Origin: Mercurialis annua | Lineage: Eukaryota > Streptophyta > Magnoliopsida > Malpighiales > Euphorbiaceae | Reading direction: 5' to 3' | DNA: 64,000 nucleotides | Assembly: GCF_937616625.2 (NCBI RefSeq) | Contig: NC_065574.1 | Coordinates: 2,852,001 to 2,916,000 of the forward strand | Part shown: positions 1 through 64,000 of the stretch, one piece after another | How positions within the stretch are numbered: position 1 is the first letter of the stretch | Layout: each line of letters opens with the position of its first letter | The notes under the pieces: generated by a model | What the model saw: only the letters and a program-made list of their open reading frames with translations | The model's database searches: none | Told to the model about the DNA's origin: nothing | Translations under genes and position numbers: made by a program

Positions 1-119
1 ACACGTGGCGTAATTAATATGAACAACCAATCATTTAATAGCCTTATGTTTTAAATAAAAAAACCTCTAATTAACAGGCCATTAAAGGATTGGTTGTTCA
101 TATTAATTACGCCACGTGT
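1..119. repeat. Near-perfect hairpin (foldback) repeat
   Basis: Bases 1-32 are the exact reverse complement of bases 88-119. Beyond them the arms continue imperfectly for about 11 more bases (tttaatRgcct on each side), leaving a loop of about 30 bases. Each outer end carries a CACGTG G-box core. The window starts inside the structure, so the element may extend further left. It looks like a small foldback MITE; a miRNA-like hairpin is possible but unsupported. Confidence 0.7.
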
Positions 120-236
120 CACACGATAAATATAATGGATGGTTTACGATCCTACGCGGTGAACTAGGTTCACACAAGAATTTCTCCAAAAATTGACTAT
201 GCATGTCTTTTATATGTCAAGGTTTAAACCAGGCAA

Positions 237-420
237 CCAATGGGTTGGTACAAGTGATAAGCAGCTAGATATCGCTTAAAGTCTCGGGTTCGAGTTTTGT
301 GAATGCAGAAAATTCTCACTGGTACACTCACCTACCATGCCAGCCTGGTGCGCGACGCAGGTCGGATCTGAATTAGTCAGGGCAAAACCCTGAAAACTGA
401 ATGAGCTTACAAAAATAAAC
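237..420 (+). mobile_element. tRNA-derived SINE with imperfect target duplication
   Basis: The 184-bp segment has a tRNA-like head: an A-box-like stretch near 246-262 and a B-box-like GGTTCGAG near 287-294. An unrelated body follows. It is flanked by 15-bp direct repeats differing at two positions (gtttaaaccaggcaa at 222-236, gtttaaatcagacaa at 421-435), as expected of a retroposed SINE. The tail is short and A-rich. No known SINE family name is claimed. Confidence 0.6.
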
Positions 421-435
421 GTTTAAATCAGACAA

Positions 436-863
436 GATACACATTGCTTAGTTAGAAGCTAGGTTCATAAAGATTGAACTCAAGAACTTAGACGATTTCG
501 GATGAAAATTCCACTATCTTGAGGTGTGGAAGTTGTAAGACAACATGACCATGCATAGTGAATGTGATTTATTCTAATACTTAACTTTGAAGAACTTGAA
601 TGAGATTCATATTTTTAATACACACACATGTAAAAGAGAAAGAGATTAAATCTTAACTTTTCTTTATGGCAATCTTCAAGCATTCAAAGGAAATCTTCAA
701 GACAATTTTCATCTCTTTCAAGTATTTTCCTCATCTTATTTCTTCTACCATTGATTTTTGATCCTATTTATTGGAAGTATTAGAACATGAATCTAACAAT
801 TATAAATCATAGAATTGAAAAAGTTATTTGAGAGAGATTGGAATTGTAAGGATTGCATTGATT
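436..863. other. AT-rich intergenic DNA, no gene seen
   Basis: No open reading frame with coding character, RNA gene or clear repeat is visible here. The last bases (864-877) are the left target duplication of the next retroposon. Confidence 0.6.
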
Positions 864-877
864 AACCAAGCAAGTTA

Positions 878-1561
878 AATTAGAAATAACACTAAAAAGC
901 CCTAGCCACCTTCTCTTTTCTTTTCTCTCTAACAAACCCTAGCCGCCTAGAGTTTTTTTCTTTTTTTTTCTTCGGCAGCCGTCAATGGTTTAATTTTTCT
1001 ATTGACGGTAGCCACCCCTTTTGTTTATGTTATTTTAATTTCATAGAATATAATAAATAGCCAATTCTTTTTCATTTTTCTGACGGAATAAAATTTATCA
1101 CGAAGCGCAATTCAATTATCAAGAAGCGACGATAGATTGAAGATCTTTCAGTAACAAAATGGATTCGTTTATGAGTTATACTAGTTTTATTTATTTTTTA
1201 TTATTTGTCTTTTTATGAATGTTTTACTTTATCCTTTCTTTATGAAAGGTTTGTTGTCCTTTCTCTGTGAAAGGTTTGTTGTCTCTTTTTTAGAAGGAGT
1301 TATATCAAGTGTTGATTGAATCGGATGCTGTGAGTTTGCGGGTGTTTGGAGAAGTTTGAATGAAGAGTGATTGAAGACTACACTTAATTCGCGAAACAGT
1401 TAGTAATTTATTTTATTTTCGTAAGTAAGGTCTGCAAATCAGGCAGCATGTTGTCTGTTCCATGTCAGGTCATCGGGTTTAGTTTTCAAATTATCCCGAA
1501 TTTTTTACAAATGTAACTGTTTCATATTCAATTTAATGAGATACGATGAATTCAAAAAAAA
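878..1561 (+). mobile_element. Poly-A retroposon with 14-bp target duplication
   Basis: A 684-bp insert is bounded by perfect copies of AACCAAGCAAGTTA at 864-877 and 1562-1575, and it ends in a run of ten or more A residues. The 5' part is pyrimidine-rich with CCCTAGCC-type leader sequence. The 3' part contains a stretch reading like the LIESDA segment of plant LINE RNase H domains (about 1310-1335). It has no long open frame. Most likely it is a short, internally deleted LINE-derived non-autonomous retroposon; a retrocopy of a host mRNA is the alternative. Confidence 0.7.
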
Positions 1562-1612
1562 AACCAAGCAAGTTACAAGTTCTAATTCAAAGAATTTGGT
1601 GTAAAGAACTTA

Positions 1613-2104
1613 GGCCTAATGTTTTAAAAAATCCCAACCTTTTAGCCCTTTTAAATCCTATCCTGACGTTGAAAACTGGTCAATTTTAGATTATTTTGTA
1701 TTTTTGTCTCTGAAATATTAAATTAACGTCATTTTCATTTGGAAAAAGTTTAAAAATGTTCTCCATGTCTAACATATATTAATTGTATGTTTTTAAAATT
1801 TATTTAAATTTAGTTAAATTAATTAAAAATTTAAATTAGAGTTAATTTGATTATGGTTTTTAGTTAGTTTTTAAAAATAAAAGACTTATTTGTAATTTTT
1901 TGAATGGAAATGAATTTAATTTTATCTTTAAACTTAATTAATTGAATGATTTCATCATTTAAATAAAAAAATTGACAAAAATTGAAAAACTGGAGTACAA
2001 TTAAAACGGTAAAATGCAAAATAAGATAAAATTGATAAGTTTTCAATGTCATGATATGATTAAAAAGGGGTTAAAATATCATGGTTTTTTTGAAGCATTA
2101 GGCC
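1613..2104. mobile_element. Mutator-type MITE with 9-bp target duplication
   Basis: The element begins GGCCTAATGTTTT and its right end is the inverse (GGCCTAATGCTTC on the other strand). The arms stay recognisably inverted for about 100 bp. It is flanked by perfect 9-bp direct repeats, AAGAACTTA, at 1604-1612 and 2105-2113, which is the Mutator-superfamily signature. The interior is non-coding. Related long-inverted-repeat sequences lie near 44.8-45.2 kb and 47.98-48.93 kb. Confidence 0.75.
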
Positions 2105-2332
2105 AAGAACTTAATACAAAGTCTTTGCAATGAATAAAGTAGCTACATACTATGAGTCTAGGATTTAGAGAGATACAAAGTTCTTTGATTCAAAGTGAGG
2201 ATATTTACTATTTTTTATTTTGTGATTCTCTATCAATTTTGTACTCCTTATAATGATTAATGGATATCTTGATTTAGCTATGGATGTACGTTTTAATGTT
2301 GAATCGTGTTATTTATTAATTTTATTATAATA

Positions 2333-2627
2333 CTCCCTCCGTCCCACTCTAATTGACAATATAGAGTTTTTGGTGTCCCATTCTAATTGACAAAACTAAC
2401 ATAACTATAATTTTATTCTTTAATTTTCCATCTTTACCCTCATTTAAAACCATGTCTTTTATGGAAAATGGTGAGTATTTAATGAAAATTTGACTAATAT
2501 ATACTAATAGCATTAGTTAGCTCCATTATCAATAGAAGGGTATATAAATAATTTTCTATGTTATTTATTAACTTGTCTTGGTTATTGAAATATAGTTATT
2601 TTGTCGATTAGAGTGGGACGGAGAAAG
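2333..2627. mobile_element. Stowaway-like (Tc1/mariner) MITE
   Basis: The inverted termini CTCCCTCCGTCCCACTCTAA and its inverse (GAGTGGGACGGAGAAAG at the right end) are flanked by TA dinucleotides at 2331-2332 and 2628-2629. This terminus is typical of the plant Stowaway family. It is about 295 bp, AT-rich and non-coding. Confidence 0.75.
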
Positions 2628-2629
2628 TA

Positions 2630-3259
2630 TTATTTATTTATCAATTCATAATTAAATACTTATAAAATAGTTTTGATTTCATTGCGCATTACCAATTCCG
2701 ATCACGAACCAGTTGCGGCAGTTGGTACCATAGTTTCAAAAATTTGTATCAATTTTACAATAGTATAAACGGAGGAGGGACAAAAGTAGAATTTTATACA
2801 GCATTAAGCCTAGAACGAAAAAGGTGACTATTTTTTTGATAAAAAATTCATTTCAACTCTTTCATTTTTATGACTTTTTGATAACAGAATTAATTACAAC
2901 CCTCTAAATATTTTAAAAAGATTATTTAACCACTTAAAGAAAATATTTAATCAATTAAATTTTTAAATCAAAAAATTAATCATATAAATTGCTAATTTTA
3001 ACCAAAATAATAAAAAATATTAATTTGAGTAATTTTTTGGTACTAGTTTTATTAAAAATTACACCAAATAATTTTGTTGTGCAGCTAAAAAACCCCACTT
3101 ATTGCTTAAATTAATGCATTAAGCACTTAATTATTTTAGGGTGATTCGATAACTTAAAAAAGTTCAATTTAATTTATTCAGTTAAGTAAAAAGTCACTTA
3201 AAATAATAAGTTAAAAAATTTGATTTTTTTTATTGAAATTTTTTATGTCCTTGTTATTT
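2630..3259. other. AT-rich intergenic DNA, nothing recognised
   Basis: Very AT-rich sequence with homopolymer runs. I see no gene, RNA or bounded repeat. Confidence 0.5.
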
Positions 3260-4640
3260 TCAACCATTCATCATGAATAATTTCTTCGAAGGCGATCGGT
3301 ATTATAATTCGCCCGAAATGTTTTTCCGGGCCTTACAATAATATAAGATCCGGAAAAATTGAAATCATCAGCAAAATCTATTATTTGCTGAGCAGACAAA
3401 GAATTTCGGGCGTGCTGTAAGTCATCACGAGCACCCCGAATTCTTTCTGTTACTTCTGATATTTGAAAATTAAAAATGGGGCGAAATAAGGAAGGATGAT
3501 GAAATTTCTAATTTAAAAGATCAAAAGGGGAAGAAGAAAGTGAAAATGGGAAGAACACGAAGAACAAATAGCAAAACCAAACCCAGATGCTAAAAACAGA
3601 AAATCAAAGAAGCAAAAGGAAAACACAAATACCTCAAAATCAAATAAACTGGATCAAAAGAAAGATATGAAGCAACTTGAAAACGAGGAATCTTGAAGAT
3701 GTGTGACATAATAAAGATAGTAGAATTGTTCAGCGAAATTTGAAGTTTTTTTGCAAGAAAATGAAAGTAAAAGAGAAAAAAATGACAAATGAGCACTTAT
3801 ATACCCAGAAAAAGGGATCAGGAAGTTGAAGGGACGAAATCCTAAGGGTCCCGTCGGATGAATGGAAAATGTCATACAGGCAAGACACTTGTCCCTCATC
3901 CAGGAACCACAGTTCGCCGATGAATGCCACGTGGCAAAGGAACAGAAAATAGAATCTTACTGGAAAATATAAAACGACTCGTCAGAATATAAAACGACTC
4001 AGCCCCAAAAGAGCTAAAATTTATAAAGCTATAAATACCAAGACTTTAGCCCACTTGCGGACGGCTAATGATAGATACCGAATCCTATCTTAATTACGAT
4101 GGAGCCGAGTCGCAGGAGATCCACTCTCAGGTGATACCGGACTCCCGCCAGAACCAAATATATGAAAGATGGCCGAATCCATAGGATCCGCCATGATATC
4201 ATCCAACAAGATGAAGACCGAATCCCTGAGAACTCGGGCAAAGCGCGTTGATACTAGGATTCGGATAGATCGCTAGATCTACTACATAATCTCGAAGTAT
4301 CTTCTTATTTGGATACAAACTCAAACTTAGGAAGATAAGCTCTAATTTAGGAAGACGGGACTATTTAGGAAGACGTTGCTAAATAGGACTCATGTCTGAA
4401 TAAGGAAGGTTACACCAAATCAGGGTTAATCCCTACAAAGTAGGATTCACTTTCCTACTGTAACACTGCTAGATATGCAATCATCTACTGTAAACAGGAG
4501 TATGGGGTATGCCTAAAAACACAACTACATTAATATACTCAAAACGCTGCTCAAAGCTCTAAACTGACTTTAGCATCGGAGAGTTAATCGGACAACCACC
4601 ATCCGGTTAGCTTCTACCCTATTTTGCAGATGTCATTTAC
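3260..4640 (+). mobile_element. GC-richer block, possible solo LTR or decayed LTR element
   Basis: This 1.4-kb block has clearly higher GC than its neighbours and no convincing open frame. A TATA-like tataaagctataaata lies near 4021. The stretch reading gactttagcatcggag near 4567-4582 resembles the region downstream of the promoter in many plant Ty3/gypsy LTRs. I did not find a matching second LTR, a primer-binding site or target duplications, so this is an impression rather than a proven LTR. Confidence 0.35.
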
Positions 4641-5100
4641 AGGATCAGAAGGCAGACTCTATCAATAAACAATAAAAATTATTGATTATAATTTACAAAA
4701 TTTATAACAGACTGCAAAAATTTATTGATTGTAAATTTGCAGTATGTATTATTTAGATATAAATATAATCTAAATTATAAATCGAAGTTGAGAAGCGAGT
4801 AAAGCAAAATTTATAATTTAATATAAAATAAAATAAATAAACTGGTCATTATATCTTAAATAATTTACCATGTGTATATATGTGACAGATCATATAAATA
4901 TCACTTCCGTGCTATAATTTCAATCTAAATATTAAAAAATATAATATATATTTGTAAAATACTATATTTATTAATTTAATTAATATTTAAATCAAATAAC
5001 GGCAATTATCATTTACATGCGAATCTCATGCAAATACAAAATTATTTATAACAATTTATTAACAAATAAACCATTTTATTTTATTTTAGTTATTATTAAA
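4641..5100. other. AT-rich intergenic DNA, no gene seen
   Basis: Low-complexity AT-rich sequence. It may be the body of a Helitron whose 3' terminus lies at 5490, but its left end is not identifiable. Confidence 0.4.
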
Positions 5101-5102
5101 TA

Positions 5103-5434
5103 CTCCCTCCGTCCTGTAAAGATAGAAAAAGTGGCTATTTTTTTTGTCCCACAAAGATAGAAAAAGTAGTGTTAGTTAGCTATAAAATTATTAAAATACC
5201 CTTCTATCAATATTAATTAATTTAAAGTTTCAATGAATGCTTTTTATGTATCTAAAATTTTATTCGCTAATATTTATATAGTGGCTTTGGGTTGTGTGAA
5301 TCACTAATTTATTATGATTTACTTCAAAAAATTAAAAGGACAATTTAGGAAAATTATCACAGATTACCTATAATTAAGTACTTTCTTAATTCTTGTGAAA
5401 GAATACTTTTTCTATCTTTACGGGACGGAGGGAG
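5103..5434. mobile_element. Stowaway-like MITE
   Basis: CTCCCTCCGTCCTGTAAAGA at the left is mirrored by TCTTTACGGGACGGAGGGAG at the right, with TA on each side (5101-5102, 5435-5436). The length is 332 bp and it is non-coding. It lies about 20 bp from the Helitron 3' hairpin that follows. Confidence 0.8.
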
Positions 5435-5490
5435 TATATAACGAGTCATATAAATGCAGTTCACGTGTGTAGCACGTGGCGAAACGCTAG

Positions 5491-6187
5491 TACTATATAT
5501 AAAAGCACGGAAGGGGTGGGGGATAGACACTTTTACGTTATTGTCCTTTTTACTTATAAAATTTAATTATCAATTAAAAACTATTAAGATAATCATCAAA
5601 ATTATTACTTAAAATTAAGGATTAATTGCAAATGCATACACGAACTTTACCTTAATTTATAATACAACATAAATTTTGAAGTTTGGCAATGCCAGTAACC
5701 TACTTTCATTTTTTGGCAAATTGGTACACCGACCAATCACGCAACGACATATGGCGGTATATTACAATGTCCACATTAGTATTTTTCGTGTTTGGTGCAT
5801 CGATTTGCCAAAAGTGTAAAGTTGGTTACTAACATTGGCAAGTTTGAAAGATTATGTTGTAATTGCAAATTAGAATAAAGTTCGTGTATGAATTTGGAAA
5901 ACCCTAAAATAAACTATTATGTTAAGATAAATTAGAGTACCAACTAAAATAAACTATTGTGTTGAAATAATTGTCTAAAGTACTAATTAAAATATACTAT
6001 TTGACTATTTAATGATTACTATTTTAATCGTATAGAATTCTAAATATGGACTAAATTTTTTTAAACAATTAAAACTAAAGTATTTAATAAGAGAAACTAT
6101 TTTAAATGAGCTATTATTTCAAATTTGATTAGATAATTTGACGAATCACACTATGAGCCACGTGTGAAACACGTAAAGCGAAACTAG
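5491..6187 (+). mobile_element. Non-autonomous Helitron
   Basis: The 5' region reads tactatatataaaagcacgg, a start typical of plant Helitrons. The 3' end has a short hairpin (ccacgtgtgaaacacgt) followed by AAACTAG at 6181-6187, matching the Helitron rule of a subterminal hairpin plus CTRR. Directly before it, 5461-5490 is the 3' hairpin and CTAG end of another Helitron in the same orientation. No Rep/helicase coding is present. Confidence 0.6.
5622..5912. repeat. Inverted-repeat MITE nested in the Helitron
   Basis: About 75 bp from 5625 onward, containing attgcaaatgcatacacgaa, is repeated inverted near 5830-5912, which on the other strand contains ccaaattcatacacgaac. The centre is non-coding. 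Flanks are AT-rich and a target duplication is not certain. Confidence 0.55.
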
Positions 6188-6257
6188 TATTTAAAACTAC
6201 ATTAAAATTTATCTTGATCATTTCAAGTACTGTAGTAAGTAGAAGCCTCTATTGCTC

Positions 6258-6478
6258 TATTTTTTTTTATTACAGGAGGGGCCAAAGCCAAAGAAAACCA
6301 AGAAATCAAAATCTGCACATCTTAGGGATGGAAACCCCAGCAATGTCATCTAATAAAAAGCCGTTGATACCCGCAGGGGCAGCTTCAAAAATAGAGAGCC
6401 CAAAAGCAAGCGAGAAACCATTGTTAGCCATCCAGTCAGCGCATCGGAGGGCTGATTTATTACAATCCTATTAATTAA
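6258..6478 (-). mobile_element. 5'-truncated LINE, 3' end of ORF2 (RNase H tail)
   Basis: On the minus strand the sequence reads RCADWMANNGF, then after a frame change AAPAGINGFLLDDIAGVSIP, then KMCRF and a stop, a short 3' tail and a run of A. This matches the C-terminus of plant L1-type LINE reverse-transcriptase proteins (the CADWLAN...GVSIPR pattern). Only about 220 bp survive, with at least one frameshift, so it is a dead fragment. It lies about 160 bp downstream of the F-box gene's stop codon. Confidence 0.65.
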
Positions 6479-6636
6479 ACTTAAATCTCATTTTTCAATA
6501 CAATTTGACTAAAAGTTTATGACATGCAATTAGACTAATTAAAAAAATAAAACAAAAGCGAAATGGTTTGGATGTATAAAAAGAGAATAAAAAGCTAAAA
6601 TACAGAGACATAAAAAGAGAAAAAGAATAAGCACTA

Positions 6637-7794
6637 TTAGTTGGACTGATCACTGGACATTACCGGGTTAACGGTGTAGTTTATAATGTGATTGTTACCG
6701 AACCTGTGAACCTGTGATATCATCCCTCCTAAAGTAAGTAAGCTGACACCGCTCAAAATATTAGACTTTCCGGGAGGCAGGGAGAATATTTTTAGAACCT
6801 CCGCAGATGCAATTTTGTAGACAAAGACTTTTCTTTGGTGCGACAAATAGAAGTGAAAGATACCATAAATAGTGAGATAAGGAATAAAGGATTGAAAAAA
6901 TAGCGGTTTGATTTTCAAACAATCTGCCAATGGGAGCACCATCTGTTTATCCCATTTGAGATTCTTATAATCCCTGAGCACCAACACATGAAAGTCACCT
7001 TTTTCGCCGTCTATATGACCAAATCCTAACTTATCATTCCATTGTAGAGTCCAAATTTTGGTCCAATTTGAAAACAAAGATTGCGGCAGAGCATTTCTAG
7101 TAAAAGTCTCGGTTTCTAAATCAAGAGAGATCATTTCTTTAGGCCCATTCTTGTCTACCCTTACAGAGTGAAGGGTGCCGATTGTTCTGACGACTGAAAT
7201 CGTCTCTTCGTCTGTGTTCATACAAGTAAACTGGGGGCGAAACCGTATAGTTCTCCACCAAAAGTCCCGCCCAAGAGTAAACACTTCACAGCCTGCATTC
7301 TCATCCTTGTCCTTGTATGCAGTTGCCAATTTATATTCATTAGTAGATGCAACATACAGAATATGCATATATAGGTGATCTTTATGACGCGGATCAGGTA
7401 GAATCATCCGGTGCTTCGTCACCGGGTTTTGTATCCAGTACTTGGACGTAACATTGCTTTTCGTAAGCAGCAAGCCATCTCGGGCACTCAGTAGTTTAAA
7501 AGTCTCGCCGTTGATAAACAATTCACCATTGTGAAATTGATGAACGGAGATATGATTCTCTAAAAAGAAGCGATCTTCGGTTAATAAATAACGCCAAGAC
7601 TTGCAAACACTTTTCATTCGCAGCAATGATTTGATTGGTAATCGGATCAGTATTTGGCTAATGATTTCTGGAGGAAGATTACGTTGCTTAATAGATTTGT
7701 TTCTGATCCATGAAGTTTTTGTTAATACAGTGCCAATAATCAGAGCCATACCAACCCCGCCAGCTATGCTCACAACATGCGGCCACTTCTCCAT
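6637..7794 (-). CDS. F-box protein with N-terminal membrane segment
   Basis: A single-exon 385-aa protein. Residues about 39-80 are a clear F-box (LPPEIISQILIRLPIKSLL, then VCKSW), which binds SKP1 in SCF ubiquitin ligases. Residues about 85-370 look like an F-box-associated interaction domain (GLLL, WIQNPVT and later beta-rich repeats), the usual substrate-binding half in this plant family. Residues 7-25 (VVSIAGGVGMALIIGTVL) form a hydrophobic segment followed by basic residues. That suggests a membrane-anchored F-box protein, unusual for the family. A start at a later Met would remove it, but no other Met precedes the F-box except M16 inside the segment. The substrate is unknown. Helitrons lie on both sides and a LINE remnant lies downstream. 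Confidence 0.85.
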   Translation of the reverse strand: MEKWPHVVSIAGGVGMALIIGTVLTKTSWIRNKSIKQRNLPPEIISQILIRLPIKSLLRMKSVCKSWRYLLTEDRFFLENHISVHQFHNGELFINGETFKLLSARDGLLLTKSNVTSKYWIQNPVTKHRMILPDPRHKDHLYMHILYVASTNEYKLATAYKDKDENAGCEVFTLGRDFWWRTIRFRPQFTCMNTDEETISVVRTIGTLHSVRVDKNGPKEMISLDLETETFTRNALPQSLFSNWTKIWTLQWNDKLGFGHIDGEKGDFHVLVLRDYKNLKWDKQMVLPLADCLKIKPLFFQSFIPYLTIYGIFHFYLSHQRKVFVYKIASAEVLKIFSLPPGKSNILSGVSLLTLGGMISQVHRFGNNHIINYTVNPVMSSDQSN

Positions 7795-7799
7795 GATGA

Positions 7800-8159
7800 T
7801 GATGATAATGGGTCGGGAAACTAAAACTTAATCTCACATTCATAGCAGCTCATTAATGGTTCTTTACTAACCCTATTTGAATTTTAGTAGGATAGGGTAA
7901 CTAAATTATTTATCCCTATAAAATTTATAGTAGGATTACAAAATATTATCTGAAACAACTAGTAACAGATTAACAAGTACTAAGATTTGAATTCTAACTA
8001 AACAAATTTAAATGAGATAATTCTAATAAAATTACCGCACAGAAAAAAGTAAAAAAGTATTAGAGGCTGTTTAGTTGCTGGAAGATATTCCTATTTTCTA
8101 GAAAATATCCTAAGATAATTAAATTCGCTGTTCACTTGACAACTGACATTGTTTCCAAA
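7800..8159. other. Upstream region of the F-box gene
   Basis: AT-rich DNA between the F-box start codon and the Helitron terminus at 8160. It would contain the F-box promoter; I see no unambiguous TATA box. Confidence 0.4.
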
Positions 8160-9063
8160 CTAGTTTCGCATTACGTACTACGTACGTGGCTCGTAATGTG
8201 ACTTGTTTTATTAATATATGTATTAATTTTGCTATAATTATATTAATTTATTTTATTTATAATCAATTTTTGCTAGAAATAAATATAGTTTTTTTTTATA
8301 TTAGTTAACACCTAGTTAACTTCAAATTAAATTTATAATTGACTGTAAAATAAACTTTTTAACCATAAAAGACATCTATATTTCTTTTAGCCTTTTAGGT
8401 ATTAAACTCCAAATCAAATTCCAGTTTATACTTTCATATATGTATTATATTAAATATGAAATAAAACTTATAATTAACTATAATTTCCTATTCGAAACAA
8501 ATAACAATTCTACTTTATATTGTATAATTAAATACATATTTGTATTATAATTATTTAAATAAGAAAACTCAAAGCTGTAAAGGCATTTTTAGTAATTTGA
8601 TTTTATCACATAGAACTTTACTGCATCTTTTAAGGAAAGTGGCTAATTAGTTTCGTTACTATTAAATTACTCTAACTCAGTAATTGTTTGACTCATCATG
8701 TATCACTATAGCAGTTAGCTAATAATTTAGTGTATGATTATAAATAAAATATAAATCGGTAATTTATCTATCTTTACCTATTAATGATAACAATTCATTG
8801 TACATACAATACAACTATAATCTAATTATGACTCTATTTATAATATAGTGCTGGTAATAACTTAAACAATCAGTCCCTATATAATAGACTATATTCTAGT
8901 TAAGAATCTAATTATAATATATATTGGATAATTAATTAATTAAAAGACCATAAAGCCTTGGATAATTAATTAATTAAAAGACCATAAAGCCTTTATTTAG
9001 TAGCAAATTTGAAAGGGCTATTCAGTAAATTTGCCTGCCCCCCCCCATCCGTGCTTTTATAGA
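8160..9063 (-). mobile_element. Non-autonomous Helitron (minus strand)
   Basis: Read on the minus strand, it starts TCTATAAAAGCACGGATGGG (from 9063) and ends with a hairpin (ccacgtacgtagtacgt) followed by GCGAAACTAG at 8160. Both ends match the element at 5491-6187. The interior has no Rep/helicase. It abuts another Helitron end at 9069. Confidence 0.6.
8924..8991. repeat. Two perfect 34-bp tandem copies
   Basis: The unit beginning ttggataattaattaatt is present twice in tandem, at 8924-8957 and 8958-8991, inside the minus-strand Helitron. The copies are identical, so the duplication is recent. Confidence 0.8.
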
Positions 9064-9068
9064 TACTA

Positions 9069-9188
9069 CTAGCATTTCGCCACGTGCTACACACGTGAGC
9101 GACATTTATATGACACGTTGTATGTATTATTTATTAATTTAATTATTAAATAAAATATAATATTTAGAATAAAAAAAGTGATAAATCT

Positions 9189-9224
<36 letters not shown>

Positions 9225-10227
9225 GATGACAAAAAAAGTTTCATTATCATAATGTTAATTGTTGGTATATTAATTATTAATTATTTGTCTTTTCCATTTT
9301 TAAATGGAGCTTTTGTGGTTTTTTTAATCCTCATTGCCATGTTAGTATTTAGCACGAAATTTATCTATTTAAACAGAGGTCTATTATTGGATTCCTACTA
9401 CCTTTAATATTAGTTTCCTATTTACTATTAAACTCTCGTTTAATTTAATATTTTGTTTTTTATTCAAAAATATTATTTTTTGATTATTTTAGTGAGCAAC
9501 ATTCATATGACCCGTTATATATTTAATAATAATAATTAACAATTAACTTTTTTTTATTAGAGTTAGAATTAGACTCACATTTAACTTCATATTTATATTT
9601 TTAATTATTTTTAAATTATTGAAAGTTAATAGTGTTTACATCAAAAAAATAAGTTAATATTGTAATTTTAATATAATTATGTTGCTATAATTACAAATTA
9701 TGAATTATATTAATTTGGAGAAGTCATAGTTAAAATTTAGAGAGAATTTATGATAGCTTATAAGCTGTAAGGACCTATTTGAAAATGCATGAAAATTTGG
9801 AAAATCGTGGATATGAACCACCCCTTAACTCTACCTAGCTCTACCTAACTCTATAGAAACTGTTTAACTTTTGTTTTATTGCTCTACTGGAAATACCCAT
9901 CAGCATTAGATATTACTCTTAATTAATTGTTAAGCTGCTGATTAAACATAATATTCAATAACTGGACTTCTCTTCCCGTTAAATTTTTTAAAGAATAGCA
10001 TCTGAGTAAAATTAAGCTTGATCCTATTTTTTTTGATATTTTATAGTGTGAGTTGGAGTTAAACTCTTAATTAATCTATAATATATTTATTTGTATTGTT
10101 TTATTCAAGTTAAACTCCTATTAATTTTATATTTGTGCTATAAATTATACCCTTAATGAAGTCTATTATCGTAAATTTGCCTGTCCCCCCCCTTCTCACA
10201 TATAAAATAGTTATAGATAGATATAGA
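9069..10227 (-). mobile_element. Second non-autonomous Helitron (minus strand)
   Basis: Its 3' end is the hairpin cacgtgtgtagcacgtgg followed by CGAAATGCTAG (9069 on the plus strand), nearly identical to the end at 5461-5490. Its likely 5' end, TCTATATCTATCTATAAC, is near 10227. A C-run next to caaatttgcctg near 10180 is shared with the neighbouring Helitron, showing the two are related. No coding capacity is seen. Confidence 0.5.
9190..9222. repeat. (AAT)n microsatellite
   Basis: About eleven AAT units in a row within the Helitron. Confidence 0.9.
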
Positions 10228-10939
10228 TTATAGAGATAAAAAACATTTTTTTCAAAATTCATAAATTTACGTACAGGTTTCAAAAACATCCTTTTGATGT
10301 TTTCTATTTAAAAAGCAACTTTATCTTATTTGTGACATTATAGTATATTTACAGGTGAAATATGATCTTTTTACCATGTTTTATTATTTTCTACAACTTT
10401 TTAACTAATTTCATGGTCTAACACAAAACTATTATCATTATTATTATTATTTTGTTTTTATTTATATACTAGTCGTAAATTCCGTGTATTTACACAAAAT
10501 TAAATTATATATATTTAACTAATAAATTTATTAATACTTTTTTAATAAATTAAGAAAACATCAAATAAATTAGGCAAAACACATACTAAGTTCTATGTAC
10601 TATACCAGTTTTATTTGAGAAGCGTTTAATTGCTTGCTAGATAGGTAGTTTTGTTGTTCTTTGAAAATTGAGAGAGCGGGAACGATACTTTAGAAACAAC
10701 TGGGTTCTTGTTGAATGTCATGATGTTCATTTCCGTTTATTGCAATGTTAATTAGCTAGTATCAACCTTAGACGCCTTTTATATATTTAATTATCTGTTT
10801 TATTGTTTATCGTTATTCATGCGTTAGTTGCTTAGTTGGTTACTATTGGTGTGGTCACGATCCAATTTTACAGATCGCGGCAGACGCTGGGATATGGGTA
10901 TGTTCGTATCAAAATCCGTAGCAAGTCATGCGGATAAAC
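10228..10939. other. AT-rich intergenic DNA, no gene seen
   Basis: No exon, start region or repeat boundary is recognisable. In an intact gene this is roughly where the first exon of the phosphofructokinase gene would be expected; I do not find it. Confidence 0.45.
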
Positions 10940-11640
10940 ATACAGCTCTTTACTTATGTGGCTCCACCTGGCCAGCAATGTGACTCGCATAAATATTATG
11001 CGAGTCACATTGTGCATGAAATCATCTGATTCCATTTTGCATGGAATCATTGTGCATGGAATTATCTGATTCCATTTTCCATGGAATCAGATGATTCCAT
11101 ACACAACAAATTATTTTCTTTTAAACTTTTTTTTTATTTTTTCATTTTTTATTTAAATTTTAATTTATATACGTATTTTTTTACGTGTATTTTTATATGA
11201 TTTTTTACGTATACTTTTTATACGTACTGTTCACGTGTATTGTTTACGTGTAATGTTTACGTGTACCTTTTATGTGTATTGTTTACGTGTACTTTTTATG
11301 TGCACTTTTTACGTGGAGTTTTTATGTGCATTGTTTACGCCTAGTTTTTACGTGCACTTTTTATGTGTACTTTTTACATGTAATAAATTATGGTTTAAAG
11401 TACACGTAAAAACACACGTAAAAAATACACGTAAAAAGTACACATAAAAGGTACACGTAAAAATACACATAAAAAATACACGTAAAACATAATAATTTGT
11501 TGATGATTCCATGCACAATGTAACCCGCAGAACATTTCTGCGAGTCACATTTAATTTGTGACGTGGCTCCACCTGGTAGGTGACTCGCAGAACTGTTCTG
11601 CGAGTTACTTCAACTCGCATAATAGTTTGCGAGTTAAAAG
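10940..11640. repeat. Complex foldback element with internal tandem arrays
   Basis: The left half has a 16-bp-arm palindrome (10976-10991 with 10997-11012, caatgtgactcgcata), several ATGGAATCAT/ATGATTCCAT palindromes, then a tandem array of tttacgtgtac-like units (about 11165-11385). The right half carries the same array inverted (gtacacgtaaaa units, 11398-11490), then gatgattccatgcacaatg and further CTCGCAGAA-type palindromes. The phrase gtggctccacctgg occurs near both ends in the same orientation. Short open frames here are by-products of the repeats. Confidence 0.75.
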
Positions 11641-11843
11641 CACAACATTAATTTTTTTTAATGTATAGTTAAAAAGAGAAATAATTAATAAATTGAAGTC
11701 AAATATGTGATTAACCTATTTTGTTAATGTAGATGATATAGTAGCTCAAAAGGTAAACTTTTCATTTTTATTCATTTCATTTCTTGGTGTGATTAATGAT
11801 TACTAACCAATACTTTCAATTCTGATACTGCATATGCATGCAG

Positions 11844-14137
11844 ATTGTTGTAAGAAACATAGTCCAAGAGGAATACATTTTAGGCGAGCCGGGCCTCGGC
11901 AAAAGCTTCGATTTCCAATTCTTGATTTCGGTTTTCGAATTTACGTACGGCGGATCAATGACATGTTACTCGTTTTGATTCTCAGGTTTATCTTCAGTCA
12001 GATAAAGTGCACACATGTATCGTAACATGCGGCGGTCTATGTCCTGGTTTAAACACAGTGATAAGGGAATTAGTATGTGGTTTACATTACATGTATGGTG
12101 TCAACGGAATTCTAGGGATCGAGGTAATTCTGCTTCCAATTAGTTTGTCTTCTTCAGCTATATTGTACGGAAACTTATTGAGTTCTACATTTCAGAATTT
12201 TATTTTTCGTTTTCAGAAGTACTTCTGAAACTCCGAGGCTTTATATTTCTGAATGCTCATTGGATTACAGGGAGGATACAAGGGGTTTTATGCCAGGAAC
12301 ACGATACCTTTGTCTCCAAAGGTTGTTAATGATATTCATAAACGCGGCGGCACCATTCTTGGAACTTCAAGAGGAGGATATGATACCTCAAGGATAGTCG
12401 ACAGCATTCAGGATCGCGGCATCAATCAAGTAACTATTTTATGCTATTTGTAGTTTACATAATAAATTTTCATCGTAAAAGGTAAAATAGCAAGCAATTG
12501 CTTAACGTATTTCAGGTTTATATCATCGGAGGAGACGGAACTCAAAAAGGCGCGTCTGCGATTTTTGAGGTAAAAAATGTTAATGGTAGGACTTGATGAT
12601 GCAGCTAAATGAATTCTGCATTACCAGCAAGTTGATTGTTAATAATGGTTATAGTATCCCATAGTTTATTACCATTGGATGTTTAAATTGTACGAAAACT
12701 TATTGATCTATTTTCAACATTTTTTTAAATTTTCGGAAAGTATTTTAAAACTGCAAAAGTTCAATGTATAACACATTCTTTTAAAAAATATGTTTCGCAG
12801 GTTTCTCTTTCAGCATTTCTTGTTTCAGTTTTTTATGTTTCAACGTTTTCATCTCCGTGCAATATATTTTTATTTATGCAACATGATTCAAATGCAGGAA
12901 ATCAGAAGACGAGGCCTCAAAGTTGCTGTGGTAGGGATTCCAAAGACCATCGATAACGACATACCGGTAACACTTCTTGTAACAATTTCTAGACAGTGGC
13001 AGCATTTTGACCAAGCTTTAATGTGCACCTTTTCTGGTTCAGGTAATAGACAAGTCTTTCGGTTTCGATACTGCTGTTGAGGAGGCTCAGCGAGCTATTA
13101 ACGCAGCACATGTTGAAGCAGAGAGCTTTGCAAATGGCATTGGCATTGTCAAGCTAATGGGACGGCATAGCGGTAAGCTCCTCGTAAAATGCCGTTAATT
13201 TGACAGTGTTAATATCTGGTTTCTGAATCAAGAATAAAGTTTGGTTTGCAGGATTTATAGCGATGTATTGCGAGCCGCGACGTAGACTGTTGCTTGATTC
13301 CAGAATCACCATTTTACCTTGATGGTTCTGGTGGATTGTTTGAATACATTAGGAAAATATTAAAAGAACATGACCATATGGTGATTGTTATTGCTGAAGG
13401 TGCAGGACGAGAACTTCTTTCGCAAAGTATGCGAACTACGGATAAACAAGATGCTTCAGGAAATAAGCTACTACAAGATGTTGGTCTTTTGATTTCCCAG
13501 AAGATTAAGGTATTCAAGACATCAGCTTTTAAATCAAAACTATCATTTATAGTTCATTTGCTGATATCTGATTTGCAGGATCACTTTGCAAACGACCAAA
13601 AGATGAATATCACTCTCAAATACATTGGTTAGTCTACTAAAACTGCAGTAACTACTAGCTACCGTGATTCTGTGAAACGAAAAGTTCTATAAATAGGTAA
13701 CGGATTGCTCGTTTGGCGGATCCTACTTACATGATCCGTGCAGTTCCAAGCAATGCGTCAGATAATGTTTACTGTAATTTACTAGCTCATAGTGCCATCC
13801 ATGGAGCAATGGCAGGATACACGGGGTTCACAGTGGGTCCTGTCAACGGAAAACACGCTTACATACCATTTCATGTAAGTTACATGTATATATATTGTAT
13901 ATTATTCTGTGTTGCTGGAGTTGACATTGGTAGGGTGTGATGCAGAGGGTGATAGAGAGAAGGAATAAGGTGGTGATTACTGATAGAATGTGGGCAAGGC
14001 TTCTTTCTTCAACAAATCAACCCAGCTTTCTGGACCCTATGCATCTTATTACAGACACATTACAAGAAGAACCAGAACCAGACAGCCCTTTACTAAATGG
14101 GGACAATCACGCCCGTACCGGTACCGCGACCAAGTAA
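11844..14137 (+). pseudogene. PFK: ATP-dependent 6-phosphofructokinase pseudogene (glycolysis)
   Basis: The family is unmistakable: [43 protein letters not shown] and MGRHSG are the nucleotide- and sugar-binding motifs of plant PFK. Exon-like blocks: 11844-11905, 11986-12123, 12271-12429, 12516-12569, 12898-12966, 13043-13172, 13252-13509, 13579-13627, about 13720-13874, 13946-14137. Four defects are visible. (1) The exon(s) encoding the N-terminus and start codon are absent. (2) The first block is out of frame between IVV and SPRG. (3) Its 3' border (cggcaaaag|cttcg) lacks a GT donor. (4) At 13268/13269 eight bases are missing from the family-invariant MYATLASRD segment, shifting the frame to an early stop. 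The acceptor before the block at 13720 also reads GG instead of AG. The normal enzyme converts fructose-6-phosphate to fructose-1,6-bisphosphate in cytosol or plastid; this copy should make none. Confidence 0.85.
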
Positions 14138-14604
14138 AAATGGACAACATTTTAGAGACATACATATACAAGTTCCATAAATCATATACATTTATAGAGG
14201 GAGATATAAATATAGAGAGCAAGGCAGCATGAGCTTAGCATTAAAGCCTAATGATCTATAAAAGACAATGTAATCTCACAGCTCAGTAAAGGACATGCTT
14301 AAGTTTAAAGATTTCCGGTACAAAAGAAAAATGTGAATAGTACACGAACTTAAAAGAAAAAAAGAAAAAGAAATTTAGTAAATCAGTCTAATAATACCCT
14401 AAATTTTCTTTTGTTACAGTTGTACCTATTTATGTCAGAAATAATACAAATTAGCTTGACTAGGGTTGTTAACTTTGTAAACAGAGTCAATAAGATACAA
14501 TATTGCTGCTATATTTACATATAAAGACAAACAAACATACAAATCAGGCAATAAACTTACAAAGGAAGAGGAATCTCTTCCCAAGTGCAACGCGTAAAAC
14601 GACT
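14138..14604. other. 3' flanks between PFK remnant and RADA
   Basis: Convergent 3' regions of the two loci. No additional gene is seen. Confidence 0.5.
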
Positions 14605-17600
14605 TCAATTCTGTCTGGTGAAAATGGCGTCGATGACTTGTTTCAGATTCGCACAGCCGATGATTTGAATGTCCTTATAATCTAAATTTGGAAGAGACTT
14701 TGTAGCTGATTTGGGGACAATACACACTTTATACCCCAATTTTGCAACTGTATGTATTCGTTTCTCCATTCTGGGCACCTGAAAATATCAAGATCGATAA
14801 GAATAAAAATGGCTCAAGTGACTTTACATTACTTCTAGCCAAAAAATAACAAAATTTGCAATATGATCTGTTTCGGTTCGACTTTCTAACTATTTATGTT
14901 AAGACAAGAAAGAGAAAAGCGCTAGGTTTGAAGAGATGTTAGATTTATCAACTATATAAACATACATTTTCAGTTATAAAAATAATATCATCCTTCATAA
15001 GAAAGAAATTGCAACTTGAAAGAACATTGAAATTATGTAATTACCCTGCGAAGTTCCCCACCAAGGCCAATTTCTCCGATGAATGCAACATTATTGGGAA
15101 TAGGAAACTCCAAGTAACTGAGATGTCAAACAACAAATAACATAAACCTTCCAATAAATGCTTGCAAGCACAAATAACTAAAATTCCTTACAATTGCACA
15201 AGCAAAACTCATGCTATTTTTACCTTAATCTCTCTTTTATGTGAGTAGGCATGCGTTAAATTATATCAATAATGATGTAATTGGAGAATCAAAAAAATCC
15301 AGAAAGTTCCTGCGGGGATTCATAATGCTCGTAGAGTAGAGTCGTAGTCTACCTCTTACTTTTTAAAATGAAAATGTAAATTCATCTCTTGAGATATTGG
15401 CCCATAATCATTTAAATTGGAAGAGAAGAATCGACAGAGTTACCCTATTTAATTTAAAAAGCTACGTCTTAAACTCGAGACTTAGCACGAGCATCAAACC
15501 GCTCTTCTCTGCCCATTAGACTACTAATTGTGCATTTAACACAATTTTACAATGGTAAAGAATAATGGGAAAATCTACTGAACAACTTCAAGGACTCCCC
15601 AAACAAGATGTTACTGTCCCAGTTCCGAGATCTAGGTATGGGACTAGAATATTTAAAATCTATAGGACAAATATTCACTCATTAGACAAAAAGCAACCAG
15701 CTTAGTAAGGGCTTGCTAGGGCTCTCTTGAGTCTTTAAGGAACTCGAACGTTTTTCTGAATTCTTTCTGATTAAACTTTCATTAAATCCCCACCATTCAT
15801 ATACAAATTAGGTAGACACATGACATTTGGTAACTACCTCCTAAAACTAAGACAAGTTTTCCCATGTCTATAGTACACATGGAATTTACAAAAGAAAAAG
15901 ATAAAACCAACCTAAATAAATTATAACGATCTAATAAAACTACGACCTTTGCTTGAACTATCAGGATAGAGTGTGTAAGATAAGAATAAGTTTTACTCTT
16001 GGCAATTGATTCCCTCTTTGGTCATTGCATTCAAAATGATTAAGTGCATCCATTGTTTAAAATTTTATCATCATCCTCAAAATCAAACAAAAAGTGAGAA
16101 AAAAACTTGCCTACTGCAAATGGCAGCTGCTATTGCAAGATCTCCAGCAGTCTCTGTGAGTGACACCCCGCTGACAACATTTAAGAAGATATCCTAATGT
16201 ACAGGAAAGAAAAGATTCAATCCCAATGATTTTGAAATTATAAAATAACTCAAAAACTATTCAATTGAAATTATTGCATATAATATTACTAGTTGTGTTT
16301 ATTTCCATCAAAAAACATATAAATAAATTTTCCTAATTGTTGGTACGGCAAGGAAATGAAAAACACAATTTGAAAATCTAATTTCTATACAAGGTTCATG
16401 TGTGCAATACCACAGTTTCTCAAAACATATTGCTGCAATTATTGAAAGATACCTATGACCACAGAATATGAAACTAAGATGATGAACAAAATTAAAAAAT
16501 TCACACAATGTTAGATTTATTTTAGTTATTCGCTCCAATTCCCAGAATTGCTACAATAAACTCTCCCAAACCATAGAATTACATAACTCTCAAGATACGT
16601 CGTTCAAGACCTTTTTCTAACATGCATAAGAAACTATTTTTTTTTAGAAGATAAAGGAACTGTTTAACATACTAGAGTTTTGCAAAAACATTCATTCACA
16701 AGTTCTCATTGTACAGAATTCTATAATAAGCATGTTTTATAGTGGACTTAAAAAATGAAGCAATGGCTCTTTAGTCTTTATTGTTATTAATCACATTCTT
16801 TAACATAAACAGACTCAAGAATGTAAATTTCTTTGACAGCAACATATATTTGAAAAGCTAATGCAAAGAAAAGCACTGTAGAAAGCAAACTGGTAGAGCA
16901 TATTTTCAATAATGTTCAGCAACTACATATCCTCGATCAACTGCTTAATGGATTTTAAATGGAGGAAAACCGAGAATAAGCTTTGAAAAGAAGAAACAAA
17001 TCCATATCCACAAAAGCAATCTTATATCAAAAAAATATGTGGACTGTGAAGGTTTAGCTTACATTCTGTTGGAGCATTAGACCAGCTTGCTTCTTAAGAA
17101 CCTGCATTTTAGAACAAGAAATTATCAAAATAAATGCCAACTTATAAGTTACATCTACATAAAATTATGGGTTTCGCCACAATCAGCAGTTGTGATCACA
17201 AACAAACAAGAGAGCAAACAGCATTGCAAGGTTAATGCTGTTCCAGAATGTGGAGAAACGTGAGGAAAGCATGCAATAAATATACATTCACGTGCAACAT
17301 GTTAGGAGTAAAGATAACAAGTATAACTGTTTCCAGATAATGAAAGACAATTCCCACATGCGAGTGTGCATTCAGCTATGCATACAGATGGGCAAATATG
17401 AATGAGTGACATCATGATAAGGAAAGTTTGTCATTTAATCATCAAGAAATAGCATAGTAAGCAGCATAGGGGAGATGGCATGTCTTACACCTAAAATTTA
17501 TCAAAGCTTTTATATCACTTACTGAAATAATCATATCAGCTCTGCTTGCTTGAATCCCATTGACATGCCTTGAAACCGATGAACTAGTGGCACATAATGC

Positions 17601-20600
17601 CTAGTATATTCAGTAAGTAATAATGAGACTTAGAGATCATTACCAATTATAATAAATAGATGTAAAATTAATATGAGGAATCCTCATAATAATTATTCAT
17701 CATCATTCTGGAGTAATATTAGCTGGCCACGGTTCATAAACCGCCGGTTCCGGTTCGGAACCACCGGGTCGCGGTTCAAGAAAAAAATGGAATTGGCCCG
17801 GACCCGTCTAAGTGACGGTTCCGGGCCGGTTTGGACCCGGTCGATTCCGGTTCCGGGTTTCGGGTGGTTCAGAAAAAAATTAAAATTAAAATTTAATTAT
17901 TAAAAGCTAAAAAGTATAATTCTAAAATAAAATAACATGTAGAGATAATATTATAAAAAAAATAAGAAAATAAAATAAATTTCTTAAATATTATATAACA
18001 CTGAAATAATACATATATATTAATTTTATGTAGCTAGTTAAAAAATGTTTATAAAATAGAGATTTTAAAAATAAGAACGCATAATTTGATTGAAAATTTA
18101 TAACAAATACATTATTATTGTGTTAAAAAATAATACTCTAATTTTTATAACATACTAACTTCAATATGCTTCTCATTTGCAAATACATTAACTTAATATT
18201 ATATATAATAAAAAATATAATATAATATATATAAATATAAAATATAATATAATATATATAAATATAAAATATAATATAACTATAAAATATAATATCATAT
18301 ATATACAAATATATTAAAATTAAATAACTTTTATCGACGGGTTCGACCCTTGAACCGCCGGTTCCGATCCGGAACCGCCGGTTCACGGTTCAAAAGATTT
18401 GGAACCGCGGAACCGGTCTTTCGACGGTTCCGGGCCTGTTTTAATCCGGTTCCAGGTTTGACCGGGCCGGTTCCGGGTCGGTTCACGGGCTGACCCGGCC
18501 CATGACCAGCTTATAACCAAGTTATGTTGTGGGACAACCTGAATTTCAAGAAGAAAACTTCGAGATCCATCCATTATCACAGCAACAGCTAGTCCAACTA
18601 AAATCTCTGAATCTGAGTGCTGCTCGCTTAAGAATATCTCACTTGGATTTGAAACAGTTTGCAGACCAGAATGAGACATTTCAAATACTCCAAGCTGAAA
18701 GCAGAAAATTTATAATCAATAAAGCCCGAGAGAACGCAAGAAACATTAATCTAGATCATTACATTCATCAAAGATAAGCAAAGTGCAAACAGTAATTTAT
18801 TCATCCATTCATTCCATTACTTTTGCTATTAACACATCTTCACTACAAAGTACAGTAAGTACTATAATGTAAGCTCTAAATCAATATGGGGTAGTGTACA
18901 GCAAGTAATGCTTTCAGCCCAGACATACAAGAGAAGCAGCTTCTGATTGACTGCATAGAACATATATATAGAGATAGATAGAGAGAGAGAGAGAGAAAAA
19001 AAAGAAAAGTAGAATTCACTAATATTGCCCCTCAATATGTGAATAGCGTATCTTAAATTAGATTGGTTTACTAAAGCACACACAGGTTTTCTAATTAAGA
19101 AGGAACAAACTAACATCAAAATCTCACCCGAGGGGAATTGAAATGCATCTTAATGTTTCCATGAAAATCTATTCTAGTAAGGAAAAAAAATGCCAGAAAA
19201 ACACTAGATTATTTAATTTTACGCATTTATTGAGAAATTAAAAGTGTAAAATTAAGGATCACCAATCAGCAAGCTCCTAAGTGTGCGGCCATGTGCCTGA
19301 CTACAGAGGACAAGCTACAAATAAATACAAGCTGCAGCAACCACTACTAAGCACACCTCATCAGTGGATCCAAAGCGATTCTTCACGGGGCGGAGTAACC
19401 GATGAGTTGAGTGCTTCTCTCCCTGGTAAGCAGTAACAAAATTGTGTTCAGTGAGCTTCACAAACCAAGCATAACTAATAACAATAATGGAAAAAGAAGG
19501 GTTTTGAGACCCACTAAAACAAGTAGTTTAAGTACAAATTTCAACAGCTTTCATTCTAAAAAAGGAGTTCAAGACCCTGGTCAAATTTGTGTAAGCAAAT
19601 CTTAAAAAATTTGCTTTTTCAAATGGAAAAAAAAAAGCAACAGCAAACAATACGTCTAATATATAGGTTAAGATCCACCATAAAATAAGATGTTAACTTA
19701 TCCAATAACTAGTGTTAGAACTTAGAAGGTACCAACTTCCAAATATAGAACAACATCAACAATGTGCTCCAAAACCCGAGGCCCTGCTATATCACCAGAT
19801 TTGTTCACATGTCCAATCTGTCAAATAATAAACACCATAAAAAGAAAACGTTAATTAGTTTTTTTATGCAAGTTAAACATAGAACATCAGTCAACAACCA
19901 TGACAAGCCAACAGATACACAAACGATCATCGCCGATATATGCTAGCTAAGAAAAATGCAATACAGAATTTTAGAAAGTAAATTAAGTATAGCAACTGAC
20001 AACAAAAGTTTGATCTATAGAATCCTCAAAAATGAAGGTGATAAACAAGAGAGCAAACAAATCTAACTAAAAGAGGAATGACAAGTAAAGGTTTGACCCT
20101 AATTTTCCAGGGTATGGAGAAATGGGATCTAACATAGTAACGACAACAATAAAAATATAAAAAGGTAAATTTTTTTAAAATTCAAAAAACGTATCGTGCC
20201 TCAAAGTTATGATCAAACCATTTTTAACCATTTAGAGTCATTTTCTTTTCTAAACTGATCAAACTCCAAAAACCAAAGAAAAAGAAATGCAGATTTGAAC
20301 ATGCTACTGCAGAAAATACTTGCAGTAATTTTAGTTCCATCTAAAAGAACATCTATCAAAGATCTTTAATATATACCATGAAGGAAAAAACCAGTTGCGA
20401 AACAGGAAACAGATGGTATTAATCTTAACTATAGTACATCAATCTGAACCTTTTTGAGTTTCTTTAATTAAAAATAATCATTCGTCTAAAATTCCTACTT
20501 CAATTAAATAAATGGAGGTAAATTTAATGGATTTCAAACATTTTAGGCTCACCAAAAGGACCGGTATATTCGTCTTCTTGGCAAAGCGCAGCAAAGCTGA

Positions 20601-23600
20601 TGTGCATTCCTTAACCTATTATAGATTTGAACAATGTCACAATTATGCAACATATTGTGCACATATGTAAGTATAAACATGAGCGCGGGCAGCTTGTATG
20701 TTTGCCATTAAACAGAACCAAAAACCAAAATAAGTGGGAAATAAAGGCGAATCCATTAGAAGAACTTTCTGGTCAGCCAATAGCTTCAATTGAGAAGTGG
20801 ATGGAAGTTAAATAAAAAAGTTACTCAGGGGAGTTTAATAGAAACTCAATTTCTAGTTGAGATGATGGTTAAAGAATAATGGGATACATGCATAAAGTCC
20901 AAACGACTTTAGCTGAGACTTGTTGCACTGATTGAATTTAGTAAATAATTATTCAAACCTGAGATATTCCTCCAGCACTTCCAGTAACTCCTTGTATATA
21001 AGCTGTTTGAATTGAATCAACAATTAAAGCACAGGGGGATAGAGGCTGAATTTTTGCTAAAATGTCCTGAAAGAAAGTAAATATACCTATTACAATAAGC
21101 TTTGCGGAAAACCCTTCTAGATTGAGGTGTCTACAATGAGAGCATTTCTCAATGATTCACGCCCGCATTAAGGAAAATTCAGAGCACATTATTATTGAAT
21201 TAATAGACTAAGTTAAATCAAAATTCAGTTGTAGCATGATGAAATCACAAACACATAGAATGTCTAATATGGAAGGGACAAGTTTAACGTCTTTTACTTT
21301 AACTAACAAATTCAGTTACCATATTCCAATATCAGTACCTCGATATCAGTACTCGAATACAAATAGAGATCCTCTACTCCAATGCTTAGACGGTCAGCTC
21401 TATTCACGATTTGCTCAACACTCTGCCAAAAAAAGAAAGAAAGGTGAGATAGTTCTCATAGACTCATACGTAGTAATACTATAGCCACTACTTCTGAAAA
21501 CAAAGAAGTAAACGCTTATTGCTTTATAGCAGCTAAACTGTAGCTTCCACATTTTGTCTCTAGCAATATGGAGTCCAACTCTAATTTTTTTTTTAAAAAA
21601 AAATCCTCATTCCATGAGAGATTCAAGGCAAAGAACAGTGATGATCGACTCATTCCATACAAGAAAAAAAGTTATGTCACTAATCTCACCAAAATCAGAA
21701 GAAATTGTAATTTTATTTTCAGAACCACTCAATTTAGATTAACAAGTATATGGAGAATATTTTTTCTCCAAGATTGTGGTGTGGTGGGGGAATAATGGGC
21801 CAGGAAAAATGGCAAATGAAATCTTAAAATAAAAGCAGCTAACCTCTTCTCCAGATACATAAACAACAGGATCTCGTTTATCAACATACTTCCCTTCAGC
21901 CATTAAGGCCGCAACCTTCACAATGTAAAGATCTATCAGAACAGAGTACTATTAGGAGGTGAGGCGAAATATATTTATAGTCAAACAGAAGCAAGGAACA
22001 ACTAATGTCAAAAACTAAATCTAAAGCATTCCACAAATAAAAACATATTAGGCAAAGTAAAACAAACAATTTCTACCTGCAACAACAGTGTACTCTTGCC
22101 AACCCCAGGATCACCACCGATCAGAATCAGAGAACCTTCAAATACAAAAAGTTATGAGATATGAAAATTGAACACTTGCCAGACAAGATAATTGGGGCAA
22201 AGACGGTATATGCAAATTTCATATCCATGAAAAAGAGCCGAGGTATAAAGGACTCGGAATATGCTTAAAAATGATAATTTAGGGAACAATCATGAAATCA
22301 TCTTTCGTCCATTCAGGTAATAACTAAGTTAAATTTAGGTCTCCCATATTTATGAATAGTGACGTCTATTCCAATTTACCAAAAGCTACTGAAAATGAAA
22401 AAGAAGCACCGCTAGTGTCCGAATGAAGCCATAGGAGTAGTTCCTGTCCCAAAAACAAAATTCACATGAAACTGAACAAAAATGTGCTAATAAAAATGGC
22501 ACAACAGTTTTAACCTAGTTATATATAGTCGTTTTTTGTTCCAAAAGGATATGTTATATTTTTTGTTATATTCTCCTTTCACTATTTAATGGTTTTCATC
22601 CTCATTAAACTACATGAAGGAAAAAAAACTATGGCTATAGATAACAGACATAGGACTTCATGAGACTTCTAACATGTAAAGGGTCCAATTAATATACTAA
22701 TTGACGCCTTCAGTTTGTTAGGCAACTACGAAAGTTTTCAATCCTTAAACGAAAATAACACCGACCATCAGCTCAACACGATAGATTGCCCAAGCTCCTA
22801 GGTAATCCTTCAAGCCTAACATTATGATATTTGCATTTTGCTGATAAAAAGACCATAATTTTGTCCTCCACTTGGAACATTCAGGTCTGGCATAAGTAAT
22901 TTTGTCAAGCAGTAAGCAGTTAATTATGTAAAAAAATTAAGAAAAAATCTGCCCAAACCTGGAACAACTCCACCACCAAGTACCCTGGCAACTTCACTTC
23001 CAAAGAGTCCGGGTCTGAATATAATCATACCAATATGACATGACACAAAACAATCATTACTATTCCGCTAAATAAGTATGCAATGGAATTTAATGCATGG
23101 ATCAAATATAAAATTGTGTAACTGACAAGTAAACTGCATATTATCAACAAACACCTCAACGTTTTTTTTCACGGTGAAACAAATATGGAATATGCCTTCA
23201 CTTTAGAGCTGCTTCATGGATACTGTAATAATCCATGTCCTAACTCACAGAAAGGAAGTAGGAGGCAAGAATTCTCTAAAAGAAGGAAGTCAGAGGCAAG
23301 AGTGTCCTCTAAATCCAAAGAACCTGACTGTAAACTCCCGGAGGACCTAGACAGTGATATGGTGCGTTCTGTTCACAATAATCAATATTCCAAAAACTGC
23401 CAATCTAATTACCGGTCCTCTTATTCTCATTAAAAACCAGGAAAAGAATTCCTACACTCAAATAAATTACATTTTAATCTGGTTTCGTTTGTTTAATTTA
23501 ACCATAAATTTCCAAGAAATAAAGAAGGTTGTCTTTCTGACCGAGCAACAAAACAGAGAACAAACAACTATTGCTCATACTACTAAGTCTTGATAACATA

Positions 23601-24432
23601 ACTACCATTAAAACAAAACTAAAACAATGAGCATAGCATTATACTTTCCGGTACTCAATTTTATGATTAAAAAAAATGCCAAAACGTTACTAACTTACAA
23701 AGAAATCCTCCAATTCGACTGATTCATCCTCTGATTAACATCTTTCAACTTCAATGGTTGCATCTCACTAACTTTCTGCGGCAACCAAGAACTCATCACG
23801 TTCTCCGAAATCTCCGCCCCAGTCACTTTACTATTCCCATTTCCAGTCTCAACATCCCTAAACTGCTTCAATGTTCCAACTTTTCCGCAGCTTCTACAAA
23901 AACCCCACCATTGTCCTTCTTCATTTCCGCAATCATTGCATACATAAATCGTTTTAATCTTCCCTTTCTTCCTATTAACAGGCCCAATTTCTACACTTTC
24001 ATTACCTAAATCAGCTCTCTTCACATTCACATTGTATCTCTTTTCGCTCGGAAATTTCTCATTTTCTTTACTATAACGCATCAACCCCATTCTGTTAACC
24101 TGTTTATTATTATTCTCATCACTACTATTTACACTCTCACTTGAAACCCTAATTTCAACATTTGATAAATCCGTTACCGATTCTTGCTCCTGCTCCTTGT
24201 GGTTGTCGTTGATCCCCTGCGTCAGCGGATTGAAATTACTCCAGACTTTAGGGGCATTTTGGGAATCGTTAGAAGTGGAGGAGTCGCCGGAGAAGAAACG
24301 GAGAGCGGTGGAGTGGAATAGGCGGGAACGGGAATGACAAGAAAAAGTGTTGTTAGGGTTTTGAATAGGGTTTAAGAGAAAGGTTTTGTGACTGTGGAGT
24401 AATTTTATGGATTTCATGTCTGTGATTTGCAT
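14605..24432 (-). CDS. RADA: RADA, organellar RecA-superfamily DNA branch-migration ATPase
   Basis: Fifteen coding exons join cleanly to 641 aa: 24432-23699, 23014-22959, 22135-22077, 21915-21844, 21422-21339, 21066-20959, 20615-20553, 19817-19737, 19422-19357, 18694-18539, 17600-17523, 17101-17063, 16193-16111, 15117-15045, 14778-14605. In order: a Ser/Asn-rich N-terminus with a basic start, fitting an organelle transit peptide; a C4 zinc finger (CNDC 165-168, CRSC 179-182); Walker [11 protein letters not shown]; a Walker B-like [10 protein letters not shown]; the RadA hallmark KNRFG; and a C-terminal Lon-like domain (EIGLGGELR). Bacterial RadA drives branch migration of recombination intermediates, and plant RADA is known to act in mitochondria and plastids. 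Every exon is in phase, so the gene looks intact. The intron after exon 13 has a GC donor (AG|GCAAGT). Introns are long and one holds a MITE (17721-18511). Confidence 0.93.
17721..18511. mobile_element. GC-ended MITE inside a RADA intron
   Basis: Two GC-rich arms of about 150-170 bp, rich in GGTTCCGG/CCGGAACC motifs, lie inverted around an AT-rich centre in the intron between exons 18694-18539 and 17600-17523. The ends read agctggccacgg and, inverted, agctggtcatgg. Removing it would leave an intron of about 150 bp. I see no convincing target duplication; the subterminal motif density suggests a hAT-like non-autonomous element. It starts 28 bp inside the splice donor. Confidence 0.6.
18962..18997. 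repeat. (GA)n / GATA microsatellite
   Basis: The plus strand reads agagatagatagagagagagagagag inside the RADA intron between exons 10 and 9; simple sequence only. Confidence 0.8.
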
Positions 24433-27420
24433 TAGATAGAGAGAGATTGTGAAATTTGTAATGGAAACCCTCGGATTTTGAAAAACATTGGGGATTTTTT
24501 CGAGATTAGGGTTTTGACTGTGAAATTATAAAATCGGCGCGAAGTTTAAACGAGCTGGTGGCTGACTGTTTGCTGTCCGTTTTGTTTTGGCTAAACGCAT
24601 CTTTGACTTATGAGTTAAATAGCCATTTACCCCCTCAACTTATCAATCTGCAATTTACCTATTCAATAGTCGATAATTTGTTTGAATAATTTGCCCATAA
24701 AATTAATTCGTATATTATTTTTCCATTATTTGCAAATCAATACTTAAGTCCGATAGTTATTATAAAGCTACTTTAAAAGTTATAATTTTTTAATAATTTG
24801 AACCCAAAACACGTTGGTACAGTGTTTTGGGTTCAACTGTGTACTATGATTATTTTATCATATTTATTCATAAAATATAATTTGAATATTTTGATCTGTT
24901 AATTTTATGAATCTGGACAAAAATAAGCAACCTCTAAGTCATACCTCTTTTTATAATTTTTTTTTATAAATTTGTATTTCATAAAAAAATATTTTACACA
25001 ATTTTAATTTAGTTTGGAAAAGTTTAATGGATATAAAATGAGAAATATATGTTCAAAAGTAGATTTAAAATGAGGGTTGAATATATTTATTCCATTTTAC
25101 AAAGTTGACGGATCGAAATGTTTTAAAAATATATATTATATTTTAGAAATATATTTGATAAAACAATTTAAAATTATAGACATAAAAAAGCATTTTACCT
25201 TAAAAAATACAATAACTAATTTTATCAAAACAAAATGCATGAACCTAAAATTAGTTATGCATAAGAAATGAAAAATATATTTTAGATCAAATAAATTATG
25301 ATACAAAATGAAAAGTAATTTATTAACCAAATGTGTCAAAATATGAACCATCAAATGCACCAACCAAACATCTAATAAAACTTAATTGAGATGACAAATT
25401 GCATTCGTAATGAATGTAGATGGTCATGTTTAACTGTTTTAGTTGGGGCACATTACTTTTACTTACAGGCATAAAATGGATTTAGTGATAAATTCAGGAA
25501 ACGCGTGTTCAATTCGGATCAAGTGACGATTAGTCAGAATATGAAAATTTAAAAATGACGTTTTGATAAAATCTCATGAACTTTAATAATTATATATAGA
25601 GTACAAAAAATAGTTTTACCAAAGTCGATTTTTATTTAATCAGCAATGATTTTTTTATTAGTCTAGTATTGAATTTATTTTAATAAATACATATTTTATA
25701 TTTATTGTTTTTTCTTTCACAACAATTATGTTTTCTTTTGTAAAAATGTTAGTATTAATTTTACTATGTTAATAGATATACTGGTGGAGTAAATATCTAA
25801 GTTATTAATAATTAATTTTTTTTTTGATGTTTTCTCATTTAATTCATTTTCAATCAAACTCATTCAAAGATAAATAGTCGATTTATATTTAAAATAATCA
25901 TGAAGCAGATGAATTATCGTTTTGCGCACTTAAAAATCTCTATCAACCCGGCTAAAAATATACATTTAAATATTTATTATTTAACTAAAGTTCTTCTTAT
26001 GTACTTATAGAATGTACTTTTTTTATATTTTTAATTATATTGTATTTTTATTTTTCAATTGATGAAATTTGTATTATTGTAAAAGAAGATCTAAGAATAG
26101 ATTCCCAAAAACATACTATTCATTGATTATTCAAATTTCAATGTTCAATCCTAAATTTATAAGAATTAATTATTTTAACTGAAATTTATAAGAATTATTT
26201 TTGTTTACAATTAACCAATTTGGGTTTATAGATTATAAATATCAATTTTATAAAGAACTATGTTGACATAACTAATGACTTTTTACTATGTAGCTCGTGA
26301 CGTGCTGCATTTTAAATGTACTAATAATTCAAAATTAGATAGTAAATGTGCATGCAAAAGTGAATAAAATTCATGTTCTAATTTTCTTTAGGTAGGCGAG
26401 CTTGACTAATACATGTGAATGAAAGTGTGGCCATTATTAATATAATCACTAAGATCTGATTCAAATTAAATTAATGAATTAAATTTAAAACATGAGACCT
26501 TAGTTCACATGTTGCTACTAGTTTATTTAATTTTAAGTGACTATTCACATTTTGGCTTTCTATTTGACTTTTTTTTTTAAATTAAAAAAAAGTCTCAACT
26601 CGAATTTAAAATTATTACGAGTCTTATTTAATCTTTTATTTCACTTGATTTAAAACTTAAATTATGTTCAATTCAGCAAAAATATTATAATATTCATCTA
26701 TAGCCGGTCTGATTCCGCTATATTTAATACATGAAGTTTTAAAATTACTTTTTTAGTGTATTTTGTCAATGAGCTATTTATTTCTACATGATTTGTTTTT
26801 GTAAATAAAGTAACTATAGAACCATTTAATATATATCCCCATCCATATTAGACCAGCAATACTGTTTAAATATTAAAACATTTTTAAATTCATGTTAGCT
26901 TTCGAACACGTGTCAACTTTTTACTAGTGAATTGGAATGAATTTCTTTTTTGACAGAAAATTGGAATAAAATGTCAATAAGAAAATCTATCAGTTGTGTA
27001 TAAACAATAAATATACTACTTATCATGTGTAGATAAATCATTTTAGAACATCATTTTTGCAATTAATAACAAAATAAAATATTTATAATTGTCAAAAAAA
27101 TAATACTAATTACTAACAGATGGGGCAACTCATTCCAGAACTGTAAATGCTGTCAGCTCAATATAGGTGGAAATTGGAGGGAAAATCAAACAAATTAAAA
27201 GTTATATTTATTATTTTTTAATTCCCTTTATTGCCTATATTTAACAAATTCCAAAAGCAAATCTTCTAATTATAAAACAAAATTTTGTCATTAATTATCT
27301 AAATTTAGATCAATAAAGATAAGATTCACTTATATAAATCAAACTTAATCTGTCTTAAAATTAAAAATCGTGGTTTAAAAACTTAGACACTCAAAACTAA
27401 TTAACTTCTTAATTTTTCTT
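24433..27420. other. Intergenic region between divergent RADA and CHUP1-like genes
   Basis: Three kilobases of AT-rich DNA that should hold both promoters. Apart from a perfect small hairpin at 24798-24836, I see no gene, RNA or bounded element. Confidence 0.5.
24798..24836. repeat. Perfect 15-bp-arm hairpin
   Basis: ttgaacccaaaacac (24798-24812) and its exact reverse complement gtgttttgggttcaa (24822-24836) flank a 9-base loop, about 370 bp upstream of the RADA start codon. Confidence 0.8.
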
Positions 27421-28348
27421 CTTGTTAATTAATTAACTCAGAATCAGAATCAGAATCCATCAGTTTCTTCTTCGAACATCACAATCAACGAGACAAACGA
27501 CAAAATCATATACGCTGCTGTTTTTTTATTATATAATTTTTGAAAATCTAAATTCAAATTATTGAAAAAGATTTTGTTTTAATTTTTTAAAAGATACTAA
27601 AAGCAGCGATCAAGGCACTGTTTGGTTAATTCCCAATTCAGAATCAATGCGTTTGATAAATCTCTCTTTAATTGTAAGTTTTTCGTTTTCTTAATTCTCA
27701 GAAACTAAACTATGAATTGAATTTTTGATTATTTTTGTTGATTTTTATGGCTTAATCTGAGATGGGTTTGATTATTTTTCCTTTTATTATGAGCTTTGTG
27801 GAATCTGGTTTGAACTAGTAAGTGTTTTGTTGGTTTGATTTTTGTTGTTCATTGCATTTGATTATCTATGTTAATTAATTTACAAGCTAGGCAGCACCGA
27901 TACGGAAAACATGATACTTGGACACGGATAAGGGCGAAACGGTGTTATTTTAAGGTTTTCTATGTAAAAAATGATGTTTCGTGTCTGAAAAGTCAAAGTG
28001 TCGACGCGTTTCCGGAAAATGAAGTTTCATGTTCGAAATGTCAAGTGTCTGAAACGGTTCGTAAATGGGATATGTTGATTGAATAAAGTTTCCGACATGT
28101 TTCTGAAACAGGACATGTTGATTGAATGAAGTATTCGTACTACTTAGTGTACAAGTTCAATTTTAATTCAATTGTATATATAGATTTTGTAGTTTGCTCA
28201 CTTGATTTGTTCTGTTTCCTAATTTGATGTTTGACTTGTTATAACATTTCTGTTCTTGGCCTTATAGATGGAAGAGGAGGACGAAGAGGACCTATAATCT
28301 AGTATTCTTTTTCTGTAATTTAAATACAATCAGTAGTCTTGATTGGAC
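27421..28348 (+). promoter_or_regulatory. Promoter / intron-containing 5' leader of the CHUP1-like gene
   Basis: A purine/pyrimidine-patterned stretch (repeated cagaat, then ttcttcttcgaac) near 27440-27480 looks like transcribed leader. A possible leader intron runs from gtaag at about 27675 to an AG at 28267, directly before a short upstream ATG. These boundaries are inferred from splice consensus only. Confidence 0.4.
28268..28297 (+). promoter_or_regulatory. Acidic 9-codon upstream ORF
   Basis: ATG to TAA encodes MEEEDEEDL, 51 bases upstream of the main ATG and directly after a likely splice acceptor (cttatag). If present in the mRNA it could lower translation of the main frame. The strongly acidic composition may be chance. 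Confidence 0.4.
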
Positions 28349-30681
28349 ATGGTGAAAGAAAAGATTGATATCAGGCCAGTTCTACTCAAATTTGGATTGG
28401 TTTTAGCTCTTTCATTTGCTGGATTTCTTTATTCTCGATCGAAAAACCGAAGAGTCAAATCTTCTAAGGCTCCTCGCCCCCTACGGCCTTCAGGTCTGTG
28501 CACATGTTTGGCTGATTTTCCGGTCAGTTCTGATCCGGGTTCATATTTGTGTCCTCATGTTTAATTGTTGTGTTTTTACAGGTCATGTTGTTGAGGATAA
28601 TGGAACAGCTGAAATGAAGAAAACGCCCAGTCCGAGGAGCAATCCGTTCATTTCTGTCGACAAACATGTAAGTTCATCTCATAATTTTGCTATACTTGCA
28701 GGAGTTGTTCTATAATTATGTTTAATGATTTTACTATGAGCTAATCTGATTAGTTATGTGGTATGACATGTTTCTGCTTTATGTCTGTTACACAAGAAAC
28801 AATATTATCTTACATGCTGATGTCTGTCACCAGAAATAGTGATGATTATGGAAATTAATCTGTATGAGAATTGGTAAACTTGGTTGAATTCCGCTTTCTG
28901 GATTTTACTTAAATGCATTTTTTTAACTCCGTCTAGCAGGAAGATGCATCCGCTCCGAAAGTTGCTGCTGATATGGTTGTACTTGCACCAAGCGGTAGGT
29001 ACAATGGAGATAAAGATGGGTACCTCTTGCCCGAATTTAATGACCTCGTAAATGAATTTGATGTAAATTCGACAAGTGCTGGGATATCTCCAAAAAAGGA
29101 TGTAGAATCACCAAGATCAGACACGGGAACTCCACGAGCTGCTAGGAACATGGAAAAGAATGATCACGATCAAGAGATTAGACATCTTAAGACCCTGGTT
29201 AGAATGCTTCGAGAAAGGGAAAAGAATCTAGAGTTCCAACTGCTCGAGTTTTATGGCCTTAAAGAGCAAGAAACTGCTATGATGGAGCTACAAAACCGTT
29301 TGAAAATAAGCAATATGGAAATTAAGCTTTTCACTCTCAAGATTGAGTCTCTGCAGGCAGATAATCAAAGACTGCAGGCACAAGTCACTGATCATGCAAA
29401 AATCGTTGCTGAGCTTGACGCTGCAAGATCGAAAATTAAACTGCTGAAGAAAAGGCTAAAGTCTGAAACTGAGCAGAATAAGGAACACATCATATCCCTT
29501 CGAAAAAGAGTTGGTCGGTTGCAAGAAGAAGAACACAAGGCTGCAACAAATGATTCTGATATTAAACTGAAGCTGCAAAAGTTGGGGGATTTGGAGGCTG
29601 AAACAGAAGACTTAAGGAAGTCTAATCTTAGACTGAACTCAGAAAACTCTGAATTGGCTCGTCAGTTAGATTCCGCCAAAATCCTTGCGAATTCTGTTCT
29701 TGAAGATCCAGAGGTAATCTTTTTGTTCATGACTTCATCTTTTTCTTTACATATGTTATCCTTCGACTTATATTTAGGTTCATCCTTCTTTGGCAGACAG
29801 AAGCACTAAGAGAACTTAACGACAAGTTGAAACATGAAAATGAGAACTTGACAAGGGATGTTGAGCAACTCCGAGCAGACCGATGTAATGATTGCGAGGA
29901 ATTAGTCTATCTTAGATGGATAAATGCATGCTTGAGATTTGAATTGCGCAATTTTCAGCCTGCACATGGTAAAACAGTAGCCAGAGATTTAAGCAAATCT
30001 CTCAGTCCCAAGTCGGAGGAAATAGCAAAGCAGCTAATACTCGAATATGCAAATACCGAAGAGACGGGGGCTAATGGTATTAACATTATGGATTTTGAGT
30101 CCGACCAGTGGTCATCCTCACATTCGTCCGACGTGATAGACTCAGGCGACTTTGATGATTCTGCAGGCTCACCGAAAACCAGCACCTCCAGAAAAATCAA
30201 CTTCTTCAACAAGCTAAGAAAACTAATTCGGGGAAAAGACATTCATCATCATCAGAACCACGGATCAGTTGACAAATCTGTCGAAGCAGAAGACTCCGAT
30301 TCTCCGTATGGAAGTTCAAGTATATCAACAACAACTGATGCTGCAAGTGATCGTCATTTGAACAGACTACATAGCGTATCTCTGGATTTATCTAGACGGT
30401 CTGCATACATCAAGAATCCGAAAATGGATGAAATGAAGGAAATGGGAATTGGTCGACGAAATAGTGACGTTGGGCCGAAAAGGTTTTTGTCAGGCAGGTA
30501 TACTACTCGTCATTTGTCACCGGAAAATCAACCCGAGCAAGGCTCGTTCTCGACGGAGCGATCAGAATTATTGAAATTTGCAGAAGTTCTGAAGGACTCA
30601 GACAGTATAACAAGAGCATCTCATAAAAAATCAGCATCAGTTGGTTCATTTGGGAGTTTTCATCGAACAACTTCACACTAG
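28349..30681 (+). CDS. CHUP1/AR791-like coiled-coil membrane protein
   Basis: Four coding exons (28349-28493, 28582-28667, 28940-29713, 29797-30681) join in phase to 629 aa. Residues about 10-25 are a single hydrophobic anchor (LLKFGLVLALSFAGFLYSR) followed by basic residues. A long coiled coil runs from about residue 155 to 360. The family signature YLRWINACLRFELRN follows, then the segment KSLSPKSEEIAKQLILEYA shared with CHUP1. CHUP1 anchors chloroplasts to actin at the outer envelope. This protein lacks the proline-rich and large C-terminal domains of CHUP1 and instead resembles the shorter actin-binding AR791-type paralogues. I used the ATG at 28349; an earlier in-frame TTG is not a plant start. 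The end of exon 3 and all of exon 4 have a diverged duplicate at 35.1-35.7 kb fused to the NLR. Confidence 0.88.
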
Positions 30682-31690
30682 TTTATGTATACTCTCATAA
30701 GCCTATAGTAAAACAGTAAAGTAATCACTGTAAATGCATCATACACCTTACGAATTAACTTAACAAAGATTAGGAATCGGTCATTAAAAATATTTTTGCT
30801 GCCACCTTTGTCTGTTATACAAGAAATATAATGTTTGTACACTTGAGAATGAGATTAGTGACTAAATGGTAATGTCATGTTCAATTCCAATTAGAATTTT
30901 TCCAATTGAACTCCAATTTTTTCTCAAAAATGTAGAGTCTCTTTGGTTCAAATGAATTTTATAATTTTTATGAAATTCAATTGAATCTCTACAAAATATG
31001 TGTTTAGTTCAAATGAATTTTCACAATTTAAATTTACATTTATACTCTAAAAATAAAATATTCAATTTATTACATTTCATTTAAAATTAATTTCATATTT
31101 AAAATTTGGAATATTAAATACACAAATTTATTTAGAAATGAAATGATTTTTACACTATGATTGAACTAAACCTTAATTTTATTAGGAAACATTGCATTGT
31201 ATACGAATTTTTTATTAAAAACATTTTGTTTTAATGACAAAAAGATTTATTTAACTTATTTTTTGGTTGTAAAAGTTCATTTTAAAAAAATCAACCGAAA
31301 ATCTTCCACAAAATTACTAGTTATCTACCGAAATCATATTTCTATATAAAAAAAGTGAAAAAATAGCGTATTTTTCTAAAAAAGATAAATCGAGCGTATT
31401 TTTGCAAACAGTCTGATGAAAATAGCCCTTTTTATAAGAAGCCCAATCTTTCATACACACGGGATCTATATATCACATGTGCTCGATAATTAACAGATAT
31501 TGTTAATCTTATATTAAGAATTTAATAGGTGGGATCAATTATTAAGGGAATATTTGCATCTAGAAAATCAATAAGGTCCTTTTTGATATACTATGGAAAC
31601 ATTAAGGACATATTTATATCTTTCTCCAACACTTAATAGGTGTTCTATTAAATGATTAAATTAGTTCCTGACAAAAAAAAAAAAAAAAAC
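30682..31690. other. AT-rich spacer, no gene seen
   Basis: 3' flank of the CHUP1-like gene followed by AT-rich DNA ending in a long A-run at about 31671-31690. No repeat boundary was identified. Confidence 0.5.
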
Positions 31691-31722
31691 AATGGCGGGA
31701 GAAGACGAGAAAAAAATGTCTT

Positions 31723-31873
31723 ATGATCGGAGAGGAGGTGGCAAAGAAAGAACTGACCACCGGAGAAGCGGTCGGAATGAAACCGTTAGAGAACAAAATC
31801 GACGGCTGGAAATCGGCGGCGATCGCGTATTCCGTCTCCGTTTATCCTCAGCTACTGATTGTCGTCGCTATAG
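31723..31873 (+). pseudogene. Exon-like fragment of unknown gene
   Basis: A GC-richer 150-bp stretch opens with ATG, reads MIGEEVAKKELTTGEAV... and ends with a hydrophobic stretch (YPQLLIVVAIG) exactly at a good donor (ATAG|gtaag). No following exon is recognisable before the NLR start at 32230. Another frame is also open, so the coding frame is not certain. I do not recognise the protein. It could be the first exon of a lost gene or a captured gene piece. Confidence 0.3.
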
Positions 31874-32229
31874 GTAAGAATTTAAAATGAATACAGTAGT
31901 TTAATAACCTAATTTGAAATGCAATAAAGTACATTATCTCTAATAATGATAACCTAATTTGAAAAATTAGTTATAATTTTATTCAATTTATGCATAATTG
32001 ATTCATTTACAATTAGTTTAATAAACTTCTTTGGATTCCTTCGTCCGTTCCATTAAAAAAATACAATTAGTTTAATAAATTTATATGTAGGTCCAGCTCA
32101 TAGGCATTCATTTCAGTTGACTAACGTGCATATTTAACAATTATTTAAAATTTCAAATCTCAAATGCTATGCCCATTCCGAAAATTGAATTATATTTTCT
32201 TCAATTCTATAGTTTACCATTCTTTCAAA

Positions 32230-35200
32230 ATGGCTGATGCTCTGATTTCCTTTGTGATAGAGCAAGTGGGCTCAATCATTATCCGTGAGGTGGAGCAAGA
32301 AGTGAAGCTTGTTGTTGGTGTGAAGAAAGAACTCGAAAAGCTCAAGAGCAATCTCATGGCGATCCGTGGTGTTCTTGCTGATGCAGAAGAAAGGCAGCTC
32401 AAGGAAATCGCTGTCAAACAGTGGTTAGACAAGCTCAATGCGGTTTCCTACGACATGGATGATGTGCTCGACGAGTGGAGCACCGCGATTTTTAAATCGC
32501 AAGTTGAAGGAGAAGATCATAATTCTGCATCGAATCCTAATAGTAAGAGAAATGTACTCTCCCTTATTAAATCGTCTTGCTTTTGTTTTAAGGAAGTCGG
32601 CCTCCGTCATGACATTGCTCATAGAATTAAGGAATTGAATGAAACTTTGAATGATATTAAAGTTCAAAAAGATATGTTTGGGTTTGATATTGGAAAGGGC
32701 ACCACCAAAAAATCTGAAACCCTAATAACCACCTCTCTTATCAATATAACAGAGGTGCAGAGTAGAGAGCAGGAAAAAAACCAGATCGTTAACTTGTTAT
32801 TGAGTGAGAGTAGTCAAAGTGCTTCACTAGACATTGTCGCTATGGTGGGGATGGGAGGAATTGGGAAGACGACTCTTGCCCAGTTAGCTTTCAACCATCA
32901 TCAAGTGATATCTTGTTTTAATGTGAGAATGTGGGTGTGTGTTTCACGCCCATTTGATTCACTGAGGATTTCCAAGGCAATCCTTGAATCTCTTTTTGGG
33001 GACGCCCATAGATTTGGTGAACTTGAAACTGTGGTCAACCGAATTGAACAAACTATTAGGGGAAAGAAATTTTTGCTTGTATTGGATGATATGTGGGATG
33101 ATGGTCCTGAGAAGTGGATGCAACTAAAACATTGTTTGCTAGGTGGCTTACCAGGAAGTAAAATTCTGGTGACTACACGTAGTGAGAGTGTTGCAAGGAA
33201 CATGGGATGCGCAAGAAACGGCCTAATTCAACTAGGAAAATTACCTCTACAAGAATGCTGGTCCATATTTAGCCAGATTGCATTCTTTGACAGAGATACT
33301 GAAGAGCGTGAACAACTAGAAATTATTGGCAAGGAAATAGTTGAGAAGTGTGATGGTTTGCCTCTTGCTGCGAAGGCTCTAGGAAGTCTTTTGCGTTTGA
33401 AAAGTTCAGCACAGGATTGGAGGGATGTGTTGAATAGTAAGCTATGGGAAATACCAGGGATATGGGAAGCTAATAGTGGCTTGGCCTCCTTATGGTTGAG
33501 CTACTATGATTTGCCTTTAGAATTGAGGCATTGTTTCTCATATTGTGCTATCTTTCCTAAGAGTTACAAGATAGATAAAAATAACTTAATTGATATGTGG
33601 ATGGCTCAAGGTTATCTCGGAGCAACTTCAACCAAAAAGAACGCAAAGAGATGTGGGGAAGAGAACTTTCAAGATTTAATTAGACGTTGTTTCTTTCAAG
33701 ATTTGGAAAAAAATGGGTTTGGAGTAAACAAGTGCAGAATGCATGACATATTGCATGATTTTTCCATGTACCTTACAAAGAATGAGCTTTTTAGCATGGA
33801 AGTTGAGAATTCTGACGAGAAAATAGAGCAGTCTCTATCTAGAGAAGCACGGCACTTGAGGATAGTGCTTGGGAAAGAAAGTTCATTTCCAAGCTCTATC
33901 TCCACAATGAAAAATCTGCGAACGCTTTGGATTCAGTCTCATGGTACAAAGCATATTGGTGCAACTCTATCTAATGTGTTTGACAAGTGCATTGGTTTGA
34001 GATCATTGATCCTGCGGAGTTGCGACGTTTCAGAGATCCCATCCTCCATAAACAATTTAATACACTTGAGGCAGCTTGACTTGTCTAGTAATCATAGATT
34101 GAGAAGGTTGCCTGAAAATGTATGTGAATTATACAATCTGCAAACACTGGATGTTGGTGACTGTAAATTTGTGAAATTGCCCGAGAGAGTAGAAAATTTA
34201 GTCAACTTGAGGCAATTATACAACTTCGGCACGAAATTTTTGCCGAAGGCAGTTGGGAGATTAACTAATCTGACAACTTTGACAGAGTTCATAATCAGTA
34301 ATGATACTGAAACTGCATGTTCTCTCAGAGATCTCAACAACTTGAACCAGCTTCAGGGAGAGCTTGTTATAAGAGGATTGGGCAATGTGAGAAGTGTGAG
34401 TGAAGCTAAGGAAGCCCAACTCATAAAAAAGACTCAAATTATTGGTTTAGATTTATTTTTTAATGGAGAGGAAACAGAATGCAGAGAAAAAATGGATGAA
34501 GAAATAATAGAAGCCATAAAGCCTTGTCCAAATGTGGAAAAATTACGTATAGTCGACTACAGAGGAACCACACTAGTCCCCAGTTGGTTGTTTTTACTGA
34601 ATAATCTGAGGGAATTGTCTTTGAAATGCAGTAACTATGAGCATTTGCCTCCTCTGTGGAAATTGCCATCCCTTGAGTCACTTTGTCTGGATGAGATGAC
34701 AGGTATTAAAAGATTGGGTTCCGACTTTGTTGGAATTTCAGCAGCCGATCATGTTCGGAGTCAGATTTCTTCATCCACATATGCAAATGTTGCTTTCCGC
34801 AAGTTGAGTCATCTGAGTTTTTATTGGATATGGAATTGGGAAGATTGGGAAAGTGCGGAGATGAGCAATTTGGATGTTGATATCACAGTAATGCCCTGTC
34901 TTCGCAATTTGACGGTAATGTACTGCCCAGAGTTAAAGGCTTTACCAGATTACCTTCTCCGTTTGAAAACATTAGAAGAAGTTAAGATCCATGAGTGCCC
35001 TATTATCCATGAAGATTACAAACAGCAGAAGTATAGTGCTGAAAAGTGGCAAAATCCTAACATCCGCATAAGCTGCTTGTCCGTCTCCAATGCGGAACGT
35101 AACACATTCCTTGCAAACGCTGTTCTTGAAGATCCAGGGGTAAATTTCTTGTTTATGAAAGTTACATGTCCACTTTATGTGTATGTTTGTTATCCTTGCA

Positions 35201-35722
35201 CCTAAATTTTAGGTTCCTCTTTTGTTTTTGTTTTTCTGGTTGCAGACAGGAGCACCAAGAGAACTCGACAACAAGTTCAAACATAAAAATGACGAATTGG
35301 CCAAGGAAGTTGAGCGACTCCAAGCAGATAGATATACCGAGGCTGAAGAATTAAAGTATTTACGATGGATAAATGCATGCTTGCGGCATGAATTACGTAA
35401 TGTACAGCTACCACCGGTCGTCAAAGGTGGAAGCGAATCCATGAGTCCTCAGTCTAAGGAGAAAGCAAAGCAGCTAATTCTTGAATATGCCGATGGTGAA
35501 GTTATGAATAACTCTGACTGGGATGATTCTGATGGTTCGTCTACAAACAGCAACCCCACCAAAATGAACGCTTGGTCAACAAACAGAAACCCCAACAGAG
35601 AGAAATTTTTGGGCAAGCTCAAGAGACTTGTTGAGAAAAAAGATATGGATCATCATAATGATGTACCATCAGGGAGCAAATCTGAAGCAGCAGAGGATTC
35701 TGATTCTCCACGTGGCGTTTAA
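32230..35722 (+). CDS. CC-NBS-LRR immune receptor, fused in frame to CHUP1-like exon
   Basis: Exon 1 (32230-35139, 970 codons) starts MADALISFV, a typical CNL start; an upstream in-frame ATG at 32164 adds an untypical 22 residues. Order: coiled-coil (1-150, with an EDVID-like DMDDVLDEW at about 74-82), P-loop GMGGIGKTT (207-215), kinase-2 LLVLDDMW (about 282-289), GSKILVTTR, GLPLAAKAL (about 375), CFSYCAIFPK, MHD (about 504), then leucine-rich repeats (about 560-950). All nucleotide-binding motifs are intact. The frame has no stop after the LRR. It continues through ILANSVLEDP-like sequence (FLANAVLEDPG) copied from the CHUP1-like gene, to a donor GGG|gtaaat at 35140. Splicing to the acceptor before 35246 gives exon 2 (35246-35722), in phase, ending at TAA: 1128 aa in total. 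If unspliced, the frame stops at 35205. Recognition target unknown. Confidence 0.85.
35246..35722 (+). other. Duplicated CHUP1-like terminal exon (C-terminal domain of the NLR fusion)
   Basis: Encodes TGAPRELDNKFKHKNDELAK..., KYLRWINACLRHELRN and SPQSKEKAKQLILEYADGE, collinear with the parent's exon 4 (TEALRELNDKLKHENENLTR..., YLRWINACLRFELRN, SPKSEEIAKQLILEYANTE). It ends 158 codons in, near DSDSPRGV, so the parent's last ~120 residues are missing. The preceding intron is also homologous to the parental one, so this is a genomic duplication rather than a retrocopy. The frame is fully open, which argues for constraint or a recent origin. Confidence 0.85.
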
Positions 35723-35864
35723 ACCTGAGTATAAACAGAAGATTCAAGGTAACAAAACTTGACCAAAGCAAATGGTTATGCTTTTTTGTTTTTGCTTTCA
35801 GGTCTATAAACACTGCTCTATACTAAATTATATTTAAGAACCTGACAATCATTCTTTTTCAGGC

Positions 35865-36075
35865 AAATGTCTCAGTCCCGAGTCTGAGGAGAAAGCAAAT
35901 GCCGACATTGAAGAGATGGAAGATTCTGATGATTCACCAACAAACAAACAGCAGCAACGCCACCAAAAATATTCCGGCAAGCTAAGGAGATTCTGATTCT
36001 GAAGCTGTAGATGATTCATATTCTGATTCTCCATGTGGAAGTTAAATCCGAGTATTAACAGAAGATTCAAGGATT
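35865..36075 (+). repeat. Second, shortened copy of the CHUP1-like 3' segment
   Basis: Starts after an acceptor-like ctttttcag and reads KCLSPESEEKANAD..., EDSDDSPTNK, GKLRRF and stop. It then continues with DNA matching the 3' end and UTR of the copy just upstream (tctgattctccatgtgg, acagaagattcaagg occur in both). It is an internally deleted tandem duplicate and could serve as an alternative last exon, but only with a truncated product. Confidence 0.75.
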
Positions 36076-39675
<3,600 letters not shown>

Positions 39676-40132
39676 ACAGGGCCATTTCCAGTTTCTAACA
39701 TGCTTACACTAGTTCCTGTTAAATCTAGATGTTTTTGCTCTAATGACCTGACTTAAGAACTTGTGCAGAAAAACAATCTTAGCTGTAGCATTTCTTTTCA
39801 ATAGAAATCACTGTAAGCCCCTACAAGAATATAACAGAGCTGTTTTTTCATATCAGAAATGTGAATTTTATGCTTTCCACGCTGCAATTTTGTTTCTGCT
39901 CTTGTATCTTTTACGGAATTCGCTAACTCTGATACTATTGCGGTGAATGCTAATGAGAGAAAAGAAAGCACATGAATTCTTTTTTTCCAATACATTTGAC
40001 ATTGAAGTTTAACATTAAATTGTTCACAGAATTATAAATGAAACAAAGATAGAAAGAAATAAGCTGAAAATTCAAGAGAATAGTAACACATTTCTGAAAA
40101 CCATAAAAAAGTAGCACATTTCAATTTTATGG
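39676..40132. other. Convergent 3' flanks (PABP-like and GDSL gene)
   Basis: Presumed 3' UTRs and terminator region of two converging genes; no further gene seen. Confidence 0.5.
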
Positions 40133-42919
40133 TCAGATGAGTGAAAATCCCTGAAAAAGAAGGCTCTCTGCAATAATATGATTAACAGCTTCTGATGGAT
40201 GAGTACCATCCCAAAACACATACTGTGATGCATTGCTGCAAGTTCCTGCATACTTTGGATTGCACAACAATGGCTTTGTAGCTACATGCGTCGTTCCCGT
40301 CATACAACACCCTCGTCTTGCTTCCACAAACCCTGCACCAAATATCATTGGAACTGTTAATTTTGTTTTCAATCTTCAAAACTTAAATTTAGTGTATTAG
40401 TTACCATGATGTAAAGGGGATTTGACAAGGTCATGGATTGAAGTGAAAATGTCAAAAACAGCAATTTTAAGACCAGGAAGTTGTTTCTTGAGAGCTGCAG
40501 AAGTTGAGTTTATCTTCTTGTTGAAGTTGAGGGCATCGTTGTTGATCCTTGAGACGCATCCGATCTCATTTGAACCGAATAAATCCCGAGCTGCAGGAGT
40601 ACAACCAATTGGAAGGAGTGCAGAAACCCCTAGTCTCCTTGCTCCCAATGCATATAAACCCTGTTTCAAACAAAGAAAGCTATACACATGAGAAATGCCC
40701 TCACAGCCTTGAAAATATACGGAAAAGGAAATACCGAAATTTAAAATGTTTAAAGTTAGTTTTAGAGTTCAGAAGCGTTTCTAAAAATGAAAATGACATC
40801 CAACAACGTAGGCTCGATAAATTTTCGTGCAATGTAGCAGTTTAGGGTAATTGATTCAGAGTACTGTCTTATCGCAGTTTAAAGTCCGAACTTTGATTCG
40901 TTTACTAAATTTTAATTTCCTTTCAACGGGAGGTTTTTCGATAAAAGATGCATATATGGCAGCTAGTTTTTATTAATTTTAGTCTGAAAACTCGCTAAAT
41001 ATGCATACATTTACTTACCCTAAAAACTTTCCGCTGAAATGAAATTATACATATATGATAAGTCTTCAAACAAAAATAAGTAAAAAGCGATGGACTCATG
41101 GCAAAAATAAGCAAAAGCGATGCCGCATATACATTTTGACCAAAAAAACTCACATTCAAACAAAATTAAATTTTGATAATCAAATTGAAACAAATCAAAC
41201 TTTGATCACGAAATTATAAAATGCTGATACTTTGAGTACTCCCGGAATCAATTATCCTAGCTGTTCAGTTGAGCCTACTATGTTATGCACAGGGCTAACA
41301 CAGATTTTTTTTTAAAAACAAGTATTATTATTACCTTAACAAATCTTGAGAATCCTCTGATAAGGAATGAAATATACTGATCAGGAGTATAAGCTTTGTT
41401 TAACCGGCCGTTAACGTAATAGTTCACAAGCAAATCTGCAGTGCCTGAACTTAGCAGGCATAATCCTTCCTTGATTATGAATGCAGATCTGTTGGCACCA
41501 GCTACCTTGGCTAGCTTACTCTGGTATTCTTTGAAGTATTGCAACTGTTGAGGCAATGTAAGAGCATTCTGAAAATACAAGCATCGATCTTGTTAAGGAT
41601 TTGGATCCATGTACTTCTATATAATCATGGCAAAAGGTTAGTGTCATATAATCAAGGAAGGATTATGCTAGGACTAGGAGTAATTAATAATATTAGTGTC
41701 ATATAATCAAGGCATAACGCACATTTGGATCCATGTACTTCTATTTATCAACATCGAGTCTTGATATTTTTAGTTTTATATACACTGGATCGCTCCGTAA
41801 TAGAAAGTGATAACAATGCCAATTCAGATCGAAAAAAACCAAATGTCAATAAAAATAGAAGTTAAGTAACTAAATTTTAATCAAAATTAAAGTATAAAAA
41901 CGAATAAAAATCTTATTCTAGTCGCACTAACAATGCGTAAATGTATGCATTGGCAAAGGAATCTAATGTGTAAAAAATTAAAAGTGCAGGGATTCAATGT
42001 TGACAAATAGAAATACATGGATCTAATGCCACTAATTAATTCAGTCAATAGTTTGATATGTTAGATGAAGCCCCATAAGTTCAAGATATTTCATGGCGAC
42101 AGAACAAAATAATACTACAACAGAACAAAATAATCAATAAGTTCAAGATATGTAATAATCAAGTCAATGAGATCTAACTCAAGTGGTTAATCCTCACGTA
42201 TATTTTTAAGGTCTCGATTTTGAGTCTGAATAGAGCCAGTTTAAGCCAATTAAAATCTGAAAATCTAGCTAATGACTGCTAACTACTGACGTAACTAGAT
42301 TCTACATCTGTCAAGAAAAAAGTAATAAAGTAATAATCAAATTATCAATAAGTTCAAGATATCAAATAATCAATAATGTTAGATGAAGCCCCATAAGTTC
42401 AAGATATCAGGCGAGACTCCGACAATAATATTACGACAGGACAAGAATATCCCTACGCTTCGAACGGCGGCTTTATCATCATAACCAGATCCAGCCGATG
42501 CAAAGCTAGCTCCATGAAGCAGATTCTTTCCTGAAGCAGCCGGGCTAAGATACGGCGGTATATAGCTCTTAAACCCTAAAGTATCAGCTGTTATGCATAA
42601 AGCAGAAAATATAAGATGAGGATACCGTGAGTGTCAAGTAATCATTGAGTAATTTGAAGGTAAAATATATACCTGCAATGTCAGAGACTAATTTTCCATT
42701 GCAAAATCTTCCAGTAGGTTTATGATTGGCGAAATCTCTCCCATAGGGAAGATAATTAGCCTTGAAAATAGTGGGGAGATAATTATTGTTGCCAATATCC
42801 ATGGCTGAGTCCCCAAATGTAAATAAAGCTGGAAAAATGAGGTCTTGTGCATTTTTGCCATCTAGAAATGAAAAAACTAAGGCTAAAATTAAGATTATTG
42901 CTCTAGAAAACATGCCCAT
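40133..42919 (-). CDS. GDSL esterase/lipase (copy 1)
   Basis: Five coding exons (42919-42673, 42587-42457, 41568-41335, 40660-40405, 40332-40133) join in phase to 355 aa, the usual length for plant SGNH hydrolases. Residues about 1-24 form a signal peptide, so the product is secreted. Block I is FTFGDSAMD (catalytic Ser about 38), block II contains [10 protein letters not shown], and block V is WDGTHPSE with the catalytic Asp and His. The position usually occupied by block III Asn reads LSSGTADLL: Ala replaces the Asn of the GxND motif (copy 2 has Ser). The substrate is unknown; family members act on cutin, waxes, acylated sugars or lipids. Exon phases match copy 2, so the two are duplicates. 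Intron 2 carries a SINE and repeated segments. Confidence 0.9.
42163..42329 (+). mobile_element. SINE in GDSL copy-1 intron
   Basis: A tRNA-like head (ctaactcaagtggttaatcc, then a B-box-like ggtctcgattttgag) and an A-rich end lie between direct repeats gtaataatcaa at 42152-42162 and 42330-42340. The longer phrase tgttagatgaagccccataa also occurs on both sides (about 42059 and 42378), so a local duplication is superimposed. Confidence 0.5.
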
Positions 42920-42982
42920 TTTTGGTGAGTCAAAAATGGTGTGAGATAGATATTGTTTCTTCAGACACCTTTTTCAAAGGAA

Positions 42983-42996
42983 GTTAATATATAGAT
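42983..42996 (-). promoter_or_regulatory. TATA-like box of GDSL copy 1
   Basis: Minus-strand CTATATATTAAC lies about 65-75 bases upstream of the start codon, a position consistent with a short leader. Confidence 0.45.
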
Positions 42997-44104
42997 AGGT
43001 TGTTTCCTGAATGATTGAGTGAATCATGCAGACTATTTATTGCACCTCAAGTTGAAAAACTACTGCGCTACAACAAAAATATTAATATGAAAAACGTTAA
43101 AATAGAAAATGTTGAAATAATATACTCTCTATTTTTCAAATTGATAGCTTGTGTTTTTATTTATATTTATCTTAAATTATAGACCGTTATTGATTATTTA
43201 AATGATCAATTACCATATATATATATATATATATATCATTTTTAATAAATAAATAAATAAAACTACAAGATAATTATTTAATATTTGTATTAAATAAGGA
43301 TAAGGTAGCATTTTTTAATAAATTAACTCATTTTGTATATATAAACGATTTTTTCTAATATTCATATCTGACCTTAAGTGTAAGTTAATCTCAGATGCAG
43401 TGCCAGAATAATATTCATATCTGACTTTTATTGTTTTTAATGAATAATTAGTTAGGACTTGAAATAATGTTAGTAGTAAAGGCTGGGGCCATTAATACCA
43501 ACAGATTCCAGATTTAGTCTTCAAGTATTTATTAGTCATTAAAGGTTAAACTTCCCCCTTATAATTAGAATAAAAGACCAAATAAAATCAAGTTCATAAG
43601 TTTAGACAAAAATATCTTTAAAATTGGCTTTTTTGGAACAAAAACACCTTCATAATAAGTGTTATGACTCGTTTTATTTCTTCAGTTTCAAATGTCCAAT
43701 AATTGTTTTACCACCTCAGCTCCAATTACTATATAATGCTCTAATCATTTTTTGCCACCTCGGACGGAGAGGTAAAATAACCAATTTGTAAATATTTTTA
43801 TTCAAAATTATAAACTTGTCTTTAATTGGTATTTTGTGACAAGTTGAGGGGGTAAAAAGAAACTTTATTTATTTATTAGCTGTGGACTGTAATCTTTGCT
43901 TGATTGTAATCTAGCTAGTTTAATGTAATTACCTGAAATTCTGATGATGTACTATCTCCTCACACACCCAAATTTATAAATTAAAAGATGTTCAGAAATG
44001 GGTGCAAAACAAAAATTCTAAGTTAATCAAGTTTGCCACATATGCTAAATTTGTAAGTTTGAGATCCATTATTCTCTCGTGCTTTTACATAAGAAAACGG
44101 TAAT
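42997..44104. other. AT-rich intergenic DNA upstream of GDSL copy 1
   Basis: Contains an (AT)n run near 43217-43236 and the first copy of a ~55-bp repeat (43461-43515). No gene seen. Confidence 0.5.
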
Positions 44105-44117
44105 AAAAAAAGAACAT

Positions 44118-44223
44118 TTTTTTTTGATAGTTTGGGGAGGGAGAGCGCTTGTGGAAAGAATCGAACCCACGATCTAGCAGTTTGCTGCTTAGCGCTTATA
44201 TCATTTGAGTTATAGCTCATTGG
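44118..44223 (-). mobile_element. tRNA-derived SINE, minus strand
   Basis: Minus-strand sequence starts ccaatgagctataactcaaa, with a tRNA A-box-like region and then the B box GTGGGTTCGATTC, and ends in an A-run. It is flanked by direct repeats aaaaaaagaacat at 44105-44117 and 44226-44238. A related fragment lies at 57826-57884. Confidence 0.65.
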
Positions 44224-44753
44224 AAAAAAAAAGAACATATTATTAAGCAAGTCTCCAGAGGGTTTAATTGATGCACAATTTATGTTTCATTTTTCGTTTC
44301 TTTTTTTCGAGAAATATAGTGACCCATTCAAGACGCCAACCTGGCCATTAAATTTATTTATGAAAATCAAATACGTAATTTTTATTTTTTTTTGTCAATT
44401 AGATCTTCCAACTTGTATTTGGAATCAAATAGATCACTTTAGTCAATTAAATGTTCAAAATTGTGTCTCATTGTCAAATAAATTACACGTTTAAATTATA
44501 TATATTATAAATTATTTGAATTAAATTAAAAAAATTTAAAATTTAATTGATTAAAAACAGTTAAAAATGATTTATTTGACTTTAAAAGATAAATTTGAGA
44601 ACTTACTTAACTTAAAAGATAGCCGGATTAACCTTTTTCTGAAGAAAAAAAAACATTTGTGCACCAAAATGTCCGAAACAAATAGGTAGGTACCACATTT
44701 GAATGTCAGCAGCGTCCATCATGATACATAGATGCTCTTTAATACTCAGGAGA

Positions 44754-44810
44754 TGAAATAATGTTAGTAGTAAAGGCTGGGGCCATCAATACCAACATAT
44801 TACAGATGAG
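44754..44810 (+). repeat. ~55-bp dispersed direct repeat
   Basis: gaaataatgttagtagtaaa followed by ggctggggccatcaatacca repeats 43461-43515 with few differences, 1.3 kb away. Origin unknown. Confidence 0.7.
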
Positions 44811-44819
44811 GTTTTGGGC

Positions 44820-45215
44820 GGTTGCGGGATGGTCGGAGGCGTTTAAACGCCGAAATGAGTTTGACATTCTTTTTAATTTAAAAAATTAATTATATATATA
44901 TTAAATTAATTTAAATTTAGTTAAATAAATTAAAAATTTAAATTAATTTTAATTAAATTATGGGTTTTTTGTTAGTTTTTAAAGATGAATGACTTATTTG
45001 TACTTTTTAATAGAAAATAATATGATTTTGTTTTTAAACTTAATTAATTGAATGATTTCATCCTTAAAATAAAAAAATTGTCAAATATTGATAAATTAGG
45101 GTACAATTGAAACGAGAAAATGTGAAATAAGATAAAATTGATTGATTTTTAGCGTAAGGGTAGAATTGAAAAGGGACTAATAGATCGGGTGTTTTTTTTA
45201 AGACATTAGACCAAT
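44820..45215. mobile_element. Remnant of Mutator-type MITE family
   Basis: From about 44930 the sequence is collinear with 1800-2100 of the element at 1613-2104 (aaacttaattaattgaatga and neighbouring phrases) and ends acattagacc, like that family's terminus. A GC-rich patch (44815-44865, gggcggttgcgggatgg) precedes it. The left terminus is not clear. Confidence 0.5.
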
Positions 45216-45384
45216 TTTTTTAAAAAATTAATTTTCAAGAATCTTGGATCTTAAACTTGAATAATCACTAAAAAATTAAACAATTAGAGATTTATATAAA
45301 CAAATTCAAAATAATAACAGAAAAACACACTAAATTCTCACAAAATTTCAAAGACGAAACATTTAAAAAAAACTATAAAACATA

Positions 45385-45635
45385 CTCTATCCTTTCCGTT
45401 TAAGAAGTCTCATGTTCCATTTTGAGATGTCCCATTTAAAATGTCCCAATGTTATTTTTGGAATATTTTTTCATTGAATATCTTATTTTATCTTATTTTA
45501 GTCATCTTAAAAAAATTATGTGAAAAGTTTCACTATCATTAATAGGGGAAAAATATGAAAAAACTTAAAAATAATAAATATTTCTTTAATCTGCGTGTAA
45601 AAATAAATGAGACTTTTTAAGAGAGAAGGAGGGAG
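45385..45635. mobile_element. Stowaway-like MITE (diverged)
   Basis: Ends CTCTATCCTTTCCGTTTAAG and, inverted, CTCCCTCCTTCTCTCTTAA, with TA on both sides. 251 bp, non-coding. Confidence 0.6.
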
Positions 45636-45809
45636 TATAAATCAGTGAAAAAATTATAATTTTTTGGTTTGATTTAAAGCTGAAATTACAGCTTCTTCAT
45701 AAAAAAAGTTAGTTAGATTTGAAGAGAGAGAAAATGATTTTAAATGCAAGTTTTCATATGACATGTCTAAATCTCCAAATAAAAGAAAACCAATAAAAAA
45801 TATCTAGTA

Positions 45810-46093
45810 CTCCCTCCGGTTAATAATATTTGTCGCATTTGAGAAATTGTTTTGGTTCATAATATTTGCCATATTATAATATCAAGAGAATATTAATTGC
45901 TATTTTTCCATCTTTACCTCCCATTAATTTATTGAAAGAATACAATAAACAAATGAAAATGATAATTATAAATGTAAACAAGTTTCAATATAAGGTTAAC
46001 TTAGTAAAAGTGTTCATAAATTAAGATATTTTAATCGTTTTTTTAATTCTTGTGCTAAAGTCAAATACGACAAATATTATATACCAGAGGGAG
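45810..46093. mobile_element. Stowaway-like MITE
   Basis: Ends CTCCCTCCGGTTAATAATAT and, inverted, CTCCCTCTGGTATATAATAT, flanked by TA. 284 bp, non-coding. Confidence 0.7.
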
Positions 46094-46775
46094 TATATGA
46101 CATGTCTATATCTCAAAAAAAAAAAAGATAACCTATAAAAATATGCTTAGTTTAGTGTCAAAATTAAAGAACCAACCATAAAACATATGTCATGCATGTA
46201 TCATTTAAATCAACATGGTCTGTTATAATGATTGATGACCCTCCCAACTACTCCTCTGGTTAAGCTTACAAGAATTAAGGAGGTCATAAATAAGGTCCTT
46301 CCCCATATTATCTTAAATTTTTGATGGAAAAAGGTATTAAGAAGCCCCCACAGTTTCAGAAAAGCGCGATTACCACTCTTACAAAAATACTTAGATATAT
46401 ATAATACTACCTAGCATTCTTTTAATCAATTAAATCCAAATAATGAAATTGATAACAATTTTAGTTGAATCGATCATTTTTTATATTTCTTAATTGAAAA
46501 AACTATCTTTCTCTAACCCATCCTCACCATTCTACTTTGATTCTACAGCTCAATCCATCAACTTCCATTTAAAATGCAATGTAATGTTATATCTTGACAT
46601 ATGGTTCTCATCCCTCCCAAGCTACTCGAGTACTATCACGCTTAAAGTTGTAAATAGGTATTTATCATCTCGTTATAGAATGAGATATTCATATTCGATT
46701 CATATTTTGAATATCGAATTCGAGCTACATTCACCTAGATTCTAGAATGTTTTTATCGGTTTTAACTCATCATGT
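46094..46775. other. Intergenic DNA, no gene seen
   Basis: Mixed-composition sequence with one short open frame (46494-46745) that lacks any recognisable motif. I do not call a gene. Confidence 0.45.
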
Positions 46776-46950
46776 TCATTCGTTTCAATACTAGACGAGC
46801 TGAGTTCGAACTCATTCATTTAAATGCTAAAGGAGCCGAGTTCGAGCACGTTCTTTTAGATGCTAAAGGAATTGAGGTCAATCTCGTTCATTTAGAGCCT
46901 AAACCAGCTGATCTTTTTTAAATGCTAAACAGGTCGAACTCGTTCGCTAA
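46776..46950 (+). repeat. Imperfect ~45-bp tandem repeats
   Basis: About four diverged units carry the pattern gagttcgaactcattcattt plus aaatgctaaaggagc. Such ctcgag/gttcgag-rich arrays are common in subterminal regions of hAT-like elements, but no element ends were found. Confidence 0.55.
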
Positions 46951-47770
46951 CATATTTAATAGTTTAAAAAATAAGATAATTTTATAATAATGAATAAATA
47001 AAATTTAATAATAATAAACAAAGAATTTTCAAAAGATTTTAGAGTGCGCCAAACATCAAACTAAAAAATCTAAAAGTTTATATAAATTTTGACAAAAAGA
47101 GAGCTGTTAGGTTAAAAGTGAGGAAAAAAAAACCTTTAAACTAATGTATCGTTTAAACAGATTTAAACCGTCGCTTGAATGAGTCTATGACTTCTTTTTA
47201 ACCAAAGATAGATAGATTAGAATAATAGTCAATTAATGAAGGAAAAAAACAGAAAAACTAAACTAGAAAGAAAAGACTGCTCGTTTAACAGATTGAGCCA
47301 AATAAGTGTTTAGGAGCACAATTTCAAACTAACAATATAAAAAAATTATTTTAAAATCCCTGAGATATATTATAATTAATAGTTTGATATTTTTTGTTTC
47401 AAAAGTTTATTTAATGGTCTATCAATTTAAATTCCGTTAGCTATTAGACCCCTCCGTTAATTTCGACATTTACTTTTAAAAAATTTAGTAACTCATCTTT
47501 AATTTCGTGAATTGTTTTGGTCCTTCACTTTTAATTTTACTAAATGATTTGATAACTCACTTTTAAACGATTTATACCTTAGTTTTAGTTATGTTAAACG
47601 ATTTAGTTATTTAAATTAACAAAAGATTTTTTAAGTTAATGGAATTAAAACCGAAGTATCATTAAATAAACTTTTAAAACAAGAGATGCTAAATTATTAA
47701 CTATAATAATACCTCAGAAAAACTCCACATAATTTGCTTTAACAATAAAATATTCATCAATACCATGTCC
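46951..47770. other. AT-rich intergenic DNA, nothing recognised
   Basis: No gene, RNA or clear repeat boundary visible. Confidence 0.45.
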
Positions 47771-47969
47771 TTATAATACTTTGGGTGAAATTGAGGCCCA
47801 TGGAGAATCTCCAAAGGAGAGACCTTGTCTAGTACTACTTAAGACATCCCTGTTTGAGCTGGCCTCTCCAATATTCTCAAGATTTGGGCTTCTTAGCCCA
47901 ACCTTTTGTTCTTCTAGAGCGACAATCTCATAAGCTTCACTTTTCAGTTTTGCTTGTAATTTTTCAGAT
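47771..47969 (-). pseudogene. Terminal-exon-like fragment of unknown gene
   Basis: On the minus strand a 65-codon open stretch reads SEKLQAKLKSEAYEIVALEE, then QKVGLRSPNLENIGEASSNR, and ends ...SFGDSPWASISPKVL and stop. Composition and periodicity look like real protein (a charged helical start, then a Ser-rich tail), and GC is higher than around it. No start codon or upstream exon is found. I do not recognise the family. It abuts a Mutator-like element at 47979, so transduplication is possible. Confidence 0.35.
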
Positions 47970-47978
47970 TAATTACTA

Positions 47979-48928
47979 AAAAGTTTAATGTCTCAATAAA
48001 CTCCTACTTTTTAGTTTTTTTTTTACCCCGATTTAATAAAATTTCTCATTTTATCTTATTTTGTATTTTTATTTTCAATTATACTGTAAAGTTTTAAGTT
48101 TGGACTATTTGATTATTTTAGAGGTGAAACCATTCAAAAAAAAAAAAATCCGAGAATAAAATTATATTATTTTCAATTTGAAAAAATTCAACTAAATCCT
48201 TTATCTTTAAAATCTATTGTAAAGTCATAGTCAATTTAAAATTAATTCAAATTCTTAAATTTAACTAAATTTGAATAAATTTAATACATTAAACAACTAA
48301 TTTTTAAAAATTTATTAATTTTTTTTAAAACCGTCATGCTCATCCCGACATCAAAACCGCTTCTGACCACAATGCCGCCTTTTTCTAACCTCACAACCGC
48401 CCTCCTCCAACCCGTCCGCCTCCGATCCACAACCGTCATCTTTCGACCCGATTTCGTCTTTCGACTTCCATGGAAGACGAGCAACTTTGTCTTCTTCATG
48501 AAGAAGAAAAAACAAATATGGTTCGAAGCAGATCTGGGTCAAACTAGATCTGATTACGGGTTAAAAAAAAGAGGTTGCAGAGTCAGAAGAGGGCGGCAGC
48601 AAAGTCTAAGGCAGTTTTAGTGTCCGAAACATTCATTTAAAGAAATTAGTAACGTTAAATCATATTAAACAAAATTATTATTATTATTATTATTATTGTT
48701 TGAATTTATGGGGAAGAATGATTTTTGTATTATTTCTAACATTGAAAACTATTTAAAATATATGTTAAATATGAAATATTTTTTAATTTTTTTCAAAAAA
48801 AGGTCAAAGTAATACTTTATAATACAACTGAAAGTGGAAAATACTAAATAAAATAAAATGATCAATTTTACGAAGTTGGGGTGGAAATAAAAAACAATTA
48901 AAAGGCAGGTAGTTTTTAAATATTAAAC
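47979..48928. mobile_element. Mutator-like element with GC-rich insert (possible Pack-MULE)
   Basis: Outer ~110 bp are inverted copies of each other: gtttaatgtctcaataaact and, inverted from the right, ggtttaatatttaaaaacta, each followed by an attttatYttattt stretch. They resemble the family at 1613-2104. The centre, 48330-48610, is abruptly GC-rich with open frames on both strands and no similarity to the arms, as if a host gene piece had been captured. An ATT microsatellite follows at 48676-48698. No perfect target duplication seen. Confidence 0.5.
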
Positions 48929-49849
48929 CTTATTAAAATAATGCACGATCTTTTCTCTGCTATTTAATTGCACATTTTTTTTTATTTTTATAATTTCATG
49001 CATGGTATTATAATTGAGAAAATGACTGAAAATGGCTAAAAGACAAGATACATGAATATTTTAACACTTTTTTATTTTTGTGGTGTACCATTTGCAATAG
49101 AAAACCGACATGTGTTATTATTTAAGGCTGAAAATGTATTATGATGTCACCATGCTTTTCTGTTGTACTATTATTATGCAACATAGCTTTTCATGAGCTT
49201 TAGGCCTTTTCTGTAATGGATGGAATTATGTATTGATCGAGTTTTACTAAATTGATGTTTGATCGAATAACAAGTGTGATACAAATCTCATATCAAAAAA
49301 ATATGACCAGAATGTAGAATATATATAAATAGAAATGACTGTTTATTTTATTGTTTTAAAATTTTAAATTTGATGCAATGTCTAGTCAACGGTTATAGTT
49401 TAAACTCTAAATTTATGAATGTATTATCCATACAACAAATTATATTATGAAAATTTACAATTTTTTTTTTGACAATCTGAAAATTTATATTCGAAAATGC
49501 TTAAACTGTCATAATCATAAAAATAATAAAGGTAATAATGGATGAAATGTATCGTGGATCACTAAAATTTTGAGTTGTTTCAAAAAAATACTAGACATCA
49601 ATTTTTTAAAAGGTCATTGACCTTTAACATTTTTTCTAAAAGGTCCTTTCTATCTAGCTTTGCTCATGTGATCATTATTTAAAAAAGAACTCACTTTATA
49701 TGTACTATTTAAAATTTGAATATAAATTGTAATGGATTATCAAATTATATATTTCAAAATAGATTCTAATTTACATGACGTATTGAATTGTTTTTTCTTG
49801 ACCTTATTGATCGACTGAAATGCTACGTAAATAAAATTCTTTGAACACT
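48929..49849. other. AT-rich intergenic DNA, no gene seen
   Basis: No recognisable gene or repeat. 49850-49854 is the left target duplication of the next element. Confidence 0.5.
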
Positions 49850-49854
49850 CTAAC

Positions 49855-50818
49855 TATTGGAATATATCTCATTCTCCTATTATGATTACAAGTTCATATC
49901 CTTAGAAGTTCTTATTTGATTAGAACTATTCTAGTTATATATATATACGCTTGTAATCAACTTATCATTATTTTCGATTCAATAATAATATTTTCTCTTC
50001 TCTAATTATTTCACATGGTATCAAAGCAAAATTGATCCTTGATTTCCACACATATCTTACTATTTTAGGGAGGTGATTTTGGTTATTTTTTAACCAAAAT
50101 CACCTTACACCTCTTTTAATTTTTCGTTTTTTATTATATATTACTGTTTTGTATTATTCTTTTCTTAATTTTTCTACTCTATATGGACAAGAAAGATGTC
50201 GCCGCCGCCATACTCGCCGCCGCTACACTCGCCGCCGCCACACTTCAAGTCTCCAATGATATTTTTTTATATGTTACTAGTTTATTGTTGTTTTCTATTT
50301 TTTTCTTTTTTTTTCTACTTTATATGGAAAAGGAAGATGTCGCCGCCGCCGCCATACTCGCCGCCGCCGCCGCACTTCAAGTCTCCATGTTATCTTTACC
50401 CTTCGAATCACTCGGGTCTGAAAATTAGCCCGGTGGCTCAGAAAGGCAAAAACTACGAAGAATGTTCTTCGTCCAATTATTGATTGGGACCGATGCAAGT
50501 CCTTAAACTGCAAATATTAAAGAAGACCATCAAGTCTTAAAACTGAAAGTTATCGATTGGCCTAAACATGAGTTTAGTCTTATTGATGGTCGAATTGTTA
50601 CTATGTTATTGTCCAAGTTGGGTATGATCGATTCTCATGCTCCAACTTGATGGGGAGTATTGGAATATATCTCATTCTCTTATTATGATTACAAGTTCAT
50701 ATCCTTAGAAGTTCTTATTTGATTAGAACTATTCTAGTTATATATATATACGCTTGTAATCAACTTATCATTATTTTCGATTCAATAATAATATTTTCTC
50801 TTCTCTAATTATTTCACA
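49855..50818 (+). mobile_element. Miniature LTR retrotransposon (TRIM-like)
   Basis: Two 161-bp direct repeats (49855-50015, 50658-50818), both beginning TATTGGAATATATC and ending TTTCACA, differ at one base that I can see. TGGTATCAAAGC, a primer-binding site for initiator Met tRNA, starts at 50016. A purine tract, GATGGGGAG, precedes the 3' LTR. Target duplication CTAAC is at 49850-49854 and 50819-50823. The 642-bp interior has no gag or pol, which fits a TRIM or an internally deleted copia derivative. Confidence 0.85.
50180..50395 (+). repeat. GCC-rich internal duplication in the TRIM
   Basis: Two copies of an ATGGA(C/A)AAG(A/G)A-AGATGTCGCCGCCGCC unit ending in cacttcaagtctcca lie about 140 bp apart. 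They encode Ala-rich or Pro-rich stretches depending on frame. This GC-rich segment differs sharply from the LTRs and could be captured host sequence. Confidence 0.6.
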
Positions 50819-50915
50819 CTAACAAAGAAGCCCACATTTGCAAAATTAGATCGGAAAAACGTTTTTGAGACAAAATTATAATTTGGCGATCTTAAAGAGA
50901 TAAATTAATGTATAA

Positions 50916-51195
50916 TAATAGAATTTGGAGAAGAAGATTGAAGAAGAAATAGAGAAATTCTCATTAAAACATAAAGCTGGAATTTACAGAGTATTTATAG
51001 ACTCAATGACTGACATGTGTCATTTACCTATTTGACATGAATAACGGATATAAACTTATCCGTTGTAACTAACAGAACCGTTAGTTTGTTACTGAACATT
51101 AAACAGTAACATAACTAACTTACAACTGACTGCTAATTAACTAATTTAACTTCTAATTACTTCTTTGATTTCTTGAGCTTGATACTGCTCTAATA
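50916..51195 (-). repeat. 3' LTR of the copia element
   Basis: 280 bp; on the minus strand begins TATTAGAGCAG and ends AAATTCTATTA. Matches 55932-56214 except for one missing gaa unit. Confidence 0.92.
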
Positions 51196-51208
51196 CCCCC
51201 CCCCCCCC

Positions 51209-54200
51209 TCAAGCTGGATTGTATATGTCATGTACATTCAGCTTGGATAGAATCTCTAAGAAAGTAGATGGAGGTAAAGCTTTAGTGAAAAAATCTGCCA
51301 GTTGATGTCTTCCAGAAATGGGAAATAAATGAAGCAATCCAGATTGAATTTTTTCCCTCACTATGTGACAATCTATATCTATATGTTTGGTACGTTCATG
51401 AAAGCAGGGATTGTGTGCAATATGACATGCAGACTGGTTGTCACAATAGACTTTAGCAGGAGATATATCAATCTGTAAGTCTTTTAGCAGAAATGTGATC
51501 CATTGTATCTCACAGGTTGTATTTGCTAAAGCTCTATATTATGCTTCTGAGCTTGACTTAGAAACAGTTACTTGCTTCTTTGTCTTCCATGAGATAAGAG
51601 CTTCTCCAAGGAAAATACAAAAACCAGATATAGACCTTCTGGTTTCTGTGCATGTAGCCCAGTCAGAATCAGTAAAGGCTTTTAATTGCAGATTATTATT
51701 TGCTGGAAAGAACAACCCTTGTCCTGGAGCTTTCTTAAGATATCTTAGAATCCTTGAAATGGCAGCATAATGTGTCTTTGTTGGACAATCCAGGAATTGA
51801 GAAAGTTGTTGAACAGGAAAAGAAATGTCTGGTCTTGTACTACAGAGGTAAATCAGTTTGCCTACTAACCTCCTGTATTCAGTTATATCTGTATGAGGTG
51901 GAGTCTGATCTTCTTTTATCAACCTTGTATGTACTGTCATTGGTGTACTGTTAGGTTTACATCCAATGTACCCTGTTTCTTTAAGAAGATCAGTAACATA
52001 CTTTCTTTGACTTAAGTTTATCCCTGCTTTTGACCTTGCTACCTCAAGCCCCAAGAAAAACTTCAATGAACCAAGGTCTTTAATCTTAAAAACCTTATCC
52101 AAGTAATCTTTGATTTTCTGAATTTCCTCTGAATCATTGCCTGTCAGTATGACATCATCAACATATACTAGCAATGCAGTAAATGAACCACCATTTTTCT
52201 TTGTGAATAATGAAGAATCAGAAACTGCTTGTATGTAACCTTGAGAAAGCAATGCATCTGCTAACTTGACATTCCATTGCCTACTTGCCTGTTTCAAACC
52301 ATAAAGTGACTTAGTAAGTTTACAAACTTGATTTGAATTGGAACAAGACAAACCTGATGGTACTTGCATATAGACTTCTTCAGTTAGATCTCCATGCAAA
52401 AATGCATTGTTGATATCTAGCTGTTGTAATGTCCAATTCTTTGCTGCAGCAGTTGCTAATAACACCCTTATTGTTGTCATTTTGGCCACTGGGGAAAATG
52501 TATCTGTATAGTCAATACTATTTTGTTGTGTATATCCCTTAGCTACTAACCTAGCCTTATACCTCTCAACTGTACCATTACTATTATATTTAACCTTAAA
52601 TACCCATTTACATCCTATTGGTGTTTTTCCTTTAGGTAAATCAGTAAGATACCAAGTCTTATTAACTTCTAAAGCCTGTAACTCCTTTTTTATAGCTTCC
52701 TGCCAACATGTTTGTTGAATAGCTTCTTTATAAGTTTTAGGTTCTAAAATTGTATTTACATTTACTGCAAATACTTTATGTGCAGAATTTAACCTATCAT
52801 AAGTAAGTACTTTTGAAAGAACATGAGGAGTAGTTTTCTTTTCACAACCTGAAACAACATGTATCTTGGGAATATCACAAACAAAATCCTTTAAATGTGA
52901 AGGTTCAACTATTGTTCTTGAGGATCTCCTAAGTGAAACAGAAGGTAACTGCCTATGAATAACATTTTGATTTTCTTCTCTAGCTTGATCAACAATATGA
53001 TTATCTGTATCTAAATGCTGATCATCTACTAAGCTATGTTGAGGAATATAAAAATCTGTGCTAGGAACATCAATGTATGCAGGTAAAACCCCTAATGAAT
53101 TATCCACATTTTTCTCAGAATTAACATTATTCAAATCTTTGTATGGAAATAAATGCTCATAAAATCTAACATTTCTAGATATGAACACTACTTTTGATTT
53201 TATATCATATAATCTATAACCTTTTACAGTAGCAGAATATCCCAAGAAAATACACTGTGTGGCTCTTGGAGAAAACTTATGTCTAATATGACTCAAAGTT
53301 GATGCATATGCCATACACCCAAAAACTTTTAAATCATTAAACAAAGGCTGCTTCTTATGTAATATTTCATATGGTGTTTTATTATCAATAACAGGTGATG
53401 GAATTCTGTTAATTAGATAAGTAGCATGAGAAACACAATCAGACCAAAAACAAAGTGGAATTGATGACTGAAACTTTAATGCACGTGCAACATTCAAAAT
53501 ATGTTGGTGCTTTCTTTCCACTACAGAATTTTGTTCTGGTGTATATATGCAGGAAGTTTGATGCACTATACCTTTGGAATCATAAAATGTAGACATGTTA
53601 AATTCCTGGCCATTATCTGATCTAAAACACTTAATCTTAGTATTAAATTGTGTTTCAACATAAGTACAGAAATTTTGTATTAAAATTCTAACTTCTGACT
53701 TTGCTTTTAAAAGAAAAAGCCAAGTATACCTATTTTTATCATCAACTAAAGTCAGAAAATACCTATGACCATATATAGAAACTGTCCTAGCAGGTCCCCA
53801 AATATCAGCATGCACAAGATCAAAACAAGATTCAGAAATAGAAGTACTTAATGGAAAAGAATTTTTCTTTTGCTTTGCTAAATGACAAATGTTACAATGT
53901 TCATTAACAGGAATACTAATAGAAGAATCTATCAATTGTAAAGACTTCAACCTTACATTTGCTAAATGACCAAATCTATTGTGCCACAAAAAATCACTTT
54001 GAACAGAATTCACAAAACATTTAGACATATCAATCTTATTTGAAAATCTGGATTTATCAAGATGATAAAGGCCTTGATTTTTCCTAGCTAATCCAATCAT
54101 CTTCCAAGCAATAGGATCCTGTATAATACACAAATTTTTATGAAGAATTATACAATAATCATAATCTGTGGTTAGTTTACTTGTTGAGATCAGATTAAAA

Positions 54201-55734
54201 TAAAAATTAGGAACATATAATACATTATGCAAAGTAAAATCTTTACTAAATTCTACTGTGCCTATGTGTGTAACTTTAATTTTCTGTGAATTTGGCAAAG
54301 TCACAAACATATTTTCAACAGGTTTAGAGAATGTCAAAAACTGCAAATCACAAACAATATGATCCGTGGCTCCAGAATCAATTATCCATGATGCATATGA
54401 TGTTTGTGTAACAAAAGAAGAAGCTAAGAAATGCATACCAGACTCTTCTGTTGCAGAAGAGAAATTTGCAGAAACTGTATTCACTTTTGGTGTATTAACC
54501 ATAGCAGAAGTTTGCATAGCAGAAGCATTCTATTGTAGCATACTCATAAGCTGCTGATATTGCTGTTGAGTAAATACAGGTACATTCTCCTTTGACTCAG
54601 ATAAAACTTGATTGTTGTTAAAACTTCTCCCAATCCTTTCATTCTCAGACATAATTTCTTCATAATAACCATTGTTATCACAACCTTGATCATTATAGTA
54701 CAGCTCTTGCTCATTCCCAATTATAGAATCTCCAACTTGATTAACAAAACTCTGTGTCCTAACTCTTGGTTTATAACCAGGAGGATACCCATGTTTCTTG
54801 AAACATATATCCACTGTGTGTCCAGAAAAACCACAATGACTACAAACTGGTTTATCATTGTTATTAGTAAAGAACCTTCTCTGTCCTTGTGTTCTAGCAC
54901 CATTGTTATTGAAACTATTGTTATTGAAACCATTATTAGCACTATTAATAGGAGGTCTATTAATAAAAGATCTATTATTATTGAAAGAATTTCTTCCCTG
55001 ATAAGAAACATTACCCTGAGCTGCAAAAACTACTAGTTCAATATTCTGTAAAACAGTTTCATTAACTCCAATTCCCAATTGTAAACGAAAAAACCCTATT
55101 AATCTTTGGCAGAGGATCCATCATTAATACCTGAGTTCTAACAGTAGCATAATTTTCATTCAAACCTTTCAAGAACCTAATAACATAGTCTCCTTCATGT
55201 TGATTTCTAACAGTCTTTAATGCTTCACAATTACATTGTGGATTACATGTACAAACAGGAACCATCCTCAAATTAGAATACTCATCCCACAATATCTTGA
55301 GTTGAGTAAAGAAATCAGTAACAGAAAGAGTACCTTGCTTAAAAACATAAATTTCCTCTTGAAGATCAGAAATTCGAAGAGCATTACCCTGAGAAAACCT
55401 GTCAAACAAATCTTTCCAGACTTCCAAAGCACTGTCAATCCACATAATACTTTGTGCTATTGATGGAGATAAAGATCTTTGAATCCAAGATAAAACCATT
55501 GTATTACATCTTTCCCAAATTGAAAAAATAGCATCATCCTTTGATGGAATCGGTATTGAACCATCAACAAACTTCAGTTTGTTCTTAGATAATAAGCACA
55601 TTCTCATTGATCTTGACCAAGAATGAAAATTTTCCCATTTAATAATGGAGAAACCAGAACCAATGAAGGGTTTTCACTGGGATGTAAGTAAAAAGGACTT
55701 GAAGGATTATCAAATTCAGAAGGAATAAAAGCCA
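51209..55734 (-). pseudogene. Copia gag-pol polyprotein gene, four disabling changes
   Basis: Gag starts MAFIPSEF at 55734 and contains a zinc knuckle (CSHCGFSGHTVDIC). Then come protease IIDSGATDH, the integrase HHCC region (HCNICHLAKQ) and catalytic D-D-E region (HADIWGP, RSDNGQEF, VVERKH), reverse transcriptase YVDD, and RNase H (TDSDW). Breaks: a frameshift at about 55634-55637; a second in the A-run at 55088-55093 (plus strand); an in-frame TAG at 54530-54532 between gag and protease; and a TAA at 51539-51541, where family members have a Glu in the RNase H motif SEAEYRAL. Reading then resumes in frame to the true end at 51209. The enzyme set copies genomic RNA to DNA and integrates it; this copy cannot do so alone. 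Confidence 0.9.
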
Positions 55735-55931
55735 TGATATCAAGAAACTAGGGTTTACAGAGAATCAAGAAATGAATAGAAATTTCAGAAATTGATTAAT
55801 AACAGAAAGAAAAGAAATGTATAGAAAATAAGAATCTGATTTAAGAATCTGATTATGATGAAATATGATGAATTTTGCTGCTTGATTGATAACAATTTCT
55901 TTAAGCTGAGATTATATTTGCTTTGATACCA

Positions 55932-56214
55932 TAATAGAATTTGGAGAAGAAGATTGAAGAAGAAGAAATAGAGAAATTCTCATTAAAACATAAAGCTGGA
56001 ATTTACAGAGTATTTATAGACTCAATGACTGACATGTGTCATTTACCTATTTGACATGAATAACGGATATAAACTTATCCGTTGTAACTAACAGAACCGT
56101 TAGTTTGTTACTGAACATTAAACAGTAACATAACTAACTTACAACTGACTGCTAATTAACTAATTTAACTTCTAATTACTTCTTTGATTTCTTGAGCTTG
56201 ATACTGCTCTAATA
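55932..56214 (-). repeat. 5' LTR of the copia element
   Basis: 283 bp, the promoter-bearing LTR for the minus-strand element, directly followed (minus strand) by the tRNA primer-binding site. Confidence 0.92.
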
Positions 56215-56439
56215 TATAATGTCCTTAATTTTTAATAACATAATGATCCACAATATACTTGACCCGCGTAATAATTTTTCCATAAACTTCTCATAATCAA
56301 ATATTAATAGTGAATAATTGTGTTTAGCTACATAAAAATGAAGACAAACCCATTCAACAATGATTAAAACAGAAATTGAAAGGTAGATAACAGAGTGGAA
56401 AATATAATATTTTTACACAAATAATTAATGTATGATAAA

Positions 56440-59402
56440 TTAAAGGAGGGCATAGCCTTGAAGAATCAAAGCATCAGCAAGAATTTGATTGGCAGCCTGA
56501 GAAGGATGAACACTGTCCCAAAACACATATTGAGTAGCATTTGAACAAGTCCCTGGAGATTTTGGATTGCACAATAAAACTGTTGTCTCTACTGTTCCTG
56601 TTCCACAACATCCCCTTCTTGCTTCCACAAACCCTATATATCACACATTGTTATAACAAAGACGGAAACTGAAACGCCGAAACGGAAAATTGTTGAAACG
56701 AAAAAACGGATAAACTGGCATTTTTTTACGGTAATTGTTTTGAAGTAAAGGAAAAAGGAATTTAAATATCGACAACTATGATCCTGGATAAAAATATTTA
56801 ATAGTTAGGTCTAATAATTGTTTTTTTCTCAATTATGTCCAAGAAGCAAATAAGAAAATAAAAAATCTAATTAATAAAAACAAAATACAGATCAACATTT
56901 TAAATTGTGATTATCTGTAAAAGGGTTGGCTTTGATCTTGTGTTCTTTCTCATTTGAGTTTTATTAAATGAGCTTTTTGGTTGCTTTCTACCAAAAAAAC
57001 ATTTTAAATTGTGTTTACAATAAATTATACCATCTTTGGAGAAACTTTTCAAAAATTGTTTATAATAACAAAAATATTTTAAAAACATACAATATTTGAT
57101 AAAATTATATAAATAGCTTTTAAAAAAATATGAGTTTTCTCTAATTGTGGACTAATTATTTTTAGATAATATCAATTAAATCCTTTATCTTTTACTGTTT
57201 GGATATGATTGATACACATTATAAATTTGATAGACCAAAATATCAAATTTTATTAAGGGTTATACTTGACAAATCTACTAAAATTTTGGATATGCAAAAT
57301 TTAATCTTCCTAAAAATAAAGTTTTGGAGTTTTAAAAATATTTTTAAAAATAAAAATAAAATATAAGACTCGATAAATCTTCGTGCTAACATAAGTAGAA
57401 TCTAACTGCTTAAAAGAAGCGGGATAATTTATTTTTTAATTTAAAATCTCTTACCATTGGATGATGGGGATGTAACAAGGTCATAGAGTGGCTTGAAGAT
57501 GTCAAAGATAACAATTTTGAGATCAGGAAGTTGTTTTTGGAGATTAGAAGCAGCTGCATTGATCTTCTTGTTGAATTGTTGGGCATCTGTATTTATGTTC
57601 GAAACACATCCACTTTCATGGTATCCGAACAACGTCCGAGCCGCCGGAAGACACCCCAACGGCGGCAGTGAAGTTACTCCGATCCGCCTTGCTCCCAATC
57701 CATACAAATTCTGTTAAGATCATACAAATTCAACAAATTAAAATCCAACACTTTTGGATATAACTATGGTACATGAAAATCTTGAGAAAGCTGCGTTTTT
57801 CGTTTCGGTAATGTTTCCATTTTTGCTCGTGAGAGACCAGTTTGCTGGTTAGCGCTTATATTATTTGAGTTACAGCTTATTGGTAATAATTGAACAATTT
57901 GATTCGTTAAATTTGCAAATTGGAACAAATATATCAAACTCTCGGTTTAAATCTATTTTCAACGAAAACATAGTGACTCCAAAAATTTAATACCCGAAAA
58001 AATGGTGAAAAATAATTGTTTAATTACCTTAATAAAGGTTGTGAATGAATTGACGAGGTATGAGCCATACTGGTCAGGAGTGTAAAGTTTGTTAATCCAG
58101 GGATTCACATAGTAATTCTGCAGGAAATCACTACTGCCAGCACTCACTAAGTAGAGTGCACCCTTGATTATCGATGCCGATTTGCTACTGCCAGCAACAT
58201 TGGCCAGCTTACTCTGATATTCCCTAAAATATTGTAATTGTTGCGGCAATGTAATTGCATGCTGCACCACAAAATAGTAAAACATATTAAACTTCTTCAT
58301 TTCATAACTAATGATTTAAATATCAAATTTCCCCCCTAAACTTTCATCTAACAAGCGATAATTGATAAATACTTAAATTAACTTTTTTTAATCAATTAGT
58401 CTCATGAACCTATTAATTTTTATCAATTAACTTCTTTTTTTCCAATTATAGTCCTTTTTTAAAACGAATGCCTTTTGTCTAACTAAGTTTGAGGGACTAT
58501 ATGTTAAAATAAATATATTTGGCACTAATCGTCCATCACATGCAATTTCAGGTGGCAAATTGATATTTAAGTTAAGAATGATTTTTTTAATTACCAAGTT
58601 AATGACTTAAATATCAATTTGCTCCCTTAAACTTGCACGTGTTGAGCAATTATGCTATTTTTTTTATCAAGAACTTGTTAATTTTTATCAATTAACCCTG
58701 TTTTTATCAATTAACTCAATTTTTTGTCAACTAGCCCCTCTATTTTTTACATTAATAAATTTGATCTAATTAATAAAAATTGATAAGTTGAAGGGGCTAA
58801 TTGATTAAAACAAAAAGTTTAGCATTAATTGTTCATTACATGCAGATTAAGGTGGCAAAAAACCTTACATTTAACATGGCAGCTTTCTCATCATAACCTG
58901 ATGCAGCCGATGCAAAATTAGCTCCGATCAGAAGATTTTTTCCCGACGCCTCAGGGCTAAGATACGCCGGTGCATAAGTCTTGAATCCAAGTGTCTCAGC
59001 TGCCAAAATCATAAACAAAAAAACTTAATATGCTAGTCAAGTAAATACATACCAAGCTATAGCTCAAATAATATAAACGTTAAGCATCATTCCGTTAAAG
59101 TAGTGCGTTCAACTCTTCCACGAGCGCTTCCCCCTCAGTAAATACATTATAAATTTACACTTACCAGTAATATCAGTGGCTAATTTACCATTACAGAACC
59201 TCCCAGTAGGCTTATGATTAACAAAATCCCTACCATAAGGAGGGTAATTAGCCTTGTAAATAGTTGCCAGATAGTCATTATTTCCGACATCCACCGCCGA
59301 GTCACCAAAAGTCATAATGGCCGGAACAAGAGTGTCTTGTGCAAATGCACCGCCGGTTAGAAATGCAAAAGCTAAAGCAAAAAAAACTAGACTGAGATCC
59401 AT
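56440..59402 (-). CDS. GDSL esterase/lipase (copy 2)
   Basis: Five coding exons (59402-59165, 58999-58869, 58261-58028, 57710-57455, 56633-56440) join in phase to 350 aa with the same intron phases as copy 1. The N-terminus is a signal peptide (LVFFALAFAFLTGGAFA). Block I is MTFGDSAVD (Ser 35), block II GANFASAASG, block III reads SAGSSDFLQNYY (Ser where GxND has Asn), and block V is WDSVHPSQ (Asp and His). Other conserved parts are [15 protein letters not shown] and GCLPAARTLFG. It is a secreted SGNH-type hydrolase, substrate unknown. Compared with copy 1 it keeps more typical residues around block III. Intron 2 has two tandem MITE-like repeats. The tandem pair was probably closer before mobile elements filled the gap. 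Confidence 0.91.
57826..57884 (-). mobile_element. SINE fragment in GDSL copy-2 intron
   Basis: Minus-strand ccaataagctgtaactcaaa followed by taagcgctaaccagcaaact matches the head of the SINE at 44118-44223. The remainder is missing. Confidence 0.5.
58310..58866. repeat. Two adjacent copies of a foldback repeat in an intron
   Basis: 58310-58575 and 58605-58866 share their starts (acttaaatatcaa..., then ccctaaactt) and their ends (cacatgca or tacatgca, then aggtggcaaa). Each copy has tcaattaa/ttaattga inverted stretches inside. They lie within intron 2 of GDSL copy 2. Confidence 0.55.
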
Positions 59403-59445
59403 TTTAGTACTGATCGGAGTGTTTGTTTCTTACATGTATATTTTT

Positions 59446-59457
59446 AGTTTATAAAGG
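59446..59457 (-). promoter_or_regulatory. TATA-like box of GDSL copy 2
   Basis: Minus-strand CCTTTATAAAC is about 45-55 bases upstream of the start codon, implying a very short leader. Confidence 0.45.
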
Positions 59458-60108
59458 AAATTAAAGAAGGGTTTTAATTAATTAATGGCAGTAGGTTTTA
59501 ATTGAACAAGGGAGATGGAAGTTGAGAAGGGCTAATAAATGTGAGTTGTTAGCATTCATGGCACCACTTCATATAGTTTCCCAACATAGGTTAAATTTTT
59601 TGCTATTTTTTGTGTCTTCATTGAGATGTTTCTTTTTATATGTTAAAGAAATGTTATGATCGTTGTTGAATATTTATATGTTTATGTTTGTGCTTTAGAA
59701 AAATTGGAAGAGGAACATATATGATTACTAGGGTTTGAATTTTGATGTTGTGCTTTATATGGCATGCAATAATGGCAACTAACGGTTTATGGAGTTGCAT
59801 GTACTTAATGGCGGAATCGGGAAATATAAAAAGAGGATTAGAGAAGAGTAAAAATATTGGCGGATAATTAGAGAAGAAGGACGAAATGAGATGATTAAAA
59901 AAAAATACCGAAAAGGCTAGGAGAACAATCAGTAACTAGAAGTTAGGGTCAATTAGTGACGGAGTCAGGATTTCAACATAAAGAGGGCTAAATTGCAATA
60001 TATAATATATGAAATAGGCAATTTTAAAAATTAGGGGGGAGGGGTTAAATTATAAAAATTAAAAAAATTGATGCTAATTTTAACAATTTTAAAAATTTAG
60101 AGGGAGTC
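59458..60108. other. Upstream region of GDSL copy 2, no gene seen
   Basis: Mixed-composition DNA; likely promoter-proximal, with no motif I can assign. Confidence 0.45.
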
Positions 60109-60440
60109 ATGACACTGACATGCCTCCCCCTATTTCCGGCGTTGGGGGTAACCACTAGATTTGTTTATGGGTCGGGTTTGGACGGATTCGGAGCGGATAT
60201 CAATGAATTGGACTCTTTTAAATACAAGTCCAAACTCGGCTCGAGTGTGATCATACCTTACCTCTACTTCTCAAGTCCGGCCGCATGTTATATTTATACA
60301 AGGTCAGACCGAACTCTTTTGGGCATATTAGAATTTATATTCTAAATTTTTTTAGGGTTCAGACTCGGACCGGGTTTGAAATAAAAAATAAATATTCAAA
60401 TCTTATCTAAAGCGGATAAATATCCAGACTCACGATCAGA
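60109..60440 (+). other. GC-richer patch, probable mobile-element remnant
   Basis: Segments such as gggtcgggtttggacggatt and gactcggaccgggtttg repeat short CGGGTTTG motifs in an otherwise AT-rich region. A 78-codon open frame here has no recognisable motif. The pattern suggests subterminal repeats of a non-autonomous transposon, ends not found. Confidence 0.35.
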
Positions 60441-61023
60441 TCTAAAGACTGCCTCCTGTCCTTTTCTAGTTCTAGATACACTTAATATGTTTGCCAATAA
60501 TATTTTTGATTTTGAATTGATTTTAGACATTTAAATTCTAAATGTATGTTTTTTTTTGAGAAATATTCTAATGTATGTTTCAACTTGTTTAATCTCGACA
60601 AAACTTCTTAGCATTTGTGTTACCTTAAGTATAACAAGAAAAATATGATATAACAGAAAAAAAAAATATTATGACATCTACATTACATTTCGATATTGAA
60701 TTTTAGCATCTCCCTCTCCAAAATGGAAAAGAAAAAGTCTTTTAGGCATGTCCACAACTTTATTTGATATGAGTGTAAACTTTATTATGAATTAAAGAGT
60801 ACAAAATGAGTGTTAAGAAACCTTTTGTGTAGACTTAAGAAATGAAAGAAGAAAAAAAGATGGCAGTTGAGATAATAAAGAGTGAAGTGAATTGTACATT
60901 AGAGTTGCATGTGCATGAGTTATTATGGGTTGGTACAAGTATTAGCCAACTACTCACATGTAGGTCTTATTTCTAATACGCAAAAATAATTCATATATTT
61001 ATAATTTTAACTGTTTTAATAGA
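60441..61023. other. AT-rich intergenic DNA, no gene seen
   Basis: No gene or bounded repeat visible. Confidence 0.45.
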
Positions 61024-61025
61024 TA

Positions 61026-61409
61026 CTTCTTCCGTCCCATAAAAATAGATAATTTTTTTATTTTAAATGTCTCAAAATATAAATAAAATTATTATATTAA
61101 TTTGAATAGTTAACTTGAAATACCAATATTATCCTTCATTAACTTTTACCACTTTTGTTATATTTTCTAAATTATCATTAATTATCACTTTATTCAATAT
61201 AAAAATTAAATAAAATACTTAATTTTTCAAAATTTAATTACAATCCCAAAAAATAATTAGCTTTTTTATAATATAAATTAATAAAATTTAAAATTCTGAA
61301 TAATCAAATCAAGGGTATTATTGAAAGTTCACAAAAAATAATTACTTTAACCTCTATTTTTTTAATTCTTATGAATTCAGCTTTGCATATTTTTATAAGG
61401 CGGAGGGAG
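61026..61409. mobile_element. Stowaway-like MITE
   Basis: Ends CTTCTTCCGTCCCATAAAAA and, inverted, CTCCCTCCGCCTTATAAAAA, with flanking TA. 384 bp, non-coding. Confidence 0.7.
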
Positions 61410-61411
61410 TA

Positions 61412-63368
61412 TATTTAAAAAAAAAATTATGTCTGTTATTTTAACGAGTTGAGATACTTATATTTATATTCCAATTTAAATAAATTTTGATTTTTTTAAA
61501 TTGGACTAATTAAGTAAATTCATATAAACAATATATGTCTGATCTTATCCTAATTTATAAAATTTATGGATTAAACTATTAATTTTTGAAAATAATAAAT
61601 ATCTATTAAAACAGTCAAAATTACAGATATATAAAATTATTTTTGCTTTCTAACAATATAGCATTATTGACTATTTAATCAGATATTAATTTTATGAAAA
61701 TTTAGTTTCTTTTGAAAGCTACAAAAAGAGGTGTAATCCACTTGAGTTGCTGTTTAAATTAGAGAAGTAGAGTATGGAATCTGATGATAATTCTATAAAC
61801 AAGTTTCCATCAGACTAATTATCATTCAATAATGATAAGCCTGAATTTTCAGTTAAGAGACATTATCAATGAAAAAGACCTAAATCTTTATAGTTTATGT
61901 GGTAATTATAAGACATAATTAATGATTGCTTAATATAGAGTTGAGATTAAGATAGGTCAAAGGCATTTTCATTTGGGTTTATTAGGTTCTGCCCATCTCT
62001 ATAAGCTATAGAGTTCATCCCCTTGATCTTGCTGTTAATTCTTTTTTTTTTGGAATAGGTCTATCTCTCCTAAAAATGCTTAATACTAACAATACCCCGC
62101 TAACAATTAAAATAAGTCTATTTCTGCTAAAAAAAATTAACTTTCGATTCTCGATCAAAGGCGGTCCGGTTTGATTCTTAGATCTCCGATACGGCTTTAA
62201 TTTAATCCGGAAAATTTTGGGTAATGGTATAAATATAAGGAGCGGTGAGAAGGATAATAAATGTAAAATTTCAATGGTCACTTACAGTCTTATTGAGCCA
62301 AAAATAATGAGTGGTGACAACTACATAAGAGGTCAAACGGTGTTGAGCATACATAGTCAAAAATTAATGATGTGGTCCATGCCCTCAAAATCTGAAAATC
62401 TATAAAATCATCATTAATGAAATAAATCTAAAAGCTTCAATTTGGGGTGGTTGGATCTCAATTTACCTTGCCCTAAGTTGACTCATGTGCCAGCTTGCCT
62501 TTCTCTTTATAAACTTGTCCGCTATTCTGGGTAAACCGCAGAGCCAATGGTCAAATATTATAGGAAAAAGAGCCATATGTTTTTAAGGTTTGGATCAAGT
62601 AAACCTTAATATTTAGAAAGATTCAAATATACGCATAACGTCTTAAAAAGTAGACAATAAGACCCCGATTTTGATGTATAAATGAGATGTTGGGGCGTGG
62701 TTGTTCACTTTTTAAAACGTTGTGAGTCTTTTGAATTTTTTCGAACGTTGAGAACTTATTTGATCCTGGAGTTAAATCTTAAGGGCATAAATGACTATTT
62801 TCTCAATATCATATTATGTGATTTATTATTTTAAATGATTGAAAAATAGTGGTTTACTATTTTTAATATACTTGTAGCATTTATATTACTAAAAATATTA
62901 TCTAAACAGCCATATCAATAATTTTTAACTATTTTGTATGCAATTACTATATTAAGTGTCAACGAATCTGAATTCGAGTTGGACAGATCATGTGAACAAT
63001 TTTTTTAATTTATTTTTCTTTATAATATATTGTTGGGGGTGGTTCCAACGCTTATACCATTTAACAGTTATATACTCATCGAACTAGATACCTCGGACAA
63101 CAGTTAAATATTTTACAGTGGGTAGACAAATTTTAAGAAGCTAAAAAAGGAATTTTTTTTCAATCTTTAGAGTTAGAGATAGTGTTTGTTAAGCTATAAG
63201 TATTGATGGAAGGGGTCCAGGGGGTGTATTGTGTAGCATAAAATGAAGAAAATGAAGACATGATTCTCATTCCTTATTAAAAAAGTGGGCATAAGCATTA
63301 GAAAGATTCATGGCCATGGCATGGATGAACTAGGGAGATAACTAAGTACAGAATGTACAGTTTTATAG
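61412..63368. other. Gene-free 2-kb AT-rich region
   Basis: No exon-like stretch, RNA gene or clear repeat boundary. A SINE-like phrase (aacgcttataccattt) occurs at about 63049-63064 but without the rest of the element. Confidence 0.5.
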
Positions 63369-63376
63369 ATAAGGAT

Positions 63377-63880
63377 TAGGTCTGTGCATCGGTTGGTTTG
63401 GTGGACCAAACCAAAAAAAATCAAACTGAAAATAGGCCAAAATTTAAAACCGAATCGATTCTGAATTAGAATAAAAGCCGAAATTGAACCGAACTGAAAA
63501 TCAGTTCGGTTCGGTTAAAAACCGATTTTAAAAAAATTCCAATTTTAATAAAAAAAATTAAAAAAATATTGATTAATAATAATTTTACATATGTTATTTG
63601 TATATTTTATCTATTATTCTATTATAATAAATTTATTAACTTATATATTACATATAATTAAAGAATAAATACTAAAAAAGTATAAGTAAACATAAAAAAT
63701 TTAATTTTTTCAAAAAAAAGTTTGTTATTTGGTTTTTCGGTCGGTTCGGTTTGCAAAAACCTAAAACCAAATTGAAAATCGAATAATAAATTTTTAGGTT
63801 GACAAAAACCAAATCAAACCGAATAAATATTAAAACTTCGGTTCGGTTTTTCGGTTTAATTTGATTTTTGCACACACCTA
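63377..63880. mobile_element. hAT-superfamily MITE with perfect 8-bp target duplication
   Basis: Terminal inverted repeats TAGGTCTGTGCA / TAGGTGTGTGCA (right end inverted) are bordered by ATAAGGAT on both sides (63369-63376, 63881-63888). The 504-bp element has subterminal CGGTTCGGTT/AACCGAACCG repeats and an AT-rich centre. It has no transposase. 8-bp duplications and TA(G)-type ends define hAT elements. Confidence 0.88.
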
Positions 63881-64000
63881 ATAAGGATTTTAGCATAGGA
63901 AAGTGATTGTAATTTGTTTATAAGGAAGACCACTTCCCAAGCAACCTGTTTGAACTTTGATGAGATATTCTGATATTTCATGCCCAAATTGCCAATTCTC

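Follow-up and report, generated by a model that had tools for sequence, protein, structure and literature searches.

Does an immune receptor gene of Mercurialis annua run, in a single reading frame, into a copied piece of a neighbouring CHUP1-like gene, and does the receptor make use of that piece? The locus lies in a window of 64,000 nt, the whole stretch of DNA analysed, to which all positions below refer; all features are on its + strand. The NLR exon (32230..35139, 970 codons, as read from its translation and an alignment of homologues) has a canonical start (MADAL...) and, as the first-pass annotation had claimed, is stop-free after the LRR. Indeed, the frame continues uninterrupted from the ATG at 32230 to a TAA at 35203-35205, which lies inside a putative GT...AG intron (35140..35245) and would be read in frame if the intron were retained. 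The predicted donor is CCAGGG/GTAAAT (35139/35140) and the predicted acceptor, preceded by a pyrimidine-rich stretch, is TTGCAG/ACAGG (35245/35246). The second coding exon (35246..35722), encoding a CHUP1-like tail of 158 aa plus stop, is open until the TAA at 35720-35722, and splicing of 35139 to 35246 would give a product of 1128 aa plus stop. The predicted fusion is a real feature of the sequence, in its gene anatomy, its homology and its open frame, and at the level of the gene model it places a segment of a non-NLR host protein within the same ORF as the NLR.

The NCBI protein P0001 (Mercurialis annua, 1168 aa), named 'putative disease resistance protein RGA3', corresponds residue for residue to 31723-31873 + 32261-35139 + 35246-35722. 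Since it contains the 35139/35246 junction, an independent annotation joins NLR and tail. Its first exon (31723..31873, placed by protein-to-DNA matching) is joined to 32261, bypassing MADALISFV; we prefer the start at 32230, because the consensus of 12 aligned NLRs (P0001 and 11 homologues) begins MADALVS. The predicted splice is thus backed by the sequence and by one annotation. The in-frame stop in the intron, together with the completeness of the NLR without the tail, would also allow the two parts to be separate units, with the NLR ending at 35205 by intron retention (991 aa) and the fragment left untranslated. However, the canonical GT-AG junction after its pyrimidine-rich stretch and the use of this junction in P0001 both argue against such an illusion of annotation, which we consider highly improbable.

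The receptor half is, judging by its domains and motifs, an ordinary, intact-looking CC-NB-ARC-LRR (CNL) of the RGA3-like type. Its Rx_N, NB-ARC, winged helix and LRR all pass Pfam cut-offs: the Rx_N coiled-coil spans P0001 residues 49-136 (the part from 32261 lying at 32261..32517; PF18052, E 4.5e-21), the NB-ARC, with its P-loop GMGGIGKTT and GLPLA, residues 220-442 (32767..33435; PF00931, E 1.6e-51) and the LRR region, with R13L1/DRL21-type LRRs, residues 624-938 (33979..34923; PF23598, E 9.2e-31; PF25019, E 1.6e-36). The motifs GMGGIGKTT, LLVLDDMW, CDGLPLA and RMHD are intact by eye in the translation; they are the P-loop, kinase-2, GLPL and MHD motifs, the last in the winged-helix part after the NB-ARC. 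The nearest relatives are the RGA3-like proteins P0114 (Manihot), P0115 (Hevea) and P0116 (Populus), with identities of 46-49% across 97-99% of the region queried. What sets the gene apart from these RGA3-like CNLs of the Euphorbiaceae and Salicaceae is the CHUP1-like motif, seen in none of the homologues inspected (0/36). A paired helper NLR beside an NLR with an integrated domain (NLR-ID) is common, though not obligatory; here, a second NLR was not recognised by eye among the 19 frames of at least 120 aa in the 64-kb window, of which one is an NLR, in an inspection that short exons escape.

Where the receptor ends and the addition begins was read by aligning P0001 with 36 homologues, those next in order among the 120 matches listed, taking as reference column P0001 residue 956, 32 residues before the end of NPNIRI. 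Half of these homologues (18/36) end 30-39 residues after the reference column, at about NIRI, with 7 ending earlier, 6 at 40-60 residues and 5 beyond. Because 18/36 homologous NLRs stop within a few residues of NIRI, the tail is an addition after a complete LRR. Between NIRI and the CHUP1-like part, P0001 has SCLSVSNAERN.

The likely relative of the tail lies close by. A full CHUP1-like gene (28349..30681; exons 28349-28493, 28582-28667, 28940-29713 and 29797-30681, junctions read against its 629-aa protein, P0004), which we take to be a short CHUP1-like gene of the AR791 type, ends 4.5 kb upstream of the tail. Judged by titles and the opening lines of abstracts, no functional paper on this short subgroup (names AR791 and AT1G52080) was found in the literature. 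The last 37 nt of the NLR exon (35103..35139) are a copy of the end of a CHUP1-like exon 3 (LANAVLEDPG vs. LANSVLEDPE), homology to the neighbour starting at about 35103, and the second exon of the fusion corresponds by homology to the first 172 of the 294 codons of the neighbour's exon 4. An entry into exon 3 sequence near 35100, over some 36 bases, had been claimed from the first reading and agrees with this closely. The homology is colinear across the intron: in a blastn comparison, 35108-35490 matches 29682-30050 at 70% over 392 columns including the intron (E 1e-48). The two introns themselves (35140-35245 vs. 29714-29796) share 64/83 aligned bases, with five gaps, and their alignment score of 42.5 exceeds the top score among 2000 block-shuffles (35.5) and that among 2265 control stretches with a terminal AG (24.5). 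The neighbour's corresponding junction, 29713/29797, is in phase 0, as in the fusion. Not all single gaps in the nucleotide alignment of tail and neighbour are multiples of three, yet despite several length differences the tail is in the neighbour's frame where the aligned exon begins and where it ends, and the two splice sites are retained. The claim that donor, intron, acceptor and exon 4 were carried over in phase 0/0, for a product of 1128 aa, is borne out by these data and by the identical junction in P0001, and the intron-bearing copy supports the proposed genomic, rather than retro, origin.

The predicted extra sequence amounts to about 12 + 158 residues, in which the YLRWINACLR block is unchanged. 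The homology of the tail with CHUP1 and CHUP1-like proteins covers the close of exon 3 and, in exon 4, the YLRWINACLR block together with the part that comes after it; the tail has no N-terminal hydrophobic segment, is without nearly all of exon 3, and stops about 120 residues short of the C-terminus of the neighbour's protein. With an exon-3 end and about 172/294 codons of exon 4, the tail is a segment of a CHUP1-like protein and not a member of the family. The description of the tail as a chloroplast-positioning-type domain is weak, as the source is a short CHUP1-like gene (of the AR791 type) and the missing parts include the N-terminal hydrophobic segment, nearly all of exon 3 and the C-terminal end.

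An AlphaFold2 model built with 36 aligned rows predicts a long helix at tail residues 3-52 (35252..35401; block-mean pLDDT 83-97 over residues 1-50), within which YLRWINACLR lies at 35357-35386. Further helices are predicted at residues 68-89 and 116-134, the rest being of low confidence (mean pLDDT 68, pTM 0.30). Searches for relatives among solved structures returned nothing meaningful, with one match at E 2.3 for the tail model and a best match at E 0.039 for P0004. We infer that helix pairing is the likeliest physical property of the tail, either with a CHUP1-like partner or within a receptor oligomer. Read from the alignment, a K-x-KH stretch is apparently common to tail and neighbour.

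The first-pass annotation regarded the tail as a duplicate of the gene 4.5 kb upstream. In the 36-row alignment, the tail has an identity of 49% with the neighbour, of 54% with Jatropha and of 50-51% with Populus. It carries 1/13 of the neighbour's private residues and 8/234 of those of the other 34 rows, which is not clearly in excess. The tail's end branch measures 1.22 in a tree of 25 rows, vs. 0.31 for the neighbour, and the free tree puts the tail beside Turnera and the Salicaceae, with poor support and apart from the neighbour; forcing tail and neighbour into one clade gives a p-AU of 0.056, and so is not rejected at 0.05. It should be noted that the tail is a long branch whose position is unreliable and is read here only as 'old'. 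A recent duplication of the neighbour was considered and set aside on the single shared private residue in 13 and on the separation of the pair in the free tree (p-AU 0.056 for joining them, the placement of the long branch being unsure). These comparisons support, but do not prove, an old duplication. With a full CHUP1-like gene 4.5 kb upstream and colinearity through the intron, local duplication is the natural source, and by position and colinearity the duplication was probably local. The first reading of the tail's origin stands as to a probable local source, with no sign that the copy is recent.

Downstream of the fusion lies a second, decayed partial copy (35858..36072), comprising tail exon and sequence past its stop, with stops in all three frames. 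The stop of the tail and the sequence following it recur in this fragment (53 nt at 87%). Since the stop is common to both, truncation came first and an internal duplication later; of the two copies, the upstream one alone has remained open. Between neighbour and NLR (30682-32229), nothing significant resembling a CHUP1-like remnant was found (best blastn match 18 nt, E 0.01), and tblastn with P0004 over 30682-36672 returned, apart from one match at chance level (E 6.6), only tail, join and decayed copy. There are no tandem repeats at 30600-36700, and no tRNAs or Rfam families were detected in the 64-kb window. These observations bear on the possibility that the tail was until lately the 3′ part of a complete, functional second CHUP1-like gene whose 5′ part the NLR has replaced, its open frame reflecting past selection on that paralogue and not on the fusion. 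The long separation of tail and neighbour (1/13 private residues; apart in the free tree) is indeed what an old tandem paralogue would show. However, an end branch about four times that of the neighbour is unlike a maintained paralogue, 30682-32229 has no significant CHUP1-like trace, and the shared stop dates the truncation before the duplication that gave the decayed copy; such a recent replacement seems unlikely to us.

Beyond the decayed copy lies a poly(A)-binding-protein-like (RRM) gene (36672..39115, approximate ends), recognised by RRM_1 in one exon and by tblastn with the C-terminal parts of the Centaurea proteins P0080 and P0065. In these two models, which are among the 113 matches to the tail described below, a CHUP1-like protein is continued by RRM domains; the C-terminal parts of both align with the RRM gene at 36.7-38.7 kb, the one PABP-like gene with which they were compared. 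This suggests an old adjacency of CHUP1-like and poly(A)-binding-protein genes, with the NLR inserted between them; we believe that a similar CHUP1-like/PABP adjacency exists in Arabidopsis. An NLR moving in between would fit the account of Bailey et al. (PMC5819176), in which either the NLR or the ID moves.

How widespread is the fusion? Residues 955-1128 were searched against 5.8 billion proteins, giving 637 candidates of roughly 620-1974 aa; the search requires shared 5-residue words and similar length, and so strongly diverged or much shorter fusions escape it. NLR domains were found in P0001 only among the 113 matches to the tail, the others that are named being mostly 'CHUP1' or actin-binding. 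Likewise, the CHUP1-like motif and the NLR P-loop pattern occur together in P0001 alone among the 297 proteins compared. The first-pass annotation had proposed to look in related species for NLRs with a C-terminal CHUP1-like segment; the 113 matches contain none but P0001. As no other NLR among them has the tail, conservation of the fusion cannot be shown, and on these sequence comparisons the best reading is that of an NLR restricted to this lineage and carrying an integrated helical segment of CHUP1-like type, belonging to the already known NLR-ID class. No Pfam family scores above cut-off in P0004 or in the tail, and matches to NCBIfam, a bacterial library, lie far below its cut-offs. The integrated-domain surveys PMC4759884 and PMC12787737 rely on Pfam. 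Because neither the neighbour nor the tail has a Pfam match, such surveys would leave CHUP1-like fusions uncounted. A literature search found no paper that links CHUP1 to integrated domains of NLRs or to an 'NB-LRR fusion', and we know of no earlier NLR-ID built from a CHUP1-family protein.

A single case is not in itself unusual: PMC12787737 counts 1226 IDs, of which 678 occur in a single NLR only, so that singletons are the rule. What matters is whether the tail is kept as protein. The first reading had proposed measuring dN/dS of 35246-35722 against the parental exon. On the tail branch, omega comes to 0.50 when the 88 well-aligned codons are used (bootstrap 0.24-1.0, with 2.5% of replicates reaching 1 or more), vs. 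0.23 on the neighbour branch, and to 0.68 (0.43-1.05) over all 168 aligned codons, the assignment to branches assuming that synonymous changes split evenly between them. A pairwise omega of 0.525 (0.33-0.82) was replaced by these values because it lumped the tail branch together with that of the neighbour, which is constrained. Changes at codon positions 1+2 (38/176) and position 3 (28/88) do not differ significantly (Fisher p 0.097). Among 26 columns invariant in the 34 other CHUP1-like rows, the tail keeps 20 and has lost 6.

In a neutral simulation, the probability of finding no stop in 148 codons falls from 0.053 at 0.15 changes per site to 0.021 at 0.2 and to 0.010 at 0.3. Residue retention is as drift predicts at 0.15 (P 0.38, or 0.52 with near-invariant columns) and beyond drift at 0.3 (P 0.012, or 0.005 with near-invariant columns); the verdict on drift depends on which distance applies, 0.15 being about half the intron distance and 0.3 half the synonymous distance. 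A chance in-frame join would not be rare (about 1 in 6 by our estimate). The tail evolves fast, as its end branch indicates (1.22 vs. 0.31); on balance, and on moderate evidence, its maintenance as coding sequence seems likelier than not, though not proven.

A passive origin has to be weighed against this. An NLR that landed before a degenerating CHUP1-like copy and lost its stop could have found the old junction usable, leaving a tail that is unselected or rarely spliced. The long tail branch (1.22), the failure to reject drift at a distance of 0.15, the decay to which CHUP1-like fragments are subject here, as 35858-36072 already has been, and the commonness of singleton IDs (678 in one NLR only; PMC12787737) are all compatible with such a by-product. 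It accounts less well for a frame that matches the neighbour at both exon ends despite the length differences, for the keeping of both splice sites, for a core omega that stays under 1 in 97.5% of the replicates and for a probability of only 0.01 of finding no stop at the synonymous-site distance. We regard it as a serious possibility, albeit one clearly short of an even chance.

The explanation that we prefer, with about as much confidence as doubt, is that of a CNL whose 3′ end was joined to a truncated CHUP1-like gene copy and which works as an NLR-ID, the tail serving as bait or tether. A truncated copy, most likely a tandem copy of the neighbour, would have preceded the join, and the NLR 3′ end would have been joined to it probably early in the Mercurialis annua lineage. 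Splicing at 35139/35246 would then add mainly a helix of about 50 residues with YLRWINACLR, followed by mostly low-confidence sequence. As a bait, the helical segment would mimic a CHUP1-family protein bound by pathogen effectors; as a tether or guard, it would pair with the CHUP1-like protein itself. In either case, binding or disturbance at the tail might release the NB-ARC switch via the LRR end. We infer the expression, binding and signalling of the fusion.

An effector-bait function of the tail is plausible. A commentary (PMC13360270) on He et al. 2026 describes a powdery-mildew effector, EqBPIE1, that binds HbCHUP1 in Hevea, also of the Euphorbiaceae, and PMC12481158 reports that CHUP1 has a part in focal immunity to P. 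infestans. A CHUP1-family target is reasonable for these two reasons. Counting against it, PMC12481158 also reports that NLR-triggered cell death is unimpaired without CHUP1 in N. benthamiana.

The C-terminal NLR-ID architecture proposed from the first reading is supported at the level of the gene model. As in known NLR-IDs, C-terminal CNL fusions among them (PMC4759884, PMC12787737 and PMC5819176), a canonical NLR and a piece of a host protein share one frame, there is an intron in the ID, and an intact related gene exists. Bailey et al. (PMC5819176) find that IDs mostly keep their introns and that donor genes stay intact, and propose duplication with transposition or ectopic recombination. 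Unlike in known NLR-IDs, the piece here has no Pfam model, corresponds to no more than the middle part of its source protein, and is a single case with no fusion clade. Moreover, whereas the donors of the wheat NLR-IDs described lie elsewhere in the genome, the related full gene immediately adjoins the fusion here.

A further-reaching version, which we hold tentatively and think rather doubtful as a whole, is that, from early in the Mercurialis lineage onwards, a helical segment of the CHUP1 family has served a CNL as an integrated sensor, be it bait or tether. This would be the first such NLR-ID known to us, fast-evolving like an effector interface and missed by Pfam surveys. Singleton IDs being common, one more counts as ordinary until it is shown to be expressed or under selection. 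Were the tail expressed, a CHUP1-family protein would become a probable target of effectors, and the full family member adjoining the fusion would allow a direct test.

The Mercurialis annua protein P0001, which carries the same junction between the NLR and its CHUP1-like tail, has an extra exon upstream (within window positions 31723-32260) with a hydrophobic stretch and leaves out the canonical start, MADALISFV. The N-terminal piece encoded there gave no Pfam match in a Pfam scan; the exon reflects either a real alternative transcript or an error in the model.

At the other end of the gene, the tail exon recurs within 35749-36072 as a second copy, now decayed. By eye, a possible donor GT (35749-35750) lies directly past the tail's stop and a possible acceptor AG (35861-35862) lies ahead of the copy, a pair that could perhaps delimit a spliced 3′ UTR.

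Elsewhere in the window, all on the minus strand, domain scans identified an F-box protein frame of 396 codons (6637-7827), GDSL lipase/esterase-like exons (40397-42973; two pieces were scanned and one of them matched Pfam) and a frame with a rubredoxin-like zinc ribbon (23695-24525) of the kind that opens RadA-like proteins. A Copia-type retrotransposon (51539-55673), also on this strand, has its gag domains in one reading frame or more and, separate from these, a long pol frame containing RVT_2 and gag_pre-integrase domains.

In Mercurialis, the NLR lies between the CHUP1-like gene and a poly(A)-binding-protein-like gene (36672-39115). The two Centaurea protein models P0065 and P0080 each merge CHUP1-like and poly(A)-binding-protein-like genes, probably through annotation read-through. 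This succession, with the poly(A)-binding-protein-like gene coming after the CHUP1-like one, may be ancient.
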